Shown: positions 1 through 64,000 of the stretch, in pieces
How the letters are laid out: every line of letters begins with the position of its first letter
How positions within the stretch are numbered: the stretch's first letter is position 1
NCBI RefSeq assembly: GCF_000242595.2
Contig: NC_017098.1
Span: 496,001 to 560,000, forward strand
Origin: Spirochaeta africana DSM 8902
GTDB taxonomy: Bacteria; Spirochaetota; Spirochaetia; DSM-27196; DSM-8902
DNA: 64,000 bases
Direction of reading: 5' to 3'
Made by a program: the position numbers and the translations under genes
The notes under the pieces: generated by a model
The model's database searches: none
What the model was told of the DNA's origin: nothing
Seen by the model: the letters and a program-made list of their open reading frames with translations, nothing else

Positions 1-41
1 TGCTGGACAGGCTTGCGGCGGCGATCCGCAGCTATGGGTAG
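1..41 (+). CDS. possible 3' end of an upstream gene
   Basis: One forward frame is open from the window edge to a TAG at 39-41 and reads LDRLAAAIRSYG, which resembles the helical tail of a normal protein. It would be convergent with the LacI-type gene that ends at 76. Only 12 codons are visible, so no function can be given and the frame may be fortuitous. Confidence 0.3.
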   Translation, partial: LDRLAAAIRSYG

Positions 42-75
42 GGCTGGCTGGGGTCAGGCAGCGGAGGGCGCCCGG

Positions 76-1083
76 TCAACGATCAATTATACTCACCTCG
101 AAAAACACCTCGGTTTTGATGCGCGGGTCGTCCTCGGGCGACTCGATGTACTGGATGAGTTTCTCGACGGCGTAGGCACCGATCTCGGCGGTGGGCTGAC
201 TCACCACCGAGACGGGGTATTTCAGGTAATCGAGCCACTTGTTGTCGTCGTAGGTTATTACCTGAATGTCCTCGGGAATGCGGATGTGGGTTTCGTGCAG
301 GGCGCTGATGGTTTCGTAGCAGAGGTCGGATGTTGCGCAAATCAGGCCGTCGAAGTCGTGTTCGGTAATAAAGCGGGCAATGCGCGAGAATGAGTCTTCC
401 TTGTCGTAGTGCAGCTTGAGCACCTGGGGCTGATAGGCCGGGGTGGTTTCTACCACGCTGGCTTTGTAGCCGATGATCCGTTTGCGCACGGTGTAGACAT
501 GCTCGGAATATCCAATGAAGCCGATGCGGCTGCAGCCTTTGTTCTGCAGATGCCGATAGGCCATCACGCTGCTTTCAAAGTTGTTGATACCGACAAAGGT
601 GCGGTTGTGTTCGTCGTACTGCCGGTCCACCAGTACCACCGGGAGAGAGGTTTCACGCAGTTCACGAGGGAAGGTGCGGGAGTCGATCGGGGCGATAATC
701 ATGCCGGAAACATCGCGTTCCAGGATAGTATGGATGTTCTTCTCTTCTTTTTCCGGGTCCATTTCCGAGTCACACAACAGGATAGACAGGCCGTTCTCGG
801 AGGCAATGGTCTCGATGGCCTTTACCAGCGCCACGTAATAGTCTTCGCGGATGTCGGCCACGATAACACCGAGTATACCTTCGGCAGCGGCGGGGCGTTT
901 TCTGGTTTTTCTGGTGCTGTATTCCAGGCGATTCATGGCGTCCAATACCAGCGACCGGGTCTCGCTGTTCACGTGGCGGGTTTTATTTATGACATGCGAG
1001 ACGGTTGTAATGGACACGCCGGTTTCGTTGGCTATGTCCTGCATGGTCACGGATTTTTTTCGCGCAGTCTGCTTCTTGCTCAT
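76..1083 (-). CDS. LacI/GalR-family transcriptional regulator
   Basis: A 335-residue protein of normal LacI-family length. Residues about 13-60 form the N-terminal helix-turn-helix and hinge (MQDIANETGVSITTVSHVIN). A periplasmic-binding-protein-like sugar-sensing domain follows and runs to the end. The ATG at 1083 is chosen because AAGGTG sits just upstream and the HTH starts normally; an in-frame extension to 1230 would run through the divergent promoter. The gene is transcribed away from a sugar ABC operon that starts at 1233, so it is probably that operon's local ligand-responsive repressor. The ligand is unknown and is inferred to be a polyol or pentose from the neighbours. Confidence 0.9.
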   Translation of the reverse strand: MSKKQTARKKSVTMQDIANETGVSITTVSHVINKTRHVNSETRSLVLDAMNRLEYSTRKTRKRPAAAEGILGVIVADIREDYYVALVKAIETIASENGLSILLCDSEMDPEKEEKNIHTILERDVSGMIIAPIDSRTFPRELRETSLPVVLVDRQYDEHNRTFVGINNFESSVMAYRHLQNKGCSRIGFIGYSEHVYTVRKRIIGYKASVVETTPAYQPQVLKLHYDKEDSFSRIARFITEHDFDGLICATSDLCYETISALHETHIRIPEDIQVITYDDNKWLDYLKYPVSVVSQPTAEIGAYAVEKLIQYIESPEDDPRIKTEVFFEVSIIDR

Positions 1084-1151
1084 GGGTGCACCTTGCCAGC
1101 TGTTGGATGGTTTCAGTATATGGCGGGGAGCGCCCATCGTCAACGAATCCG

Positions 1152-1226
1152 TGCGCAAATCGATAAAAAAATAGCGTAAAATTTGCGCAAAAATTGCTTG
1201 ACGGGTGATATGTTCCGTGAGAGCAT
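1152..1226 (+). promoter_or_regulatory. putative LacI-type operator and promoter of the sugar ABC operon
   Basis: The divergent intergenic region holds a perfect 10-bp palindrome TTTGCGCAAA (1182-1191) in an AT-rich setting, with its CG centre typical of LacI-family operators. A partial copy TGCGCAAAT lies 32 bp upstream at 1152. A -35-like TTGACG (1198-1203) is followed 17 bp later by a weak GAGCAT (1221-1226) just before the ATG at 1233. The sites are seen; the link to the adjacent regulator is inferred. Confidence 0.5.
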
Positions 1227-1232
1227 ACAACT

Positions 1233-2765
1233 ATGACCGAAACACATATGGAAAAACAGGGTTCGGACTATCTGCTGGAGGTTCAGGGTATCTCCAAGTC
1301 GTTTCCCGGGGTCAAGGCGCTTGATTCGATTCATTTCCGGCTGCGGCCGGGAACGGTGCATGTTCTGTGCGGCGAGAACGGGGCGGGTAAATCCACCTTT
1401 CTCAAGATAATGAACGGGCTGCATCAGCCGGATCAGGGTGAGATACGGGTTCATGGCGAGGCGGTGCAGATACGCCATCCACTTCAGGCCAGGCGTCTGG
1501 GCATCGGGATGATTTTTCAGGAGCTGGACTATGTACCGAATTTTACGGTGGAACAGAGCCTGTTTCTGGGAGAGGAGCCCCGCAATGCGATTGGCGGGGT
1601 GAACTGGAAGCAGATTCGCCGTCGTACCGTGGAGCTGCTGCAGGCCGAGGGTTTGCCGTATAAACCGACCACTCGCCTGAAGGACCTGACGGTTTCTGAT
1701 ATCCAGATGCTGGAGATCCTGAAGGCGGTGTCCAGTGATACCCGCATCCTGCTTATGGATGAACCGACCTCGGCAATCACCGACAAAGAGATCGATATGC
1801 TGTTTGCCAAGATCCGTCAGCTGCGCGACAAGGGGGTCGGCATTGTCTATATCTCCCACAAGCTCGACGAGATTTTCCGGATTGCCGACGAGATTACGGT
1901 GTTTCGCGATGGGCAGCATGTGGGCAACGCCCCGGCAGCCGAGCTGGACAAGGATCGGGTGATTGCAATGATGGTCGGCCGGCGGCTGGAGAATATCTTC
2001 CCGGACAAGCCGTCGATAGAGCCGGGCGGGGTTGCGCTTGAGCTGCGCAACCTGAGCAGAGGACGGGTGTTCCAGGATGTTTCTCTACAGCTGCGAGCCG
2101 GTGAGGTTGTCGGTATGGCGGGGCTGGTGGGTGCCGGGCGAACCGAGATTGCGCGGGCGATTTTCGGGCTGGATCCCTACGACAGCGGCGAGGTGCTGGT
2201 GCATGATGTTGCGCCCCAACGAAGAAACGATGTGGCGGCGGCGATATCGAGCGGGGTTGCCATGTTGTCGGAAGACAGAAAGCGATACGGCCTGGTGCTG
2301 TCTCGCAGCGTAAAGGAAAACGCATCGCTGCTGGTGCTGCGAAAATACTTTGCCCGCTGGTGGAATAATGCCCGGGCCGAGAACCGGGATGTACGGGCGG
2401 TGTTCAAGACCTTGAATGTAAAGACATCCTCCCTGTCCACCATTGCCGGCACCCTGAGCGGCGGGAATCAGCAGAAGGTGGTGCTTACCAAATGGCTGCT
2501 GAAGGATCAGGATGTGGTAATCCTGGATGAACCTACCCGCGGTATCGACGTTGGTGCCAAGTACGAGATCTACAAAATTATCCTGGAGCTCGCCGCCAAG
2601 GGTAAGGCGGTGCTGGTTATCTCTTCCGAGCTGCCGGAGCTGATCGGTATATGTGATCGGCTGTATGTCGTGGCCAAGGGGCGGATTACCAAAGAGCTGA
2701 AGCGGGACGAGTTCAGTCAGGAGACAATCATGAAGTATGCAGCGCAAGGAGAGGCAGATGAATAA
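1233..2765 (+). CDS. sugar ABC transporter ATP-binding protein (RbsA/XylG/MglA type)
   Basis: A 510-residue cytoplasmic ATPase with two fused ABC domains, the layout of sugar importers of the CUT2 class. The first domain has Walker A GENGAGKST and Walker B ILLMDEPTS, with a degenerate signature. The second has a degenerate Walker A (GLVGAGRTE) but a clean LSGGNQQK signature and Walker B VVILDEPTRG. This asymmetry is normal for RbsA-like proteins. It overlaps the permease gene by 8 nt. No clear Shine-Dalgarno precedes the ATG at 1233; an in-frame ATG at 1248 is the alternative. The transported sugar cannot be read from this subunit. Confidence 0.93.
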   Translation: MTETHMEKQGSDYLLEVQGISKSFPGVKALDSIHFRLRPGTVHVLCGENGAGKSTFLKIMNGLHQPDQGEIRVHGEAVQIRHPLQARRLGIGMIFQELDYVPNFTVEQSLFLGEEPRNAIGGVNWKQIRRRTVELLQAEGLPYKPTTRLKDLTVSDIQMLEILKAVSSDTRILLMDEPTSAITDKEIDMLFAKIRQLRDKGVGIVYISHKLDEIFRIADEITVFRDGQHVGNAPAAELDKDRVIAMMVGRRLENIFPDKPSIEPGGVALELRNLSRGRVFQDVSLQLRAGEVVGMAGLVGAGRTEIARAIFGLDPYDSGEVLVHDVAPQRRNDVAAAISSGVAMLSEDRKRYGLVLSRSVKENASLLVLRKYFARWWNNARAENRDVRAVFKTLNVKTSSLSTIAGTLSGGNQQKVVLTKWLLKDQDVVILDEPTRGIDVGAKYEIYKIILELAAKGKAVLVISSELPELIGICDRLYVVAKGRITKELKRDEFSQETIMKYAAQGEADE

Positions 2766-3735
2766 GAAAATCGAACTTGGCGATGTATGGCAGGTTATCA
2801 AGTCCAGGTTCAGCATCTATCTGGTGCTGGCGGCAATGGTGGTTATCGCGACCATTATCAGTCCGGTGTTTCTTTCTACCCGGAATATTACCAATATCGC
2901 GCGCCAGATTTCTGTCATTACCATAATGGCTTTTGCCCAGACCCTGGTGATCCTGGCGGGCATGATCGATCTGTCGGTTGGCTCGGTAATGGCGCTGGCA
3001 GGGGTGCTGTCGGTGACCGCGTATGTGGCTACCGGCTCGCTGCTGACGGCGCTGGCGGTAGGGATAATCGTCGGGGTTCTGGCGGCGGTGGTGAACGGGT
3101 TCTTTGTAACCAGACTCAGTGTGCCGCCGTTTATTGCCACCCTGGGTATGCTTACCGCAGCCCGCGGGATTGCCCTGCTGTACACCGGCGGCCAGAACAT
3201 CTATCAGATCGGGGACTTCGTGGTGCTGGGCCAGGGCAGGGTGTTCGGCCTGCCGACCCCCATCTTCTTTATGATCGGGGTGGTGATCCTGGTGTGGTAT
3301 CTTCTGAATCATACCCGGCTTGGTCGCCATATCTATGCTATAGGCGGGAATGAAGAAGCAGCGCGTGCTTCGGGGATCAAGATCGGCAAGGTAAAGATGC
3401 TGACATTCATGATAGCCGGTGCACTGGTCGGTCTGAGCGGGGTGCTGTTTATGTCCCGGGTAAATGCGGGACTGCCAAATGCCGGTATCGGAGCCGAGCT
3501 GGATACCATCTCGATCGCGGTAATCGGCGGGACCAGCATTACCGGCGGGGTTGGTACTGCCGGCGGGACGCTGGCCGGTGCCTTTATTATCGGAATTCTG
3601 AACAACATCATGAACCTGATGGGGGTGCAGTCGTACATCCAGTCGGTCATACGCGGGCTGATTATCGTTCTGGCGGTGGCCTATGACACCCGAGCCAGAA
3701 CACGACGCAAGGTACAGAAAGCAAAAAAAGATTGA
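2758..3735 (+). CDS. sugar ABC transporter permease (RbsC type)
   Basis: A 325-residue polytopic inner-membrane protein of the BPD_transp_2 family, the membrane channel for the ATPase encoded just upstream. It has many hydrophobic segments and the family's cytoplasmic loop ARASGIKIGKVK, with the conserved C-terminal stretch around SITGGVGTAGGTLAGA. The ATG at 2758 is preceded by AAGGAG at 2747-2752. It overlaps the end of the ATPase gene, which implies translational coupling. The gene order ATPase, permease, binding protein puts the receptor last, unlike rbs or mgl of enterobacteria. Confidence 0.92.
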   Translation: MNKKIELGDVWQVIKSRFSIYLVLAAMVVIATIISPVFLSTRNITNIARQISVITIMAFAQTLVILAGMIDLSVGSVMALAGVLSVTAYVATGSLLTALAVGIIVGVLAAVVNGFFVTRLSVPPFIATLGMLTAARGIALLYTGGQNIYQIGDFVVLGQGRVFGLPTPIFFMIGVVILVWYLLNHTRLGRHIYAIGGNEEAARASGIKIGKVKMLTFMIAGALVGLSGVLFMSRVNAGLPNAGIGAELDTISIAVIGGTSITGGVGTAGGTLAGAFIIGILNNIMNLMGVQSYIQSVIRGLIIVLAVAYDTRARTRRKVQKAKKD

Positions 3736-3820
3736 AAAGGAGGTGCACGGGGCTGAGTGATGGAGTGCAGGAATGGTCGCACATGACCATTGTCGTCGGA
3801 AACGAATTCAGGAGAGAAGT

Positions 3821-4804
3821 ATGAGGAAGTTACTGATTATCGGGTTGAGTGTAGTAATGATGCTGGCGCTGACCGGAACCGTGTTTGCCCGCGGTCAGGT
3901 CGAGGATGGCGATATGCGGATCGCCTACATCGCGCGTGCGCAGGGTGACTCGTTTGCCGCCTGGTTGGCCAATGCGGTAGTCGAAGAGGTGGAGACCTAC
4001 GATGGGGTGTCAGTTACGGTGTTCGATGGACAGAGCCGCAACGAACTGATTGCCGATCACATCGAGAATGCTATTGTGAACCAGTTTGATCTTATCCTGC
4101 TGCAGCCCCTGGACTCGGTTGCCCAGGTGGCCCCGGTTCGCGAGGCTATTGCGGCTGGTCTGCATGTGGTAACCGTTAACAACATGATCAACGATCCGAC
4201 CGTACCGGCTATCGATGCCGATCCGATCGAGCAGGCTGCCGGTAATGCAGAACTGGCAGTAACCCAGGTTCCCCAGAATGCCAATGTAGTAGTGCTGATG
4301 GGACCCAGCGGCAATATGCACTCGGATCAGCGCCGCGTCGGGTGGCAGCAGTACTTCTTTGACGAGCGCCCCGATGTAACCATTCTGGATGAGCAGATCG
4401 CGCACTGGAACAAGGAAGAGGCCATGGCCATTATGGAGGACTGGATCCAGACCTATCCGCAGATTGATGCGGTTATCTCCATGAACGACAACATGGCTGC
4501 CGGAGCGATCGAGGCTCTGATCGATGCACAGGGCGAAGAAAACCTGCCGTATGTGTACGGGGTCGACGGCACTGCCGAGGCCGCGCTGCTTATTCGCGAT
4601 GGTCTGATGACCTCGACCACCCTGCAGAGTGCCTACGAACTGGCCGAGGTTTCGGTTCAGCTGAGCTATGACATTCTGACCGGCGCCGTGCAGGTGGACT
4701 ATCAGACAGATCGTGAGCCGGTGATGATTGGTGCACCCCTGATAATCCAGGACAACGCTGAGGAATTCATCGAAATGCATCGCCGGGCAGGAAACCTGCG
4801 ATAG
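3821..4804 (+). CDS. periplasmic sugar-binding protein of the ABC importer
   Basis: A 327-residue secreted receptor of the Peripla_BP_4 (ribose/galactose-binding) family. The signal peptide covers about residues 1-22 and ends TVFA before RG, with no lipobox cysteine, so the protein is soluble rather than a lipoprotein. The mature part starts with the family strand MRIAYIARAQGDSFAAW and has the late ligand-side motif YVYGVDGTAEAA. AGGAGAG precedes the ATG at 3821. It delivers the substrate to the preceding permease. The substrate is probably a polyol or pentose, given the dehydrogenase and kinase that follow. Confidence 0.9.
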   Translation: MRKLLIIGLSVVMMLALTGTVFARGQVEDGDMRIAYIARAQGDSFAAWLANAVVEEVETYDGVSVTVFDGQSRNELIADHIENAIVNQFDLILLQPLDSVAQVAPVREAIAAGLHVVTVNNMINDPTVPAIDADPIEQAAGNAELAVTQVPQNANVVVLMGPSGNMHSDQRRVGWQQYFFDERPDVTILDEQIAHWNKEEAMAIMEDWIQTYPQIDAVISMNDNMAAGAIEALIDAQGEENLPYVYGVDGTAEAALLIRDGLMTSTTLQSAYELAEVSVQLSYDILTGAVQVDYQTDREPVMIGAPLIIQDNAEEFIEMHRRAGNLR

Positions 4805-4835
4805 AGTTTGCGCTGATCGGCGCGAGCGAACCGTT

Positions 4836-4860
4836 TCTGCGGGGGCTGGGCCCCCGCAGA
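4836..4860 (+). terminator. strong hairpin after the binding-protein gene
   Basis: An 11-bp perfect stem (TCTGCGGGGGC paired with its complement) with a 3-nt loop lies 31 nt after the binding-protein stop codon. It is followed by TTTCACTTT rather than a pure U tract. It could be a leaky terminator or an mRNA-stabilising stem that keeps the binding protein more abundant than the downstream enzymes. Confidence 0.55.
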
Positions 4861-4891
4861 TTTCACTTTACAAAAAAGAGGGGTGTACACC

Positions 4892-5908
4892 GTGGAAGCA
4901 TTAGTACTGGAGAAAGTCAACCAGATCGCGATTCGGGATATCGTGATAGATGAGACCCTGGGGCCGAGGGATGTCCGGGTAAAGCCGGTGTGCATCGGTA
5001 TCTGCGGGAGTGATGTGCATTACTACCTGCATGGGAGAATCGGCGATTTTGTGGTGAAGGAGCCGATGGTACTGGGACACGAAGCCAGCGGGATTGTAAC
5101 CGAGATCGGTGCCGAGGTAACCGATCTGAAGGTGGGGGACCGTGTCTGCATGGAACCGGGAATCCCCGACCATAACAGCGAGGAGTACAAGCTGGGAATC
5201 TACAACCTGGATCCGGCGGTACGATTCTGGGCGACCCCGCCAATCCATGGCTGCATGCGCGAGAGCGTGGTGCATCCGGCCCAGTTTACCTTTCGCCTGC
5301 CCGACAATGTCTCGTTTGCCGAGGGGGCTCTGGTAGAGCCGGTGGCGATCGGGGTACAGGCAGCCAAAAAGGCACAGATTCAGCCCGGGGATTCTGCCCT
5401 GGTGCTGGGCGCCGGTACGATCGGGATTGTTACCGCGATGGCCGCCGCTGCGTCGGGGTGCAGCAATGTGTATATAACCGATATCAGCGCCGAGAAGCTG
5501 GATCTGGTGCGGGAGCGATTCGGTGATCGCTTTACCACGGTTGCGCATGCACAGGTGGGTGAGCTGCATGATGCCGTCGATATTGTGTTCGAGGCCAGCG
5601 GTGCTGCAGCAGCAGTGCTGGCCATGGCCAGGTATGCCCGCCCGGGCGGCCGGATTGTACTGATCGGCATGACGCAGGATCCGGTGCCGGTGGACATCGT
5701 GGGGATAGAGGTAAAAGAGCTCACCATGTACTCCATCTTCCGTTATGCCCATGTCTTTGATCGCACCCTGCAGTTTATTTCGTCGGGGAAAATCGATGTA
5801 CAGCCGCTGGTAACCCACACCTATCCGTTCAGCGAGTCGGTAGCAGCCTATGATTTTGCGGCATCCATGCCGAGCGATGCCATCAAGGTTATGATAGAAA
5901 AGGAATAG
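4892..5908 (+). CDS. zinc-type polyol (xylitol/sorbitol-like) dehydrogenase
   Basis: A medium-chain dehydrogenase of about 338 residues that should oxidise a polyol to a ketose with NAD(P). It has the catalytic-zinc motifs CGSDVHYY and GHEASG and the Rossmann motif GAGTIG. The usual four structural-zinc cysteines, expected between VCMEPG and YNLDP, are all replaced, so the structural zinc lobe is lost. The GTG at 4892 is chosen because AGAGGGG precedes it; GTG 4883 is possible. It sits between the importer genes and the kinase gene, which fits a route polyol to ketose to ketose phosphate. Exact substrate unknown. Confidence 0.85.
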
Positions 5909-5911
5909 GCG

Positions 5912-7756
5912 ATGAGGCAGCACTACACACTGGGAATTGATGTCAGCACGCAGAGTATCTCTGCGGTTGTGCTGGATGTACAGACTGCAGAGCTGATCCA
6001 CAGCATCAGTCTGTCCTATCGGGATGATCCGCGACTGAATCGCTTCGGAATAGAGTATGACAGCTTGCTGGTGCCACCCCGGGAACCCGGCGAGGCCGAT
6101 CAGCCCCCGTTGATGTTCCTGGCCGGGCTGGATTCCCTCTTTGCCGACCTGGCGGCAGCCGGTGCCCCGCTGGGCTCCCTGGCAGGTATCGCCGTGAGTG
6201 CCCAGCAGCATGGCCATGTGTATCTGCGCGACACGGCCGGCACGGCGATCGCCGGTCTGCGGGATGCCGGCAGTGAAGTTGAAGCTGGCAGCGCCGGTGG
6301 GGCTGGCGGTGCTGATGGGGCCGGGGATGCCCGGCAGGCCGGTGGTGCTGGGGATGCCGGTGGGGCCGAGGCTGCTGGTGGTGCCGAGGATGCCCGGCAG
6401 GCCGGTGGTGCTGGGGATGCTGGTGGTGCCGAGGATGCTGGTGGTGCCGAGGATGCTGGTGGTGCCGAGGATGCCCGGCAGGCCGGCAGCGCTGCTCAGG
6501 CCGGGCTGGCCGGACGGTGTGCGACGATCTTTGCCTACGGCACCGCCCCGATCTGGCAGTCGGCGAATACCGGCATCGAGGCGGAGCATATTCGCCGCTG
6601 TGTCGGCGGTCGAGAGACGGTTATCCGGGTGTCCGGCTCGGACAGTCCTTTGCGATTTACCGGGGCGGTGGTGCGCCGGGTGGCGGCACGGTTTCCGGAG
6701 GTATATGCCGCCACCAGCAGAATCTCGCTGTTAAGCAGTTTCCTGTCAGGGGTGCTGAGCGGCAACCCCGATGTCCCCATAGACTGGGGCAATGGTTCGG
6801 GCATGTCGTTGATGGATTACCGTGGCAGAACCTGGTCCCGGCACCTTGCGGCTGCAGTTGCCGACGGGCTTCCGGGTGGTGCTGACGGCTTGCTGGCGCG
6901 GCTGCCGGGGCTCGATTCCCCGCTGGCGATTGCCGGGTCAATCGCCGGATATTTTGTACGTCGGTACGGGGTAAACCCCGCATGCCTGGTAACGATCGGT
7001 TCCGGCGACAACCCGCAGTCCAAGGTGGTAACCACGCAGGATCTGTTGTCGCTGGGCAGCAGTTTTGTGTACATGGTGGATACTGCGGAGCCCCTGGTAG
7101 ATCTGCAGGGCTATGCCAACAGCATGTACGATGGCGCCGGTCGTCCGTTTGTGTTTGCCTGCCGCACCAATGGCGCCATGGTCTGGGATCGTGTCCGGGA
7201 GATCTTTGGCGCTGACTACGCCGCGGCCGATGCTGCATTGGCGCAGAGCCCGGTCGGCTCGGTGCTGCAGTTGTGGCAGCCGCGGGCCGAGAGCTATCCG
7301 GCATCGCCGGTAATCCCGAACAGCGCGATCGAGTCCGGGCAGGGCGATCTGGCGGCCCTCTACCCGGCGATTGTGGACAGTACCCTGGCAATTGTCCGGC
7401 ACTACGCCCGCGGTTTCGAGGGTGGAGACAAGACCGGAGAGCCCCTGGCGGTCACCGGCGGCCCCAGCCGCAGCCGGGAGATTCTGCGGCGTGTCGCGGC
7501 AATCTGGAACCGTCCGGTGTATACGGTGGGCGATGCCGGTGCTGCTGTTGGCAGCGCCCTGTCTGCCTGGCAGGCAGTTTGCCAGACAGATGGCAGCGAC
7601 GCCGGGCTTGAGCGGCTGCGCACTGTCCTGTCGAATCCCGGTGACCTGCTGCAGCCTGAGCCGGAAGCGGCCGACCGAATGGCTGCCGACAGCACCTACA
7701 TCCAGCAGCTGGAAAAGCAGCTGTCGCTGTGGCTCATGAACGGCGGTGATCGCTAG
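5912..7756 (+). CDS. FGGY-family carbohydrate kinase with a repeat insertion
   Basis: A 614-residue cytoplasmic sugar kinase of the xylulokinase/ribulokinase superfamily, longer than the usual 480-540. The N-terminal ATPase core starts YTLGIDVSTQS. The region around WGNGSGMSLMD holds the likely catalytic aspartate, and the C-terminal ATP-binding motif is VTGGPSRSREI. Residues about 112-198 are an inserted Gly/Ala/Asp-rich repeat tract, probably a surface loop. It starts 3 nt after the dehydrogenase stop. It probably phosphorylates the ketose that enzyme makes; D-xylulose or ribulose are the best guesses by family. Confidence 0.85.
   Translation: MRQHYTLGIDVSTQSISAVVLDVQTAELIHSISLSYRDDPRLNRFGIEYDSLLVPPREPGEADQPPLMFLAGLDSLFADLAAAGAPLGSLAGIAVSAQQHGHVYLRDTAGTAIAGLRDAGSEVEAGSAGGAGGADGAGDARQAGGAGDAGGAEAAGGAEDARQAGGAGDAGGAEDAGGAEDAGGAEDARQAGSAAQAGLAGRCATIFAYGTAPIWQSANTGIEAEHIRRCVGGRETVIRVSGSDSPLRFTGAVVRRVAARFPEVYAATSRISLLSSFLSGVLSGNPDVPIDWGNGSGMSLMDYRGRTWSRHLAAAVADGLPGGADGLLARLPGLDSPLAIAGSIAGYFVRRYGVNPACLVTIGSGDNPQSKVVTTQDLLSLGSSFVYMVDTAEPLVDLQGYANSMYDGAGRPFVFACRTNGAMVWDRVREIFGADYAAADAALAQSPVGSVLQLWQPRAESYPASPVIPNSAIESGQGDLAALYPAIVDSTLAIVRHYARGFEGGDKTGEPLAVTGGPSRSREILRRVAAIWNRPVYTVGDAGAAVGSALSAWQAVCQTDGSDAGLERLRTVLSNPGDLLQPEPEAADRMAADSTYIQQLEKQLSLWLMNGGDR
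6280..6505 (+). repeat. in-frame tandem repeats inside the FGGY kinase gene
   Basis: A run of imperfect tandem repeats encodes GGAEDA and GDARQAGGA-type units. The cleanest part is three consecutive 18-bp copies of GGTGGTGCCGAGGATGCT at 6422-6475. All units are multiples of 3, so changes in copy number would keep the reading frame. The flanking sequence on both sides is conserved kinase. Confidence 0.9.
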
Positions 7757-7787
7757 GACCACACTTTGACTGCCGGGTGCAGTAACT

Positions 7788-9294
7788 CTACGTCCGGAAG
7801 CGTGCGATGGTGTCGGTGAGCTGGGTGGCCTGGGCAGAGAGTTCCTCGGCCATCGATGCCATCTGTTCGGCGGCGGCGGCGTTGTTCTGGATGCTGCTGT
7901 CGAGCTGGGATACCGAGGCGCGGATCTGGCTGGTGCCGCTTTGCTGTTCCTGCATGCTGCGGCTGATGGTTTGCACCAGTTCGGAGGTGCGCTGGATCGC
8001 GGGGACGATGCTGTCGAACAGTTGGCCGGTTTCCTCGGCTACCTTCATGCTGGCGCTGGACATTTCGCTGATCTCCTCGGCAGCGGTCTGGCTGCGTTCG
8101 GCGAGTTTGCGCACCTCGGCGGCGACAACCGCGAAGCCTTTGCCGCTTTCGCCGGCACGAGCTGCTTCAACTGCGGCATTCAGGGCGAGCAGGTTGGTGT
8201 TGCGGGCAATCTCCTGAATAATCTCGATGCGCTCCACGATATCCTTCATGGACTGGACGGTGGAGCGTACCGATTCCCCGCCGCGTTCGGCCTGGGCTGC
8301 GGCATCCCGGGCGGTTTTATCGGTCTGGGTTGCGTTGTCGGCGGCTTCCATTTCCTCGATCGATGCCGAGACCTCCTCCACTGCGGATGCCTGCTGGGCG
8401 CTGTCGTCAGAGAGCTGCTGAACGGTGGTTGAGAGCTCGTCGCTGCCAGCGTTGACCTGGCTGGCAATGGTGTGTACCTCGGCAATTGTCCCGCCCATGG
8501 CCTGAACGGTGCGGTCGACTGCCTGCAGCAGGCGGCCGGTTTCGTCGCTGCGGTCGGTGTGGGCCGAGATCCGCAGGTTGCCGTCGGCCATCTCGGCCAT
8601 AATCCCGACTACCTGCTGCAGCGGCCGGAAGGCGCGCTGGATGATGAAAAACAGGGTCAGCAGGGCACCGGCGGCCAGCAGCAGTGAGATGCCGATAGCA
8701 ACCTGCAGGGCGCGGGCCAGCTCGGTGGTCATCTGGCTGCGGTCGGTCATTGCCAGGATGTGGCCGATCTCCTGCCCGGAGAAGTCGCGCAGGGGTATGC
8801 GGTGCAGATACCATTCGTGATCTTCGGTGGTGCTGCGCATGTCAGCCGGGTCGTGATCCCGGGCGGCGGTTGGCCTGGACCACTGTGGCGCGGAAGCCGG
8901 ACAGGTCGTCGCCGTAGACATCCGGCAGGTGCATACGCAGAAAACTCTCTGCCGGCGGGCGATGGAACTGAAACTGGGCGATCCCGTAGTCATCCTCCAG
9001 GACCTGGTTAAAGCCCTGCAGATTCTGATAGAGCTGCTGGCGTTCATCGGCTGCAAACAGCTCGATCAGTTCATCGTTCATAGTAAGGGCGTGCAGGGCC
9101 ATCGACAGGGCATCCAGCTCTGCCTGCAGCGAGGTTTCCCAGCTCTCCTCGAGCTGGGTGAATAGCTGCTGATTGGCGGCAGCCAGCTGCTGCCGGTTCT
9201 CGCGCAGCTGCTGCAGCAGCTGGAACCCGGAGATCAGCAGCACGGCTGCTGTCACCACAATCAATACCCGACCCCGCAGACCTATCGTTCTCAT
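7788..9294 (-). pseudogene. methyl-accepting chemotaxis protein, frameshifted with internal deletion
   Basis: The N-terminal part (start ATG at 9294) has a transmembrane helix and the start of a sensor domain containing [15 protein letters not shown]. It reads into a stop near 8837. A second frame carries the rest: the end of the sensor ([21 protein letters not shown]), a second membrane helix, HAMP and the full signalling hairpin with [18 protein letters not shown]. The frames cross near 8860-8885. Compared with the sensor of the diguanylate cyclase at 30703, about 115 residues in the middle of the sensor are also missing. Both lesions point to a decaying gene. A sequencing error could explain the frameshift but not the deletion. 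Confidence 0.8.
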
Positions 9295-9359
9295 ACTCTG
9301 AAGCCTAATCGAGCCATCCGCTGAATGCAATGCGGCGACCGATGCTCTATTCGCTGCTA

Positions 9360-9839
9360 TCAGCGGTTGTCGATCTTTTCCGGGTACAGATCGTGCATCA
9401 GCAGGCGCTGGGCAGCGAAGTCCTGCCACGCGGTGTCGGGCTGTCCGTAGTTGGCGTAGGGGTCGATGCTGATTCCCCCGCGCGGGGTGAACTTGCCCCA
9501 GACCTCCAGGTAGCGCGGTTCAAGCAGGGCAACCAGGTCGTCGAGGATGCGATTGACGCAGTCCTCGTGGAATTCACCGCTATTGCGAAAGCTGAACAGG
9601 TACAGTTTAAGGGATTTGCTCTCGACCATACGCTTGTCGGGGATGTACTGCAGGTAGATGGTCGCGAAGTCGGGTTGATTGGTGATAGGGCAGAGACTGG
9701 TAAACTCGGGACAGTTGAATTTAACGAAGTAGTCCCGGTGCTGGTGCCGGTTTTCAAAGCTCTCCAGCACGGTGGGGTCGTATTCGACGGGGTAGGTGGT
9801 TTTTCCACCCAGCCCCAGGTTCTGCAGATCGTCACGCAT
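9360..9839 (-). CDS. queF: NADPH-dependent 7-cyano-7-deazaguanine reductase
   Basis: A 159-residue short-type QueF that reduces preQ0 to preQ1 in queuosine biosynthesis, in the cytoplasm. The catalytic cysteine lies in [16 protein letters not shown], the substrate-binding motif is [15 protein letters not shown], and the histidine-glutamate element is EFHEDC. Length matches single-domain QueF. Its start overlaps the end of the upstream transporter gene by 8 nt, so both are translated from the same mRNA behind a preQ1 riboswitch. This is a confident call because three family motifs are intact. Confidence 0.95.
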
Positions 9840-10539
9840 TATCGGCCTCCGTGTTCGGTGTTACCTCATCGGTGCGGTAGAAGGCACGCATGATATACAG
9901 AAAGGGGGTGTCGACGAGCGCGATGGTCAGTTTGACCATGAGCTGGCCGATGATTATGCCCCACACCGCCGGCCAGGGCATGCTGCCGGCAAAGGCGATG
10001 GTGCAGAACAGCAGGGTGTCGATGGTCTGGCTGGTGGCGGTGGAGCCGATATTGCGCAGCCACAGCGAGCCGCTGCCGGTACGCTGCTTGAGCCACTGGA
10101 ATACATAGATATCCCAGTTCTGGCTGACCAGAAAGGCGACCAGCGAGCCAACCGCGATTCGCCAGGTGGAACCCAGGATGGTCTCCAGGGCCTCTTGGTG
10201 CTGCCAGAAGCCGGCAGGTTCCCAGGCGATCACGATCTGGACCCCGATAACCAGCAGCAGCGAGGCGGTGAACCCGCCCAGGATGGCCTCCTTGGCGAAG
10301 CGATAGCCGAAGAATTCATTCAGGGCGTCGGTCAGCAGGAACGAGACCCCGTACACAATGACCCCGGCCGGGACGGTCCAGGGGCCGAACATCACGATCT
10401 TGCCGGCAAAGATGTTGGCCATGACGATAAGGGCGGCGTATACCGCGACCAGGAAGGAGGCGCCGTATTTCCGGCCGAAGGCCAGCGCCAGGGTGGTTGC
10501 GGCCAGGGTGGCAGCAATCCACAAGAGAATCAGCATCAT
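9832..10539 (-). CDS. yhhQ: queuosine precursor transporter (YhhQ/VUT family)
   Basis: A 235-residue polytopic inner-membrane protein of the COG1738/VUT_1 family, which imports preQ0/preQ1-type precursors. It shows about six hydrophobic segments, the conserved [18 protein letters not shown] motif in the middle and a [14 protein letters not shown] segment later. It lies directly downstream of a preQ1-I riboswitch and overlaps queF, so the operon pairs uptake of a precursor with its reduction. The ATG at 10539 sits 7 nt after the riboswitch-embedded AAGGAG. Confidence 0.92.
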
Positions 10540-10546
10540 AAAGGGG

Positions 10547-10592
10547 CTCCTTAGTTTTCGTTTGTAACGCGAAGGATGTTGCGAACTCCGCG
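10547..10592 (-). promoter_or_regulatory. preQ1-I riboswitch upstream of yhhQ-queF
   Basis: Reading the minus strand, a 7-bp P1 helix (CGCGGAG with CUUCGCG, one G-U pair) closes the loop UUCGCAACAUC, which matches the preQ1-I loop pattern UUCUAGCUACAC. It is followed by an A-rich stretch and AAAACUAAGGAG, whose CUAAGG is the family's pseudoknot strand and also the Shine-Dalgarno sequence. Ligand binding would hide the ribosome site, so control is expected at translation. The downstream genes make and import the ligand's pathway compounds, which independently supports the call. Confidence 0.88.
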
Positions 10593-10601
10593 AGTTCCCG
10601 G

Positions 10602-10630
10602 ACTATAGCGGTATCGGGTCAGGGGGTCAA
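10602..10630 (-). promoter_or_regulatory. sigma-70 promoter of the preQ1 operon
   Basis: On the minus strand a -35 TTGACC (10630-10625) and a -10 TATAGT (10607-10602) are separated by exactly 17 bp. The predicted start lies a few bases before the riboswitch P1 helix, as expected. Confidence 0.75.
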
Positions 10631-10640
10631 TATACGAGAG

Positions 10641-10665
10641 AGGGGGCACGGTTTGTCGGCCCCCT
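10641..10665 (-). terminator. hairpin after mgtE
   Basis: A 7-bp perfect stem (AGGGGGC with GCCCCCT, 11-nt loop) lies 28 nt beyond the mgtE stop and just before the next promoter. No U tract follows, so termination may be weak or Rho-assisted. Confidence 0.45.
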
Positions 10666-10692
10666 CCAAGTCTTCAGGTTTGTATCAGAATC

Positions 10693-12087
10693 TCAGCCAA
10701 TTACCTGGGGCAGGAAGATGGAAACAGCTGCGAAATAAATTGCGAGGCCGCTGATGTCCTTGACAGTGGTGATGATCGGGTCGGCGCCGGCGGCTTGATC
10801 AAATCCCATTTTGATCAGGATAAACGGTATAATAAATCCCAGCATTACCCCGATAGTAATAACCAGGAACAAGGATACTCCGACTGCAACACCCAGCATG
10901 GGTATACCCTGCCAGACAGCTGCAAACACACCGCCGATCAGGCCGAGAGCGAGTGCCATACCGACTCCTTTTGCAGTCTCATGGAACCAGTGGTGCAGGA
11001 ATCTGCGCATATTGATCTGACCAAGCACTACCGCCCGGGTAAAGATGGTAGAGGACTGGGTTCCAACGTTGCCTCCCATATCCATGATTACGGGGATGAA
11101 GAAAGCTGTTGCTACGATTGCTTCCAGTACTTCTTCAAAGGCGTCAATAACCAGGCCTGCAAGCATACCGCCGGTAAGGGTGATCAGCAGGAAAGGTACC
11201 CGTACCTTGAAGGCATGCCAGAATCCGCCTTTGATCAATTTCTCGCTCCGGTCAGATTCCGTTTTTGACAGGTCCAGAAGACCGATCTTATCGAACATGT
11301 CATCGGTAGTCTCTTCCCGGATAACATCCATAGCATCGTCAGCAGTCAGTACCCCAACCAGCCGGTTCTCGGCATCCAGTACCGGGAGCTCGACGGTGTC
11401 CAGGCGCTGCAGCAGTCGAGCCGCTTCTTCCTGATCATCCCCGGTGTGCACGGCATCATAGCCGCCGACCGGCAGCAGTTCAGCAATGGTTCGTGCTCCA
11501 TCGGCCAGTACCAGCGTGCTGAGTGGCAGGACACCTTCCAGATGCCGCGTTTCGTCGATTACATATACAGTGTGTACCGGCACATCAAGTCCGGCATTCC
11601 GTTCTTTGATGGCCTGCAAGGCATCGGCGGCTCTCTGGTTCTTTTTTGCCTGCAGGTACACCGGCGACATGATACGCCCTACGGTGTCGTCGGCGTAGCC
11701 CATCAGCTTGGACGCTGCGGTTCGCTGTTCTTTGGGCAGCCCTTCGAGGAATCGCTTGGCAACCTTGGCCGGCAGTTCATCCAGCAGGCGAACCTGGTCA
11801 TCCGGATCCAGTTCCCCGATAAGCTTGAGGGCTTCGTCACGGGTAAAGGCCTGGATGAGGTCTTTCTGCATGGTCGCGTCCATAATATCGAAAACTTCGA
11901 TAGCGGTGCTCTTGTCCAGCAGGCGAAATACGACAGCCATGTCCTGTTCGGTGAGGATCGATAATGCGTTCAGGATCTCCAGTGCGGTCATCCTTCGCAA
12001 GATATCCTTGACCGGTGCCAGGTTCTGGCTGCGGATGTGGTCGTGAGCAAACTTGGCAAATTCTGCCTTGGTAATGTTAGTGTACAT
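10693..12087 (-). CDS. mgtE: magnesium transporter MgtE
   Basis: A 464-residue Mg2+ channel of the inner membrane. Residues about 20-130 form the helical N domain (MgtE_N), about 135-260 hold two CBS domains, and the C-terminal 180 residues contain five membrane helices with the conserved FIPVIMDMGGNVGTQSSTIF pore segment. Length is typical. It follows mgtC with a 32-bp gap and lies downstream of an M-box riboswitch, so it should be expressed when Mg2+ is low. The MgtE N and CBS domains themselves also gate the channel by Mg2+ in known homologues. Confidence 0.95.
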   Translation of the reverse strand: MYTNITKAEFAKFAHDHIRSQNLAPVKDILRRMTALEILNALSILTEQDMAVVFRLLDKSTAIEVFDIMDATMQKDLIQAFTRDEALKLIGELDPDDQVRLLDELPAKVAKRFLEGLPKEQRTAASKLMGYADDTVGRIMSPVYLQAKKNQRAADALQAIKERNAGLDVPVHTVYVIDETRHLEGVLPLSTLVLADGARTIAELLPVGGYDAVHTGDDQEEAARLLQRLDTVELPVLDAENRLVGVLTADDAMDVIREETTDDMFDKIGLLDLSKTESDRSEKLIKGGFWHAFKVRVPFLLITLTGGMLAGLVIDAFEEVLEAIVATAFFIPVIMDMGGNVGTQSSTIFTRAVVLGQINMRRFLHHWFHETAKGVGMALALGLIGGVFAAVWQGIPMLGVAVGVSLFLVITIGVMLGFIIPFILIKMGFDQAAGADPIITTVKDISGLAIYFAAVSIFLPQVIG

Positions 12088-12119
12088 AGTGTATCTCCAA
12101 AAATATTATTGTGATGAAA

Positions 12120-12797
12120 TCACGCAGCGATTTCCCAATGCACTGCGTGAACCGATTGTTCTACGCCAATCCTGGCGATCGTGTTTTCCAGCTTTACCGC
12201 ATGGCCCTGCTGCATCCTCAGGCGTGCGATCACCGCAACCTGATCGGGCTTGTCGGCTTCCTCCCGCGACAACCCAACCAGTGCTATTGCATCGGCGGTG
12301 AGCATCGAGTGCAACACTGACCGGATATGGTGCTCATCATGCAGTTCGCAGATGATTACCATCCGGTAATCCAGATCCAGCTCCTCGGTAGTACTGTGGG
12401 TAATCCGGTACGAGAATCGCAATGCAGTGTTGGCGATCAGTATCATTGCTACCCCAATCCCGGCTTCGGGGATGAACCCGAATCCGGTCAGGGCGCCAAC
12501 AGCAGCGGTTGCCCATATCGTGGCAGCGGTGTTCAGACCTGATACCGAGAATCCCTCTTTGAAGATTACCCCCGCACCGATAAATCCGATGCCGGAAACA
12601 ATCTGGGCGGGGATTCTGGTAGGACTGGTATCACCCTCCACCATTACCGACAGCAGTACAAAGAGGGTGGCCCCGACGGCGACCAGTGCATTGGTTCGTA
12701 TGCCGGCGGTGCGCTGGCGCCACTGCCGTTCTGCTCCAATGAACATGCCGAATGCCAATGCTGCGGCCAGTCGTAGTGCAAAGATATGCAGCATCAT
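12120..12797 (-). CDS. mgtC: MgtC/SapB family membrane protein
   Basis: A 225-residue membrane protein. The N-terminal 140 residues carry the MgtC core with several membrane helices and the family motifs GAERQWRQRTAGIRTNAL and SGIGFIGAGVIFKEG. The C-terminal cytoplasmic part resembles an ACT-like regulatory domain. AAGGAG precedes the ATG at 12797. It is the first gene of an M-box-controlled mgtC-mgtE operon. In other bacteria MgtC is linked to growth in low Mg2+ and to control of ATP synthase, not proven to be a transporter. Confidence 0.92.
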   Translation of the reverse strand: MMLHIFALRLAAALAFGMFIGAERQWRQRTAGIRTNALVAVGATLFVLLSVMVEGDTSPTRIPAQIVSGIGFIGAGVIFKEGFSVSGLNTAATIWATAAVGALTGFGFIPEAGIGVAMILIANTALRFSYRITHSTTEELDLDYRMVIICELHDEHHIRSVLHSMLTADAIALVGLSREEADKPDQVAVIARLRMQQGHAVKLENTIARIGVEQSVHAVHWEIAA

Positions 12798-13009
12798 GAT
12801 AATACTCCTTGTCGTGTGCTCCGACAGGAATCGATGCTGCAGTGTGAGTGATCTGATCAGCAGCGCTGGTCAGTACCCGGCAGGCAGGCAGGCGAACTGT
12901 CGGAGGCTGTGCTGTGGCGATAACGTATAGACCCAGGGTCAGTGTCCAAAGTCGTCCTCCTTGTTACAGTTCGCCGGTGGGTTTCGGCCAGCAACGCTGG
13001 CACGCGGCG

Positions 13010-13050
13010 AAAAAAAACGGCCTTTTCCGGCGGAACCGAAAAAGGCCGTT
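13010..13050 (-). terminator. intrinsic terminator in the mgtC leader
   Basis: On the minus strand AACGGCCTTTT and its complement form an 11-bp stem around a short GC-rich loop, followed by a run of eight T. It lies between the M-box aptamer and mgtC, so it is the likely expression platform that stops transcription when Mg2+ is bound. Confidence 0.85.
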
Positions 13051-13132
13051 GCACGAACAGCTGTCACTGCGGGTGCAGTGCTGCTCGTCCCGGCTGCAGC
13101 GACGTTCTCTGTCGGGCAGCGTTCGGGTGCGT

Positions 13133-13298
13133 GGCCTTCCTCGATTCGGATTTGGCACTGTACAACGTAGCGCGGGGTTAGCGCGCGAGCCGCGTTATGC
13201 ACATCCTTAATCCGAATGTGCCTGTTCTACCCCTTGGCGTCTTTCGACATTTCGGGGCAGCGGCCTGGGTTTGTACAGGAGCCTCACCTTTCAAAGGC
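13133..13298 (-). promoter_or_regulatory. M-box (ykoK) magnesium riboswitch
   Basis: The minus strand holds the M-box core in order: AGGTGAGGCTCCTGTACA, then CCGCTGCCCCGAAATGTCG, AAAGACGCCAAGGGGTAGAA and ACAGG. An 8-bp helix TTCGGATT/AATCCGAA follows, and an outer helix GCCTTT/GAAGGC closes an aptamer of about 166 nt, the usual M-box size. It precedes an intrinsic terminator and the mgtC-mgtE operon. The remaining leader from 12798 to 13009 has no gene and no structure I can name; it may hold the antiterminator or a second processing site. Confidence 0.92.
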
Positions 13299-13308
13299 GT
13301 ATATCGGC

Positions 13309-13337
13309 ATATTACTAAATTGCCCGGTATGTGTCAA
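13309..13337 (-). promoter_or_regulatory. sigma-70 promoter of the M-box/mgtC-mgtE transcript
   Basis: On the minus strand a perfect -35 TTGACA (13337-13332) and a -10 TAATAT (13314-13309) are 17 bp apart. The predicted start lies a few bases before the riboswitch outer helix. Confidence 0.85.
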
Positions 13338-13338
13338 G

Positions 13339-13358
13339 CACATGACATCTGTCATGTG
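13339..13358. promoter_or_regulatory. palindromic operator candidate between mgtC leader and ABC exporter
   Basis: CACATGACA and TGTCATGTG form a perfect inverted repeat with a 2-bp centre, immediately upstream of the riboswitch promoter's -35 box. A second related site TGTC-N4-GACA follows at 13365-13376, on the side of the exporter gene that starts at 13429. The arrangement suggests a dimeric regulator acting on one or both divergent units; none is identified. Confidence 0.5.
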
Positions 13359-13428
13359 AAAAAGTGTCATGCGACATCTGGCGGGGCAGGAACAGCGGCA
13401 GTAGTATCTGCAGTATCGGAGGCATACT

Positions 13429-14361
13429 ATGACGATATCTATCAATCAACTGGTAAAACGCTATGGCAGCTTTACGGCTGTCGATCATATCGACCTGCAG
13501 ATCCCACAGGGCGAGATCTGCGGGCTGCTGGGCCCGAATGGTGCCGGGAAAACCACCACCATCAAGTGTATTGCCGGGCTGCACGGGTTCGATGCCGGGC
13601 GCATCGAGGTGTTCGGGCTGGATCGGGGGCAGGAGCACCGGCGGATACAGCAGCGGATCGGGCTGGTTCCGCAGGAGGTTGCCCTGTACGAGGATTTGAG
13701 TGCCTATGAGAATGCCCTGTTCTTCGGGCGGATGTACGGGCTGCGCGGGCAGGCCCTGCGCGACGGGGTAAAGCAGGCGCTGGAGTTTACCGAGCTGTGG
13801 GAGCGGCGCGATCAGCGCCCCAAGCAGTACTCGGGCGGCATGAAGCGACGCCTGAACATTGCCTGTGCGCTGGTGCACAGCCCGGAGCTGATCATCCTGG
13901 ATGAACCGACGGTAGGGATCGATCCGCAGTCGCGCAATCACATCCTGGAGTCGATCCGGGAACTGAACCGGCGCGGTACCACGGTGCTGTATACCTCGCA
14001 CTACATGGAGGAGGTGGAGGCAATCTGCTCGCGGGTGGCGATTATCGACCATGGCCGGGTGATTGCCGACGGCAGCAAGGAAGAGGTCAAGAACCTGATT
14101 GCCGAGGAAGAGCAGATTACGGTTGCGGCGGATCATATCAGTGAGGCAACCCTCGAGGCTATCCGCAACATGTCCGGGGTGCTGGCAGTGACTCATGAGG
14201 AGGCTACCCTGCGGATCGCCGCCCAGCGGCAGGCGGTGCGGGTAGGACAGATTATCGAGCGGCTGAGCGCCGGCGGGGCCGAGCTGCACTCGGTACAGCT
14301 GGAACAGCCAAGCCTGGAAGGGGTGTTTCTGACCCTGACCGGCCGCAGCCTGCGCGATTAA
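13429..14361 (+). CDS. ABC-2 type exporter ATP-binding protein
   Basis: A 310-residue ATPase of the DrrA/CcmA class. Walker A is [10 protein letters not shown], the Q loop follows as [11 protein letters not shown], the signature is YSGGMKRRL, Walker B is [12 protein letters not shown], and the switch histidine is in [12 protein letters not shown]-terminal extension of about 90 residues is typical of drug or lipid exporters. GGAGG precedes the ATG at 13429. It should energise the two permeases encoded directly downstream. A drug, lantibiotic or lipid substrate is inferred from the nearby NarL-type two-component system, not from the sequence itself. Confidence 0.92.
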
Positions 14362-14371
14362 GGGGGATGGC

Positions 14372-15508
14372 ATGAAAACATTGACCGTACTGTACTACAC
14401 CCTGGTGCGCATGTGGCGCGATCGGGGATCGGTGTTCCAGATGACCCTGCAGCCGTTCCTGTTCATCCTGATTCTTGGCCTTGCCTTGAGTACCCAGTTC
14501 GATCCCCGCGACCTGGAGCCGGCAGTGGTGGCACTGGTAGAGCCTGCGGATGCTGACGACGGGGAGCGCGAGTTTCTGAGCGGTATCCGGGGAGCGCTGG
14601 ATCAGGAAGGGGTGGGTGATCTGCTGCGGTTTGTCACCGTAGAAACCCGGCAGGAGGCACTGGAGATGGTGTCGGCCGGCAGTGCCGAGGCTACTGCATT
14701 CTATGATGGAGATGCCCGCCGCCTGACGATTACACGCCGGTCTGCTACTGCTCTGAGCAGCCGTATCCCGGCGGCGGTGCTGGAGAATATAGTCCAGGGA
14801 GCCAACACCACGGTGTACATCCAGCAGGCCGGGGCCGAACCGGTGCCGTTTGCCCGGCAGGCGGTGGATATCCAGGAGCTGGATCTGGCCAGTACCCGGC
14901 GTTCCAGCTCAGCGATGGAGTATTACTCGGTGACCATGCTGGTGATGACCCTGCTGTTCGGCGCGATGGGTGCCAGTTACGGGCTGTCCGAGGATCTGCT
15001 GCGCAGTGTAGGGCAGCGTATGGCGGTCGCCCCGCTGGTGGGTTTTGAACACTACCTGGGCAAGGTTGCTGGCAACGCACTGTTTGTCTGGGTACTGGGG
15101 CTGGTGCTGATGCTGGCTACCGCGCTCCTGTTCGGGGTGCCGTGGCTGGCCAGCCCGGCAGTGTTTGCCGAGGCAGCCGCGATAACCGCTGCAGTCAGTC
15201 TGCTGGCTACCGCGATCGGTGCGCTGATGCTGATCCTGCTGCGCAGCGAAGAGGGCTCCGGGGTGGTGCTGAACCTGCTGATCCTGGCCTGGACCCTGCT
15301 GGCCGGCGGCTTTGTTGTGCTGCCGCGCAACAGCGTGACCTGGCTGCTGGAGCGCCTGACCCCGAACTTTCTGGCGCAGCGGGCCTACTTCAATCTGTTG
15401 TACTGGGGAGATCCCGGGGTAACCTCCTCCACTATTCTGATACTTACTGGTCTGGCCGTGGTGACCGGACTGGCGGCAGTAGGGCTGTCGCGAAGGAGAA
15501 TCGCATGA
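14372..15508 (+). CDS. ABC-2 type exporter permease
   Basis: A 378-residue inner-membrane protein with the ABC2_membrane_3 layout: an N-terminal helix (residues about 20-40), a large extracytoplasmic domain (about 45-190) and five or more C-terminal helices from about residue 195. AGGGGGAT precedes the ATG. Its stop overlaps the next start by ATGA, so the two permeases are translationally coupled and probably form a heterodimer with the upstream ATPase. Substrate unknown. Confidence 0.88.
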   Translation: MKTLTVLYYTLVRMWRDRGSVFQMTLQPFLFILILGLALSTQFDPRDLEPAVVALVEPADADDGEREFLSGIRGALDQEGVGDLLRFVTVETRQEALEMVSAGSAEATAFYDGDARRLTITRRSATALSSRIPAAVLENIVQGANTTVYIQQAGAEPVPFARQAVDIQELDLASTRRSSSAMEYYSVTMLVMTLLFGAMGASYGLSEDLLRSVGQRMAVAPLVGFEHYLGKVAGNALFVWVLGLVLMLATALLFGVPWLASPAVFAEAAAITAAVSLLATAIGALMLILLRSEEGSGVVLNLLILAWTLLAGGFVVLPRNSVTWLLERLTPNFLAQRAYFNLLYWGDPGVTSSTILILTGLAVVTGLAAVGLSRRRIA

Positions 15509-16638
15509 AAGGGATTACCATTCATATAAGGCGCATACTGCGCAATAAACTGATTATCGGGGCGGCTGCGGTGATTCCGGTGGTTATGCTGCTGCTGGGC
15601 GGGCGTGCCGGCGACATGCTGCCGGGGATGGCGGTGATAAACCAGGACGGCGGACCACTGGCGGGCCTGGTAGTCGAGAGCCTGGCACAGTCCTACCGGG
15701 TGGAGCAGCTGTCTGCCGATGAGGTAGAGGAGCAGGTGCGCCGGGGCGGGCTGGAGTATGTCCTGGAGATACCGACGGGTTTCGGTGCCGAGGTCCTGGC
15801 TGCCCGCACCCCGCAGCTGGCCGGCACCGCGGTGAACAATCCGCACAGTGCGCTGCATGTCCGCGAGGCGGTAGAGCAGGTAACCCGCCCGGCGCTGGTG
15901 CTGGCGTCATCGCTGCAGCCGGAGACAGAGCAGCAGCTGGCAGCGGCATTGCAGCAGGTACAGCAGGGGCCGTTCCGGGTGGAACAGGAAATACACAGCC
16001 GTAACGGTGAGCTGTCGGCGGCCAATGCTAATGGCTTCCTGCTGGCCATGAACCTGTTTACCATGATTATGCTGCTGATGGGCCTGTATGGCGGCATCAA
16101 CCTGATGCGTGACCGGCGCAGCGGAACGGTGATGCGGGCCGCCGCCGCACCGGCCGGGCTGCGCGGCTATGTAGGCGGGCTGCTGGCGGCCCTGATGGCG
16201 GTGCAGCTGCTGCAGGTGGCCCTTACCACGGCCGCTGCCGGGCTGGTTTTTCCGGATATTCGGCTTGCGGTGCTGGCACGCAGCTTCGGGGTAATGTCCC
16301 TGTTTGCCATGACCAGTCTGGCCTTCGGGGTTGCCCTTGCCGGGGTGGCCAAAAGTATGAATCAGCTGGGGGTACTGGGTTCGATATTTATCTTCCCCAT
16401 GGCGATGCTGGGGGGATCCTTCTGGCCGATCGAGATTATGCCGCAGCAGCTGCAGCGGATATCGGTGCTTATGCCCAACTACTGGGCTGGTCAGGCGATT
16501 CAGCTCTCGCTGGCGCAGGCCGGGCTGCAGGATTTCCTGCTGCCGATCGCGATATTGGGTGCCTATGCGGCGCTGCTGTTTGTGCTCGGGTCATGGAAGC
16601 GTGATCAGGTTACCAGCGGGCGCGAGATGCGCGAGTAA
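15505..16638 (+). CDS. ABC-2 type exporter permease, second subunit
   Basis: A 377-residue paralogue of the preceding permease with the same topology: one N-terminal helix, a long extracytoplasmic domain rich in Gln/Glu around residues 110-170, and a C-terminal block of helices beginning NGFLLAMNLFTMIMLLMGLY. The ATG at 15505 is preceded by AAGGAG and shares ATGA with the upstream stop. Together with the ATPase it should form one exporter. The next gene, a histidine kinase, starts 40 bp later behind its own promoter. Confidence 0.88.
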   Translation: MKGITIHIRRILRNKLIIGAAAVIPVVMLLLGGRAGDMLPGMAVINQDGGPLAGLVVESLAQSYRVEQLSADEVEEQVRRGGLEYVLEIPTGFGAEVLAARTPQLAGTAVNNPHSALHVREAVEQVTRPALVLASSLQPETEQQLAAALQQVQQGPFRVEQEIHSRNGELSAANANGFLLAMNLFTMIMLLMGLYGGINLMRDRRSGTVMRAAAAPAGLRGYVGGLLAALMAVQLLQVALTTAAAGLVFPDIRLAVLARSFGVMSLFAMTSLAFGVALAGVAKSMNQLGVLGSIFIFPMAMLGGSFWPIEIMPQQLQRISVLMPNYWAGQAIQLSLAQAGLQDFLLPIAILGAYAALLFVLGSWKRDQVTSGREMRE

Positions 16639-16643
16639 TCCGC

Positions 16644-16672
16644 TTGCCGCAGTCCAGCTTTCGGATTAGGAT
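16644..16672 (+). promoter_or_regulatory. promoter of the histidine kinase gene, leaderless layout
   Basis: A -35 TTGCCG (16644-16649), a 17-bp spacer and a -10 TAGGAT (16667-16672) end only 6 nt before the ATG at 16679. No Shine-Dalgarno sequence fits between them. Confidence 0.55.
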
Positions 16673-16678
16673 TTCTGC

Positions 16679-18067
16679 ATGCAGCCCCGGAATGTCCCGG
16701 TCGGACAGATTCGTACTGGTATTGCCCTCGCCTATTATCTGCAGGTGCCATTGGTACTTGCCGGGCTGGGGCAGCTGTCGGCGGCCCGGCTGCTGGTAAT
16801 CCTGACCGTCGCCGTTGGCGAGGCGTTGCGGCGGCGCTTCCTGCCGCATCCGGGGATGGCCGCGGCTGTTGCCGGACTGGCACTGGGCGTTGCTGTGGCC
16901 GATCCGGTGCTGATCGCACTGGCACCGGCAGCCGCGCTGGCAGCCGGGAGTTCAGGTCGTACGACGGCTGCCAGCCTGGCCAGTGGCCCGGCCGCTGTCG
17001 TCGGAATCCTGGCTGCAGTTGCTGCCATCGCCGTGTCGGAGTTTGGCCTGCCGGTTTTAGGGGATTACGGGGTTGTCGAGGCGGTCGAGGGTTCCGGGGT
17101 CACCCGGGCTGCTGTTGTCGGTCCTGGCCACACCGCTGTGGCTGCCGGATTCGACGGATCTGCCGGAGCCCCCGCAACAGCACTGCTCTTTCGGCTGTAT
17201 CGCACCGCCGGGCTGGCTGTACTGGCCGCTGCCCTGGGGCTCAGTGAGTTTTTACTGGTGCGACTGGGAGAAAGCCAGACCGCTGCTCGCGATTTGCAGG
17301 ATGATCAGCAGCATCTGCTGCACCTGTTAGGCCAGCGCGATCTCCAGATGCAGCAGGCCCGCGACGCCCTTACCGGGCGCATCGAACTGACCGAGCGAAA
17401 CCGGATTGCACGTACCCTGCATGATGCCCTTGGCCATGGTCTGACCGGCGCATTGTGGCAGCTGCGCGCTGCCGATCAGCTGCTGTCGCACGGCGAGACC
17501 GACCCGGCCGGGGAGTCGCTTCGGCGCGGGATCGCCGCCGTGGACGATGGCCTGGCCGCTATTCGTGCTACGGTGCAGGATCTGCGCCCGCGCGAGGTGC
17601 CGGATCTGTTGCTGCTGCGCAAGCTGGTGGAGGAGTTCCGCTACTGCCCGGCCGCGCTGCAGTTCAGCGGCGACCCTGCCCGCATTCCCGGAGGGGTGCT
17701 GGCGGTCTTCTGCGATAATCTGCGTGAGCTCTTGACCAACACCATGCGGCACTCACAAGCCAGTCAGGTACAGATAACCGTGTCACACAGCCCGGGGTTC
17801 AGCCGCCTGGAGTATCGTGACAACGGGGTCGGGCTGCCTCGCAGCGGGCCGGCAGCTGCCGAACACCGCGGGATGCGCGACGCCGGTGGTGCAGTCAGCA
17901 CTCCTGGCCGTGCTCCCCAGCCCGGCGTGCTGCGTGTTCCGGGATCCGGCATGGGGCTGGATGGCATCCGCACCCGCACCGAGGCGATTGGCGGGCGCTG
18001 CAGCTTTGGCAGTGACAGCAGCCGCGGTTTCGTCTGTGTCTGCCTGGTGCAAGGAGGGACTGAATGA
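16679..18067 (+). CDS. sensor histidine kinase (NarL/LiaS-type, HisKA_3)
   Basis: A 462-residue membrane kinase. Residues about 1-210 hold Ala/Leu-rich membrane helices in two blocks. The dimerisation and phosphoacceptor helix contains RNRIARTLHDALGHGLTGAL with the phosphorylated histidine in LHD. The ATPase domain has N-box residues LLTNTMRHSQAS, DNGVGLP and GMGLDGIRTR. A Gly/Pro-rich loop (about residues 400-420) is inserted between the last two, consistent with other insertions in this window. The stop shares ATGA with the response regulator start. It probably senses envelope stress or the exporter's substrate. Confidence 0.88.
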   Translation: MQPRNVPVGQIRTGIALAYYLQVPLVLAGLGQLSAARLLVILTVAVGEALRRRFLPHPGMAAAVAGLALGVAVADPVLIALAPAAALAAGSSGRTTAASLASGPAAVVGILAAVAAIAVSEFGLPVLGDYGVVEAVEGSGVTRAAVVGPGHTAVAAGFDGSAGAPATALLFRLYRTAGLAVLAAALGLSEFLLVRLGESQTAARDLQDDQQHLLHLLGQRDLQMQQARDALTGRIELTERNRIARTLHDALGHGLTGALWQLRAADQLLSHGETDPAGESLRRGIAAVDDGLAAIRATVQDLRPREVPDLLLLRKLVEEFRYCPAALQFSGDPARIPGGVLAVFCDNLRELLTNTMRHSQASQVQITVSHSPGFSRLEYRDNGVGLPRSGPAAAEHRGMRDAGGAVSTPGRAPQPGVLRVPGSGMGLDGIRTRTEAIGGRCSFGSDSSRGFVCVCLVQGGTE

Positions 18068-18711
18068 GTGTAGCTACTGTACTTCTGGCCGATGATGACG
18101 CCCTGGTCCGTGACGGTCTGCAGGTGCTGATCGGGCTGGAGCCTGACCTGCAGGTATGCGCCACTGCCGGCAACGGCAGGACAGCGCTCGAACATGCGCG
18201 GCAGCACCACCCGGACATCGCCCTGCTGGATATCCGCATGCCGGAAATGGACGGCATCGAGTGCTGCCGCGCCATCAAACAGGAGCTGCCGGCTACCCGC
18301 ATTCTTATCCTGACCACCTTTCACGACGACGAACTGATTCACCAGGCCATGCAGGCGGGTGCCGACGGCTATCTGCTGAAGCATCAGCCCAGTGCCGTGA
18401 TGATCGACGGGATCCGGGCCGTGCTGCATGGGAACGTAATCCTGGAACCATCGGTCGCCCGCAGCCTGGCTGCGGGCCGACAGGCTGCACCCGGTGCCGC
18501 AGCCGCGACCGCAGCCGCTGCTGTCGGGATAACCGGTCGCGAGCTTGAGGTGCTGCAGCTGATCGCCGAGGGGCTGTCGAACCAGGAGATCGCCGACCGC
18601 ATCTTTCTGAGCACCGGCACCATCCGCAACTACGTCAGCAGCCTGCTGGAAAAACTGGACCTGCGTGACCGAACACAGCTGGCGGTATGGTACTATCAGC
18701 AGGCTCGCTGA
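18064..18711 (+). CDS. NarL/FixJ-family response regulator
   Basis: A 215-residue transcription factor. The receiver domain (about 5-120) has the acidic pair in ADDDALVRDG, the phosphoacceptor aspartate in ALLDIRMPEMDG, and the switch residues in LTTFHDDEL. An Ala/Gly-rich linker (about 138-155) precedes a LuxR-type helix-turn-helix with ITGRELEVLQLIAEGLSNQE and a recognition helix around STGTIRNYVSSLLEKL. It overlaps the kinase gene by ATGA and is its evident partner. The exporter operon upstream is the likely target; the TGTC/GACA sites at 13339-13376 are candidates for binding. Confidence 0.93.
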   Translation: MSVATVLLADDDALVRDGLQVLIGLEPDLQVCATAGNGRTALEHARQHHPDIALLDIRMPEMDGIECCRAIKQELPATRILILTTFHDDELIHQAMQAGADGYLLKHQPSAVMIDGIRAVLHGNVILEPSVARSLAAGRQAAPGAAAATAAAAVGITGRELEVLQLIAEGLSNQEIADRIFLSTGTIRNYVSSLLEKLDLRDRTQLAVWYYQQAR

Positions 18712-18719
18712 CTGCACTG

Positions 18720-19067
18720 CTACATCAGCCTGGCACCCAGCGGAACCTCCCGGTCGGGGGCACACAGGGCAACCGCCCCGGATTCGGTGTGAAACCCGGT
18801 GATCAAACACTCAGAGCGTACCGGGCCGATCTGTTTGGGGGGCAGGTTGACCACGCCCACCACCAGGCGACCCACCAGATCTTCAGGCTGGTAGAGGTCA
18901 GTAATCTGGGCGCTGGAGGTGCGGGTGCCGAGTTCAGGACCAAAGTCCACCTGGAGGATGTAGGCCGGCTTGCGAGCCTGTGGAAAGTTCTCTGCGCTGG
19001 TGATGCGCCCGACGCGCAGCTCGACAGCAGCAAACTGGGTGGGGGTAATGGGGTGTGTATCGCTCAT
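18720..19067 (-). CDS. csaA: CsaA-like tRNA-binding domain protein
   Basis: A 115-residue single OB-fold protein of the tRNA_bind family, like CsaA or the C-terminal dimer domain of MetRS. The family strand [19 protein letters not shown] begins at about residue 15. Later conserved motifs are [21 protein letters not shown] and [13 protein letters not shown]. The ATG at 19067 is 6 nt after a TATACT box, so the mRNA may be leaderless. It is convergent with the response regulator gene. CsaA is reported to bind tRNA and to act as a secretion-related chaperone; which role applies here is unknown. Confidence 0.85.
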
Positions 19068-19141
19068 GCCAGCAGTATAGCATGGCAAGCCAGAGGCAGG
19101 ATTGCATCGGGTCTGAGCTATTCTGCATTGTCATTTGCTCG

Positions 19142-19170
19142 TTGCAGGCGCAGCCCCGGATGCGTATAGT
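19142..19170 (+). promoter_or_regulatory. promoter of the DUF2975 gene, leaderless layout
   Basis: TTGCAG (19142-19147), 17 bp, then TATAGT (19165-19170), followed by only 7 nt before the ATG at 19178. No Shine-Dalgarno sequence is present. Confidence 0.6.
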
Positions 19171-19177
19171 GGTATCT

Positions 19178-19663
19178 ATGGAGAATTTCGGAAAGATGCG
19201 TATTAGCATCAAGCTGGTGCAATGGGCGATGGTATATGGCGGATTGCTGGCCTTTATCGGAATAATTATATCGGTATTCTCTATGGTCGGGATCCTGATT
19301 TATGGGGATGAGCCCTTCCGGCAAGTCGTGCTGCCATATACCGCATTCCTGGTCTTGTCGGTTGTGCTGCTGGTCGTGTGCATCTGCCTGCATGAGCTTG
19401 TCTCCTCGGTGCAGAAAGGCTCACCATTTACCCATCGTAATGCTGATCTTCTGCGCTTGCTGGGCTGGGTATTCATTGCAGGTTCTTTTATAAACCCGCT
19501 GCTTGAGCGGCTCGTTGCAATCAGCACTATAGAGATTGAGCCATACTCACCGCCGCATGGCCTGATCACCGGTTTGATGCTGCTTGTGCTGGCCCTGGTA
19601 TTCCGACACGGGGTATATTTGCAGGATCGCGCGGGGCATAGTGGCGATGCAGAGCAGTCGTAA
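19178..19663 (+). CDS. DUF2975-like membrane protein
   Basis: A 161-residue inner-membrane protein with four hydrophobic segments: two long ones near residues 14-40 and 52-77, then weaker ones near 95-115 and 135-150. Between them HELVSSVQKGSPFTHRNADLLRLLGW matches the DUF2975 pattern of a loop with a conserved PFT motif. These proteins are often next to a small XRE regulator gene, but none is seen here. The ATG at 19178 is chosen from the promoter geometry; an in-frame ATG at 19196 is possible. Function unknown. Confidence 0.75.
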   Translation: MENFGKMRISIKLVQWAMVYGGLLAFIGIIISVFSMVGILIYGDEPFRQVVLPYTAFLVLSVVLLVVCICLHELVSSVQKGSPFTHRNADLLRLLGWVFIAGSFINPLLERLVAISTIEIEPYSPPHGLITGLMLLVLALVFRHGVYLQDRAGHSGDAEQS

Positions 19664-19668
19664 TCATT

Positions 19669-20649
19669 CTAATTTAACGGTACTGGTGTCTCAGAACTGG
19701 CCGTTTCGCCCTGCAGGCGGTCAAGTAAATCCGTCCGGCGATTGAACAGGACCACCCGACTCCGGTTCTTGCCTGAGTTTTCCTGCCAGCTGATGCGCAG
19801 TACGGTGCACCACGGGAGCAGGGCGCGGCAGAGCAGCGAGGCGGGCTCGATTGCCTGCAGATTACTGCGAGGTATGGTATAGGTACGCCATGGGGTATGC
19901 AGTTCGATGGTTTTCCGGGATACCCGAACGGAATGTGTATCCGGCCAGGACAGGTATATTATCAACCCGACCAGTATCAGATGTCCAGTGTACCCGGCAA
20001 TGGCGACAGGTGTCGGGTCGGCTGTCCCAGGTACGTGCAGAATTCCGGACAGAATCTGCAGCAGCGCCCCGAATGAAATGGCCGCAGCAACAATCTGGAT
20101 GATGCCGCTTCCGCTGCCGACGGTATATTCCGGCCAGCCATCGCCAGCACTGACGCGGTCTGCTGGCGGTCGACAAAAAGCCTGAATATAGCCCAGCAGC
20201 AGGCCTGCCGCACAGCCTGCCACTGCCGCAGTGGGAAAAATTGCTGCCGCAGTGACCAGCGGGCTGGCAAGATCCCCCTGGTTATACAGAAACATCAGCA
20301 CTATGATACCCATGCCAACTGCGCTATACCCCAGTCCACTCAGCAGCCAGCGGCGCAGCAGGGTGCGGCGCTGGCGCCGGGCATAGTGCTGCGGATCGGG
20401 TGCAGCAGCGCAGGCTGTTCTTGCCGCCTGCACAGGCGAGCTGCCTGCCATCGGGTGCCGGTCGCGCCGGGCTGTCAAATCGCGGCAAATATCTGACAGC
20501 GCAGCATCGCGAACCCGCATGGAGCCAACCAATCCCGGTTCCACCTGTGCCAGGAAGTCGTCGATTACCTGGTCACCCGAAAGCAGCCAGGTACGGCGAG
20601 GGTTTGGCAGTCTCAGAAGTGTTCGCAGCGGCAGCCACAGGATATTCAT
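19669..20649 (-). CDS. hypothetical membrane protein with a C-terminal PH-like region
   Basis: A 326-residue protein not assigned to a family. The first 100 residues are soluble and Arg/Ala-rich. Four hydrophobic segments follow (about 112-135, 142-165, 193-215, 225-245). The C-terminal 80 residues (SVRVSRKTIELHTPWRTYTI onward) resemble the beta-rich PH-like domain often seen at the end of small membrane proteins. The ATG at 20649 is chosen because it starts a plausible protein, but no strong ribosome site is visible. It is convergent with the preceding membrane-protein gene with a 5-bp gap. Function unknown. Confidence 0.65.
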   Translation of the reverse strand: MNILWLPLRTLLRLPNPRRTWLLSGDQVIDDFLAQVEPGLVGSMRVRDAALSDICRDLTARRDRHPMAGSSPVQAARTACAAAPDPQHYARRQRRTLLRRWLLSGLGYSAVGMGIIVLMFLYNQGDLASPLVTAAAIFPTAAVAGCAAGLLLGYIQAFCRPPADRVSAGDGWPEYTVGSGSGIIQIVAAAISFGALLQILSGILHVPGTADPTPVAIAGYTGHLILVGLIIYLSWPDTHSVRVSRKTIELHTPWRTYTIPRSNLQAIEPASLLCRALLPWCTVLRISWQENSGKNRSRVVLFNRRTDLLDRLQGETASSETPVPLN

Positions 20650-20729
20650 GCTGGAATTGTAGCGGTTCCGGCCGAAATTGCAACCGACTCTTGCTTGCAT
20701 ACCCTGAATAAATCTATTACAACCAGTCT

Positions 20730-21641
20730 ATGCAAGAAAAATCCTATCCTCGTGTAGGCGATGCTATCTGGCTGTCTTTTCTGTACATTGTTATCATGCT
20801 GGTCGCAGCTATACTGCTGGGAATCGTCGTCGGCATGCTTTCGGCAGTCATCGGTATACGCGAGGATGCAGCGACAGTCCTGGAAAACATCGGTGCTACA
20901 GTCGCTACCGTTGGTGCTCTTCTCTTTGTATTCAGGCGTTTTACCCGCAATTCTGGGATCAAGCCGATGGAATTTGCCCGCCGGCATTCTCTCAGCCCGG
21001 CTGCTGTCGTCGGGTTTATTGCGCTCACTGCAGGTGCAATTATTATCTCCTCTGACATTCATAACCAGGTCATTGCAGTGGTTCCCCAGCCTGAATGGTA
21101 TACCTCTGCCATAGGGCAATTGACCGGACAACCCATAGTTATAGCTTTGGTTACGGTTGCCGTTATACCGGCGGTGATTGAGGAGGTTATGTTTCGCGGC
21201 TTCTTTACCATCGGTCTGCGCCGCCACGAAAACTGCACCACAACCATTGCTGCATCCAGCCTGCTGTTTGGACTTGTCCATCTGAACCCGTGGCAGTTTT
21301 TTCCGGCCGCCTTTATCGGGGTGGTGCTTGGGTGGCTTGCCCTGCGCACCGGCTCAATCCTGTTGCCGATTGCCGCCCATTTTATCAATAACGCCCTCGC
21401 GGTTCTGCTAACCCGGAGCGAATACCTGCTGCCGATTCGCGGCTTTCATCCAGCCCACACCATCCCAGGTATATTTCAACCCTTCGTTTTTACCCTGAGC
21501 GGTATCGCGCTGCTTGCAGCCGGCTATGCCGTTCTGCAGCGCACTCTGCCGCCTGCTCACCTTCGATACACTCTTTCCAGCGGTCGACGACCTGCCCCTC
21601 TGCGAGCCGGGGTAGTGCCTGATACAGAAAGCAATCAGTAA
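20730..21641 (+). CDS. CPBP-family (CAAX-like/Abi) intramembrane metalloprotease
   Basis: A 303-residue membrane protein with about eight hydrophobic segments. It carries all four CPBP motifs: EEVMFRGFF with the paired glutamates and arginine, FGLVHLNPWQFF with the catalytic histidine, and HFINNALAV near the C-terminus. Family members cleave membrane-anchored substrates or act in bacteriocin self-immunity. The last 30 residues are Arg/Pro-rich and lie at the edge of a repeat element (21645), suggesting that the tail is recent. A -10-like TATTAC lies 9 nt before the ATG. Substrate unknown. Confidence 0.85.
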   Translation: MQEKSYPRVGDAIWLSFLYIVIMLVAAILLGIVVGMLSAVIGIREDAATVLENIGATVATVGALLFVFRRFTRNSGIKPMEFARRHSLSPAAVVGFIALTAGAIIISSDIHNQVIAVVPQPEWYTSAIGQLTGQPIVIALVTVAVIPAVIEEVMFRGFFTIGLRRHENCTTTIAASSLLFGLVHLNPWQFFPAAFIGVVLGWLALRTGSILLPIAAHFINNALAVLLTRSEYLLPIRGFHPAHTIPGIFQPFVFTLSGIALLAAGYAVLQRTLPPAHLRYTLSSGRRPAPLRAGVVPDTESNQ

Positions 21642-21644
21642 TCA

Positions 21645-21806
21645 GGGGGCGCCAACCCATCGCATGGTGTCGCCCCGCCCCGACGCGCCCCCTGGCGGCT
21701 GGCCGCTGCTCGGCGGGCTCACCGGCCAGCGACATGTCGCTGGCCTCCCGGCTCCGTCACCTCCGCCGGACCCGCCGGCGACTGCGCCGCCTCCCCGGGA
21801 GCCGTT
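21645..21806. repeat. GC-rich palindromic repeat element, intergenic copy
   Basis: The gap between the CPBP and DUF4143 genes begins GGGGGCGCCAACCCATCG, continues with CCCGACGCGCCCCC and TGGCGG, and ends with CCCCGGGAGCC. The same blocks occur in the same order inside mnmA at 25873-25957, where the first has one mismatch. Between them this copy has a perfect 22-bp palindrome at 21724-21745 (arms GGCCAGCGACA). No gene is seen in the gap. Confidence 0.75.
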
Positions 21807-21809
21807 CCA

Positions 21810-22940
21810 TCAGGTAATAAAATCCAGATAGTTATCGGGGTGGATAACCCGGAAATCAGCCTCGGCATAGGTTTCCAGCCAGCCTCGGGGAGGGGAGGCT
21901 TTGGTTTTTCCCCATTTGAACTTATAGCCATGCAGCTCGCCGCCTGACTCTTCCACCCAGTCGAGTTCCTTTTTGTCGTAGGTTCGCCAGAAGTAGTTGT
22001 TCCCAGAAACTCCGCTGTACGCCTGGTGCTTGACCCGTTCCATGACAAGAAAATTCTCCCAGAGCTGACCCAGGTCATTGCGCAGTTCAAGTGGGTTAAA
22101 GTTCGCTATAAGGGCATTGCGAATCCCCAGATCGAAAAAGTAGTACTTGCTCATCTTGCTGACCTCTTTCCGCAGATTTCGGGAAAACCCGTCCAGCCGG
22201 TAGAGGACAAAGGATTTTTCCAGCAAGTCCAGATAGCGGGCGACGGTATTTTTATCGACCCCGACCGAGGTTCCGATTTCCTGGATGGAAACCTGACTAC
22301 CAACCTGGAAAGCAAGCAGCCGCAGTACATCAAAAATCTTGCTGGAGTTCTTGATCTTGTCAAAGTCAAGGATGTCCTTGAGCAGGTACGATCCGGCCAG
22401 TTCCCGGATAATCGCCTCTTTTTCCTGATAGGTTTTGGCAGTAAGAACGGCCGGATACATTCCGAAGCGCACATAATCCGGCAGCAGACGCGGCAGATCA
22501 AAGCGGGAAACCTGTGACAAGGCTTCCTGTACGGAGACAGGGAACAGCGTTGCTACAGTCTTGCGTCCGGTGAGTGATTCCCCGGTTGACTGCAGCAGAT
22601 CGAACGAAGACGAACCGGTTACGATTACCTGGACACCTGCAATGTTGTCGATGATCAGTTTCAGTGCGCGTCCTATATTTGGTATCCGCTGTGCTTCATC
22701 AATAACCAGCAGGCTCTCTGGTGCTATGGTCGACCTCAGATAATGCAGATCACACTGCGCGAGGGTGTTGGCAAACGGGATATCATCACCGGTCTTTTCA
22801 ATAACACCCCCTGGAAATTCGGGTGCCTGGGACAGATAGTGTCGAACAAGGGTGGTTTTCCCGACCTGTCGAGGTCCGTAGAGAATTAAAACCTTGTTTG
22901 GTTTGAGTAGCGTCGGAATAGAAACGGACCGGAAAATCAT
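21810..22940 (-). CDS. AAA ATPase with DUF4143 domain
   Basis: A 376-residue ATPase of the AAA_14/DUF4143 family. Walker A is YGPRQVGKTTLV (about residue 21), Walker B is LLVIDEAQRIPNIG, and a sensor-like VTGSSSFDLL follows. The middle part has a winged-helix-like region (SIQEIGTSVGVDKNTVARYL). The C-terminal DUF4143 half resembles a PD-(D/E)XK nuclease fold, with WVEESGGELHGYKFKW near the end. Such genes are common orphan cargo in accessory regions; their cellular role is not established. It stands at the edge of a toxin-antitoxin cluster and is divergent from vapBC, with 134 bp between them. Confidence 0.88.
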   Translation of the reverse strand: MIFRSVSIPTLLKPNKVLILYGPRQVGKTTLVRHYLSQAPEFPGGVIEKTGDDIPFANTLAQCDLHYLRSTIAPESLLVIDEAQRIPNIGRALKLIIDNIAGVQVIVTGSSSFDLLQSTGESLTGRKTVATLFPVSVQEALSQVSRFDLPRLLPDYVRFGMYPAVLTAKTYQEKEAIIRELAGSYLLKDILDFDKIKNSSKIFDVLRLLAFQVGSQVSIQEIGTSVGVDKNTVARYLDLLEKSFVLYRLDGFSRNLRKEVSKMSKYYFFDLGIRNALIANFNPLELRNDLGQLWENFLVMERVKHQAYSGVSGNNYFWRTYDKKELDWVEESGGELHGYKFKWGKTKASPPRGWLETYAEADFRVIHPDNYLDFIT

Positions 22941-22986
22941 GATTACAGTGTATAGCGTTCACGCAATTCATGCAAATTCAGTGAGT

Positions 22987-23062
22987 ATGGTTCACTCAAA
23001 TATTCCTGATGGAGAGAAGTTCTGCAGTTGCCGATGAACCAAAATGGTAATATAATGAACCA
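22987..23062 (+). promoter_or_regulatory. vapBC promoter with TGAACCA operator repeats
   Basis: A -35 TTGCCG (23028-23033), 17-bp spacer and perfect -10 TATAAT (23051-23056) lie upstream of the antitoxin gene. ATGAACCA occurs at 23034 and again at 23055, 21 bp apart (two helical turns), and its inverse TGGTTCA lies at 22988. This is the expected layout for autoregulation by a VapB-type repressor. Confidence 0.7.
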
Positions 23063-23074
23063 TAGAGGTGATCC

Positions 23075-23329
23075 ATGAGCTCGATAACCATTCATGCAAT
23101 TGATGACGTTCTGAACGCACGGTTGACGCAAGAATCCCGGCGTCAGAAGAAAAGCAAGAATCAGCTTATCAAGGAATTGCTTGCCAGGGAAATGGGACTG
23201 CCTACAGAACAGGGATATGCCGATGACTACCGCGAGTTTTGCGGTCTCTGGACCGCCGAGGAAGCACAGCAGTTCACTGCAGCCCAGGGCGAAAATCGTA
23301 CCGTGAATCCCGAGGACTGGCAGGAATGA
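23075..23329 (+). CDS. antitoxin of a VapBC-type module
   Basis: An 84-residue antitoxin. The N-terminal half (SSITIHAIDDVLNARLTQESRRQKKSKNQ) has the strand-helix-helix pattern of ribbon-helix-helix DNA-binding proteins. The acidic C-terminal half (DDYREFCGLWTAEEAQQF) is the type of segment that wraps the toxin. Its stop overlaps the toxin start by ATGA. The upstream promoter has repeated TGAACCA sites, which suggests self-repression. RHH-type rather than AbrB-type VapB. Confidence 0.85.
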   Translation: MSSITIHAIDDVLNARLTQESRRQKKSKNQLIKELLAREMGLPTEQGYADDYREFCGLWTAEEAQQFTAAQGENRTVNPEDWQE

Positions 23330-23721
23330 GCCGGGTAATGCTGGATACCAATGCCTATACCGCCTTGATGGCTGGCGACACTCGTATTGCCGATCTGTTA
23401 GCTCGAAGCGAGGCAGTTTTGCTCTCACCAGTCATTTTGGGCGAGCTCTACGATGGATTTCTGAATGGAAACCGTAATCTGGAAAACCGTCGTATTCTTG
23501 GCCGTTTTCTCGATAAACCACGCACCCTCTGCCCGCCGATAACCGACACCACCGCCGAATGGTTTGCCGAAATCAAGCGCAGCCTGCGCCGCCGCGGCAC
23601 CCCCATCCCCATCAATGACGTCTGGATTGCCGCCTCCTGTATGGAACACGGCGCCCGCCTGCTCACATTCGATGCACACTTTGCGGTGGTCGACGGGCTG
23701 CTGCGCTGTGAACTGAGGTAA
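23326..23721 (+). CDS. vapC: PIN-domain toxin (VapC)
   Basis: A 131-residue PIN-domain ribonuclease. The acidic metal-binding residues are the aspartate in MLDTNAYTALM, the glutamate in SPVILGELYDGF, and the aspartates in PINDVWIAASC and LLTFDAHF. All four are present, so the toxin looks active. VapC proteins cut tRNA or rRNA. The ATG at 23326 is inside the antitoxin stop, so the pair is translationally coupled. Its end lies 8 bp from the convergent HepT gene. Confidence 0.92.
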   Translation: MSRVMLDTNAYTALMAGDTRIADLLARSEAVLLSPVILGELYDGFLNGNRNLENRRILGRFLDKPRTLCPPITDTTAEWFAEIKRSLRRRGTPIPINDVWIAASCMEHGARLLTFDAHFAVVDGLLRCELR

Positions 23722-23729
23722 CTGCGAGT

Positions 23730-24206
23730 TTACCGCACCCGCACCGCAGCCGCGCGCGCCTGCTGGTAGAACTCCCGCAGCCGCGGCCAGTGGCTGTGCA
23801 GCGTGTTCAGGGTCAGCACGGTCTGGTCGATTGACTCGGGGTAGTCGTGGGCCAGATTGTTGCGCAGATTGCGAAAAAACTGCCAGTCAGCGGCAGAGGG
23901 AATAACCTCAAGCTGTTCCAGACGGTTCAGGATATCCAGGAACGGCCTCGGCTGGGTGCTTTGCTCCAGTATGGCGTACAACGAAGGCAGCAGCCGGGTG
24001 CCAAGCGAGTCCTGCAGCTTCATGAAACGATAGATAAACTGATCGATATGCTCAATCTGCTGGTCATCAGCCTGCTCAAGGGCAGTTCGGGTAAGGGGAA
24101 AGAACCCGGCCAGCAGCTCACTGCTGCGATCCAGCCGTTGCATGTGGCTGTCACATTCCCGGACTGCCGACTGCAGGGTTACCGGAGCGGTGGAAAGATC
24201 AGCCAT
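23730..24206 (-). CDS. hepT: HEPN-domain toxin of a HepT-MntA module
   Basis: A 158-residue all-helical protein. It has the HEPN ribonuclease motif R-x4-H-x-Y as RNNLAHDY at about residues 115-122. The companion gene upstream encodes a minimal nucleotidyltransferase, and its stop overlaps this start. In characterised HepT-MntA pairs the HEPN protein is an RNase toxin and the nucleotidyltransferase neutralises it by AMP-ylating the tyrosine of this motif. The ATG at 24206 is chosen over GTG 24212 because AGGAGG lies 5 nt before it. Confidence 0.88.
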   Translation of the reverse strand: MADLSTAPVTLQSAVRECDSHMQRLDRSSELLAGFFPLTRTALEQADDQQIEHIDQFIYRFMKLQDSLGTRLLPSLYAILEQSTQPRPFLDILNRLEQLEVIPSAADWQFFRNLRNNLAHDYPESIDQTVLTLNTLHSHWPRLREFYQQARAAAVRVR

Positions 24207-24543
24207 GAGCACCTCCTGCAGACAGTTGAATCCCGGTTTTACGTGCCTTTCGGACTACCAGCGGTACGGATGAGTCATCAGAGAATGCATCACCGGAGGA
24301 CAACGGCGCGGTAACCAGATCGATCTTCTGGTCTCCGATCTGCTGCTGGATTGCCGATACAGCCCGCAGCTTCTGTACAAAGGCGGCTTCCGGGTCCAGG
24401 TTACTCTCGACCAGCAGGTCGATATCCCCGCCCCGGGCCGTGTCATCGGCGCGGGAACCGAACAGGGTAATTTTCACATCAGGTCCGAAATGGTCGTGGA
24501 GTACCCGGCAAATTGTATTCTGCTGATGTGCGGTCAGCCGCAT
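24199..24543 (-). CDS. mntA: MNT-domain nucleotidyltransferase antitoxin
   Basis: A 114-residue minimal nucleotidyltransferase of the pol-beta superfamily. The diagnostic GSx10DxD motif is GSRADDTARGGDIDLL, with a third carboxylate later in KIDLVTAP. A GAGGAG site precedes the ATG at 24543. It overlaps the HEPN toxin gene by 8 nt and should be co-translated with it. It acts as antitoxin by transferring AMP to HepT in known cases. An alternative annotation is a stand-alone tRNA or antibiotic nucleotidyltransferase, but the HepT partner argues against this. Confidence 0.88.
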   Translation of the reverse strand: MRLTAHQQNTICRVLHDHFGPDVKITLFGSRADDTARGGDIDLLVESNLDPEAAFVQKLRAVSAIQQQIGDQKIDLVTAPLSSGDAFSDDSSVPLVVRKARKTGIQLSAGGAHG

Positions 24544-24623
24544 GGCGCGCTCCTCTGCTGTAAGCATACAACCTTGTGCGGCGTCTGTCATCCTGCGGGG
24601 GGCGTCCGCAGCCACTCTACAGC

Positions 24624-25046
24624 CTATTCTGCAATAAACGGATTCGACAGCCTGATCCCGGTAGCCCCAAAATCGCGGGTATTGCGTGTCAGCAGTTCTG
24701 CATCACGACTCCGGCAAATAGCCGCTATGATCGCATCTGCCATTGCTATCGGTCGGCCGGATCGCCGGCGAGTTCCCACGATTGAGGCATACTCAACCGC
24801 TGCGGGAGTATCAAAGCTCAGTATGCGCCCGGAAAAATCGCTGTGCAGCAGCTCGGCAGCAGCAGATATCAGCAGAATCTTGCGTTCTCCCTCTGGCATT
24901 TCATCCAGCCCATATAAAATCTCGGCGGAGGTAATGGTGGTAATAAAGGTGTGTGCGGGTGGCAGTGAGCCAATCCGCTGCATAACCCCCGGATCGGGAT
25001 TGGCGCGCATCAGTTCCGAGAGCACATTCGTATCCAGCACAAACAT
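24624..25046 (-). CDS. PIN-domain toxin, FitB/VapC type
   Basis: A 140-residue PIN-domain ribonuclease of the FitB subgroup. Metal-binding acids are the aspartate in MFVLDTNVLSELM, the glutamate in TSAEILYGLDEMPEG, and the aspartates in PIAMADAIIAAIC and LLTRNTRDFGATGI. The FitB hallmark spacing and the C-terminal LSNPF are present. The ATG at 25046 comes one base after the antitoxin stop codon, so the genes are co-translated. All catalytic acids are kept. Confidence 0.9.
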   Translation of the reverse strand: MFVLDTNVLSELMRANPDPGVMQRIGSLPPAHTFITTITSAEILYGLDEMPEGERKILLISAAAELLHSDFSGRILSFDTPAAVEYASIVGTRRRSGRPIAMADAIIAAICRSRDAELLTRNTRDFGATGIRLSNPFIAE

Positions 25047-25047
25047 C

Positions 25048-25290
25048 TCAGAACCCCGGCTCACGCGGCAGATCGGTACGATCAGGAGGGGGGAGGTCTA
25101 TGCCGCCAACAGCGGCAAACCTGGTGTGAATGCGTTCGGCGAGATTTTCTTCCGGTGAGGGTTCTCTCGACAGGACATCGGACAGAATCTGACGAACCTC
25201 TTCCTCCATCGAATTCTGATGCTCGGCTGCCCGCCGCCTGAGCTGCTGTTTTACCCGGGCATCGAGATTGCGAATAGTCAATGTCGCCAT
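25048..25290 (-). CDS. FitA-like ribbon-helix-helix antitoxin
   Basis: An 80-residue antitoxin. Residues 1-40 (ATLTIRNLDARVKQQLRRRA, then AEHQNSMEEEVRQIL) match the FitA/StbC RHH domain almost perfectly. The C-terminal half is acidic and Pro-rich and probably fills the toxin active site. It directly precedes the FitB-like toxin gene. The gene is divergent from mnmA, with 136 bp between start codons. Confidence 0.9.
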   Translation of the reverse strand: MATLTIRNLDARVKQQLRRRAAEHQNSMEEEVRQILSDVLSREPSPEENLAERIHTRFAAVGGIDLPPPDRTDLPREPGF

Positions 25291-25390
25291 ACCACACCTC
25301 CGCTGACAGCAATGCTGTCAATGACATCATAATACAGCTGGTCTATTCGAAGCAAGTGTGTATTCCGGCGACGCGAATCCCGCCGCCCCC

Positions 25391-25419
25391 TTTATCTCCG
25401 CCCCCGATTCCGGCACAAT
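25391..25419 (+). promoter_or_regulatory. possible mnmA promoter, leaderless layout
   Basis: TTTATC (25391-25396), 17 bp, then CACAAT (25414-25419), followed by 7 nt before the ATG at 25427. The -35 is weak, but the geometry equals that of other genes here. Confidence 0.4.
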
Positions 25420-25426
25420 AGCCGCC

Positions 25427-26752
25427 ATGAAGATTGCCGTGCTCCTGTCCGGCGGGGTGGACAGCTCCGTCGCGCTCAACCTGCTGCTGCGGCAGGGCTA
25501 CACCGACATCACCGCCTACTACCTCAAGATCTGGCTCGAGGACGAGATGGCCTACATGGGCTCTTGCCCCTGGGAAGAGGATCTGCAGTACGCCGAAGCG
25601 GTCTGCGATCAGGCCGGCGTCCCTCTCAAGGTTCTGCCCCTGCAGCAGCAGTACTACGACCGCGTCGTCTCCTACGCCATCGACGAGCTGCGCGCCGGGC
25701 GCACCCCCAGCCCCGACATCTTCTGCAACCAGCGCATCAAGTTCGGCGCCTTCTGGGACGAGCTGCAGGAGCACTACGATTACGTCGCCACCGGCCACTA
25801 CGCCCGCATCGACCGGCTTCCACCCGGCAGCCCCCTGCCGCCGTTTCTGGCAGGCTTCGGAGAGACCACTCCGGGGGGCGCCAGCCCATCGGCCGGCGAG
25901 GCCGCGACCCGACGCGCCCCCCATGGCGGACAAGGTTCCGCCATTCCCCGGGAGCCCTCAGCGGCCGGTGCTGCCGACCAGCCCCTCTGCCTGCTGCGGC
26001 GAGCACCGGATCCGGTCAAGGATCAGAGCTACTTTTTAAGCCACCTCTCGCAGGATCAGCTGCAGAAAATCCTGTTTCCCCTGGGTGAGTATACCAAAGC
26101 TCAGGTGCGCGCGTTTGCACAGGAGTTTGATCTGCCTACCAAGGACCGCAAAGACAGTCAGGGTATCTGCTTTCTGGGCAAGATCCGCTACCCCGAGTTC
26201 GTCGGGCATTATCTGGGCGAGCAGGATGGCCCGCTTGTTGAGCGCGAGACCGGCACCGAGCTGGGGCGCCACAAGGGCTACTGGTACTTTACCATCGGGC
26301 AGCGCCAGGGCATCGGGCTGGGCAACGGTCCCTGGTACGTGGTCGGCAAGGACGTTGCGCAGAATATCGTCTACATCTCGCACAGCAGTCACCGCGACGA
26401 GGCCAAACGCAGCAGCTTCCGCATCGAGAACATGAGCTGGACCGTACCCGCGCCCGATATGGCAGGGTTTGCGGCTGGCGGGTGGGGGAGACAGGCTGAC
26501 GAATCCGGTGCAGACGATGCAGCTGGCGTCGCCGACATGCCTGCGGCCTCCGGCAACTATCCCCTGCTGACCAAACTGCGCCACGGCCCCGAGCTGACCC
26601 CCTGCAGTCTCAACCCCGACACCGGTCTGGTGCAGCTGCAAGGCGGCGACCAGGGAGTGGCCCCGGGGCAGTTCTCGGTACTCTATGCCGGAGAGTACTG
26701 CCTGGGCGGCGGGCGCATCTGTGCTGATGAGGTGAGTACCGGGCAGGGATAA
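25427..26752 (+). CDS. mnmA: tRNA-specific 2-thiouridylase MnmA
   Basis: A 441-residue enzyme that thiolates U34 of certain tRNAs in the cytoplasm; homologues are about 360-380 residues. The PP-loop SGGVDSS is at residues 9-15, the two catalytic cysteines lie in MGSCPWEED and QGICFLGKI, and KDQSYFLSHLSQDQLQKILF is the tRNA-contacting motif. About 50 extra residues (nt about 25815-25985) and a second Gly/Asp-rich insert (26467-26560) interrupt otherwise conserved sequence. It lies inside a toxin-antitoxin cluster but is itself a normal housekeeping gene. Confidence 0.95.
   Translation: MKIAVLLSGGVDSSVALNLLLRQGYTDITAYYLKIWLEDEMAYMGSCPWEEDLQYAEAVCDQAGVPLKVLPLQQQYYDRVVSYAIDELRAGRTPSPDIFCNQRIKFGAFWDELQEHYDYVATGHYARIDRLPPGSPLPPFLAGFGETTPGGASPSAGEAATRRAPHGGQGSAIPREPSAAGAADQPLCLLRRAPDPVKDQSYFLSHLSQDQLQKILFPLGEYTKAQVRAFAQEFDLPTKDRKDSQGICFLGKIRYPEFVGHYLGEQDGPLVERETGTELGRHKGYWYFTIGQRQGIGLGNGPWYVVGKDVAQNIVYISHSSHRDEAKRSSFRIENMSWTVPAPDMAGFAAGGWGRQADESGADDAAGVADMPAASGNYPLLTKLRHGPELTPCSLNPDTGLVQLQGGDQGVAPGQFSVLYAGEYCLGGGRICADEVSTGQG
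25873..25957. repeat. palindromic repeat element inside mnmA, in frame
   Basis: Within the first mnmA insertion the sequence begins GGGGGCGCCAGCCCATCG, then CCCGACGCGCCCCC, an 8-bp perfect hairpin (ATGGCGGA with TCCGCCAT, 6-nt loop), and ends CCCCGGGAGCC. The same blocks in the same order form the intergenic element at 21645-21806. It is translated as GGASPSAGEAATRRAPHGGQ and onward without disturbing the frame. Confidence 0.75.
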
Positions 26753-26758
26753 AGCAGC

Positions 26759-26790
26759 TATTCGATGATATAGCGCGAAATCATCGAATA
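26759..26790. terminator. inverted repeat between convergent mnmA and Uma2 remnant
   Basis: TATTCGATGAT and its exact complement form an 11-bp stem around a 10-nt loop, 7 nt after the mnmA stop. No T run follows on either strand. It may terminate or stabilise the mnmA transcript. The rest of the gap up to 26861 shows nothing else. Confidence 0.45.
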
Positions 26791-26861
26791 CGATCGACAA
26801 AATTGCATTAAATCATCTATGCGGGATTTCGGCCGATACCGTTATCTCGATCAAGCAACAT

Positions 26862-27442
26862 TCATTCGGTAAACAGTGCGGCGACATCCAGCGTGAATCC
26901 TTCCAGTATGCGGCTGCACAGTTGGCCGCCGCCGACCAGCATGTTCGGTTCGCTGTAGCGGCCGTGTTTATCCAGCACAAACGACTGGATGCTGCCGGCC
27001 GGATCGACCACCCAGTACTCGCTGACCCCATGCTGTTCATATAAATGGAACTTGTCGTTCAGGTCTTTCTTGCTGGTATACGGCGACAGCACCTCTACCG
27101 CCAGGTCGGGGGCGCCGCGGGCGCCGAAATCGGTAAGTTTGCTCGAGTCGCAGAACACTACGACGTCCGGCTGGACCACGCTGTCGACCTCGTCGTCGCT
27201 TTGGGAGGCTGATTTGTCAGCAGAACATCGAAGGGGGCAACGTACACCGAACACGGCTTTCCCGCCAGCCAGTTTGCCAGCTGCCGCAAGATCTCTCCTG
27301 TTATTGCCTGGTGTCGGCGGCTGGGTGCCGGGATCATGCTCCAAGCCGCGCCATGTATGAGCTCCCAGCGTTCCTCCCGTGCCCACTGCCGGTACTCGGC
27401 ATAGGTATACTGTCGGTCGGTGTTTCTGCCTGAAGTCGCCAT
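26862..27442 (-). pseudogene. Uma2-family (DUF820) nuclease-like gene, frameshifted
   Basis: The N-terminal half starts at ATG 27442 (MATSGRNTDRQYTYAEYRQW) and contains WELIHGAAWSMIPAPSRRHQ. The C-terminal half lies in another frame and holds VQPDVVVFCDSSKL, APDLAVEVLSPYTSKKDL and GVSEYWVVDP, which carry the PD-(D/E)XK-like acids and lysine. The frames cross near 27200-27210 at CCTCCCAAAGCG. Joined, they give one Uma2 protein of about 190 residues, the family's usual size. No classic slippery heptamer is in phase, so a pseudogene is more likely than programmed frameshifting. Confidence 0.8.
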
Positions 27443-27477
27443 GGCTATCTCCGATATAATCATACTCCTCCGGGGTA

Positions 27478-27503
27478 CCGGCGTCCAGCTGTCACCGCCT
27501 TGT
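27478..27503 (+). repeat. 26-bp dispersed direct repeat, copy 1
   Basis: CCGGCGTCCAGCTGTCAC followed by a variable base and GCCTTGT; the same 26 bp recur at 28402-28427 with one mismatch. This copy is just upstream of the Uma2 remnant, the other is in the metA leader. Confidence 0.6.
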
Positions 27504-27524
27504 TCAGCAGTAGTCATAATGTGC

Positions 27525-27935
27525 TTACTGATGATGTAGCATGATACAGCGTTGTTGCAGCAAGGATATCCCGGCAAGCTGTTCGTAATCACGGTCATGG
27601 TGGAGTATGGTAAGATTGTGTTCGAGTCCAAGTGCTGCGATCAGGCAATCTGTGGAAGATCGCACCGTTAGTCCCTGTCGGCGTGCTGTGCGGTATAACT
27701 GGGCGGCTGATTGGAAGGTGGTGTGCTTCAGCGGGCTTCCTACCCACTGGCTGGCATCGAGGATGTGCTGAATGCGAGTAAACTGGGCGTCATCCCGAAT
27801 TCCCTGTAGTATCTCCTGATACACCGGTAAGCAGATATAATGTTCATCCGGGGAGCATATATCGCTCAGTCGAAATGGGTAGCTGCTGCTGAAATGAGCA
27901 ATCCATGCCGATGTGTCAATCAGATACATGCGCAT
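27525..27935 (-). CDS. vapC: PIN-domain toxin (VapC)
   Basis: A PIN-domain ribonuclease of about 136 residues. The metal-binding acids are the aspartate in YLIDTSAWIAHF, the glutamate in VYQEILQGI, the aspartate in SSTDCLIAALGL and the aspartates of LHHDRDYEQL. GGGAAG precedes two possible starts, ATG 27935 and ATG 27929. The gene overlaps the end of the RHH antitoxin gene, as is usual for such pairs. This is the third PIN toxin in 5 kb and is not a close copy of the other two, so the cluster did not arise by recent duplication. Confidence 0.9.
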   Translation of the reverse strand: MRMYLIDTSAWIAHFSSSYPFRLSDICSPDEHYICLPVYQEILQGIRDDAQFTRIQHILDASQWVGSPLKHTTFQSAAQLYRTARRQGLTVRSSTDCLIAALGLEHNLTILHHDRDYEQLAGISLLQQRCIMLHHQ

Positions 27936-28125
27936 CTTCCCGCATTTCTGAAAGATTGCCTGACCAGATGTCACTATTGGCAAGCTTGTCAACCTGCTGG
28001 TAGGTGCGCCGACGAACGAGTTCCCGAAGTGCGAGGTTCACGGCTTCCGAGTAGGTGCGAGCACCGGAAATCGCGCGAGCATCATTCAGCAGATCTTCAT
28101 CCAACACAAGATTTGTGCGTTTCAT
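27916..28125 (-). CDS. vapB: RHH antitoxin (VapB, type II)
   Basis: A 69-residue antitoxin. KRTNLVLDEDLLNDARAISG followed by ARTYSEAVNLALRELVRRRT is the classic MetJ/Arc-like VapB domain. The rest (DIWSGNLSEMREDAH) is the acidic, toxin-binding tail. Its last codons overlap the toxin start. It is the first gene of the pair; a 149-bp inverted-repeat element starts 70 bp upstream of it. Confidence 0.92.
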   Translation of the reverse strand: MKRTNLVLDEDLLNDARAISGARTYSEAVNLALRELVRRRTYQQVDKLANSDIWSGNLSEMREDAHVSD

Positions 28126-28194
28126 GTGTATAGTATACAGCGAAACTCACGCACATGCCAGACCAGACGGGGCGCACTCAGGAAAAAGGGCGAA

Positions 28195-28343
28195 GAGTCG
28201 TCACAAAACGACACCCGAGTTCCGGCTTAGTGCCGTTCCCGCATTTAATTACGCTGCGCACTGTCATTTCAGGGAAAAGCTAACGATAACTTCTGCGGCA
28301 GTAAGCAGTTACCCGCGTGGTGGGTGTCGTTTTGTGACGACTC
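28195..28343. repeat. 149-bp inverted-repeat element, copy 1
   Basis: The ends are perfect 22-bp terminal inverted repeats (28195-28216 and 28322-28343), starting GAGTCGTCACAAAACGACAC. Both outer flanks are AA, a possible 2-bp target duplication. Its reverse complement aligns over the full length with the 150-bp element at 53766-53915. An internal stem GGTAACT/AGTTATC has one G-U pair. No coding frame is apparent. It fills part of the 447-bp gap between vapB and metA. Confidence 0.85.
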
Positions 28344-28572
28344 AAAAAAGGCCGGGGCATCCATCGCGACTACCTTCTCTATGCGGCTTGAGAGTTGGCT
28401 GCCGGCGTCCAGCTGTCACTGCCTTGTCCCGATCGCCGTTTTCAATTACTATTTTGGGCATGATCCGTCTGCGCAACCACATGATGATGTACAGACCATA
28501 ACTTCGCGGCCTCCGCCAGCACGCCCCCGGCGTACCGGAATGGGGGCGCTGTAGTTTCAGGAGGGAGTTCAT
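28344..28572 (+). promoter_or_regulatory. metA upstream region with a hairpin before the start
   Basis: No gene is seen in this stretch. It holds copy 2 of a 26-bp repeat (28402-28427) and, directly before the metA ribosome site, a hairpin at 28517-28551 (CAGC, AC bulge, GCCCCC pairing with GGGGGCGCTG). The hairpin lacks a T run. I could not match any SAM-type riboswitch here. Confidence 0.4.
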
Positions 28573-29502
28573 ATGCCAATCAAGATTCTGAACGCACTGC
28601 CTGCCCGGGAACACCTGGAGCGCGAGAACATCTTCGTGATGACCGAGGATCGTGCCGAGCACCAGGATATTCGCCCGCTGCGGATTGCGATCGTCAACCT
28701 GATGCCGACCAAGATTGCAACCGAGACGCAGCTGCTGCGGCTGCTCAGTAACACCCCCCTGCAGGTGGATATCGATCTGGTGCATACCACCTCCCACGAA
28801 TCGAAGAATACCGATCCGGAGCACCTGGAACGCTTTTATACCTCGTTTGAGCATATCCGGCAGAACCGCTACGATGGTATGATCATTACCGGGGCGCCGG
28901 TCGAGACGATTCCTTTTGAGGATGTCGATTACTGGGACGAGTTGGCTGCCATTATGGACTACAGTCGCAGCAATGTCTGTTCCACCCTGCATATCTGCTG
29001 GGGGGCTCAGGCCGGGCTGTATCATCACTATGGCATAGAGAAGTACCCGCTGCCGGAGAAGCTGTTCGGGGTGTATATGCACCAGCGCCATGACGACCAT
29101 ATGCCGCTGTTCCGCGGGTTTGATGAGTGGTTTCCGGTGCCGCATTCGCGCTACACCGATATCCGTCTGCAGGATATCCAGGCACGCCCGCAGCTGGAAA
29201 TCCTGGCCACCGCCAGGGAAGCGGGTGCGGGGATCATCTCGGCACACGAGGGCCGGCAGATCTTTATTACCGGTCACCTGGAGTACGATGCCGATACCCT
29301 GGCGATCGAGTACCAGCGCGACATCGAGAAGGGGCTAGAGATCGGGGTCCCCGAGAACTACTTTCCCGGGGAGGATCCATCCCGCTCTCCGATTGCCACC
29401 TGGCGGGCGCATGCCCATCTGCTGTTCGTAAACTGGCTGAACTACTATGTCTACCAGGCCACCCCGTTTGATCTTGCCGATCTGCCGGCGATTGAGGGGT
29501 AG
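28573..29502 (+). CDS. metA: homoserine O-acetyltransferase (MetA family)
   Basis: A 309-residue enzyme that activates homoserine for methionine synthesis in the cytoplasm. The catalytic cysteine is in [18 protein letters not shown], the histidine in [13 protein letters not shown], and the glutamate later in [10 protein letters not shown]. In this family residue 111 sets the acyl donor: glycine in succinyl-CoA enzymes such as that of E. coli, glutamate in acetyl-CoA enzymes such as that of B. cereus. Here [10 protein letters not shown] puts Glu at 111, so acetyl-CoA is expected. AGGAGGG precedes the ATG. dusA follows after 3 nt. Confidence 0.95.
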
Positions 29503-29505
29503 GGT

Positions 29506-30690
29506 ATGCACACCGCAGATGCAGCCCCCGCCGCCGATGGTGCCGCACCAGCCGATGGCAGCGCAGCCGCTCCGGGAAGCGGTTACGGCCGGGAGGCCGT
29601 ACTGCCGGGCAGCCGGCGATTGCCGGAACGGCCCGGCTTTACTTCCCCCTATCCCGTAAGTGTGGCCCCGATGATGGATCGCACCGACAAATTCTTTCGC
29701 TGGTTTTTGCGGCAGATTACCCCGAACACCCTGCTGTACAGCGAGATGGTGAGCACCGGGGCGATTGTGCATGGCGACCGCGAGCGGCATCTGGGTTTTT
29801 TTCCGGAGGAGAAGCCGCTGGCGCTGCAGCTGGGGGGCAGTGACCCTGCAGAGGTGGGCGAGGCGGTCCGGATTGCCGAGGACTGGGACTACGACGAGGT
29901 GAACCTGAATGTGGGGTGTCCGAGTGATCGGGTGCAGCATCGCGGGATCGGGGCCTGTCTGATGGCCGATCCGCCGCGGGTGGCGCAGCTGGTAGAGGTG
30001 ATGCGGGCCAATACCCGAAAGCCGGTTACCGTGAAGCATCGCATCGGGATCGACGGGCGCGAGAGCTTCGAGGAGCTGTGCGAGTTTGTGGATGTGGTGG
30101 CGCGGGCCGGGGTGGAGCGATTGACGGTGCATGCGCGGATTGCGATCCTGGAGGGGTTGAGCCCCAAGGATAACCGCAATGTGCCGCCGCTGCGCTACGA
30201 GGATGTGTACCGGCTCAAGTGCGAGTTTCCCGAGCTGGAGATCGAGATTAACGGCCATATCGGCTCGGTGGCGGATATCCGCGGGCATCTGCAGCAGGTC
30301 GATGCGGTGATGCTGGGGCGGGCGGCCTACGATAATCCCTACTTGTTTGCGGATATCGAGCGCGAGATTTTTGGCGGGGCTGCGGGTGCCGCGGCGGCCG
30401 GGGCAGCCGGCGGTGCGATGGACGCAGCAGGTGCTTCAGGGGCGGGCGCAGGTGCCGGGGCAGTCTGGCAGGCGCCGTCGCGGGCCGAGGTGATTGCGCG
30501 CACCATCGAGTTTCTGGAGACCCGCTGGCGCGATGACTTTCCGCGGGCGCCGCTGGGGCATCTGATGGGGCTGTATCACGGGATGCCGGGGGCACGGCGC
30601 TGGCGCGGGACGATTTCCACCGAGCTGGCTGCCGGGACAGCGCCGGCCGAGGTGCTGCGGCGGGCACAGGAAGTTTTACCAAAGATATAA
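29506..30690 (+). CDS. dusA: tRNA-dihydrouridine synthase A
   Basis: A 394-residue flavoenzyme that reduces U20/U20a in tRNA. The FMN-binding start is SVAPMMDRTDKFFRWFLRQI, the catalytic cysteine lies in NLNVGCPSDRVQ, and the motifs VKHRIGIDG, LTVHAR and GHIGS follow. About 45 extra N-terminal residues and a 30-residue Ala/Gly-rich insert (nt 30371-30478) make it longer than the usual 330. The insert lies after MLGRAAYDNPYLF, near the start of the C-terminal helical domain. The start may be further in. The gene is co-transcribed with metA. Confidence 0.92.
   Translation: MHTADAAPAADGAAPADGSAAAPGSGYGREAVLPGSRRLPERPGFTSPYPVSVAPMMDRTDKFFRWFLRQITPNTLLYSEMVSTGAIVHGDRERHLGFFPEEKPLALQLGGSDPAEVGEAVRIAEDWDYDEVNLNVGCPSDRVQHRGIGACLMADPPRVAQLVEVMRANTRKPVTVKHRIGIDGRESFEELCEFVDVVARAGVERLTVHARIAILEGLSPKDNRNVPPLRYEDVYRLKCEFPELEIEINGHIGSVADIRGHLQQVDAVMLGRAAYDNPYLFADIEREIFGGAAGAAAAGAAGGAMDAAGASGAGAGAGAVWQAPSRAEVIARTIEFLETRWRDDFPRAPLGHLMGLYHGMPGARRWRGTISTELAAGTAPAEVLRRAQEVLPKI
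30371..30478 (+). repeat. low-complexity Gly/Ala insertion in dusA
   Basis: An in-frame GC-rich tract encoding alternating Gly and Ala (GGAAGAAAAGAAGG and onward) separates two conserved DusA segments. No clean repeat unit is seen. Confidence 0.7.
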
Positions 30691-30702
30691 TATACTGGGG
30701 AT

Positions 30703-32202
30703 ATGAGGTCGCGTTATACCCTGTCTGCTGTCTGGCTGCTGCTGTTCTTTGTGATCGGTGCCGGGTTTCATCATATGTACACCCTGCGTGCCGAACGGAG
30801 GGTTGCCGAACGGTTAGCGGTGCTGGATTCCAGGATCGAGGCTACAGTAAAGACCTTGGGGTCGTTTTCACGTTATGTATTCGAAACGGCGGTGGAGCGC
30901 GATGACGTACTGCGGCTGGTAGCCCAGGCCTGGGATACCTCTCCGGAGCATCGGAATGAGTTGCGGCAGGATCTGTACAGTCTGCTGCGACCGGTGTATG
31001 AGCAGATGCAGGAGTACGACTTTCGCCAGCTGCATTTCCATTTTCCCAATACGGCCAGTTTCTTGCGGATGCATGCCCCGGAACGTTACGGGGACCATCT
31101 GGGGAATATACGCCACAGTGTGCTGGCTGCCAATATCGAGCGGCGTCCAAGCCAGGGATTCGAGGAGGGGCGGGTATTTAACGGCTACCGCTTTGTATAC
31201 CCCCTGTTTTATCAGGAGCAGCATATCGGCTCGGCCGAGGTCTCCTTTTCCATTCAGTCCTTTCTTGATGTGCTCGGCGGGCTTACCGACAGCCGCTATC
31301 TGTTTGCCATCAGGCGGTCGGTGGTGCATTCCACCGTGTTTCGCGAGTTTCTGAGGAACTACGAGGAGAGCTATGTCTCGCCGGAGCTGATGTTTGATGC
31401 GGCGGTTGCCTCCTGGCCCGAGTTCGAGCCACTGTTTGCTGAACGCCAGGCCTGGCTGCAGCGTCAGCTGGCTCGCAATGAAAGTTTCGGGTACTTCGGT
31501 CGACTGGAGGATCAGGATTATCTGGTGCTGATGCATGCGGTGCGCAATGTGCGAGGACTGCCGGTGGGCTACATCATCGCGGTTACGCCTGATGCCACAC
31601 GACAGGATCAGCGTTGGGATCGTGTGATGACCGGGATCCTGCTGGTGATCGGGTTCGTGATAATCGAGGTACTTACCTGGATTCTGGTCCGCGACCGGCA
31701 GCAGCTCAAGCGGCTGGCTCGAACCGATCAGCTGACCGGTATACTGAATCGCTACTGGTTCCACGAACTGAGTGATCGCGAGATCGAGGCCGCCCGGCGC
31801 TATGGCCATCCTTTAAGCCTGATTATCTTCGATGTGGATCACTTCAAGCAGGTAAACGATACCTACGGGCATAATGTCGGCGACGAGGTGCTGAAGCAAC
31901 TGGTCGGGGTGGTGCAGGGAGAAATCCGGGCCAGCGATGTCCTGGCACGCTGGGGCGGCGAGGAGTTTGTGGTGCTGCTGCCGCATGCTGACGCTGCGGC
32001 AGCCGGGCAGGCAGCCGAGAAACTGCGCGCTGCGGTGGAGTCGGCAGACGTGGGTGCGGATGGTGGTGTTACCATCAGTCTGGGGGTTGCCGAACTGGGC
32101 AGTGAGGAAAGCCTGGATGCAATGATCGGCCGGGCCGACCGGGCTTTATATCGGGCCAAGCAGTCCGGGCGGAATCGCAGCTGCCTGGCGGATAGCAGAT
32201 GA
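30703..32202 (+). CDS. membrane diguanylate cyclase with dCache-like sensor
   Basis: A 499-residue enzyme that should make cyclic di-GMP. An N-terminal helix (about 7-25) and a second one (about 303-325) bracket an extracytoplasmic sensor of about 275 residues containing HFHFPNTASFLRMHAPERYG. The GGDEF domain (about 335-495) has TDQLTGILNRYWF, FDVDHFKQVNDTYGH and the intact active-site motif RWGGEEFVVLL. No RxxD inhibitory site is obvious. The sensor is homologous to that of the broken chemotaxis gene at 7788, so both probably sense related ligands. TATACT lies 6 nt before the ATG. Confidence 0.92.
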   Translation: MRSRYTLSAVWLLLFFVIGAGFHHMYTLRAERRVAERLAVLDSRIEATVKTLGSFSRYVFETAVERDDVLRLVAQAWDTSPEHRNELRQDLYSLLRPVYEQMQEYDFRQLHFHFPNTASFLRMHAPERYGDHLGNIRHSVLAANIERRPSQGFEEGRVFNGYRFVYPLFYQEQHIGSAEVSFSIQSFLDVLGGLTDSRYLFAIRRSVVHSTVFREFLRNYEESYVSPELMFDAAVASWPEFEPLFAERQAWLQRQLARNESFGYFGRLEDQDYLVLMHAVRNVRGLPVGYIIAVTPDATRQDQRWDRVMTGILLVIGFVIIEVLTWILVRDRQQLKRLARTDQLTGILNRYWFHELSDREIEAARRYGHPLSLIIFDVDHFKQVNDTYGHNVGDEVLKQLVGVVQGEIRASDVLARWGGEEFVVLLPHADAAAAGQAAEKLRAAVESADVGADGGVTISLGVAELGSEESLDAMIGRADRALYRAKQSGRNRSCLADSR

Positions 32203-32265
32203 CATCTTGCTGCATTCTGGCTGTCGCGACGGCGGCATGTCGGGGAATACAGTCGACTGCCGGGG

Positions 32266-33822
32266 TTACGGCAACAGCATGCCGCGAATGGTAAAGTAGA
32301 TCACACCGGACAGAACCGCAGTCCCGGGTACGGTGATGATCCAGGCTGCAGCGATTCGCAGGATGATGGCCCGGCGCACCAGGTTCTCGCGGTAGACCCG
32401 GCGCAGTTTCTTGCGCTCCTTCTTGGTGATCTCGGTTTGGCCGTGTTTGCGCCGCTGCTTGAGTTCCTTGAGCATGCGCCCCTTCTCGGTTACCGAGGCG
32501 GCCTCGAAGCTGTTCAGAAAGGTTTCTACCTCGTCGGGATGGGCGTCGGTATGTTCGTGGTGCGCCTCGATCTCGGCAATGATTCGCTTGTAGGTAACCT
32601 TCAGGTGTTCCCGCAGAAAGCCGACCCCGAATACGGCACCGATGGTGACGTGGGTGGTGCTGACCGGCAGTCCCAGCTGGGAGGCGGTAATCACGGTGAC
32701 CGCAGCCGCCATGGCGATGCTGTAGGCGCGCATGTTGTCCATGTCGGTGATCTCGGTGCCAACGGTTTTGATGAGCTTGGGGCCGTACAGTGCCAGCCCG
32801 AATGCCAGCCCCAGGGCCCCGAGCCCGAGTATCCAGAACGGGATCTCGACGCCGGAAGAGATGCTGTTCGTCAGCAGGCTGTCGTAGATGGCAGCAAGGG
32901 GGCCGATAGCGTTGGCAACATCGTTCGAGCCGTGGGCGAAGCTCAGCAGGGCGGCGGCAAAGACCAGGGGCAGGGCGAACAGGCTGTTGACCGACTCCTT
33001 GTCGTTGGCCATGCAGGTACAGGTGCGCTTGAGCCGGATGCGACTGAGCAGAAAGCAGGCTGCGCCGGCGATCAGTCCGATGCCGGCTGCCTGGGGAAAT
33101 GCTACCGGGAAGATTGTTTCCAGGCCTTTAATCAGCAGATAGGTAGTGAATGCCCAGCCCATCAGGCTGATCAGCACCGGGACGGTGCGCCGTGATGCAG
33201 TAACCATGTCACGCCGATAGGTAATGCTGTGCTTGATAATAAACAGGAAGATCGCGGCAAAAATTCCGCCTAACAGCGGCGAGATAACCCAGCTGGCGAC
33301 GATCCGACCAACCGTGCTCCAGTTGGCTATCTCCCAGCCAGCCGCCGCGATCCCGGCGCCCAGCACCCCGCCGACGATGGAGTGGGTAGTGGAAACCGGG
33401 GCGCCGATAGCGGTGGCGATGTTCAGCCAGAGGGCAGCGCCCAGCAGGGCGGCCATCATCAGCCAGATAAATACCTCGGCATCGGGCAGCATCTCGGGCT
33501 GGATGATGCCGCTGCCAATGGTGCTGACGACCGCTCCCCCGGCGATGATGGCACCGGCGGCCTCGAAGATGGCGGCGATTACCACCGCCGTGCCCAGACG
33601 CATCGCCCGGGCGCCAACCGCCGGGCCGACATTGTTGGCTACATCGTTGGCACCGATGTTCAGGGCCATGTAGGCGCCAAAGGCAGCCGCAGCTACCAGG
33701 CTCAGGCTGAGGTAGCCATGCTGCAGCCAGGTGTAGCTGACAACAGCCAGAATAAAGATGGCCGATGTCAGTAATCGCAGGTACTCGATACGGCCGGGTC
33801 GGGCGCTGTAGTGTCGGTTCAT
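32266..33822 (-). CDS. inorganic phosphate transporter (PiT/PHO4 family)
   Basis: A 518-residue inner-membrane phosphate carrier with about ten helices in two homologous halves. Each half has the PHO4 signature: GANDVANNVGPAVGARAM near residue 57 and GSNDVANAIGPLAAIYDS near residue 295. A cytoplasmic loop with charged residues lies near 410-480 (HHEHTDAHPDEVETF), after which one or two helices end the protein. The ATG at 33822 is used. It is a single gene with no PhoU-like partner beside it. Upstream, three TTA-containing hexamers about 11 bp apart could be phosphate-control sites. Confidence 0.93.
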   Translation of the reverse strand: MNRHYSARPGRIEYLRLLTSAIFILAVVSYTWLQHGYLSLSLVAAAAFGAYMALNIGANDVANNVGPAVGARAMRLGTAVVIAAIFEAAGAIIAGGAVVSTIGSGIIQPEMLPDAEVFIWLMMAALLGAALWLNIATAIGAPVSTTHSIVGGVLGAGIAAAGWEIANWSTVGRIVASWVISPLLGGIFAAIFLFIIKHSITYRRDMVTASRRTVPVLISLMGWAFTTYLLIKGLETIFPVAFPQAAGIGLIAGAACFLLSRIRLKRTCTCMANDKESVNSLFALPLVFAAALLSFAHGSNDVANAIGPLAAIYDSLLTNSISSGVEIPFWILGLGALGLAFGLALYGPKLIKTVGTEITDMDNMRAYSIAMAAAVTVITASQLGLPVSTTHVTIGAVFGVGFLREHLKVTYKRIIAEIEAHHEHTDAHPDEVETFLNSFEAASVTEKGRMLKELKQRRKHGQTEITKKERKKLRRVYRENLVRRAIILRIAAAWIITVPGTAVLSGVIYFTIRGMLLP

Positions 33823-33971
33823 ACGCGTAACTCACATAAAAGTTAGGATAGTATTAAAAAACCATAAGAAAACTGTTAAGACACCACGAGCATAGCGCAG
33901 AAACAGTTTGCATGTACATGCTGTGACAGAGTTTTTTTGGTGTGTTAGGGTAGAGAAGAGAGAGGGATGCT

Positions 33972-36608
33972 ATGAAAAATATACTTACTGGATGCACTGT
34001 TGCAGTTTTTCTGCTGCTTTTGCCGGGACTGACGTTTGCCGGCGGACAGCAGGAGGATGCAGCGCTATCTATTGCTTTCGAGGATGATGCCCGGCAATTC
34101 ATCTCGCCAACCGGGGATGGAGTCCAGGATACCCTGGAGCTTTCGCCAATCGCGGTACGCGGGGAGGGGCAGGCTATCCGCAGTTACGAGCTGACGGTCT
34201 ACGGTACGACCGGCGAGCTTGATGGCCAGGCTGTCTATCGACAGGCAGAGCTGGAAACCCGTGAGCGCGGATTCTTTGGCCGTGTGTTCAATGTGGGTGA
34301 GGTGCCCAGCCTTGAACTGCCGTCACAGCTGGTCTGGGATGGCAGCTTTCTGGTCGGTGATGAGCGTGACGGCAGCATAGTGCCGGACGGTGATTACCTG
34401 TATCAGCTGCGGATCACCGATGCCGAGGGGCGCAGTTTTACCACCCCGCCTGCCCGGGTAACGGTAGATACAGAGGCGCCGGTTATCGAGTCGGTCGAGC
34501 CCGGGTTTACCCTGTTTGCCCCCACCGGGGACGGTCGGCGCGACGAGTTGGTGATTACCCAGCGCGGCTCGCGTGAGTATATCTGGCGCGGGGTTTTTGC
34601 CGACAGTGACGGCGAGCCGGTGCGGGAGTTCGAGCAGATCAATACCAGCAGCCGACTGGTAAACGATCAGGAACCGCCGGAAATAACCTGGGACGGCAGT
34701 GATGCCGACGGCACCCCGGTGCCCGACGGCGTCTACAGCTATACCCTGATCGGTCTGGATCGCGCCGGCAACCGTACCGAGCGTCAGATCGAGGAGATCA
34801 CGATCGATCGTGAGGCGGAGTTTCTGGCTTTGGCTGCCGAGTACGAGGTGTTTGCACCGGGCACCGGCGGCGAACGGGATCAGCTGCCGCTGATGCCGCA
34901 GGTGTTCGAGCCGGAAGGCATTGAGCGGTGGCAGCTCGAGGTCCGCAACGATGAGGATGCCCTGGTCCGGCGTCTGTCCGGCGAGATGCCGCTGCCCGAG
35001 CAGATTCTGTTTGATGGTCGCGGCAGCCTGTCACGGCCGGAGGCTGCCAGCCCGCCGGTACTGCCGGATGGCGCCTATACTGCGCAACTGGTGGTGCTGC
35101 ATCAGGACGGGTACCAGGAGCGCTCGGATGCCGTGAGCTTCGAAATCGACACCACCCCGCCACAGGCATCGGTCGAACCGCTGCGCCGGGTGTTCAATCC
35201 GGAGGCCGATGACGAACGTGCCCAGCTGCAGTTCTCGCAGACATCCTCGGTAGAGGAAACGACCTGGACCGGCCGGATTCTTGATCGAAGCGGGACGACG
35301 GTGAGAACCTTCGAGTGGGAGAATCAGGCCGAGGATTTTGCCTGGGACGGCCTGACCGACGATGATCAGCAGGCACCGGACGGGATGTACAGCTACCGGA
35401 TAGAGGCAACCGACCTTGCCGGCAACACCGGCTCGACCGAGGTCTCGGGGCTGCGCCTGGACACTATCTCGGACGGCGCGCGGGTGTATTTTTCTCCGGA
35501 GGCCATCAGTCCGCAGGAGGTTTTCGAGGACAAGATTGCCGACGATGCCGAGCCAGCTGCCGACCCGGACGCCAATCCGGATGCCGACGACAGCGAGCTG
35601 GAGGACGGCGCAGCGGTCCAGGTCGGGATCGAGATCGAAAACCGTGATGATATCCAGTCCTGGGCCCTGGAGTTCCAGCATCTGGAGCGCGGTGAGACGG
35701 CGCGTATAACCGGCGAGGGCAGTGTGCCCGAGAGTGTGGTATGGGATGGCCGCCTGGATGACGGCCGCATTATAGACGGTGAGTACCTGGTCCGGTTTGT
35801 ACTGCAGTATCCCGATCAGGTCGAGGTTGCGCCGACAGCCGAGGACTATCTTATTGTAGACACCCGCGGTCCCGAGCTTACCCTGGAGGTCAGCCCCGAG
35901 GAGTTCTCGCCGGATCCCGATATGGAGGATACCGAGATCACGGTGTCGCTGCTGGTGTCTGACCGGTGGAGCGATGTCGAGTACTGGAGTGTCGAGATCC
36001 TGGATCCGCAGGGCAACCGCTTTCAGTATTGGGAGGGCTCCGGCGATGCCGAAGAGACCATCGTCTGGGATGCCCGGGACGAAAACGGCGAGCTTGTCCT
36101 GTCGGCGGTGGAGTATGTAGTTATCCTGCGTGCCCGCGACAGCCTGGGGAATGAATCGATGCAGACCCGTGCGATCAGCACCGATGTGATGGTAATCCGC
36201 GACGGCGATATCCTGCGGATCAATATCCCGAGCATCGTGTTTGAACCCTTTGCTGATGATCTGTTCGAGCGGGAGAACCGTACGCTGCTGGAAAACATCC
36301 GAATCCTGCAGCGGCTGTCGGACATCCTCAAGTCCTACCCGGACCATGCCGTGCAGATTGGCGGGCATGCGGTGAGCATCCTGTACTACGACGAGGATCT
36401 GGCGCGGCGGGAGCAGGAACAGACCCTGCTGCCCCTGAGCCGCCGCCGGGCACGGGAGGTACGCAAGGCCCTGGGGATCCTTGGCGTCGAGCTTGAGCGT
36501 ATGACCGCCCGCGGGTTTGGCGGGGCCGAACCGGTGGTGCCGCACAGCGATACCGAGAATCGCTGGAAGAACCGCCGGGTCGAGGTGATTATGACGCCGA
36601 ACCAGTAA
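33972..36608 (+). CDS. large periplasmic Ig-like repeat protein with OmpA C-terminal domain
   Basis: An 878-residue exported protein. A signal peptide ends near residue 24 (TFAGGQQE). Repeated units of about 100 residues, with PDGVYSYTLIGLDRAGNRT and PDGMYSYRIEATDLAGNT, resemble the FlgD/gliding-type Ig-like fold. A very acidic stretch (Asp/Glu-rich) lies near residues 520-545. The last 130 residues form an OmpA-type peptidoglycan-binding domain: IVFEPFADDLF, a loop, SRRRAREVRKALGILG and NRWKNRRVEVIM. It probably links the cell wall to the periplasm or outer membrane. Start and function beyond that are unknown. Confidence 0.82.
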   Translation: MKNILTGCTVAVFLLLLPGLTFAGGQQEDAALSIAFEDDARQFISPTGDGVQDTLELSPIAVRGEGQAIRSYELTVYGTTGELDGQAVYRQAELETRERGFFGRVFNVGEVPSLELPSQLVWDGSFLVGDERDGSIVPDGDYLYQLRITDAEGRSFTTPPARVTVDTEAPVIESVEPGFTLFAPTGDGRRDELVITQRGSREYIWRGVFADSDGEPVREFEQINTSSRLVNDQEPPEITWDGSDADGTPVPDGVYSYTLIGLDRAGNRTERQIEEITIDREAEFLALAAEYEVFAPGTGGERDQLPLMPQVFEPEGIERWQLEVRNDEDALVRRLSGEMPLPEQILFDGRGSLSRPEAASPPVLPDGAYTAQLVVLHQDGYQERSDAVSFEIDTTPPQASVEPLRRVFNPEADDERAQLQFSQTSSVEETTWTGRILDRSGTTVRTFEWENQAEDFAWDGLTDDDQQAPDGMYSYRIEATDLAGNTGSTEVSGLRLDTISDGARVYFSPEAISPQEVFEDKIADDAEPAADPDANPDADDSELEDGAAVQVGIEIENRDDIQSWALEFQHLERGETARITGEGSVPESVVWDGRLDDGRIIDGEYLVRFVLQYPDQVEVAPTAEDYLIVDTRGPELTLEVSPEEFSPDPDMEDTEITVSLLVSDRWSDVEYWSVEILDPQGNRFQYWEGSGDAEETIVWDARDENGELVLSAVEYVVILRARDSLGNESMQTRAISTDVMVIRDGDILRINIPSIVFEPFADDLFERENRTLLENIRILQRLSDILKSYPDHAVQIGGHAVSILYYDEDLARREQEQTLLPLSRRRAREVRKALGILGVELERMTARGFGGAEPVVPHSDTENRWKNRRVEVIMTPNQ

Positions 36609-36631
36609 GGTTGTACGAGGCTTTACCGGAA

Positions 36632-36663
36632 AGCTGTCTGCCGTTGGGCAGGCAGCTTTTTTT
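36632..36663 (+). terminator. intrinsic terminator after the OmpA-like gene
   Basis: AGCTGTCTGCC and GGCAGGCAGCT form an 11-bp stem with one mismatch and a 4-nt GTTG loop, followed by a run of T. It separates this gene from the lipase-like gene, which has its own promoter-like TACACT box. Confidence 0.88.
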
Positions 36664-36701
36664 CGCTGGATTACCCCGGGGCTTCCTGCTACACTTTCGC
36701 T

Positions 36702-37598
36702 ATGAAGCGAATAATGCATATGCTGCTGGCGATGCTGGCGGTTGGTTTTACTGGCGGCTGCGCCAATGATGCACAGCAGACCGACATCGACCGCTCGCAG
36801 GAGCAGCTTGCCAATCTGCAGTACCCGATACTGCTGGTGGATGGATTGGCGCGGCGTGGTGATGTAGGGGCACTGGCCACCTTCGATACAGCCCTGGATC
36901 ATCTGCAGGATCTGGGCGCTGCGGTGTTCATGAACTCCCGGGATGCATTTGGCTCTATCGAAAGCAATGCCGAACTGCTTGCCAGGGATGTCGACCGGGT
37001 ACTGCAGGAAACCGGTGCCGAAAAGCTGCACATTATTGCCCATTCCAAGGGCGGGCTTGATTCCCGCTATCTGATCAGCAATCTCGGTTATCATGACCGG
37101 ATCGCCACCCTGGTGACAATTGCTACCCCTCATCGGGGTACGGCGGTAGCCGATTACATCGAAGACAATCTGGGAGAAGCCGAAGAGGTGGTTGCCCGTG
37201 CCGTTAACTGGTTTGCCGGTCTGCTGGGGGATGTTACCCCCGATGCCGAGTCGGCAGCCCATCAGCTCACCACCAGCTACATGCAGCAGTTCAACCGTGA
37301 TGTGGTGAACCAGCCGGAGGTTCGCTACATCAGCTATGCTGCGGTTATCGACAGCAGCTATCCGAACCCGATCTGGGCGCGGATGGCCCGCCAGCTAGGC
37401 GAAACCGAGGGGCCGAATGACGGCCTGGTGTCGGTGCGTTCTGCTCGCTGGGGGGAGTTCCGCGGGGTAGTGAACGAACTCTACGGCGTGGAACAGGTGA
37501 GCCATCGGGATGTCGTGGGGATGAACGATATCTGGAACAATATGGGATTCCCGCATCTGCGGTTTATTACCGACGTGGTGCTGGAGCTGGAACGGTAA
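36702..37598 (+). CDS. lipase-like alpha/beta-hydrolase lipoprotein
   Basis: A 298-residue lipoprotein. The signal peptide ends in a lipobox TGGC with the cysteine at about residue 21. The hydrolase has the oxyanion motif LLVDGLARRG, the nucleophile elbow AHSKGG (serine at about residue 124) and a following TIATPHRGTAVADYI typical of triacylglycerol lipases. The late histidine is probably in QVSHRDVVGMND. It lies upstream of the alpha-2-macroglobulin and PBP1C genes, so it may work on envelope lipids. TACACT lies 6 nt before the ATG. Confidence 0.82.
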   Translation: MKRIMHMLLAMLAVGFTGGCANDAQQTDIDRSQEQLANLQYPILLVDGLARRGDVGALATFDTALDHLQDLGAAVFMNSRDAFGSIESNAELLARDVDRVLQETGAEKLHIIAHSKGGLDSRYLISNLGYHDRIATLVTIATPHRGTAVADYIEDNLGEAEEVVARAVNWFAGLLGDVTPDAESAAHQLTTSYMQQFNRDVVNQPEVRYISYAAVIDSSYPNPIWARMARQLGETEGPNDGLVSVRSARWGEFRGVVNELYGVEQVSHRDVVGMNDIWNNMGFPHLRFITDVVLELER

Positions 37599-37632
37599 TC
37601 GTCGGGCGGCAGCGGCGCGTAAACGGAGGAAG

Positions 37633-40600
37633 ATGGTGAGTAAGCGGCATAGGATGCGGGTGAGGGATGGGGTGCGGCTGCTGGTGCTGATAGCAGCGGC
37701 GGCAGTGCTGTGGGGCTGCGGCGCTGAGGAACGTGCGGGCGAGGCGGCTGGCATTGGCGCAACCCGCCGGGGCGATCTGCCCGAGTTCTCCAGCCGGGAT
37801 CCGATTGCTGATTCACCGGTGCAGTATTTCCTGGCAGCCGATGGTGCTGCGGCAGCACAAGGCTATATCCGCTCGGATGGCGGCCCGTTCGAGATTCTCG
37901 AGTTTGGCCCGCAGGGTGAGCTCCCGACCGAGGTGCGTCGCCCGACCGTGTTTGTGGTATTCAGCCAGCCGATGGTCCCGTTGACCCGACTGGGCCAGCG
38001 CATGAGCCAGAACGCACTGATGCAGATCGAACCCGAGCTGCCCGGCACCTTTCGCTGGATGGGCTCCCGGATCCTCAGCTTCCAGCCTGACCTGGCGATG
38101 GATGCCCAGCTTGAGTACCGGGTGACCGTTCCCGCCGATGCCCCGGCACTGACAGGTCAGCAGCTGGGGCAGGCCTTCAGTTTCAGTTTTTTCCGTGAAC
38201 CACTGGATTTTGTCGGCATGTTTCCTGGCAGCCCGGAATCCGAAACCGTGATCGACCCCGATGATGCCCCGCCTGCCGTGACCGATGAGATTACCGTGCT
38301 GTTTACCTACCCGGTAGATATGGAGTTTATCCAGGAGTATCTGCGGGTGAGGGTAGAGGGGGCACCGGAGAGTGAGCTGCCGTTCAGCCTGCGGCGACCG
38401 ACATCCGGGGAGCCCCGCCGCATCGAACGGACGGTGGTACTGCAGCTGGAGCAGGAGCTGCCGGTGGACAGCACTATCCTGGTTGAACTGCTGCCAGGGG
38501 CACGTTCCCGACAGGAATACCGCGGGCGTACCGAGACTGCGGTACGGCGGTTTCACACCCTGCGGCCCTTCCGGTTTCGTTCGGCCGAGACCTACTCCCG
38601 TCATCAGGTTCGCTCGCCTGCAGCCGACGCCAATCCGGTGTTCCTGCGCTTCTCGCATCCGCTGGCCGATCAGGACTGGAACGAGGTGCTGCGGGTGGAT
38701 CTGCCGGTGGCGGATCTGAATCCGCATGTGGATCTGTATGGCGACACCCTGCGTCTGAGTGACCTGCCGGTAGCGTACGACAGCAGCTACACCATCGAGC
38801 TGCTGTCCGGGCTTGCCGACATCCATGGGCGGCCTCTGGCACTGATGCCGGTAGGTCGAACCCGGGTAGTAGAGGATATCCGGGTAGATGTGCCGCCTGC
38901 CAGCAGCTATTTTTATACCCCCAACCGGGGCAGCCGCATGCTGGAGGCCGCCTTTCCGCCGCGTATTATCTTCGAGCTGCAGAATCCGGAGCATGGTGTC
39001 TGGCGGGTGGATGCGATCGACGACCCCTTTGCCGGTTTTCCGCCGGGTACCCTGGAGCCCTACGATGACAGTCATATCAAGCCGAATACCAAGCATTTCG
39101 AGGTGGTGGATCTGGCCGGATTCCTGAACGAGGACGGCTTTGGCAGTGTCGGGGTTGCCTGGAACTTCGCGCCGCGACAGGATTCCGGCGCGGTGCAGAC
39201 CAATCGGCAGGTGAATCTGCAGCTGCAGGTTACCGACATGGGGGTGACCGCACGCTACGCCCACAACCAGGTGCTGGTATGGGTCCGCTCACTCTCCAGC
39301 GGCGAACCGGTTGCCGATGCCCGGGTACAGATCTACAACTATACCGTTGGCGGCAGACGGGAGGATCGATCGGCATGGACCGACCATCGCGGGCTGGCCG
39401 TGTTTCCCCTGGATGCCGGGGAGTATCGGCGCCTGTTCGCCGATCCGCACCAGCGCGACCGGCTCGAGCTGGAGGTTACTGCCGGCACCGATCAGGTCAG
39501 GTTTCGTCCGGTCGGGGCACACAATGCCTACCGGGCCGGTATCTTTAATCAGATCAGTCCGGCTGAGGCCGGGCAGTCCCGCCCGGTGCCCTTTGTGTTT
39601 ACCGATCGCGGACTGTATCGACCGGGCGAGGATCTGACCTATCGCATTATCGACCGGAATCTGACCGAGGGACAGTACTCGGTATACAGCGGTCTTTATC
39701 AGATGACCTTGCGCGAGGACAGCTGGCGTTCCGACCCGCTTGTCACGATGCAGGGCCAGGTAGGGGGAACCGGGGGAGCCTACCGTACCCTGCAGCTGCC
39801 AGCTGATCTTGAGCCCGGCGACTATGTATTGGAGTATCAGCGACGGCCGATGGAGCGTCCGCAGCGTACCCGCTTCCAGGTTGCCCATTTCCGTCGGGCC
39901 GCCTTTGCGGTGGCGGTGAGTACCCCGCCGCAGACGATGTATCATGGTGATCGCCTGAGCCTGGGTATTCATGCCGAATACCTCTCTGGCGGTGCGGTTG
40001 CCGGGGGCGAGCTGCAGTACAGCTGGACCCGGCATCCGGCAGCATTTGCACCCCCGGGGACTGCCTGGCAGGGATATGCCTTCGGTCCTCGCGGTTTGGG
40101 TAGTGCGCGAGTGGTGGATGCCGGCAGCGACGTACTGGACAGCGCCGGACGGGCTGTCCGCAGCCTGGACACCGCCCGTGACGGGATTGTCGGTCGTGCT
40201 TACACCTATGTGCTGGAGGCGCGGGTACAGGATCCGGCCCGGCAGGAGCTTGCCGGCCGCGGCAGTGTACTGGTGCATCCCGCATCGTTTTATCTGGGTG
40301 CCCGCGTTCGGGGTTCTGCGGGACAACGCTTTATTCCGGCCGGACAGGAGGCCGAACTGGCGATCGCGGCAGTGAACGTGGACGGTGAGCTGGCAGATGC
40401 AGGAGGCAGCGCTGGCCCGGTCGGCACGGTGCAGGTGGAGTGGATTCGGCGCAGCTGGCAGTCCGCGCAGCAGCGCGGGATGGGCGGCAATCTGAACACC
40501 CGGTACCAGGCAGTCGAGGAGGTGGTAGCGGTGGAAGATGCCACCTTGCGCAACGGGCGTGCCCGCCTCTCCTGGCGACCGCCGGAAGCCGGGCAGTACA

Positions 40601-43600
40601 TTGTACGCCTGTCGGCAGTGGATGCACAGGATCGGGAGGTCGTGACCGAACACACATTTTACGCTACCGGCTCCCAATGGGTACGCTGGCTCTCGAGTCA
40701 ATCGGATGAAATCACACTGGTGCCGGATCGCGAGGTGTACGAGGTCGGGGACACGGCCCGGATACTGGTGCAGGCACCGCTGCCGAAGGGGCAGTACCTG
40801 CTTACCGTGGAGCGTGACGGGATTCTGGAACACTCGATGGTGGATATAGAAGGCGCGGCCTCGGTGATCGAGCTGGAGATTACCGAAGAGCATCTGCCGG
40901 TAGTGTATGTGGCCCTGTCGACCTCGTCCGAGCGGGCCGAACCCCCGGTCTCCTACTTCGAACCGGATCTGGGCAAGCCCCGCGGGTTCTTTGGAATAAC
41001 GGCACTCGAGGTTTCACCCGAGACCAGACGGCTGGATGTCGAGGTGTTCGCCGATCAGGAGGTATACCGTCCGGCATCCGAGGCAGAGGTACGTGTCCGG
41101 GTTACCCACAATGGCCAGCCGGTTGCTGGAGCCGAGGTAACCCTGCTTGGTGTGGATCGCGGAGTGCTGGATCTGATCGACTACCGTATTCCCGATCCCC
41201 TGGAGTATTTCTATAATCGGCAGCACTTTCCGCTCGGGGTACGCGGCGATGATTCCCGCCGCCTGCTGATCGACCCGGTTGCCTATGATCTGAAGGATCT
41301 GCAGGGCGGCGGCGGCGAGGATGCCGGCAAGCTGGATCAGCGCGAGGACTTCCGGCCATTGGCGGTATTTGCGCCCTATCTGCTGACCGACCAGGATGGC
41401 GAGGCGACAGTTTCCTTTACCTGGCCGGACAGTCTCACCACCTATCGCCTTACCGCGGTAGCGATCGAGCCGGATCGTTTCGGCAAGCAGGAGCACGAGG
41501 TTGCAGTGCAGAACCCCCTTACCGTACGGACCGCCCTTCCGCAGCAGCTGCGGGTGCGCGACACCGCCAGTGCCGGGGTGATTCTGACCAATCAGACCGA
41601 AGCCGGACTGGAGGTCGAGCTGCAGCTGGATATAGAGGGTAGCGACAGCCCGCAGTCCTACGACTCGCAGCTGCTGCGACTGCAGCCGGGAGAGACAGCC
41701 GAGGCCCGCTTCCTGCTGGCGTTTGATACCCCTGGCACCAGGGATCTGACCTTTACGGTACGCAGCGATGTGGTGAACGAGCAGCTGCGGACCACCCTGC
41801 CGGTGGTTGAGAGTTCGGTTCGCGAGGCGTTTACCCTGGCAGGGGGGCTCCCGTTCGGGGACAGCGAGGAGGCGGTAGTTCTGCCGCGTTCGATCCTTCC
41901 CGAGAGTGGTGAGCTGGAGGTCCGGTTCACCGCCCTGCCGATCGATTTTCTGCGTGAGCCGTTTCGCCGCTGGCTGCGGATCGAGGATGAACGCAGCCTC
42001 GAGATGCTGGTGTACCGGGCGGCACCCTATGCCCTGTTCGGGGATGATCTCGGGTATCTGCTGTCTGATCAGGAGGCCGCGCAGGCGCGCCAGGGTGCCG
42101 AGCAGCTGTTTACCAGCCTCGGGATGTACCAGCACCGTGACGGGGGCTTTGTGTATGAGCCGCAGCACCGCCGCAGCGAGCACCCATCTCCGGTGCGTAC
42201 CACCCTGCTGGGTGCCGAGGCTGCCGGCTGGCTGCGTCGGGCCGGTTTTCCCGAGCCGGCAGAGCTGCAGTACAGCCTGATGTTCAACCGGCTGCGCGAG
42301 CTGACGGTTGATGACCAGGTCGCCCCGTTCGAGCGGGCCTGGGCGCTGCTGCTGCTGTCTGAACTGTACAGCCTGCCCGGCTATCGCTCGCAGCTGGCGG
42401 CGGTTGCCGGGCTGGAGGACAGCCTCGGTGCTGCCGGCTACGCCCTCGGTACGGTTGCGGCGGGCAATCTGAACCAGGAGCGCATATCCGCGCGAGCCTT
42501 TGACCGACTGCGGAATCTGCTGCAGATCGGCACCCGCAGCGTGGACATGGTGGAAACCTATGAAACCCGCAACTATTTTGACTCCACGCTGCTGCGGCTG
42601 AGTGCGGTATATCTGGCCTACATCGAGCGTGAGCCGGATTCGGTGGCCCCGCCGAGAATCCTGGCTGCCATGAACCGTGCCGGACTCCACAACCCCTGGA
42701 TCAATTCGATCGACCTGCTGTGGGCTGCCCGGGCGGCCGCTGCTGCCCGCGATCGCAGTGTGGGTGCCCACACCCCGCTGCAGGTTTCGGCGTCACTGGC
42801 CGGGCAGGAGCTGCTGAGCGAGCAGCTGTCCACCCTGCAGCAGTCACCGGTCAGCCAGCGGTTTGCCCTGCATACACCACCGCTGGCCGCACTCGAGCGC
42901 GGCCAGGTACATCCCCTGCAGCTTTCCCTGGGCGATGCCGCCGGCAACGGCGGAGCGGCCGGGAGCGGCGCTGGTGAAAGCAGCCGGGCCGGGAGCGGCG
43001 GCGTGGCCGGGAGCGGTAGCCGGGCCGGGAGCGGCGACGCCAGCAGCGCCAGCGGCAACAGCGCCGACGGACCGGCCGCCAACGCCGACAATAGCGCTGC
43101 CTCGCCGGTGTTCTACTCGGCCACCCTGTCGTATGCGCTCCCTGACGAGATTGTGTCGGCCCGGGATGAGGGCTTCAGTCTGTTTCGAACCCTGGAGGAT
43201 CTGTCCGGGAACACGGTGTCGCCCGAGGAGCTCCAGCGCGGTGAGACCTACCGGATTTCGGTAACCCTGGGCAGCGATCGCTACCGGTACAATGCGTATA
43301 TGCGGATTCCGGTTCCATCGGGGATGGAGGTCCTGGATGGCTCACTGTCGACAACCGGGACCTTTGCCGAGGCCGGCGGCACCGCTGCACGTTCCTGGAT
43401 CCGTGAAACCGCATACGGGGAAACCCGGGAATATCTGGATGAAGGCCATGTACGTCGAACTCCGAGAGGATTATATCTGCAGTCGCTGCAGCCGACCCGT
43501 CGTCTCTATCCCGGCGAGGTGACCTACCGCTTTCCGCATCTGTATCCGGGCAGCCAGACCGTTACTTTTCTGGTCCGGGCGGTAACCCCCGGGGTGTTCC

Positions 43601-43683
43601 CCTGGCCGCCAGCCGAAATCGAGCTGGAGGGCGAGGAAGAGGTGTTTGGACGAACCGATGGCACATTGGCGATCATTGAGTAG
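37633..43683 (+). CDS. alpha-2-macroglobulin-like lipoprotein
   Basis: A 2016-residue periplasmic lipoprotein (lipobox near VLWGCGAE). The macroglobulin domains include TDRGLYRPGEDLTYR (A2M_N) and LLTDQDGEATVSFTWPDSLT (A2M). Bacterial A2Ms trap proteases that pass the outer membrane, usually with a thioester made from CxEQ. At the corresponding site this protein has ERSLEMLVYRAAPY, so the cysteine and glutamine are both missing. An inserted Gly/Ser/Ala-rich tract (nt about 42945-43105) separates the helical domain from the C-terminal receptor-like part. The end overlaps pbpC, as in the classic A2M-pbpC pair. Confidence 0.9.
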   Translation: MVSKRHRMRVRDGVRLLVLIAAAAVLWGCGAEERAGEAAGIGATRRGDLPEFSSRDPIADSPVQYFLAADGAAAAQGYIRSDGGPFEILEFGPQGELPTEVRRPTVFVVFSQPMVPLTRLGQRMSQNALMQIEPELPGTFRWMGSRILSFQPDLAMDAQLEYRVTVPADAPALTGQQLGQAFSFSFFREPLDFVGMFPGSPESETVIDPDDAPPAVTDEITVLFTYPVDMEFIQEYLRVRVEGAPESELPFSLRRPTSGEPRRIERTVVLQLEQELPVDSTILVELLPGARSRQEYRGRTETAVRRFHTLRPFRFRSAETYSRHQVRSPAADANPVFLRFSHPLADQDWNEVLRVDLPVADLNPHVDLYGDTLRLSDLPVAYDSSYTIELLSGLADIHGRPLALMPVGRTRVVEDIRVDVPPASSYFYTPNRGSRMLEAAFPPRIIFELQNPEHGVWRVDAIDDPFAGFPPGTLEPYDDSHIKPNTKHFEVVDLAGFLNEDGFGSVGVAWNFAPRQDSGAVQTNRQVNLQLQVTDMGVTARYAHNQVLVWVRSLSSGEPVADARVQIYNYTVGGRREDRSAWTDHRGLAVFPLDAGEYRRLFADPHQRDRLELEVTAGTDQVRFRPVGAHNAYRAGIFNQISPAEAGQSRPVPFVFTDRGLYRPGEDLTYRIIDRNLTEGQYSVYSGLYQMTLREDSWRSDPLVTMQGQVGGTGGAYRTLQLPADLEPGDYVLEYQRRPMERPQRTRFQVAHFRRAAFAVAVSTPPQTMYHGDRLSLGIHAEYLSGGAVAGGELQYSWTRHPAAFAPPGTAWQGYAFGPRGLGSARVVDAGSDVLDSAGRAVRSLDTARDGIVGRAYTYVLEARVQDPARQELAGRGSVLVHPASFYLGARVRGSAGQRFIPAGQEAELAIAAVNVDGELADAGGSAGPVGTVQVEWIRRSWQSAQQRGMGGNLNTRYQAVEEVVAVEDATLRNGRARLSWRPPEAGQYIVRLSAVDAQDREVVTEHTFYATGSQWVRWLSSQSDEITLVPDREVYEVGDTARILVQAPLPKGQYLLTVERDGILEHSMVDIEGAASVIELEITEEHLPVVYVALSTSSERAEPPVSYFEPDLGKPRGFFGITALEVSPETRRLDVEVFADQEVYRPASEAEVRVRVTHNGQPVAGAEVTLLGVDRGVLDLIDYRIPDPLEYFYNRQHFPLGVRGDDSRRLLIDPVAYDLKDLQGGGGEDAGKLDQREDFRPLAVFAPYLLTDQDGEATVSFTWPDSLTTYRLTAVAIEPDRFGKQEHEVAVQNPLTVRTALPQQLRVRDTASAGVILTNQTEAGLEVELQLDIEGSDSPQSYDSQLLRLQPGETAEARFLLAFDTPGTRDLTFTVRSDVVNEQLRTTLPVVESSVREAFTLAGGLPFGDSEEAVVLPRSILPESGELEVRFTALPIDFLREPFRRWLRIEDERSLEMLVYRAAPYALFGDDLGYLLSDQEAAQARQGAEQLFTSLGMYQHRDGGFVYEPQHRRSEHPSPVRTTLLGAEAAGWLRRAGFPEPAELQYSLMFNRLRELTVDDQVAPFERAWALLLLSELYSLPGYRSQLAAVAGLEDSLGAAGYALGTVAAGNLNQERISARAFDRLRNLLQIGTRSVDMVETYETRNYFDSTLLRLSAVYLAYIEREPDSVAPPRILAAMNRAGLHNPWINSIDLLWAARAAAAARDRSVGAHTPLQVSASLAGQELLSEQLSTLQQSPVSQRFALHTPPLAALERGQVHPLQLSLGDAAGNGGAAGSGAGESSRAGSGGVAGSGSRAGSGDASSASGNSADGPAANADNSAASPVFYSATLSYALPDEIVSARDEGFSLFRTLEDLSGNTVSPEELQRGETYRISVTLGSDRYRYNAYMRIPVPSGMEVLDGSLSTTGTFAEAGGTAARSWIRETAYGETREYLDEGHVRRTPRGLYLQSLQPTRRLYPGEVTYRFPHLYPGSQTVTFLVRAVTPGVFPWPPAEIELEGEEEVFGRTDGTLAIIE

Positions 43684-45994
43684 CCGGGGAGGGTCTACCG
43701 GTACCGCCCGACAATGGATGCTGCTTGCCGGCAGCTGTTTCGGGGTGGTGCTGTTGTCGGTCTGGCTGCTGCTGCGATTTACCCCTTTTCCGGAGCTGCA
43801 GCAGTTTTTACAGCGGCCCTTCAGTACTCTGCTGGTGGATCGCTATGGCGAGCCGCTGCGCTATCTGCACCCCGCTGACGGCACACGCCGAATCCGGACC
43901 GAGCTGCAGGATCTGCCGGCCTGGGTGCCGGCGGCGGTAATCGCAGCCGAGGACCGCCGATTTATGCTGCATTACGGGATCGATGGCGCCGCGGTTTTGC
44001 GTGCGGCCAGCCAGAATATCCGCGGCGGCGGACGGGTCTCGGGTGCCAGTACCATCAGCATGCAGCTGGCTCGCCTGGCTGCCCCGCACCGCGGCGGGCT
44101 GCGCGGCAAGGCCGCCGAGGCCTGGAATGCGATGCGGCTGGAAGCCCGCTACAGCAAGCATGAGCTGCTGCAGATGTACCTGAATGCGCTGCCCTTCGGC
44201 AGCGGGGTTGAAGGTATAGAGAGTGCATCCCGGCGGTTCTTCGGGGTATCCGCTGCCGGGCTTTCACCAGAAGAGGCGGTACTGCTGGCGGTCATACCGC
44301 GCCGGCCCGCCTCCCTGAATCCACATTCCTTTCCGGAGCGGGCGGTGCGCACTGCCCTGCCATCGGCTGCCGCTGCTGGCGTGAATGCCGATGAGCAGAT
44401 GCTGCTGGCAGCCATCCAGGCCGGGCAGGCACGGGCTGCAGGGTATCATGAACCATTCGAGGCACCTCATCTGGCCGACCGGATCTCCCGTGAGCTTACC
44501 CCCGCACAGCGGGCTGCCGGCGGCAGCCTGCGTACCACCCTGGATCTTGAGCTGCAGCACCGGCTGGAGGATCTGCTGTATGCCCGCTTGCGGGCTGCCG
44601 GGGATAGCCGCATCCACAACGGCGCGGCCCTGGTGCTGGACCACCACCGGGGCGAGGTGCTGGCCTATGTCGGCAGTCACGATTACTTTGACGATCAGAA
44701 CAGCGGAATGATCGATGCGGTCCGCATCCGTCGTCAGCCCGGCTCCACCCTGAAACCATTCCTGTACGCCCTGGCGCTGGAGGCCGGCTTTACCGCCGCG
44801 ACAATCCTGCCGGATACCCCGCAGGCATTCGGGGCCGAGGAGGCCTATATCCCGCAAAACTTCTCGCGCCGCTTTGCCGGCCCGGTACGGTTGCGGACGG
44901 CATTGTCCTCCAGCCTGAACATCCCGGCGGTGCACACGGTGGTGCGGCTGGGGGTAGGCGCCTTTGCGGATCATCTGGAAGACCTCGGGTTTTCGAGCGT
45001 TGCCGATCAGCGCGATCGGGTTGGTGCCGGGATTGCCCTGGGGAATGTCGAGGTCTCGCTGCTGGAGCTGGCAACCGCGTTTTCGGTGTTTGCTGGCGAC
45101 GGAAACCTGCCGGAATATCGGGTGCTGCTGCCCACTGATCACACTTCGGGCCCGGCGCTGAATCAGCCCGCTTATCCGGCCCACGGGATTTCTCACCCGC
45201 ACTATGATGCGGCAACGGTGCAGATAATCCGGGATATCCTTGCTGATCAGGCCGATCGGGTGCTGGGATTTGGTGCCGACTCGGTGCTGAACACCAGTTT
45301 TCCGTCGATCGCTAAAACCGGTACCGCCAATCAGTTTTCCAATATCTGGGCACTTGCAGCCGACCCGGACTATACCGTGGGTGTCTGGATGGGAAACATC
45401 CATGGGGAGACCGTTATCGGGCGTCCAGGCAGCTCGCTGCCGGCAACGGTAGCAATGCAGCTGCTGCAGGACATTCATGAAACCGGCCGCCGCTTTCCCC
45501 CCGCAGATGCGGTGCACCAGGTAAGGATCTCACCGATCTCCGGTATGCGCTACGATCCCCCGGGCGGTGGCAGTATCCCGGAACTGTTCCCGCATGGCGA
45601 ATATCCCCCGGAGGATACCTGGCACAGCTACCCCGGCGGCCCGATCCGCTACCCGCCGGAATATCAGGACTGGGTGCGGGACATGGGATTCAGATCCGCC
45701 GGGGGTGCTGCTGATGGCCGGGCAGCGACCCGGGTGCGTATCCAGTCACCCAACGACGGGGCCCGGTTCTACCGGGACCCGTACATCAGTGAACGTCATC
45801 AGAGCATCGGTGTAGTGGTGACAAGCGACGGCCAGGAGCCGATCCAGCTGTACTGGAACGACAGCCTGGCTGCCGAGGGCCATTCCCCACTTCGGTGGCA
45901 GCTGCCGGTGATACCTGGGCGTCACCGGATTACGGCTGTCGCCGGCAGCGTGCAGGACCAGATCCGGCTCCAGGTGGGTGCGAGCGAGCCCTGA
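43658..45994 (+). CDS. pbpC: penicillin-binding protein 1C
   Basis: A 778-residue bifunctional murein synthase anchored by one N-terminal helix. The glycosyltransferase (GT51) part has AEDRRFMLHYGIDGAA and GASTISMQLARL. The transpeptidase part has the catalytic SxxK as GSTLKPFLYA, SSSLN for SxN, and KTGTA. A C-terminal BiPBP_C beta domain of about 90 residues ends the protein, which marks class 1C. A TTG at 43646 is an alternative start, closer to an AGGAAGAGG site. The gene overlaps the A2M gene; the two proteins are thought to act together in wall repair. Confidence 0.93.
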   Translation: MAHWRSLSSRGGSTGTARQWMLLAGSCFGVVLLSVWLLLRFTPFPELQQFLQRPFSTLLVDRYGEPLRYLHPADGTRRIRTELQDLPAWVPAAVIAAEDRRFMLHYGIDGAAVLRAASQNIRGGGRVSGASTISMQLARLAAPHRGGLRGKAAEAWNAMRLEARYSKHELLQMYLNALPFGSGVEGIESASRRFFGVSAAGLSPEEAVLLAVIPRRPASLNPHSFPERAVRTALPSAAAAGVNADEQMLLAAIQAGQARAAGYHEPFEAPHLADRISRELTPAQRAAGGSLRTTLDLELQHRLEDLLYARLRAAGDSRIHNGAALVLDHHRGEVLAYVGSHDYFDDQNSGMIDAVRIRRQPGSTLKPFLYALALEAGFTAATILPDTPQAFGAEEAYIPQNFSRRFAGPVRLRTALSSSLNIPAVHTVVRLGVGAFADHLEDLGFSSVADQRDRVGAGIALGNVEVSLLELATAFSVFAGDGNLPEYRVLLPTDHTSGPALNQPAYPAHGISHPHYDAATVQIIRDILADQADRVLGFGADSVLNTSFPSIAKTGTANQFSNIWALAADPDYTVGVWMGNIHGETVIGRPGSSLPATVAMQLLQDIHETGRRFPPADAVHQVRISPISGMRYDPPGGGSIPELFPHGEYPPEDTWHSYPGGPIRYPPEYQDWVRDMGFRSAGGAADGRAATRVRIQSPNDGARFYRDPYISERHQSIGVVVTSDGQEPIQLYWNDSLAAEGHSPLRWQLPVIPGRHRITAVAGSVQDQIRLQVGASEP

Positions 45995-46022
45995 AGCTGC
46001 CTGCAGCAGCCGGCGAGATCCG

Positions 46023-46044
46023 GGTGTCGTTTTGTAACGACACC
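46023..46044. repeat. short hairpin related to the 150-bp element ends
   Basis: GGTGTCGTT, TTGT, AACGACACC is a perfect 9-bp hairpin between the convergent pbpC and GPH genes. It matches 18 of 19 bases of the inner-to-outer end of the 28195 element (GGTGTCGTTTTGTGACGAC). It may be a solo end, or the element's ancestor. It could also stop both transcripts. Confidence 0.6.
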
Positions 46045-46048
46045 GTGG

Positions 46049-47563
46049 TCAGTCCATCTGTCGACGTGCGTCCTCGCTCAGATCCTCTTTGGTTGCCAGG
46101 GTGCGCAGAATGCCCCGCTCATCGTAGCGCAGAAACAGGATCAGACCGACAATCAGCCCGATCATGGCGACCGCGGCGGTCATCCGTACCCCCAGCACCG
46201 TCGCTCCGGCAACCTGGATTCCCTCGGCAGCCAGCTCGGCCGCGTCGGCCGCATCCATCTGGGCGGTCTGTCCCAGGCCGCCGATCGCCAGGGTCGAGAC
46301 CACCGGGAACAGGAACAGGGTCAGCGACTGTCCCAGCTTGCTCATCAGGGTACGTGCCCCGAAGAAGATTGCCGCCTTGTGGTTGCCCTTTTCTATCCCG
46401 TCGGCCTCGGCGATATCGGCAATGATGGCGTTTGGCAGAATCCCGAACACCGCAATCGGAAAGGCCGAGAACAGTATCAGGCCGATTCCCTGTGCCAGCG
46501 GCGGAATCGGTCCGAGACCCCACAGGGCCATCATCCCGGAGGAGAGAATAAACAGTACAAAGGCGATGGTGAGCAGTCGCTTCTTGCCGATTTTTTTGGC
46601 GATCAGCCCGATCGGCACGTAGAACACAAAACTGGTCAGGAACATGATGGTCATCAGCAGGGTGGCAACCTCTTTATCCAGGTTCAGCAGCATGATTACG
46701 TAAAAGCTGATCCCGGTCTGCACAAAGGTCATGGCGAGCCAGTAGGACAGGTCGGACAGGGCGAACAGGCGGAAGTTACGGTTCTTGAGTGCCTCGATCA
46801 GTGCCTCGAACGGTCCCTCGTCGGACACATGCCGTTCGCAGTGTCTGGTCTCGTCGATCAGCAGCACCGGCAGCAGCATCAGTATCAGCGAGATCACCGC
46901 AAAGATCGCCAGGCTGATCTGCAGTCCTGCCGCCGAGGCTGCCTGCGACACGGCTATCCCGGCGTCAGCCGGGGCATTGCTCATAATCATGCCCTCAAAC
47001 ACCCCCTGAAGGGTATAGGCAAAGTTACCCACCAGGAACCCCAGGGCCCAGGTGATCGAGATCATGGTGCTCAGCTGCAGACGCTCATCCGGAGAGTGCC
47101 CCAGCTCGCTCATCAGCGCAAAATACGGTGTCACATACATGGTCATAAAAAAGTAGAACAGGATCACCGTTGCAAACAGCCAGATGGTGTTCAGCAGGCT
47201 TGCGCTGGCAGAAGCGGGGGGCAGAAATACCAGTACCGACAAGGCTGCAAACGGGACGGCCCCGATTGCCATGAACTTGCGGCGCCTTCCGATCCGTGAC
47301 TGCGAGCGGTCGGACCAGCCGGCAATCAGGGGATCGGTAACCCCGTCGAACAGCCGGCTGACACCGCCAATAATCCCGATCAGTGCGGCGGTTCCGATAA
47401 ACACCGGGAACATCGCGGCGCCAGTGTCGGCACTGGTCGGCGGGCTGTAAAAATAGACTAACAGATTGGCTACGCCAAACGAGGCCAGCGACCAGCCGAA
47501 CTGACCAAGTGCGTAGATGATTTTTTTTCCGAAAGGAAGCGAAACCGGAGTTGTTGTCTGCAT
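46049..47563 (-). CDS. GPH-family sugar:cation symporter
   Basis: A 504-residue transporter of the glycoside-pentoside-hexuronide family in the major facilitator superfamily, with about twelve membrane helices. The family motif after helix 2 is GVSRLFDGVTDPLIAGWSDRSQSR, followed by GRRRKFM, and the mid-protein loop has LFALSDLSYWLAM. It would import a glycoside or pentoside together with Na+ or H+. The substrate is unknown; no glycosidase gene lies next to it. It is divergent from the phosphatase gene with 97 bp between starts. Confidence 0.88.
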   Translation of the reverse strand: MQTTTPVSLPFGKKIIYALGQFGWSLASFGVANLLVYFYSPPTSADTGAAMFPVFIGTAALIGIIGGVSRLFDGVTDPLIAGWSDRSQSRIGRRRKFMAIGAVPFAALSVLVFLPPASASASLLNTIWLFATVILFYFFMTMYVTPYFALMSELGHSPDERLQLSTMISITWALGFLVGNFAYTLQGVFEGMIMSNAPADAGIAVSQAASAAGLQISLAIFAVISLILMLLPVLLIDETRHCERHVSDEGPFEALIEALKNRNFRLFALSDLSYWLAMTFVQTGISFYVIMLLNLDKEVATLLMTIMFLTSFVFYVPIGLIAKKIGKKRLLTIAFVLFILSSGMMALWGLGPIPPLAQGIGLILFSAFPIAVFGILPNAIIADIAEADGIEKGNHKAAIFFGARTLMSKLGQSLTLFLFPVVSTLAIGGLGQTAQMDAADAAELAAEGIQVAGATVLGVRMTAAVAMIGLIVGLILFLRYDERGILRTLATKEDLSEDARRQMD

Positions 47564-47625
47564 GTCTTACCTCTGCTTTTTTTTGCAGTATAGCATGCTT
47601 ATTTCCACCGAGAAAGAAAATTGCG

Positions 47626-47653
47626 TTGAATTTTCTGTACGGTATTCTATACT
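47626..47653 (+). promoter_or_regulatory. promoter of the SpoIIE phosphatase gene, leaderless layout
   Basis: TTGAAT (47626-47631), 16 bp, then TATACT (47648-47653) with 7 nt to the ATG at 47661. No Shine-Dalgarno sequence is present. Confidence 0.6.
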
Positions 47654-47660
47654 GGTATGC

Positions 47661-49721
47661 ATGAAGCTACGGATAGTGTGTGCAGCAGCTGCCGGTTGTA
47701 TCCTGCTGCTGGCCGGATGCGGGCAGGACAGTGTCGAGGTGTTTCCACTGCAGCAGTGGGAGTATGCCGCATCCCCGACAGAACTCTCACTGGAGCAGGT
47801 CGATGAGCTGGCATTTGAACCACTGCCGCCGGAACAGCAGCGCAGTCTGGAGCGGCTGATTCCCGGGGGTGATGGCTATATCTGGCTGCGCACCGGGTTT
47901 TCCCGTCCGCCAGCACGCCTCACCGCCGGTCAGGATCTGCTGGGGCTGTTCCTGGGGCGGATCACCATGGCCGACATCACCTACCTGAACGGGGTGGCGA
48001 TCGGGCAGACCGGCCGGTTTCCTCCGGAGTTCTTCAGTGAGTGGAATACCTTTCGCCACTATACCTTTGCCCCGGAGCTGCTCCAGGAGCAGAACACCCT
48101 GTTGATTCAGATCTATGTCGGCCATGAGGGGGCGATTGTCGGGGATGCCTACATCGGACAGACCGCAACGACCGGCTTCTACTGGCGGCTGAATACCTTT
48201 GTGGGCAGTTATCTGAACATGGGCATCTCTCTGGTGATGCTGGTGATCGGCCTGTATCATCTGTGGCTGTTCCTGAAGCGCCCGCAGGAGCGAGAGAATA
48301 TGTATTTTGCGCTGCTGAACATCGCCGGTGCAATCTATCTGGTCAACTTTTTTGTTACCCTGCTGCCGGGTTGGGAGTTCTGGACGATCAGCTTTACCCT
48401 GTTCCAGCGGATTGTGGCCAATGCCATGATATATGTGATCGTGTTCGCCTCGGCCTTTTTTGTTCGCAGTTTTTTGCAGCGCCGTGAGCCGATGGTGCTG
48501 CAGATCCTGGTTGTGCTGCTGTCGGCAGTACCGGTGGTCATGAGCTTTGTGCTGCCGGATTATCAGGCGTTGCGCAGCATGCGCCCGGTTATGCTGAGTT
48601 TTGCCCTGCCGATCCTGGTGTATATTCTGTATATGCTTGCAGCATCGGCTGTCCACCGGCGTCGCGATTCGCTGGTGCTGCTGCTTGGAATTTCGCCCCT
48701 GCTGGCGACGGCGGTGGCAGATATCATCATCCATAACTATCTGCATATGTACCACATGCCCTACATCGGCGGGTTCGGGTTTCCGCTCATGATTCTGTCG
48801 CTGCTGTTTATTCTTGCCGGGAGATTTGCCGAGGCGCGTAGCCAGGCCGAGGATCTGAACATCAATCTGGAGCAGAAGGTAGAGCAGCGAACAGAGGAGC
48901 TGCAGAACACCAATCGGGCCCTGGAGGATACCCTCTCGCAGCTGCAGGCAGCGCAGGCAATTGCCGCCAAGGACATGCAGATGGCGGTGCGGGTGCAGCA
49001 GAGCTTTTACCCCAGTGCATCCCCGCAGCTTCCTCCCTGGCAGACCGGGCTGGTATTTCAGCCGGCATCCGGGGTGGCGGGCGATCTGTATGACTTTTTT
49101 CTGGAGGATGACAGCCTGAAAGGGATTTCCCTGTTTGATGTCTCCGGTCACGGGATATCCAGCGGGCTGGTGGCAATGCTGGCCAAATCCATTATCGCGC
49201 GCAGTTTTCAGGCGGGTGCAGGGCAGAAGCTGCCGCGGATCCTGCAGAATATCAACACAGAGCTTATCCAGGAGAAGGGCGAGATCGAGAACTATATGAC
49301 CGGGGTACTGCTGCGGTTGCGGGATACAACCGTGGAATTTGTGAATGCCGGGCATACCGAGCTGCTGCTGCGCGAAGCCAGAAACAGCAAGCTGCATCGG
49401 GTCAGCGGCGGAGGCGCGCAAGGGTCGATCGTGGGAGTCCCGGATCTACCGACCTCCTATCCCGCGCTGCGATTTACCATGGCCCCGGGCGACCTGCTGC
49501 TGATGTACTCGGATGCCTTGATCGAGTCGGTAAATCCCCAGGGACAGCAGTACGGGCTGGACGGGGTAATGCATACCCTGGCGCTGGCTGGCGGCCTGTC
49601 GGCACAGGATGTCGCCGACAGACTGGAGGCTGACCTGCGCCGGTTTGTGGCGCATGATCAGCCGTTAAAGGACGATCTGACGATTATCACCCTGCGTCGC
49701 ATGTCCCAGGACTTCTGGTGA
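47661..49721 (+). CDS. 7TM receptor with SpoIIE-type PP2C phosphatase
   Basis: A 686-residue signalling protein. The N-terminus has a signal-like segment ending in a lipobox (LLAGCGQ). Residues about 25-185 form a periplasmic beta-rich ligand domain, seven helices follow (about 188-400, 7TMR-DISM), then a coiled coil (LEQKVEQRTEELQNTNRALE). The C-terminal 240 residues are the phosphatase with GDLYDFFLEDD and LFDVSGHGISSGLVAML, whose acids bind Mn/Mg. Such enzymes dephosphorylate anti-sigma-factor antagonists. No partner is seen nearby. Spirochaetes have many receptors of this design. Confidence 0.88.
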   Translation: MKLRIVCAAAAGCILLLAGCGQDSVEVFPLQQWEYAASPTELSLEQVDELAFEPLPPEQQRSLERLIPGGDGYIWLRTGFSRPPARLTAGQDLLGLFLGRITMADITYLNGVAIGQTGRFPPEFFSEWNTFRHYTFAPELLQEQNTLLIQIYVGHEGAIVGDAYIGQTATTGFYWRLNTFVGSYLNMGISLVMLVIGLYHLWLFLKRPQERENMYFALLNIAGAIYLVNFFVTLLPGWEFWTISFTLFQRIVANAMIYVIVFASAFFVRSFLQRREPMVLQILVVLLSAVPVVMSFVLPDYQALRSMRPVMLSFALPILVYILYMLAASAVHRRRDSLVLLLGISPLLATAVADIIIHNYLHMYHMPYIGGFGFPLMILSLLFILAGRFAEARSQAEDLNINLEQKVEQRTEELQNTNRALEDTLSQLQAAQAIAAKDMQMAVRVQQSFYPSASPQLPPWQTGLVFQPASGVAGDLYDFFLEDDSLKGISLFDVSGHGISSGLVAMLAKSIIARSFQAGAGQKLPRILQNINTELIQEKGEIENYMTGVLLRLRDTTVEFVNAGHTELLLREARNSKLHRVSGGGAQGSIVGVPDLPTSYPALRFTMAPGDLLLMYSDALIESVNPQGQQYGLDGVMHTLALAGGLSAQDVADRLEADLRRFVAHDQPLKDDLTIITLRRMSQDFW

Positions 49722-49785
49722 CCCCTGCCGCACCCGGCAGATCACCAGGAGGGAACGGCCGGATGATCAGCCGGGAAGCGTCGAA

Positions 49786-50421
49786 TCAGAGGCCGAGGGC
49801 CAGCGCAAACGCCAGTCCGAAGCGGAAGTTGACCCCGTAGGCGCTTTCTATGCGGTTCTGGACAAATTCGTCCTCGATTCCCAGATCGTCGTAGATCTCG
49901 CCTACATCGGCGGTGATTCGGGAGAGGTTCAGTTCGGCAAACGGGGTGAGTGCCAGAAAGTCGAAGATAAAACGGTAGCCAACCCGGCCGCCAACCTGGA
50001 CTGTGTTAGTAAATACCGAGGTGCCCTCAAAGCTGAACTGGGTTCTGGCGTAGCCCAGCGACCCGCCGACCAGCAGACCGTTATGAACCTGTTCCGGAAA
50101 AAAGTTGATCCCGACCCGGCCGCCATAGGACACGATATTAAAGTCCAGCTCATCCCAGTCCTCGTCGTTGGCCGCATCCAGCAGCAGTGCGACCAGGCTG
50201 GCGCGAAAGTTGAAATACTCCGGCTCTACCACCACAGTCATGTCGCGGGTTATCGGGAACTCCACCGAGCCGGTGTAGAGACCGATGATCGGGCCAAACG
50301 GATTCACGGCAACCAGTACCGTGTTGGCATGGGGGTTTTCCGGCTCCTCGGCAGCTGCCGGAAGTGCTGCCATCGCCAGTAGCGCCATAGCCAGTAGAAT
50401 CAGTATAGTCTTTTTGTACAT
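49786..50421 (-). CDS. outer-membrane beta-barrel protein
   Basis: A 211-residue exported protein. A signal peptide ends around residue 24 (PAAAEE). The rest alternates hydrophobic and polar residues in strands such as TVQVGGRVGYRFIF and GVNFRFGLAFALALGL, typical of a small eight-stranded barrel. It is conserved in layout but not assigned to a family. It lies downstream of rlpA on the same strand with a 74-bp gap. Role unknown. Confidence 0.7.
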   Translation of the reverse strand: MYKKTILILLAMALLAMAALPAAAEEPENPHANTVLVAVNPFGPIIGLYTGSVEFPITRDMTVVVEPEYFNFRASLVALLLDAANDEDWDELDFNIVSYGGRVGINFFPEQVHNGLLVGGSLGYARTQFSFEGTSVFTNTVQVGGRVGYRFIFDFLALTPFAELNLSRITADVGEIYDDLGIEDEFVQNRIESAYGVNFRFGLAFALALGL

Positions 50422-50495
50422 AAACTCCTCCTGCCGCCAGTATAGACGGCAGGATAAGGTTATGCAAATAATCAGGAATGGGTGGTTACGGAAGA

Positions 50496-51314
50496 TCAGT
50501 CACGAACACGGCGCACCAGTACGTCGGGGTACCCCAGCTGCGCCAGCCGGGCACGGGTTTCGTCCAGATGGTCGGTGTGAACCTGTGCAACCAGTACCCG
50601 GTGCAGTCCCGAATCGGTGGACTCGATAGATGGGCTCAGTCCGGCATTGCTCAGCTCGATTACCAGCTGCTCGGCGTTGTCCAGGTCGCCAAAGGAACCG
50701 ATCTGCAGGATGCGATACGGTGATTCCTGTTGATAATGCAGTACCTCCACCCGCACCGGGGCAATCCCGGTTCCAGACATCCCGATAGCCTCGGCACCGG
50801 CACGGCTCAGATCGATTACCCGCCCCTCGACAAACGGGCCGCGGTCATTAATCCGCAGTTCCGCCTGCTTGCCGTTGTTCAGATTGACTACCCGGACAAT
50901 GCTGTTAAACGGCAGGGTTTTGTGGGCCGCGGTCATCTCGTTGGTGTCGAATCGTTCGCCATTTGCGGTAAGACGGCCCTGAAACTTGCCGCCGTACCAG
51001 GAGGCAATCCCTTCCAGCTCGTGGTCTGCCAACTGCGGATCATCCATCGGCAGGGCATCAGCCGAGACGGCGACAGGATCATCACTCCCACCCTCTGTGG
51101 CAGAGGCGGCAGCGGCATGTGCTGCCGCCCCGTCCGGCAGGGGCAGTACCTGCTCGGCGGCAGAACGAGGCTGGAAGGTCCGCGGCGCGCTCAGCCGTGG
51201 CGCGATCTCGGGTTGCTCCGCAGCGGCTGCAGAGGTTTCTGCGGCAACGGCCGTTACTACACCGGAACTCAGGACAATACACACAAGCCCGCAGGCAAAC
51301 AGAGGCATTTTCAT
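50496..51314 (-). CDS. rlpA: RlpA-like septal ring protein with SPOR domain
   Basis: A 272-residue exported protein with a signal peptide (about 1-25) and an Ala/Pro-rich linker. The double-psi beta-barrel core has [35 protein letters not shown] and [16 protein letters not shown], with the catalytic-type aspartate in NDRGP. The C-terminal SPOR domain ([18 protein letters not shown] onward) binds denuded septal peptidoglycan. RlpA is a lytic transglycosylase in some bacteria. No lipobox is seen, unlike E. coli RlpA. A TACAAT box lies 17 nt before the start. Confidence 0.88.
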
Positions 51315-51345
51315 ACCTGCAGTTTCGGCATATTGTAGCGGGTAA

Positions 51346-51374
51346 TTTACGGTTTCCTGTGCATTCGCTATACT
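51346..51374 (+). promoter_or_regulatory. lysK promoter, leaderless layout
   Basis: TTTACG (51346-51351), 17 bp, then TATACT (51369-51374) with 7 nt to the ATG at 51382. There is no Shine-Dalgarno sequence. Confidence 0.6.
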
Positions 51375-51381
51375 GACAGCT

Positions 51382-53007
51382 ATGTCGACAAACCAACAGC
51401 TGCCGGCCCCGAATCACTGGGCCGATGTTAATGCCCACAAGATTATTCGTACCAAGGGCGAGAAGGAACGCTACACCTGCGCCTCGGGGATTACCCCCTC
51501 GGGAACCGTGCATATTGGCAACTTCCGCGAGATCATATCGGTAGATCTGGTTGCCCGGGCCCTGCAGGATCATGGCCGTCAGGTCAGATTTCTCTACTCC
51601 TGGGATGATTACGACGTGTTTCGCAAGGTGCCGAAGAATATGCCGCAGCAGGAGATGCTGCAGCAGTATCTGCGCTATCCCATCACCCGGGTGCCGGATC
51701 CATTCGGCGAACATGAAAGCTATGCCCGCCACAACGAGGCGGTGCTGGAGGTGCAGCTGGAGCGGGTTGGCATCAATCCGGAGTACATCTACCAGGCCGG
51801 CAAATACCAGGCCTCCGACTATGCCAAAGATATCCGCACCGCCCTGGAGCATCGCGAGACGATCCGGGCCATCCTGAACGAGCACCGGACAACCCCGCTG
51901 CCCGATGCGTGGTGGCCGGTTTCGGTGTTCAGCGAGGAGGATCATACCGACGAGGTCGATATCCTGTCCTGGGATGGCGAGTGGGAGCTGACCTATCGCA
52001 CCCGGTCAACCGGCAGTGAGCATCGTGTTGATCTGCGCACCACCGGAGTGGTCAAGCTGCCGTGGCGGGTTGACTGGCCGATGCGCTGGGCCTACGAACA
52101 GGTGGACTTTGAACCGGCTGGTAAAGAGCATCACTCGGCCGGCGGCAGCTTTGATACCGCCCGTGAGGTTGCCAGTGCGGTCTACAACTACGAGGCGCCG
52201 GTGACCTTCAAGTATGATTTTATCTCGATCAAGGGACAGGGCGGCAAGATCTCCAGCAGTCTGGGGAATGTGGTAGACCTGGCCGATGCCCTGGAGATCT
52301 ACCAGCCCGAGATTGTGCGCTACCTGTTTGCCTCCAGCCGCCCCAATGCCGAGTTTGCAATCTCGTTCGATCTGGATGTTATCAAGATCTACGAGGATTA
52401 CGACCGCTGCGAACGCATCTATTACGGGGTGGATCAGGTCAAGGAGAACCGTGCCCAGAAAGAGCGACGGATCTATGAGTTGTCGCAGGTCGATCGACTC
52501 GGCCACACCGTGGACGGTACCCCGCTGCCGCAGCCTGAAGACATGCCCTTCCAGGTGCCGTTTCGTCATCTCTGCAACATGCTGCTGATCAGTGCCGGCA
52601 ATATCGAGCAGGCCCTGGACAGCTTCAGCGAGCTCAAACCCGAGCATCGCGATCGCGCCCGGGTGCGGGCTGCCTGCGCCTGGAACTGGATCCAGAAGTA
52701 TGCCCCCGAGGATTTCCGTTTTACCCTGAAGACCGGCGATGAACCGGCGGTGGTGCTGACCGATGACATCGCCGCAGCCGTGCGTGCGGTCGCCGACGAG
52801 GTCGAGCAGCGCCTGCATGAGCACACCGAGAAATCCCTGCAGGACTTTATGTACACCGCTGCGCGATCAAACGGGGTGGAACCGGTAGATCTGTTTACCA
52901 ATATGTACCGCATTCTGATTGCCAAGGATGCCGGGCCGCGTCTGGCAGGGTTTATCTTTACCATCGGCCGCGAGCGATTTCTGCATATCCTCAGGAGTTA
53001 CCGATGA
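51382..53007 (+). CDS. lysS: class I lysyl-tRNA synthetase
   Basis: A 541-residue class I enzyme that charges tRNA-Lys. Most bacteria use the unrelated class II enzyme; class I is typical of spirochaetes, some alphaproteobacteria and archaea. The HIGH motif is HIGN in [11 protein letters not shown] and the KMSKS motif is KISSS in [10 protein letters not shown]. The C-terminal helical anticodon-binding domain starts near residue 350. It overlaps rpiA by ATGA, so both are co-translated. The gene is also called lysK in this class. It is a strong phylogenetic marker here. Confidence 0.95.
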
Positions 53008-53732
53008 GCGAATCCCATCGATCTGCCGACGAGCTGAAGCGCCTGGTTGGTGAGTATGCCGTGGATCACTTTGTGAAATCCGGAATGAAGGTCGGGCTCG
53101 GTACCGGCACCACCGCGGTGCACGCGGTGCGCCGGATCTCCGAGCGCATCGCCGCCGGGCGCCTGATCGACATCCTGGTGGTGCCCACCAGCATGCAGAC
53201 CCGGCAGCTGTGTCAGGAGCTGCTGTTGCCGGTGCGCAGCATGAACGACCCCGATATCGATGCCGAGCTTGATATTGCCATCGACGGCGCCGACGCGGTA
53301 GATCCGCAGCTGGCCCTGATCAAGGGCGGCGGCGCCGCGCATCTGACTGAAAAGATTGTCGAGTATGCTGCCCGCGAGTTTGTGGTAATAGTTGATGAAT
53401 CCAAACTGGTGGATCAGCTGGGAACCAGTGTTGCCATCCCGCTGGAGGTAATCCCCGAGGCCCGTACCACCGTGATCCGCCGGGCTGCTGCCCTGGGCGG
53501 GCAGGCCGTGCTGCGCCCGGCACAGAGCAAGATCGGTCCGGTAATCACCGAGAACGGGAATATGGTGCTGGATGTCCGCTTTCCCGATGGGCTGCCGATC
53601 GCAGCGGCCGAGCTGGAACGCGAGCTGAACAGCATCCCCGGGGTGGTGGAGAACGGCCTGTTCACCCGTCCGGTCACCGCCGTAGTAGTCGGGATGCGCA
53701 CCGGCCAGGTCGAGGTGAAAACCCCGAGCTGA
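53004..53732 (+). CDS. rpiA: ribose-5-phosphate isomerase A
   Basis: A 242-residue enzyme that interconverts ribose-5-phosphate and ribulose-5-phosphate. The phosphate-binding start is VGLGTGTTAVHAV, the catalytic aspartate and glutamate region is DIAIDGADAVDPQLALIKGGGAAH, and the lysine lies in DESKLVDQLG. Length and motifs are normal. It is translationally coupled to lysK. It also links the pentose pathway to the polyol-kinase operon at the start of the window, if that kinase makes ribulose or xylulose phosphate. Confidence 0.95.
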   Translation: MSESHRSADELKRLVGEYAVDHFVKSGMKVGLGTGTTAVHAVRRISERIAAGRLIDILVVPTSMQTRQLCQELLLPVRSMNDPDIDAELDIAIDGADAVDPQLALIKGGGAAHLTEKIVEYAAREFVVIVDESKLVDQLGTSVAIPLEVIPEARTTVIRRAAALGGQAVLRPAQSKIGPVITENGNMVLDVRFPDGLPIAAAELERELNSIPGVVENGLFTRPVTAVVVGMRTGQVEVKTPS

Positions 53733-53765
53733 GCCGCAGCACCAGCAGTGGCGGCATGGTGCCAA

Positions 53766-53915
53766 GAGTGGTAGCAAAACGACACCCGATATGCGGGTAA
53801 CTGCGTACTGCCGGTAAAGTTACCGATCGGGTTATCCTGCAAAAGACAGTACGCAGTTTAATTCTATTCTGGAAAACCATTTAGCTGGAATTCAGGTGTC
53901 GTTTTGCTACCACTC
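53766..53915. repeat. 150-bp inverted-repeat element, copy 2
   Basis: Perfect 21-bp terminal inverted repeats (53766-53786 and 53895-53915) begin GAGTGGTAGCAAAACGACAC. Internally, GGTAACT (53796-53802) pairs with AGTTACC (53818-53824), and GCGTACTG (53803-53810) with CAGTACGC (53847-53854). The left flank ends in AA and the right flank begins with AA. It aligns with the 28195 element in reverse orientation. It lies in the 214-bp gap between convergent rpiA and era. Confidence 0.88.
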
Positions 53916-53946
53916 AACATGTTGCCGCCACGACCGCATCCGGCCG

Positions 53947-55062
53947 CTATTGCTCCCAGCCCCGGGTGATCTTGCGGATGGTACCCGCCCGCTGCCGCCA
54001 TTTCGGTTGTACCTTTACCCGCAGATCAAGCTTGATCCGGTAGCTGAACAGCTCCTTGAGCTGGCGCAGGGCGCCGGTGCGAATCGCCTTGATCTTCTCG
54101 CCCCCCTTGCCGACCACGATCCCTTTCTGGCTTTCGCGCTCCACAATCAGAAAGGCACGGACACTCAGGGTTTCGCTGGCTGCGTCATACTCGGCGTCGG
54201 CGATGTCTACATAGATAGCATGCGGCACCTCCTGCGAGGTGCGCTTGATCGCCTGCTCGCGGATAACCTCGGCGATCCGGAACTGCGGATCCTGATCGGT
54301 GTAGTACTCGGCCGGGTACATGGGCTCGCCCTCGGGGGCAACACTGAACAGGGCCTCCAGCAGGGCAGGGACCCCGGCGCCGGTTTCGGCCGATATGCTT
54401 ACGGCGGCTGCCGGGGGATGGTCGCCCGGGGTTGTCCAGCCCAGCTCGGCCGGGTCGGGGGTGGGGGCTGCGGCGGCCGCCGCGGCTGCTGCGCGGGCAG
54501 CAGCCATTTTGGCGGCGTGGACCTCCGGGCTGTCGCGTCGGGGGCGCCCCCCGCCAGACTGCCGGCCGCGACCGGCATGTTTGCCGCCGTCGCTCGCCGC
54601 TGCCGGATCCGCCTGCGGCCGGGTGCTGTCGCCGGCCTCAGTGAGGGCATCGACCTTGTTCAGGGCTGCCACCCACGGAAGGCCCGAGTTCTGCACCAGC
54701 GCCAGGATCGCCGCCTCCTCGTCGCCAGCCGGGCGGGTGACGTCGCGGATGTACAGCAGGGCATCACACTCCGGCAGTGACTCGGTCACCACCTCCTGGT
54801 AGCCCTGATTCAGCTTTTTTTCGGACAGATGATAGCCCGGAGTATCCAGGAACAGCAGCTGTCCCCTTGGCTCGGTATAGATCCCGCGTATCCGGGTTCG
54901 GGTTGTCTGCGGGTAGGGGCTTACAATAGATACCTTGTAGCCGCAGATGCGGTTTACCAGGCTGGATTTGCCGGCCGATGGGCGGCCGATTATGCCGATT
55001 ACGCCTGATTTGACGGCGCGCGGGGAATTCTCCCCTGCAGGGGTTTGCTGTTCAGTTGCCAT
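53947..55062 (-). CDS. era: GTPase Era with a long insertion
   Basis: A 371-residue GTPase needed for 16S rRNA maturation; homologues are about 300 residues. G1 is GRPSAGKSSLVN, G3 is DTPGYH, G4 is NKVD, and G5 lies near SISAETGAG. The C-terminal KH domain has IVVGKGGEKIKAIRTGAL. About 70 residues of Arg/Gly- and Ala-rich low-complexity sequence (nt about 54395-54650) sit between G4 and G5. TAATAT on its strand lies 7 nt before the ATG at 55062. Only 20 bp separate its start from that of clpP. Confidence 0.93.
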   Translation of the reverse strand: MATEQQTPAGENSPRAVKSGVIGIIGRPSAGKSSLVNRICGYKVSIVSPYPQTTRTRIRGIYTEPRGQLLFLDTPGYHLSEKKLNQGYQEVVTESLPECDALLYIRDVTRPAGDEEAAILALVQNSGLPWVAALNKVDALTEAGDSTRPQADPAAASDGGKHAGRGRQSGGGRPRRDSPEVHAAKMAAARAAAAAAAAAPTPDPAELGWTTPGDHPPAAAVSISAETGAGVPALLEALFSVAPEGEPMYPAEYYTDQDPQFRIAEVIREQAIKRTSQEVPHAIYVDIADAEYDAASETLSVRAFLIVERESQKGIVVGKGGEKIKAIRTGALRQLKELFSYRIKLDLRVKVQPKWRQRAGTIRKITRGWEQ

Positions 55063-55082
55063 GCATAGTATATTATCAGCAT
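55063..55082. promoter_or_regulatory. 20-bp shared gap with overlapping divergent -10 boxes for era and clpP
   Basis: For clpP, TATATT (55069-55074) lies 8 nt before the ATG, with TTGCTG (55045-55050) 18 bp upstream inside era. For era, TAATAT (minus strand, 55075-55070) lies 7 nt before its ATG. The two -10 boxes overlap, so the two genes cannot both be bound by polymerase at once. Confidence 0.55.
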
Positions 55083-55673
55083 ATGCGATTAGAAGACACT
55101 CCCGAAACCACCAAAGAGCAGCCGAATGAGCTGCTGGTAGCAAAAATGATGGAAACCCGCTCGATTCTGCTGTCGGGCGAGGTGAATAAAGAGCTGGCTG
55201 AGCGTGTGGTACGCCAGCTGCTGCTGATGGAAAGCGCCTCCGACGATCCGATCAAGGTGTTTATAGATTCGCCCGGCGGGGATGTAGATGCCGGCTATGC
55301 GATCTTCGACATGCTGCGCTTTGTCAAACCCGAGGTCTACACCATCGGTATGGGGCTGGTTGCCAGTGCCGGCGCCCTGATCCTGCTGGCGGCTCCGCTG
55401 GAGCGCCGCATCGGGCTGCCCAACTCGCACTATCTTATTCATCAGCCGTTGAGCGGCATACGCGGCAACGCCACCGAGATCGAGATCCATGCCCGCGAGA
55501 TCGAGCGCACCAAGGTAAAGCTGAATCAACTGATTGCCGACGAGACCGGTCAGCCGCTGGACAAGGTACAGAAAGACACCGACCGCGACTACTGGATGAG
55601 TGCCGCCGAGGCCCAGGACTACGGGCTGCTCAGCCGCATTGTCTCGACACGCGCTGAACTCAACCTGGATTGA
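55083..55673 (+). CDS. clpP: ATP-dependent Clp protease proteolytic subunit
   Basis: A 196-residue serine protease subunit. The catalytic serine is in GLVASAGALILL, the histidine in HYLIHQPLSG, and the aspartate in DTDRDYWM. The N-terminal region is slightly shifted from the consensus: it has RSILLSGEVNKELAERV where most ClpPs have RIIFLGxxVxDxxA. This places it among the ClpP paralogues found in spirochaetes. No clpX follows it. It precedes purC by 7 nt. Confidence 0.92.
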   Translation: MRLEDTPETTKEQPNELLVAKMMETRSILLSGEVNKELAERVVRQLLLMESASDDPIKVFIDSPGGDVDAGYAIFDMLRFVKPEVYTIGMGLVASAGALILLAAPLERRIGLPNSHYLIHQPLSGIRGNATEIEIHAREIERTKVKLNQLIADETGQPLDKVQKDTDRDYWMSAAEAQDYGLLSRIVSTRAELNLD

Positions 55674-55680
55674 TTACGGA

Positions 55681-56643
55681 ATGATGCCCGGGCAATCACC
55701 AGACCACGATCACAGCCTTCTTGGCAGTATCGATGTGCCGGCCGGCTGGCACCGGACCAGCGGCAAGGTGCGCGAGGCGCTGTGGGGACCCGATGCCGGG
55801 GTCCTGCTCACGACCGACCGCATCTCGGCCTACGACGTGGTGCTCGGAGAGATCCCCGGCAAGGGCGCAATCCTGAACCAGCTCTCGCTGTTCTGGCTCA
55901 AGCAGACCGCCGACATCATTCCGAATCATCTGGTGCATGAACTCGGGCCGCGCAGCGTTGTCGTCACGCCCTGTCGGGTGCTGCCGGTCGAGGTCATTGT
56001 GCGCGGCTATCTGACCGGCTCGGCCTGGCGGGCCTATCGCGACGGGCAGAGCCTGTCGGGCATTACCCTTCCTGCCGGGCTGCAGGAGCACCACCGTTTT
56101 GCCGAGCCGATCATTACCCCGTCTACCAAGGCCGATGCCGGCAGCCACGACACCCCGATCTCCCGTGAAGAGATTCTCGGCCTCGGGGTGGTCGATCCCG
56201 CTGTCTGGCAGCAGGTCGAGACTGCAGCGCTGGCACTGTACCGACGCGGCAGCGAGATTGTTGCCGCCAACGGCCTGGTGCTGGTCGACACCAAGTACGA
56301 GTTCGGGATTGCCCCCGATGGCCGGCTGCACCTGATCGACGAAATCCATACCCCCGACTCCTCGCGCTTCTGGTTCCGCGACGACCTGGACAGCGAGCTG
56401 CAGGTTACCCCCGGCAGCCAGCCGCGATCGCTGGACAAGGAATTCCTGCGCAGTTTTCTGCGCGATGCCGGGTTTACCGGTGAGGGAACCCCGCCGTCGC
56501 TTCCGGATGATATCCGCCGGGAGGTGGCACGTCGATACCGGGAAACCTATCGCCTGATTACCGGAGATGAGTTCGACCGTGAGGTGGCCACCGTTACCGA
56601 AGAACTCCCTGCCATAATAGAATTCCTGCAACGCCACCGCTGA
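55681..56643 (+). CDS. purC: phosphoribosylaminoimidazole-succinocarboxamide synthase
   Basis: A 320-residue SAICAR synthetase of purine synthesis, of the long form. Motifs include SGKVREALW, TDRISAYDVVLGEIPGKGAILNQLS, EVIVRGYLTGSAWRAY and LVDTKYEFGIAPDGRLHLIDEIHTPDS. All ATP- and substrate-binding residues expected of the family are there. A weak CGGA precedes tandem ATG codons at 55681 and 55684. It follows clpP closely, so the two are probably co-transcribed. No other pur gene is in view. Confidence 0.95.
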   Translation: MMPGQSPDHDHSLLGSIDVPAGWHRTSGKVREALWGPDAGVLLTTDRISAYDVVLGEIPGKGAILNQLSLFWLKQTADIIPNHLVHELGPRSVVVTPCRVLPVEVIVRGYLTGSAWRAYRDGQSLSGITLPAGLQEHHRFAEPIITPSTKADAGSHDTPISREEILGLGVVDPAVWQQVETAALALYRRGSEIVAANGLVLVDTKYEFGIAPDGRLHLIDEIHTPDSSRFWFRDDLDSELQVTPGSQPRSLDKEFLRSFLRDAGFTGEGTPPSLPDDIRREVARRYRETYRLITGDEFDREVATVTEELPAIIEFLQRHR

Positions 56644-56692
56644 TGTAATGCGCCAACGCCGCTGCCTGTGTATATAGGGGTAGGGGGAGCGT

Positions 56693-57820
56693 ATGAAAAA
56701 CCATCACTGGATAGCCGCGCTGCTGCTCGGTGCGGCGTTCGCGGTATGCTGGGGCTGTACCGCCGCCGGCTGCGCCATCCTTGGGTTCGATACCGGGCGC
56801 ATAACCATCATGACCTATAACCTGCACAACCTGTTCGATGATGTCGTCGACGGCAGTGAGTACAGCGAGTTCTGCCCCGAGCGCGGCGGCTGGGACACCG
56901 CCTCGTACCACCGGCGCCTGGAAGACTTTGGCCGGGTGATCCGCGGGGTGCGCGGTACCTACGGACACGGGCCGGATATCGTGGTGCTGACCGAGGTGGA
57001 GAATCAGCGAGTGGTAGAGGACTTGCGCAGCCGGGTGCTGGGCGAGCGGCGCTATCCCGCAGCTCTGGCCACCGCCGTCCCGGGCAACGCCATCCAGATC
57101 GGGCTGCTGAGCCGGTTCCCGGTACTGGATGTCCGGCTGCATGCCGTGTATCCCACCGACGGCCGTCGCATTCGCCCGATCCTGGAGGCCGTGCTGCAGC
57201 TGCCGGATACCGGCGACGAGCTGCATCTGTTCGCCTGCCACTGGCCAAGCAAGATTGGCGGCGAGGCCGAGACCGAGGCCTACCGCCTGTACAGCGCCGG
57301 CATCATCGCCAACCGTACCGCCGAACTGGCTGTTACCAACCCGAATGCGCTGGTGATGGTGGTCGGCGATCTGAACCAGACCCTGCCGCCCGACATGGAT
57401 CGCTGCCCGCCGCTGCAGCGCATGCGCGATGATGGCGAAACGGTGCCAGCCCGGTCGATGATTGCAGCCTGTTTCAAGCACAGCGGACTGGTGGACTACA
57501 CCCCCGAACGACGCCCGCTGTACGTAACCGGTAATCCCCGCCTGGCGGCAACCAATCCGCTGGTATTCTTTACCCCCTGGCAGATGACCGATTTTCCCGG
57601 CAGCTTTGTATTCCGCGATGAATGGGAGCGCATCGATCACTTTCTGCTGGGAAACGGACTGGCTGGCGAGCGGTACCAGCCGGTTGCTTTCTGGGTTGAA
57701 TCCCGGGACTGGATGCTGACACCATCCGGCTACCCCCGCGGCTATCGACCATCACAGCGTACCGGCCTCTCGGATCATCTGCCCATCGTGCTGGAGCTCC
57801 GCGCAGTCGCCAGCCGCTGA
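56693..57820 (+). CDS. secreted endonuclease/exonuclease/phosphatase-family lipoprotein
   Basis: A 375-residue protein with a signal peptide and lipobox-like AVCWGC near residue 24. The EEP fold motifs are present in order: MTYNLHNLFDD, LTEVENQRV with the metal-binding glutamate, FACHWPSKIGG with histidine, VVGDLNQTLPP and SDHLPIVLEL. The family includes DNase I, sphingomyelinases and phosphoinositide phosphatases; the substrate cannot be told. A clear AGGGGGAG site precedes the ATG. A secreted nuclease or phosphodiesterase for nutrient scavenging is plausible. Confidence 0.85.
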   Translation: MKNHHWIAALLLGAAFAVCWGCTAAGCAILGFDTGRITIMTYNLHNLFDDVVDGSEYSEFCPERGGWDTASYHRRLEDFGRVIRGVRGTYGHGPDIVVLTEVENQRVVEDLRSRVLGERRYPAALATAVPGNAIQIGLLSRFPVLDVRLHAVYPTDGRRIRPILEAVLQLPDTGDELHLFACHWPSKIGGEAETEAYRLYSAGIIANRTAELAVTNPNALVMVVGDLNQTLPPDMDRCPPLQRMRDDGETVPARSMIAACFKHSGLVDYTPERRPLYVTGNPRLAATNPLVFFTPWQMTDFPGSFVFRDEWERIDHFLLGNGLAGERYQPVAFWVESRDWMLTPSGYPRGYRPSQRTGLSDHLPIVLELRAVASR

Positions 57821-57938
57821 CTGCGGTCGGCAGCCGGGCCTGGAGCAGCCCGGCCGTGACAATGGGGTCAGGCCTGGCGCGGCTCCACCGCGACAAGCCA
57901 GTCGTCACCGACTCCCGGCACCGTGTGGTCGGTGCTGC

Positions 57939-59024
57939 CTACACCCACACACCGGCATCGACAAGCTGCCGGACCGCCGCCTCGGCCCAGCCGCGATTGG
58001 CATGCGGGCTGGCCGGGCTGGGGTGCAGCACCCAGGTTACCCGCGGCACTGCCGCCGCCGGACCGCTGGTGGTCCCGTCTGCCGCTCTGGCTGCGCCAGT
58101 TGTATCGCCGGCCGACCCGCGCGTCGCGGTGCCGCCAATTCCATCGCCCGCGCTGTACGTTTCACCGCCCGCGAAATTACCTGTACTGTTCGCTCTGCCC
58201 GCGCCACCGCCAGCCATTGCCTGCACCACCCGCGCGGCCCGCTCGGCGGCGAACTTGCCGACGCCTACCACCCACTCGGGCTGCAGCGCCATCAGTACCG
58301 ACTGCAGGTGCTGGTCGCACACCGCAAACAGCGCCTCGCGCTCCGGCTTTTTCAGCTGGTTGGGGGTACGGTTGCGGCTGCTTGCCTCCATGAATATCAG
58401 TGGACAGTAGTTTACCACAAAATGATCCCGGAAAAACTCTCCGGCATCCCCGAAACGCTGCTGCATAAGGCCCCATAAACGCCGCCCGCTTACCTCGCTC
58501 TTGGGGCAGGCAAACCCCTGCACCGGACGCTTGGGGTGCTCCTGCGGGGGGTGGCCAATCCGGCCGCGTACCCCCATCCAGTCCCGTACCGCAGCGATCT
58601 CGCCAAACGGCACCCCGGTCTGAGCCATCCCGAAGGGGCCCGGATTCATGCCGAGAAACACCACCCGTTTTTGCCCGGCGCCCCAGCGCGAGACATAATC
58701 GGCATGCCCCTCCCAGGCATACTCCAGCGGGTTGTAGGTCATGGCGACCGGATCGGCGAAATGCAGCTTCCCGGCTACTGTTGCCAGCTTGCGGGCAGCC
58801 GTCAGCAGGGCAACGGCCTCCGGGCTACCCCCGTCTGGCTGGCCGCCTTCCTCCAGCACTTCGCTGCTTGCCGGCGATCTACCGCTATCGCCTTCCTCCA
58901 GCACTTCGCTGCCCGCCGGCGATCTACCGCTGCCGCCGCCCGCCAAACCACTGTCGCCTTCCTCCAGCATTTCGCTGCCCGCACTCTCCATATCACCAGC
59001 CCCAGTCTGGTCGATCTCGCTCAT
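57939..59024 (-). CDS. SMUG1-like uracil-DNA glycosylase with low-complexity inserts
   Basis: A 361-residue protein whose core matches single-strand-selective uracil-DNA glycosylase (SMUG1), which removes uracil from DNA. The catalytic motif is FLGMNPGPFGMAQTGVPFG and the second is VLHPSPASPHANRG. Conserved FVVNYCPLIFMEASSRN and NRTPNQLKK lie between. Homologues are about 240-270 residues. Extra length comes from a Glu/Gly/Ser-rich N-terminal tail built of repeats and from a Gly/Thr/Ala-rich insert (nt about 58040-58235) just before the HPSP motif. It overlaps the rmuC gene by 4 nt. Confidence 0.85.
   Translation of the reverse strand: MSEIDQTGAGDMESAGSEMLEEGDSGLAGGGSGRSPAGSEVLEEGDSGRSPASSEVLEEGGQPDGGSPEAVALLTAARKLATVAGKLHFADPVAMTYNPLEYAWEGHADYVSRWGAGQKRVVFLGMNPGPFGMAQTGVPFGEIAAVRDWMGVRGRIGHPPQEHPKRPVQGFACPKSEVSGRRLWGLMQQRFGDAGEFFRDHFVVNYCPLIFMEASSRNRTPNQLKKPEREALFAVCDQHLQSVLMALQPEWVVGVGKFAAERAARVVQAMAGGGAGRANSTGNFAGGETYSAGDGIGGTATRGSAGDTTGAARAADGTTSGPAAAVPRVTWVLHPSPASPHANRGWAEAAVRQLVDAGVWV
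58847..59000 (-). repeat. 45-bp tandem repeats in the SMUG1-like gene
   Basis: Units starting CTTCCTCCAGCACTTCGCTG at 58847 and 58892 are 45 bp apart and nearly identical; a third, more diverged one starts at 58958. They encode SEVLEEGDSGRSPA-type repeats in the N-terminal tail. Confidence 0.85.
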
Positions 59025-59899
59025 AACCCCTCCATTCGTCCCTGTACTGCATCAAGCTGCTGCAGGGCAGCATCGTAGCCGCGCTGCAGATTACGCAGGT
59101 GTCCGCGGCCGGTTGCCAGCAGCTCTGCCAGCTGTCCCAGTTCCAGCCGAATGCGCTCGAACTGGCTGGCATAGCGGGAGAAGTTCCGGGAAAACTCCAT
59201 ACCCCGCAGGCCATAGCTCACCGTCTGCAGATACAGAAACAGATTGCTCGGGGCCGCCGGGACGACACCCAGCTGCAGGCATCCGCGCAGCAGCCCCTCG
59301 TCGGCAAACAGCCGGGAGAACACTGCCTCGCTCGGAATATACATCATCGCAAAGTTCATCGTGCCCTCGTCTGGCAGGATGTACCTGGTCGCAATAGCCT
59401 CGGCGTGCTGCAGTACCGCCTTGCGCGACCTGCCGGTAATCCTGCCCTCGCGCCAGCCCTTGATCGACTCCAGCGGGAACTTGGCATCTACCCCGACCGA
59501 GACATCCCCCAGCTGCACCAGGGCATCTACCCGGGTACCATTGCGAAACCCGTACTGTGTCTGGTAGGCAGAGGGCGGCAGACAGTCCTGCAAGAGCCGC
59601 TCCAGCAGCCATTCCCCGGCCTCGCCCCGATAGCGCGGCACCTCGAACACCGAGGCCAGCCCGTCTACCCGCTGCTGAATCTGCTGCAGAAGCTGCTCCG
59701 GACCGCCGCCCCGCAAACCCTGCCGCCGCCCCGCGGCACGCCCGATTACCAACCCGATCAGCAGCCCCAGTAGCCCGGCCGCCACCACCGCCGTCGCCAA
59801 GGCCACTGCTCCGCCGGCCGCAGCGACTGCATCGGCCCCGCCGGCCACACCGCCCGTCACCACAGCCCCCGCACCTGCGCTCCATGCATAATTACCCAT
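59021..59899 (-). CDS. rmuC: DNA recombination protein RmuC
   Basis: A 292-residue RmuC-family protein, thought to limit rearrangements at inverted repeats. An N-terminal membrane helix (Ala/Gly-rich, about residues 10-48) is followed by the nuclease-like domain with RYRGEAGEWLLERLLQDCLP, VGVDAKFPLESIKGWREG, and a later helical coiled coil. The usual long coiled coil before the core is short, so the protein is smaller than most RmuCs (about 400). The first 22 codons and 38 bp upstream are duplicated at 60513-60617, on the far side of a RelBE module, which cuts the gene off from its original upstream region. Confidence 0.88.
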   Translation of the reverse strand: MGNYAWSAGAGAVVTGGVAGGADAVAAAGGAVALATAVVAAGLLGLLIGLVIGRAAGRRQGLRGGGPEQLLQQIQQRVDGLASVFEVPRYRGEAGEWLLERLLQDCLPPSAYQTQYGFRNGTRVDALVQLGDVSVGVDAKFPLESIKGWREGRITGRSRKAVLQHAEAIATRYILPDEGTMNFAMMYIPSEAVFSRLFADEGLLRGCLQLGVVPAAPSNLFLYLQTVSYGLRGMEFSRNFSRYASQFERIRLELGQLAELLATGRGHLRNLQRGYDAALQQLDAVQGRMEGL

Positions 59900-59937
59900 C
59901 CCCCAAGCCTACCCGCTTCGCCCGGTTGGGGCAACGG
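59833..59937. repeat. 105-bp direct repeat flanking the RelBE module, left copy
   Basis: The stretch starting CGGCCCCGCCGGCCACACCG and ending GGTTGGGGCAACGG matches 60513-60617 at 104 of 105 positions. This copy covers the rmuC start codon and the first 22 codons. Confidence 0.95.
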
Positions 59938-59955
59938 GAAATATCCGCGCTTTGA

Positions 59956-59991
59956 TTGACGCAGTGAATGCAATTGAATACTATTGAATAC
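59956..59991 (+). promoter_or_regulatory. relBE promoter with tandem operator-like repeats
   Basis: TTGACG (59956-59961), 17 bp, then TACTAT (59979-59984). ATTGAATAC occurs twice, at 59973 and 59983, 10 bp apart and overlapping the -10, which fits repression by the antitoxin. Confidence 0.65.
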
Positions 59992-60007
59992 ACGGAGGGT
60001 AGAAAAA

Positions 60008-60247
60008 ATGTCCAAGACCATTACCGTACGACTTGATGATACCGAGTATGAAATTTTTAAAAGAGCCGCCGATGGCCAGAAGCGAACCATCTCCAACTAT
60101 GTGGCATACGCGACCCTGAACTACACAGTGAATGAAACCCTGGTAGATGACGCCGAAATGACCGAGATAATGGAGCATGCAAACGAACTCCAGGCAGGTT
60201 TGGCAGATATCGCTGCAGGAAGGTACACCATCATTGACCAGGTATAG
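60008..60247 (+). CDS. RelB/DinJ-like RHH antitoxin
   Basis: A 79-residue antitoxin. SKTITVRLDDTEYEIFKRAA is the beta strand and first helix of an RHH domain. The C-terminal part (EIMEHANELQAGLADIAAGR) is the helical toxin-binding tail. GGAGGG precedes the ATG at 60008. The gene and its toxin partner are clearly lower in GC than rmuC and galM on either side, which suggests acquisition from outside. The toxin start lies inside its last codons. Confidence 0.88.
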   Translation: MSKTITVRLDDTEYEIFKRAADGQKRTISNYVAYATLNYTVNETLVDDAEMTEIMEHANELQAGLADIAAGRYTIIDQV

Positions 60248-60506
60248 GATAGCTGAAACTGCAACTTTCAGAAAGAAAATCGGGACGCAAAAATATAAAT
60301 CTCTGTACAAAAAAATACATGAGTATGTGTATCCACTTCTCAGAACCAACCCGTTTTTCGGACCCAATATAAAGAAACTCAAGGGTGAGTATAAGGATGT
60401 ATACAGATATCGTATCGGGAACTACCGGTTTTTTTATACGATAGACGAAGACACAGTGATTGTATTCATTATCGATATTGCAGCCAGAAAGGATGCCTAC
60501 AGGTAG
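60234..60506 (+). CDS. RelE/ParE-superfamily toxin
   Basis: A toxin of about 90 residues. TATFRKKIGTQKYKSLYKKI is the N-terminal hairpin, and KLKGEYKDVYRYRIGNYRFF then YTIDEDTVIVFIIDIAARKDAY is the diagnostic RelE strand-turn-strand with conserved arginine and tyrosine. RelE-type toxins cut mRNA on ribosomes. The TTG at 60234 is the likeliest start, since GCAGGAAGG lies just upstream and it overlaps the antitoxin by 14 nt. It ends 6 bp before the right copy of the 105-bp repeat. Confidence 0.88.
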   Translation: MTRYRIAETATFRKKIGTQKYKSLYKKIHEYVYPLLRTNPFFGPNIKKLKGEYKDVYRYRIGNYRFFYTIDEDTVIVFIIDIAARKDAYR

Positions 60507-60512
60507 CCTCAC

Positions 60513-60617
60513 CGGCCCCGCCGGCCACACCGCCCGTCACCACAGCCCCCGCACCTGCGCTCCATGCATAATTACCCATCCCCCAAGCCTGCCCGCTTCG
60601 CCCGGTTGGGGCAACGG
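60513..60617. repeat. 105-bp direct repeat flanking the RelBE module, right copy (rmuC 5' fragment)
   Basis: Same sequence as 59833-59937 with one mismatch (base 60591 versus 59911). It holds a stranded rmuC start (ATG, minus strand, 60579) and 22 codons that run into toxin sequence. The original rmuC upstream region now belongs only to this copy. Confidence 0.95.
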
Positions 60618-60618
60618 T

Positions 60619-60647
60619 TTGACACACCGCCGGGTTTGGCATATTGT
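60619..60647 (+). promoter_or_regulatory. galM promoter
   Basis: A perfect -35 TTGACA (60619-60624), 17-bp spacer and -10 TATTGT (60642-60647). It begins 1 bp after the 105-bp repeat. The ATG at 60659 is 11 nt after the -10, so the leader would be very short. Confidence 0.8.
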
Positions 60648-60658
60648 TGACCAAGGTC

Positions 60659-61690
60659 ATGGAAATAACAAAAGACAGATTCGGTTCCGCGTTCGATGGA
60701 ACCCCGGTAGATATCATTACCATCTCCAACAGCAGCGGGATTACCCTGCAGTGTATGTCCTACGGGGCTACCCTGGTGTCCCTCAAGATGCCCGGCCGCG
60801 ACGGCAAACTGAGCGATCTGGTACTTGGCTTCGACAGTTTCGATGACTATCTCAAGCCCCACCCGTATCTCGGGGCCACCATCGGGCGGGTCGCCGGGCG
60901 CATCAGCAAGGCGCAGTTCTCCATCGGCCCGCGCACCTTTACCCTGGAGCGTAACGACGGCAGCAACCATCTGCATGGCGGCCGCAACGGGTTTGACAAG
61001 GTAATCTGGACACCCCGGATCTTTGGCGACGGCGACGAGGTAGGCGTGACCTTCTCGCGCACCAGTCCCGACGGCGAGGAGGGGTACCCCGGCAAGCTCG
61101 ATGTAGAGGTAACCTACGCCCTGAACGACCGCAACGAGCTGGCTATCCGCTACCGTGCCGAATCCTCCAAAGCGACCCCGGTCAACCTTACCAACCACAC
61201 CTACTGGAATCTGGGCGGCAACGGCTCCATCCTCAATCACAAGCTGCGCATTAACTCCAAAAAATACCTGCCGGTAGATGACAACACCATCCCGATGGGC
61301 GACATCCTGGAAACCGACGGCACCCCCATGGATTTTTCCAGCGCCCACCCGATCGGCCGTGATATCAAGCTGGTTCCCGGCGGCTACGACCACTGCTATG
61401 TCCTGCCCGAAGCCGAAACCCGACTGCGCCCGGCAGCCATCCTGAACCACCCCGAGTCCGGCCGCACCATGGAGGTCTACACCACCAAGCCCGGGCTGCA
61501 GCTGTACACCGCCAACAAGCTGCGGGATGTGGTCGGCAAACACGGCATCCACTACGGCAAACACTCCGGCGTCTGCCTGGAGACCATGTACTTTCCCGAC
61601 TCGGTAAATCAGCACGACTTTCCCGGGATTATCCTGCGCCCCAAGGAAGAGTACCACCACGAAACGGTACACCGCTTCTCGATCCGGTAG
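60659..61690 (+). CDS. galM: aldose 1-epimerase (galactose mutarotase)
   Basis: A 343-residue cytoplasmic enzyme that interconverts alpha and beta anomers of aldoses. The sugar-binding motif is SNHLHGGRNGFDKVIW, the catalytic histidine is in NLTNHTYWNLGG, and the catalytic glutamate in SGVCLETMYFPDSVN. An aspartate-containing PGGYDHCYVL also matches. Length and motifs are normal. It stands alone, with no gal operon genes nearby; the RelBE insertion lies directly upstream but leaves its promoter whole. Confidence 0.95.
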   Translation: MEITKDRFGSAFDGTPVDIITISNSSGITLQCMSYGATLVSLKMPGRDGKLSDLVLGFDSFDDYLKPHPYLGATIGRVAGRISKAQFSIGPRTFTLERNDGSNHLHGGRNGFDKVIWTPRIFGDGDEVGVTFSRTSPDGEEGYPGKLDVEVTYALNDRNELAIRYRAESSKATPVNLTNHTYWNLGGNGSILNHKLRINSKKYLPVDDNTIPMGDILETDGTPMDFSSAHPIGRDIKLVPGGYDHCYVLPEAETRLRPAAILNHPESGRTMEVYTTKPGLQLYTANKLRDVVGKHGIHYGKHSGVCLETMYFPDSVNQHDFPGIILRPKEEYHHETVHRFSIR

Positions 61691-61773
61691 CACGACTGTC
61701 GCCCCGATCGCCGTCGGACTCCGCTGGCAGGGCGATCGTCTGTATATCCACGGTACACACTCTCCCCCGTACA

Positions 61774-61807
61774 CAAAAAAACCGCCCGGGGAACACCCCG
61801 AGCGGTT
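61774..61807 (-). terminator. intrinsic terminator after the hsp20 pair
   Basis: On the minus strand AACCGCTCGGGG pairs with CCCCGGGCGGTT (one mismatch) around TGTT, followed by seven or more T. It lies about 60 bp beyond the last hsp20 stop and also faces the galM end. Confidence 0.85.
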
Positions 61808-61868
61808 CCTGTAGCGTGTGCCGGACCGGCAGCAGCGCCTGGCCGCATGCTTCGCAGCAGCCTGCAGC

Positions 61869-62204
61869 CTACTTGGCCGCAATCTCGATCTTGCGCGGCC
61901 TGGCCTGCTCGCGAATCGGCAGGGTCAGACGCAGAATCCCGTCCTCAAGATCGGCCTGGATCTTCTCTGCATCAATCTGCTGGCCCAGATTATAGGTCCG
62001 ACAGAAATCCCCGTAGCGCCGCTCGCGCACCAGATAATGCTGCTCATCGGCCACCGGTTTGCGGGCCCCGGTAATCGTGAGGGTCGTGCCCTCTACCTCG
62101 ATACCCAGATCATCCCGGGAAACCCCCGGCATCTCCAGGTCCAGTACAATGCTTCCATCCTTTTCTGTACGGGTCTCAGCCCGTGGTCGCAGCCAGTTTC
62201 GCAT
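61869..62204 (-). CDS. Hsp20/alpha-crystallin small heat-shock protein, second gene
   Basis: A 111-residue small chaperone. The alpha-crystallin domain covers almost the whole protein, from GSIVLDLEMPGVSRDDLGIE to LEDGILRLTLPIREQARPRK. The usual IxI-type C-terminal anchor is replaced by IEI at the very end. A very strong AAGGAGGTG precedes the ATG at 62204. It is shorter than the first gene because it lacks an N-terminal arm. The two genes form one operon with a 46-bp gap and probably build mixed oligomers. Confidence 0.92.
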   Translation of the reverse strand: MRNWLRPRAETRTEKDGSIVLDLEMPGVSRDDLGIEVEGTTLTITGARKPVADEQHYLVRERRYGDFCRTYNLGQQIDAEKIQADLEDGILRLTLPIREQARPRKIEIAAK

Positions 62205-62250
62205 AACACACCTCCTTGGGTTTATTCTCTTGGTACTCGCCGCAGCCGGC

Positions 62251-62691
62251 TTACTTCCCGGCCGCATCGCTGATCTGGATCTTGCGTGCAGTAGCCGCCG
62301 CACTCTTGGGAATGTGCAGACTCAGCACCCCGTTTTCCATTCGTGCCGCTACCTTCTCGCCGTCAATCCCCTCCGGCAGGGTGATGGAGCGCTCAAAGCT
62401 CCCGCTCTCTTCCCGGGTTACCCCTGCTTCCTTCTCGCGGGTCTCGCTGTGGCGGGTGCCTTTAATGGTCAGCACATTGCTGGTCAGCGACACATCCACA
62501 TCCTCGCGACGTACCCCCGGCAGATCGGCATAGATGTCATAGGCATCCTCGCGCTCGACCACATCCAGCCGCGGATACACATCGCTCCAGCGACCGCCCC
62601 GATCCATCAGAAAACTCTCGAACAGGCGATCCAGATCCTGTTCCCAGTCCTGCAGTGCCCGCATCGGGCTGTTCCATGTTACCAGATTCAT
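62251..62691 (-). CDS. Hsp20/alpha-crystallin small heat-shock protein, first gene
   Basis: A 146-residue small chaperone. The N-terminal arm (MNLVTWNSPMRALQDWEQDL) precedes an alpha-crystallin domain running from about residue 40 (PRLDVVEREDAYDIYADLPG) to LSLHIPKSAAATARKIQI near the end, with the conserved A-x-x-x-n-G-V-L as ARMENGVLSLHIP. AAGGAGGTG precedes the ATG at 62691. It binds unfolding proteins without ATP. It is the first gene behind a sigma-54-like promoter at 62764-62778. Confidence 0.93.
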   Translation of the reverse strand: MNLVTWNSPMRALQDWEQDLDRLFESFLMDRGGRWSDVYPRLDVVEREDAYDIYADLPGVRREDVDVSLTSNVLTIKGTRHSETREKEAGVTREESGSFERSITLPEGIDGEKVAARMENGVLSLHIPKSAAATARKIQISDAAGK

Positions 62692-62763
62692 AACGCACCT
62701 CCTTATCGTGCTGCCCGCTGCATCCCGCAGCCGGCCTTGATTTGTCTCTTCACTAACCTGTAT

Positions 62764-62778
62764 GCAGGAACCGTGCCA
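62764..62778 (-). promoter_or_regulatory. sigma-54-type promoter of the hsp20 pair
   Basis: The minus strand reads TGGCACGGTTCCTGC, which matches the -24/-12 consensus TGGCACG-N4-TTGC at all but one base, with GG-N10-GC spacing exactly right. The predicted start lies about 60 bp before the first hsp20 ATG. No CIRCE element is seen. Confidence 0.75.
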
Positions 62779-63189
62779 ACTTTGAATTTTTCAGGACGAG
62801 TCAGCACTATCAATCGAAGGGCGGGGCGCTCGCTGCGCAAATGCAGATACCGCAATAATTTATCCCGCGCCGGTGTCGATCGGCAGACACAGGGTTTTGC
62901 TGAGCGTACCCGGAAGACAGTATCGGCAGCCGCCAACCCGCATATCCCTGGGTCTCTGCGAAACGCACCAAACAATCACGATGGCACAAATTGAGTCATT
63001 ATGACTCATTTAGACTGGGTATATATGACCAGGTTGAGCAAAATACACCGGAGATACATATCTGAAAAAAAACACGCAAAAAATTGGTATTTTCCGATAC
63101 ATGTGCTACTCTGGCGGAGTGGTGCTATTGGGGATTTGCTGTGCCCAATCATCAAGAGAAATCACTCAATCACAAGGTAGTAATAGTCT
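62779..63189. promoter_or_regulatory. 410-bp gap without genes; palindrome at 62992-63008
   Basis: No coding frame here looks real. The one clear structure is TGAGTCA-TTA-TGACTCA (62992-63008), a perfect 7-bp inverted repeat. It could be the upstream activator site for the sigma-54 promoter (about 220 bp away) or an operator for the lipoprotein gene at 63190. An A-rich block follows at 63062-63085. Confidence 0.5.
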
Positions 63190-64000
63190 ATGGCGCGAGG
63201 ATTAATATCGGTACTCGCCGGCCTGTGCATCGGGCTGGTGCTCTCCTGTTCCCCGGCGGATATCTGGCAGTCCGATATCCGCTCCTACGTAGAGGACGGC
63301 ATGTCCGCCGTGCTGCTGGAGCGCTGGCAGATATCGTCTGCCGGCATGGTGCGCGCCCACAGCGTACCCGAGCACGAAAACGATCTGCATCTGCGCCTTA
63401 TCAACCCGCGCAACCTCCCCCTGGAGCTTGAACTGGTAGCTGCCGATCCGGAACTCTATGAGGGTGGGGCGGAGCCACATATCGAATATTACGATACCCA
63501 CAATGTGTACATCAATCTTCACCCTGCCCTGGCAGCCGAAAATACCACACTGCGCCTCACCCTGCATGTCTCATCCCCCCAGGTTGCCCGGGAGTTTCCA
63601 CCCATCGAGCTGAACCTGCCCAGCCGCTTTCCGGATTCCTCCATCGAGGTAGCCATCGACATCGCCAACCCCGACGCCCATGTACTGAGCTTTGATCCGA
63701 CCATTACCCAGGTAGATGTTGGCTCAGAACCGATATCGATTGCTCCGCAGACGCCAAGCGATCTTGTCAATAACGACGAAGATTGGGAATGGTATGTAAA
63801 TGGTGCCGGTCCCTATGGTAACGGCAGCAGCTTCGATTTCACTCCCATTAACGCCGGCGACTACATCATCAGCGCCTCTGTAACCCTGGATGGCATCCGC
63901 TACTCCGGCGAGATGCTGATTCGCGTCGTGCATCCCGGCAGCACTACCTATGCGATTTTTTACGATGCCAATGGGGGGAGCGACGCACCCGAGTATCAGC
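63190..64000 (+). CDS. lipoprotein with an InlB-type repeat start, incomplete at window end
   Basis: The frame opened by ATG 63190 stays open to the window end (270 codons). Residues 1-20 are a signal peptide with lipobox LVLSC. A beta-rich region follows with long Asp/Glu/Pro-rich stretches and an Ig-like segment near residues 200-250 (YVNGAGPYGNGSSFDFTP, then INAGDYIISASVTLDG). The last residues, YAIFYDANGGSDAPEYQ, match the start of a Listeria-Bacteroides (InlB B) repeat. It is probably a surface-exposed or adhesive lipoprotein; more repeats may lie beyond the edge. Confidence 0.82.
   Translation, partial: MARGLISVLAGLCIGLVLSCSPADIWQSDIRSYVEDGMSAVLLERWQISSAGMVRAHSVPEHENDLHLRLINPRNLPLELELVAADPELYEGGAEPHIEYYDTHNVYINLHPALAAENTTLRLTLHVSSPQVAREFPPIELNLPSRFPDSSIEVAIDIANPDAHVLSFDPTITQVDVGSEPISIAPQTPSDLVNNDEDWEWYVNGAGPYGNGSSFDFTPINAGDYIISASVTLDGIRYSGEMLIRVVHPGSTTYAIFYDANGGSDAPEYQ

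Follow-up and report, generated by a model that had tools for sequence, protein, structure and literature searches.

σ54 promoters require an enhancer-binding activator, and looping of the AAA+ activator together with ATP-driven opening is established for this class elsewhere. The control of small heat-shock genes by σ54 is, as such, already known. In Borrelia, the accessible text of PMC1976401 places hk2 immediately upstream of rrp2, and rrp2 last in a putative rpoS operon. The same text reports that Rrp2 of Borrelia does not require an enhancer and showed no binding to 238 bp of upstream DNA, and it proposes an essential role for Rrp2 beyond rpoS. In Treponema denticola, Rrp2 is called unstudied in the available portion of a 2025 paper (PMC12070737), which describes the PAS domain of Hpk2 as an oxygen sensor, with higher autophosphorylation without oxygen. 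The title of a reference within that paper terms the kinase a heme-binding sensor.

Here, we analyzed a window of 64,000 nucleotides from Spirochaeta africana DSM 8902, which corresponds to positions 496001–560000 of a single 3,285,855-bp contig. Judging from sequence, a pair of hsp20 genes in this window probably constitutes a σ54 operon, with an upstream palindrome as the activator site and a regulator of the Hk2/Rrp2 type as the activator.

The hsp20 pair and its predicted σ54 promoter

Both hsp20 genes are on the minus strand. The first, hsp20-A (62251–62691), encodes a 146-aa small heat-shock protein (PF00011, E 1.6e-24) and is preceded by a putative ribosome-binding site, AAGGAGG, at about 62698–62704 on the same strand. 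The second, hsp20-B (61869–62204), encodes a small heat-shock protein of 111 aa (PF00011, E 2.4e-22 on 61869–62207), and its ATG at 62204 was picked by eye inside a longer mechanical ORF. A GC-rich hairpin with a U run at 61775–61807 (minus strand) is the predicted intrinsic terminator of the pair; the region 61770–61868 (minus) folded at −53.4 kcal/mol (z −2.76), and the pattern scan for terminators did not report this hairpin. A third HSP20-family gene of the same genome is found at G000:C1:3067548-3067856, about 9 kb from rpoN. σ54 control of this third gene was rejected, as no site was found (best score 3.8).

The σ54 (−24/−12) promoter element reads TTGGCACG-GTTC-CTGCA at 62763–62779 on the minus strand. 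The 15-mer TGGCACGGTTCCTGC is the minus strand of 62764–62778, and the 17-mer TTGGCACGGTTCCTGCA (62779–62763, minus) lies 71 bp ahead of the first hsp20 ATG. The GG and GC of the 17-mer are 10 bp apart, which agrees with GG-N10-GC spacing, and the single departure from TGGCACG-N4-TTGC is a C that replaces the first T of TTGC. With −12 set on the C of the GC element, transcription is predicted to start at about 62752, 61 nt ahead of the ATG at 62691.

By itself, without its conservation, this site was only suggestive. Matches to TGGCACGN4TTGC with up to two mismatches were not enriched in the whole window (25 vs. 30.1 ± 5.4 in shuffles). A scan for σ70 promoters found one weak site at 62813–62786 (9/12), a number equal to that in shuffles. 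Both observations lend something to the reading that the σ54 site is a chance match and that a σ70-type promoter drives the hsp20 genes, against which stands a conservation that is order- and class-wide and contrasts with other phyla; we consider this reading extremely improbable. Control by HrcA through CIRCE was rejected, with no CIRCE element near the promoter: the best match to TTAGCACTC-N9-GAGTGCTAA in the window had five mismatches and was located at 6732.

A σ54 matrix, based on the consensus and not fitted, ranked the hsp20 promoter as the best of 10 sites scoring above 12 in the window (18.9; next 16.0), and the reversed matrix yielded four such sites. Genome-wide, TGGCACGN4YTGC matched 12 times compared with 2 for the reversed control. 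Ten of the 12 matches were inside long ORFs and two were just upstream of a credible gene; the ORF overlapping the hsp20 promoter site is antisense only and was judged spurious. The search for other such promoters, which the initial annotation had proposed, thus turned up one more credible case, a strict match 31 bp ahead of an amtB-like 451-aa ORF (L023; genome 2279519–2279533, plus strand). This ORF adjoins a GAF-type activator gene, and amtB-like genes are a classical kind of σ54 target.

Conservation across relatives removes the doubt about chance and supports the σ54 promoter that the initial annotation had placed at 62764–62778 for the hsp20 pair. In a search of 61 genomes (the window genome and 60 relatives), 54 matched hsp20, which gave 70 loci from 53 genomes. 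Two loci, L048 (G032) and L099 (G021), were left unscored as their upstream DNA was too short, and G058 was also outside the set. With a positive locus defined as a matrix score above 12 within 200 bp of hsp20, a putative σ54 site was present at 66 of 68 loci and in 50 of 51 genomes including the window genome, whereas the reversed matrix was positive at 1 of 68. The loci without a site were L085 (G017) and L089 (G010), and another G010 locus was positive.

From a scan that gave 80 loci in named genomes, we scored loci having 60 bp or more of upstream sequence for a site of this kind within 260 bp; 45/47 Spirochaetota loci had a σ54 site vs. 3/32 loci from other phyla. One locus with 41 bp upstream (L185) was left out of this count. 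The two Spirochaetota misses, L143 (9.3) and L168 (11.6), had near-sites 51–54 bp ahead of the gene. Because many of the named loci share their contigs with the first set, the two Spirochaetota counts overlap and are not independent, and what the named scan adds is the contrast with other phyla. The sigma factor itself appears intact in the window genome, where a 456-aa ORF contains Sigma54_DBD (E 1.1e-55) and the RpoN box ARRTVAKYR. rpoN was identified in 57 of the 61 genomes, including all 33 of good quality.

The upstream palindrome

A perfect palindrome, TGAGTCATTATGACTCA (TGAGTCA-TTA-TGACTCA, no strand assigned), is located at 62992–63008, and its start lies 229 bp ahead of the promoter 17-mer. 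An exact match to TGNGTCANNNTGACNCA occurred only once in the genome. With no motif assumed beforehand, AATGACAC emerged as the most frequent 8-mer ahead of 29 promoters; it was present in 16 of the 29 and in shuffles at most 5 times. Sites resembling TGTGTCA-N3-TGACACA (at least a 13/16 match) were found upstream of 76 of 86 distinct promoters compared with a mean of 0.9 and a maximum of 5 in shuffles, the enhancer matrix having been derived from part of the same data on which it was counted. The window palindrome conforms to this motif, its arms reading TGAGTCA/TGACTCA.

These enhancer-like sites were mostly 90–200 bp before the promoter. Neighboring sites were usually separated by 40–44 bp, and 37 of 54 intervals measured 39–45 bp, about four helical turns, and such phased sites have the look of an activator that would bind side by side on one DNA face. 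The window copy is weakest in being single and, at −229, farther from its promoter than most. No IHF-like site with up to one mismatch was found between the palindrome and the promoter. The initial annotation had named the palindrome as a candidate activator site, and the conserved, phased motif ahead of the hsp20 promoters of relatives supports its role as a putative conserved enhancer.

The palindrome is situated in a divergent intergenic region. The divergent gene, a lipoprotein-like ORF at 63190–63999 on the plus strand, runs off the end of the window, and a Pfam search returned no match for it. It could be supposed that the palindrome serves this gene or an unrelated repressor, and that hsp20 is activated without it in the way of Borrelia rpoS, the Borrelia regulator being reported as active without an enhancer in the available text of PMC1976401. 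No σ54 site was found facing the divergent gene (best matrix score 2.5), so σ54 control of this gene was rejected, and in most relatives the same motif is found ahead of hsp20, phased with respect to the promoter; on this evidence the supposition is very unlikely.

A pattern scan of the genome for further enhancers gave one exact palindrome and three one-mismatch places compared with three for the reversed control. On this result, no further regulon member is claimed. A joint pattern of enhancer and promoter was dropped before the collection scan, each single pattern having caught at most 5 of the 68 known cases.

The candidate activator and its gene cluster

That σ54 control would need an enhancer-binding activator, as had been argued at the outset, is backed by the conservation of promoter and enhancer. 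The window genome encodes seven strong σ54 activators, i.e., six besides an Rrp2-type regulator. They include a response regulator activator at 3.0537 Mb, about 4.5 kb from rpoN, and a GAF activator at 1.731 Mb. Their number and the proximity of one of them to rpoN speak for a reading in which promoter and enhancer are real and a different activator of this genome, such as one of these two, acts on them. The evidence described below makes this unlikely.

A tree was built from 53 activators of 23 genomes. One of its clades (100/99) had exactly one member per genome, and no other activator clade was present in all 23 genomes. A first tree had shown very long branches; L120, L123 and L128 were excluded from the present one, as was a weak third activator of G059 (L256). 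The recognition-helix region IGRKTLHRK was shared by most clade members and was lacking in the five other activators of the window genome that were compared; the HTH ends of the other activators differ, which also argues against their acting here.

A class-wide count of activators in 246 genomes gave genomes with a single activator, and hsp20 and activator searches were run on 19 genomes selected because their activators were few or to provide contrasts. Among these, nine carried an hsp20 gene along with just one activator at E ≤ 1e-20 (G056, G079, G092, G111, G123, G246, G252, G271 and G064), and in all nine the sole activator was within the 100/99 clade. An hsp20 promoter (17.9 to 20.6) 48–74 bp ahead of the gene, together with enhancer-like sites, was found in eight of the nine; G064 had neither. 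Promoter and enhancer are thus found in genomes whose sole activator is of the Rrp2 type. Because σ54 needs an activator, the clade regulator must be the one acting on hsp20 in these eight genomes if the promoters work. The eight genomes amount to about three independent lineages, as five belong to one genus and two to another. None of the single-activator genomes is from the family of the window genome, to which the assignment is carried over by orthology. Among the eight, rpoN was examined in G056 alone, where a frame change interrupts the draft gene within its DNA-binding domain (L219; G056:C76:12128-12540), with the hsp20 promoter and the activator kept; draft error and decay are indistinguishable as its cause.

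The activator of hsp20 is thus most likely an NtrC-family response regulator of the Hk2/Rrp2 kind. The initial annotation had guessed at an RtcR/PspF-like activator, which was not borne out and is not needed, because the invariant activator is a response regulator of the NtrC type. The clade regulator was also kept in genomes where the hsp20 search found none (G051, G065, G074, G107, G145 and G163), so it must have other targets. In G051 (L133), the Rrp2-type activator stands alone, with neither the kinase nor the usual neighbors beside it; G051 and G074 (L250) are both without an hsp20 match.

In the window genome, family searches identified the regulator (genome 688170–689519) as a 449-aa protein with REC, Sigma54_activat (AAA+) and Fis-type HTH domains. 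A 391-aa PAS-HisKA-HATPase kinase with no evident membrane span is encoded directly ahead of it. Genes for a MurG-like transferase, a CvpA-like protein and a DNA polymerase III delta'-like protein precede the pair. The order murG, cvpA, delta', histidine kinase, response regulator was shared by the window genome, G056, G059, G107, G246, G252, G145 and G064; of the cluster loci L130, L257 and L258, family searches were run on L130 and the others were matched by gene order and sequence start. In G107, which is Treponema-like and had no hsp20 match, the kinase reads as two overlapping ORFs of 312 and 136 aa (L261 7138–8441, minus), and the regulator is whole. The regulator clade (100/99, 23 rows) takes in the Borrelia-like G145 and G064, and the window genome and G145 share 54% identity in the regulator and 32% in the kinase. 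Tree and gene order together identify the pair as orthologous to Hk2/Rrp2 of Borrelia and Treponema.

Computation showed the promoter and the enhancer motif, the presence of rpoN and of the two-component pair, and the conservation of all of these. From these, we infer the binding of the regulator to the palindrome, the DNA loop and the nature of the signal. RNA polymerase with RpoN would wait in a closed complex on the −24/−12 element. The soluble PAS histidine kinase would phosphorylate the NtrC-type response regulator, and the hexameric AAA+ activator on the upstream palindrome would loop in and open the complex by ATP hydrolysis. Small-chaperone synthesis would then answer a cytoplasmic signal via the kinase rather than sigma-32 or HrcA. 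In an alignment of the PAS region of seven kinases, no His, Cys or Met was common to five of the seven. Conserved heme ligands were therefore not evident, and the link to oxygen is a lead only.

A proposed change of target and comparison with known systems

We infer that G145 and G064 are Borreliaceae. Both have a GC content of 0.27–0.28 at the locus and main contigs of about 0.9 Mb. Ahead of murG, gene order and sequence start indicated an rpoS-like gene with a σ54 site, a tsaD-like gene and a pdxK-like gene, an order that fits the account of the rpoS operon in the accessible text of PMC1976401. The rpoS σ54 sites scored 18.6 in G145 and 18.3 in G064, and no enhancer-like site was found within 320 bp upstream of them (L257 and L258), which fits the finding of the same text for Borrelia Rrp2. 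The hsp20 search found no match in G145. A single hsp20 was identified in G064 (L231; G064:C1:467573-467881), with no σ54 site (best 3.3).

On the simplest reading, hsp20 is the older target of the regulator and rpoS the newer. Retention of the regulator in G051, G065, G074, G107 and G163, where the search found no hsp20, counts against hsp20 as the only old target. We lean toward a scenario in which Hk2/Rrp2 was ancestrally an enhancer-dependent activator of small chaperones across Spirochaetia, and in which the Borrelia lineage lost hsp20 or its σ54 promoter and the regulator turned to rpoS of its own operon without an enhancer. Such a history suggests how a global regulator can move from one target to another. 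An ancestral role in proteostasis would also frame the question of Rrp2 essentiality in Borrelia; with no hsp20 match in G145, hsp20 itself cannot explain essentiality there.

The layout of a σ54 hsp20 promoter with a distant control site is common to most of the free-living relatives examined. It offers a direct, conserved candidate target and a DNA site for an activator family studied mainly in Borrelia, and it would tie protein quality control of free-living spirochaetes to a two-component signal. Our literature search, whose coverage excluded most subscription journals, yielded no description of a spirochaete-wide σ54 hsp20 regulon, of an enhancer for it or of a connection with Hk2/Rrp2. 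No paper combining Rrp2, Borrelia, sigma54 and hsp20 was found among the best matches listed.

The initial annotation had treated σ54 control of hsp20 as unusual. That view holds with a qualification: such control is on record for E. coli ibpB in the available text of PMC4316790 and predicted for Bacteroidota and Planctomycetota in that of PMC12316311. Like the hsp20 pair, ibpB is a small heat-shock gene with an upstream σ54 promoter; there, the promoter is operon-internal and adds to the sigma-32 control of ibpAB (PMC4316790, accessible text), whereas here it heads the operon and is accompanied by a putative conserved enhancer. The σ54 chaperone regulons predicted in Bacteroidota and Planctomycetota include the sHSP group COG0071 as well. 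In its available portion, PMC12316311 does not name Spirochaetia for this group and assigns no spirochaete enhancer or activator.

The two-component pair has its closest parallels within the spirochaetes. T. denticola Hpk2/Rrp2 (TDE1970/TDE1969) is similarly composed of a PAS kinase and a predicted σ54 activator, according to the accessible text of PMC12070737, and in the Treponema-like G246 and G252 the gene order around the pair matches that of the window genome and a σ54 hsp20 is also present. B. burgdorferi Hk2/Rrp2 shares with the window genome an orthologous kinase and regulator and a σ54 output. Its target is rpoS, with no enhancer within 238 bp in the account available from PMC1976401, whereas here the pair probably targets hsp20, and an enhancer-like site is present. 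The difference lies in the target of the pair and not in its orthology.
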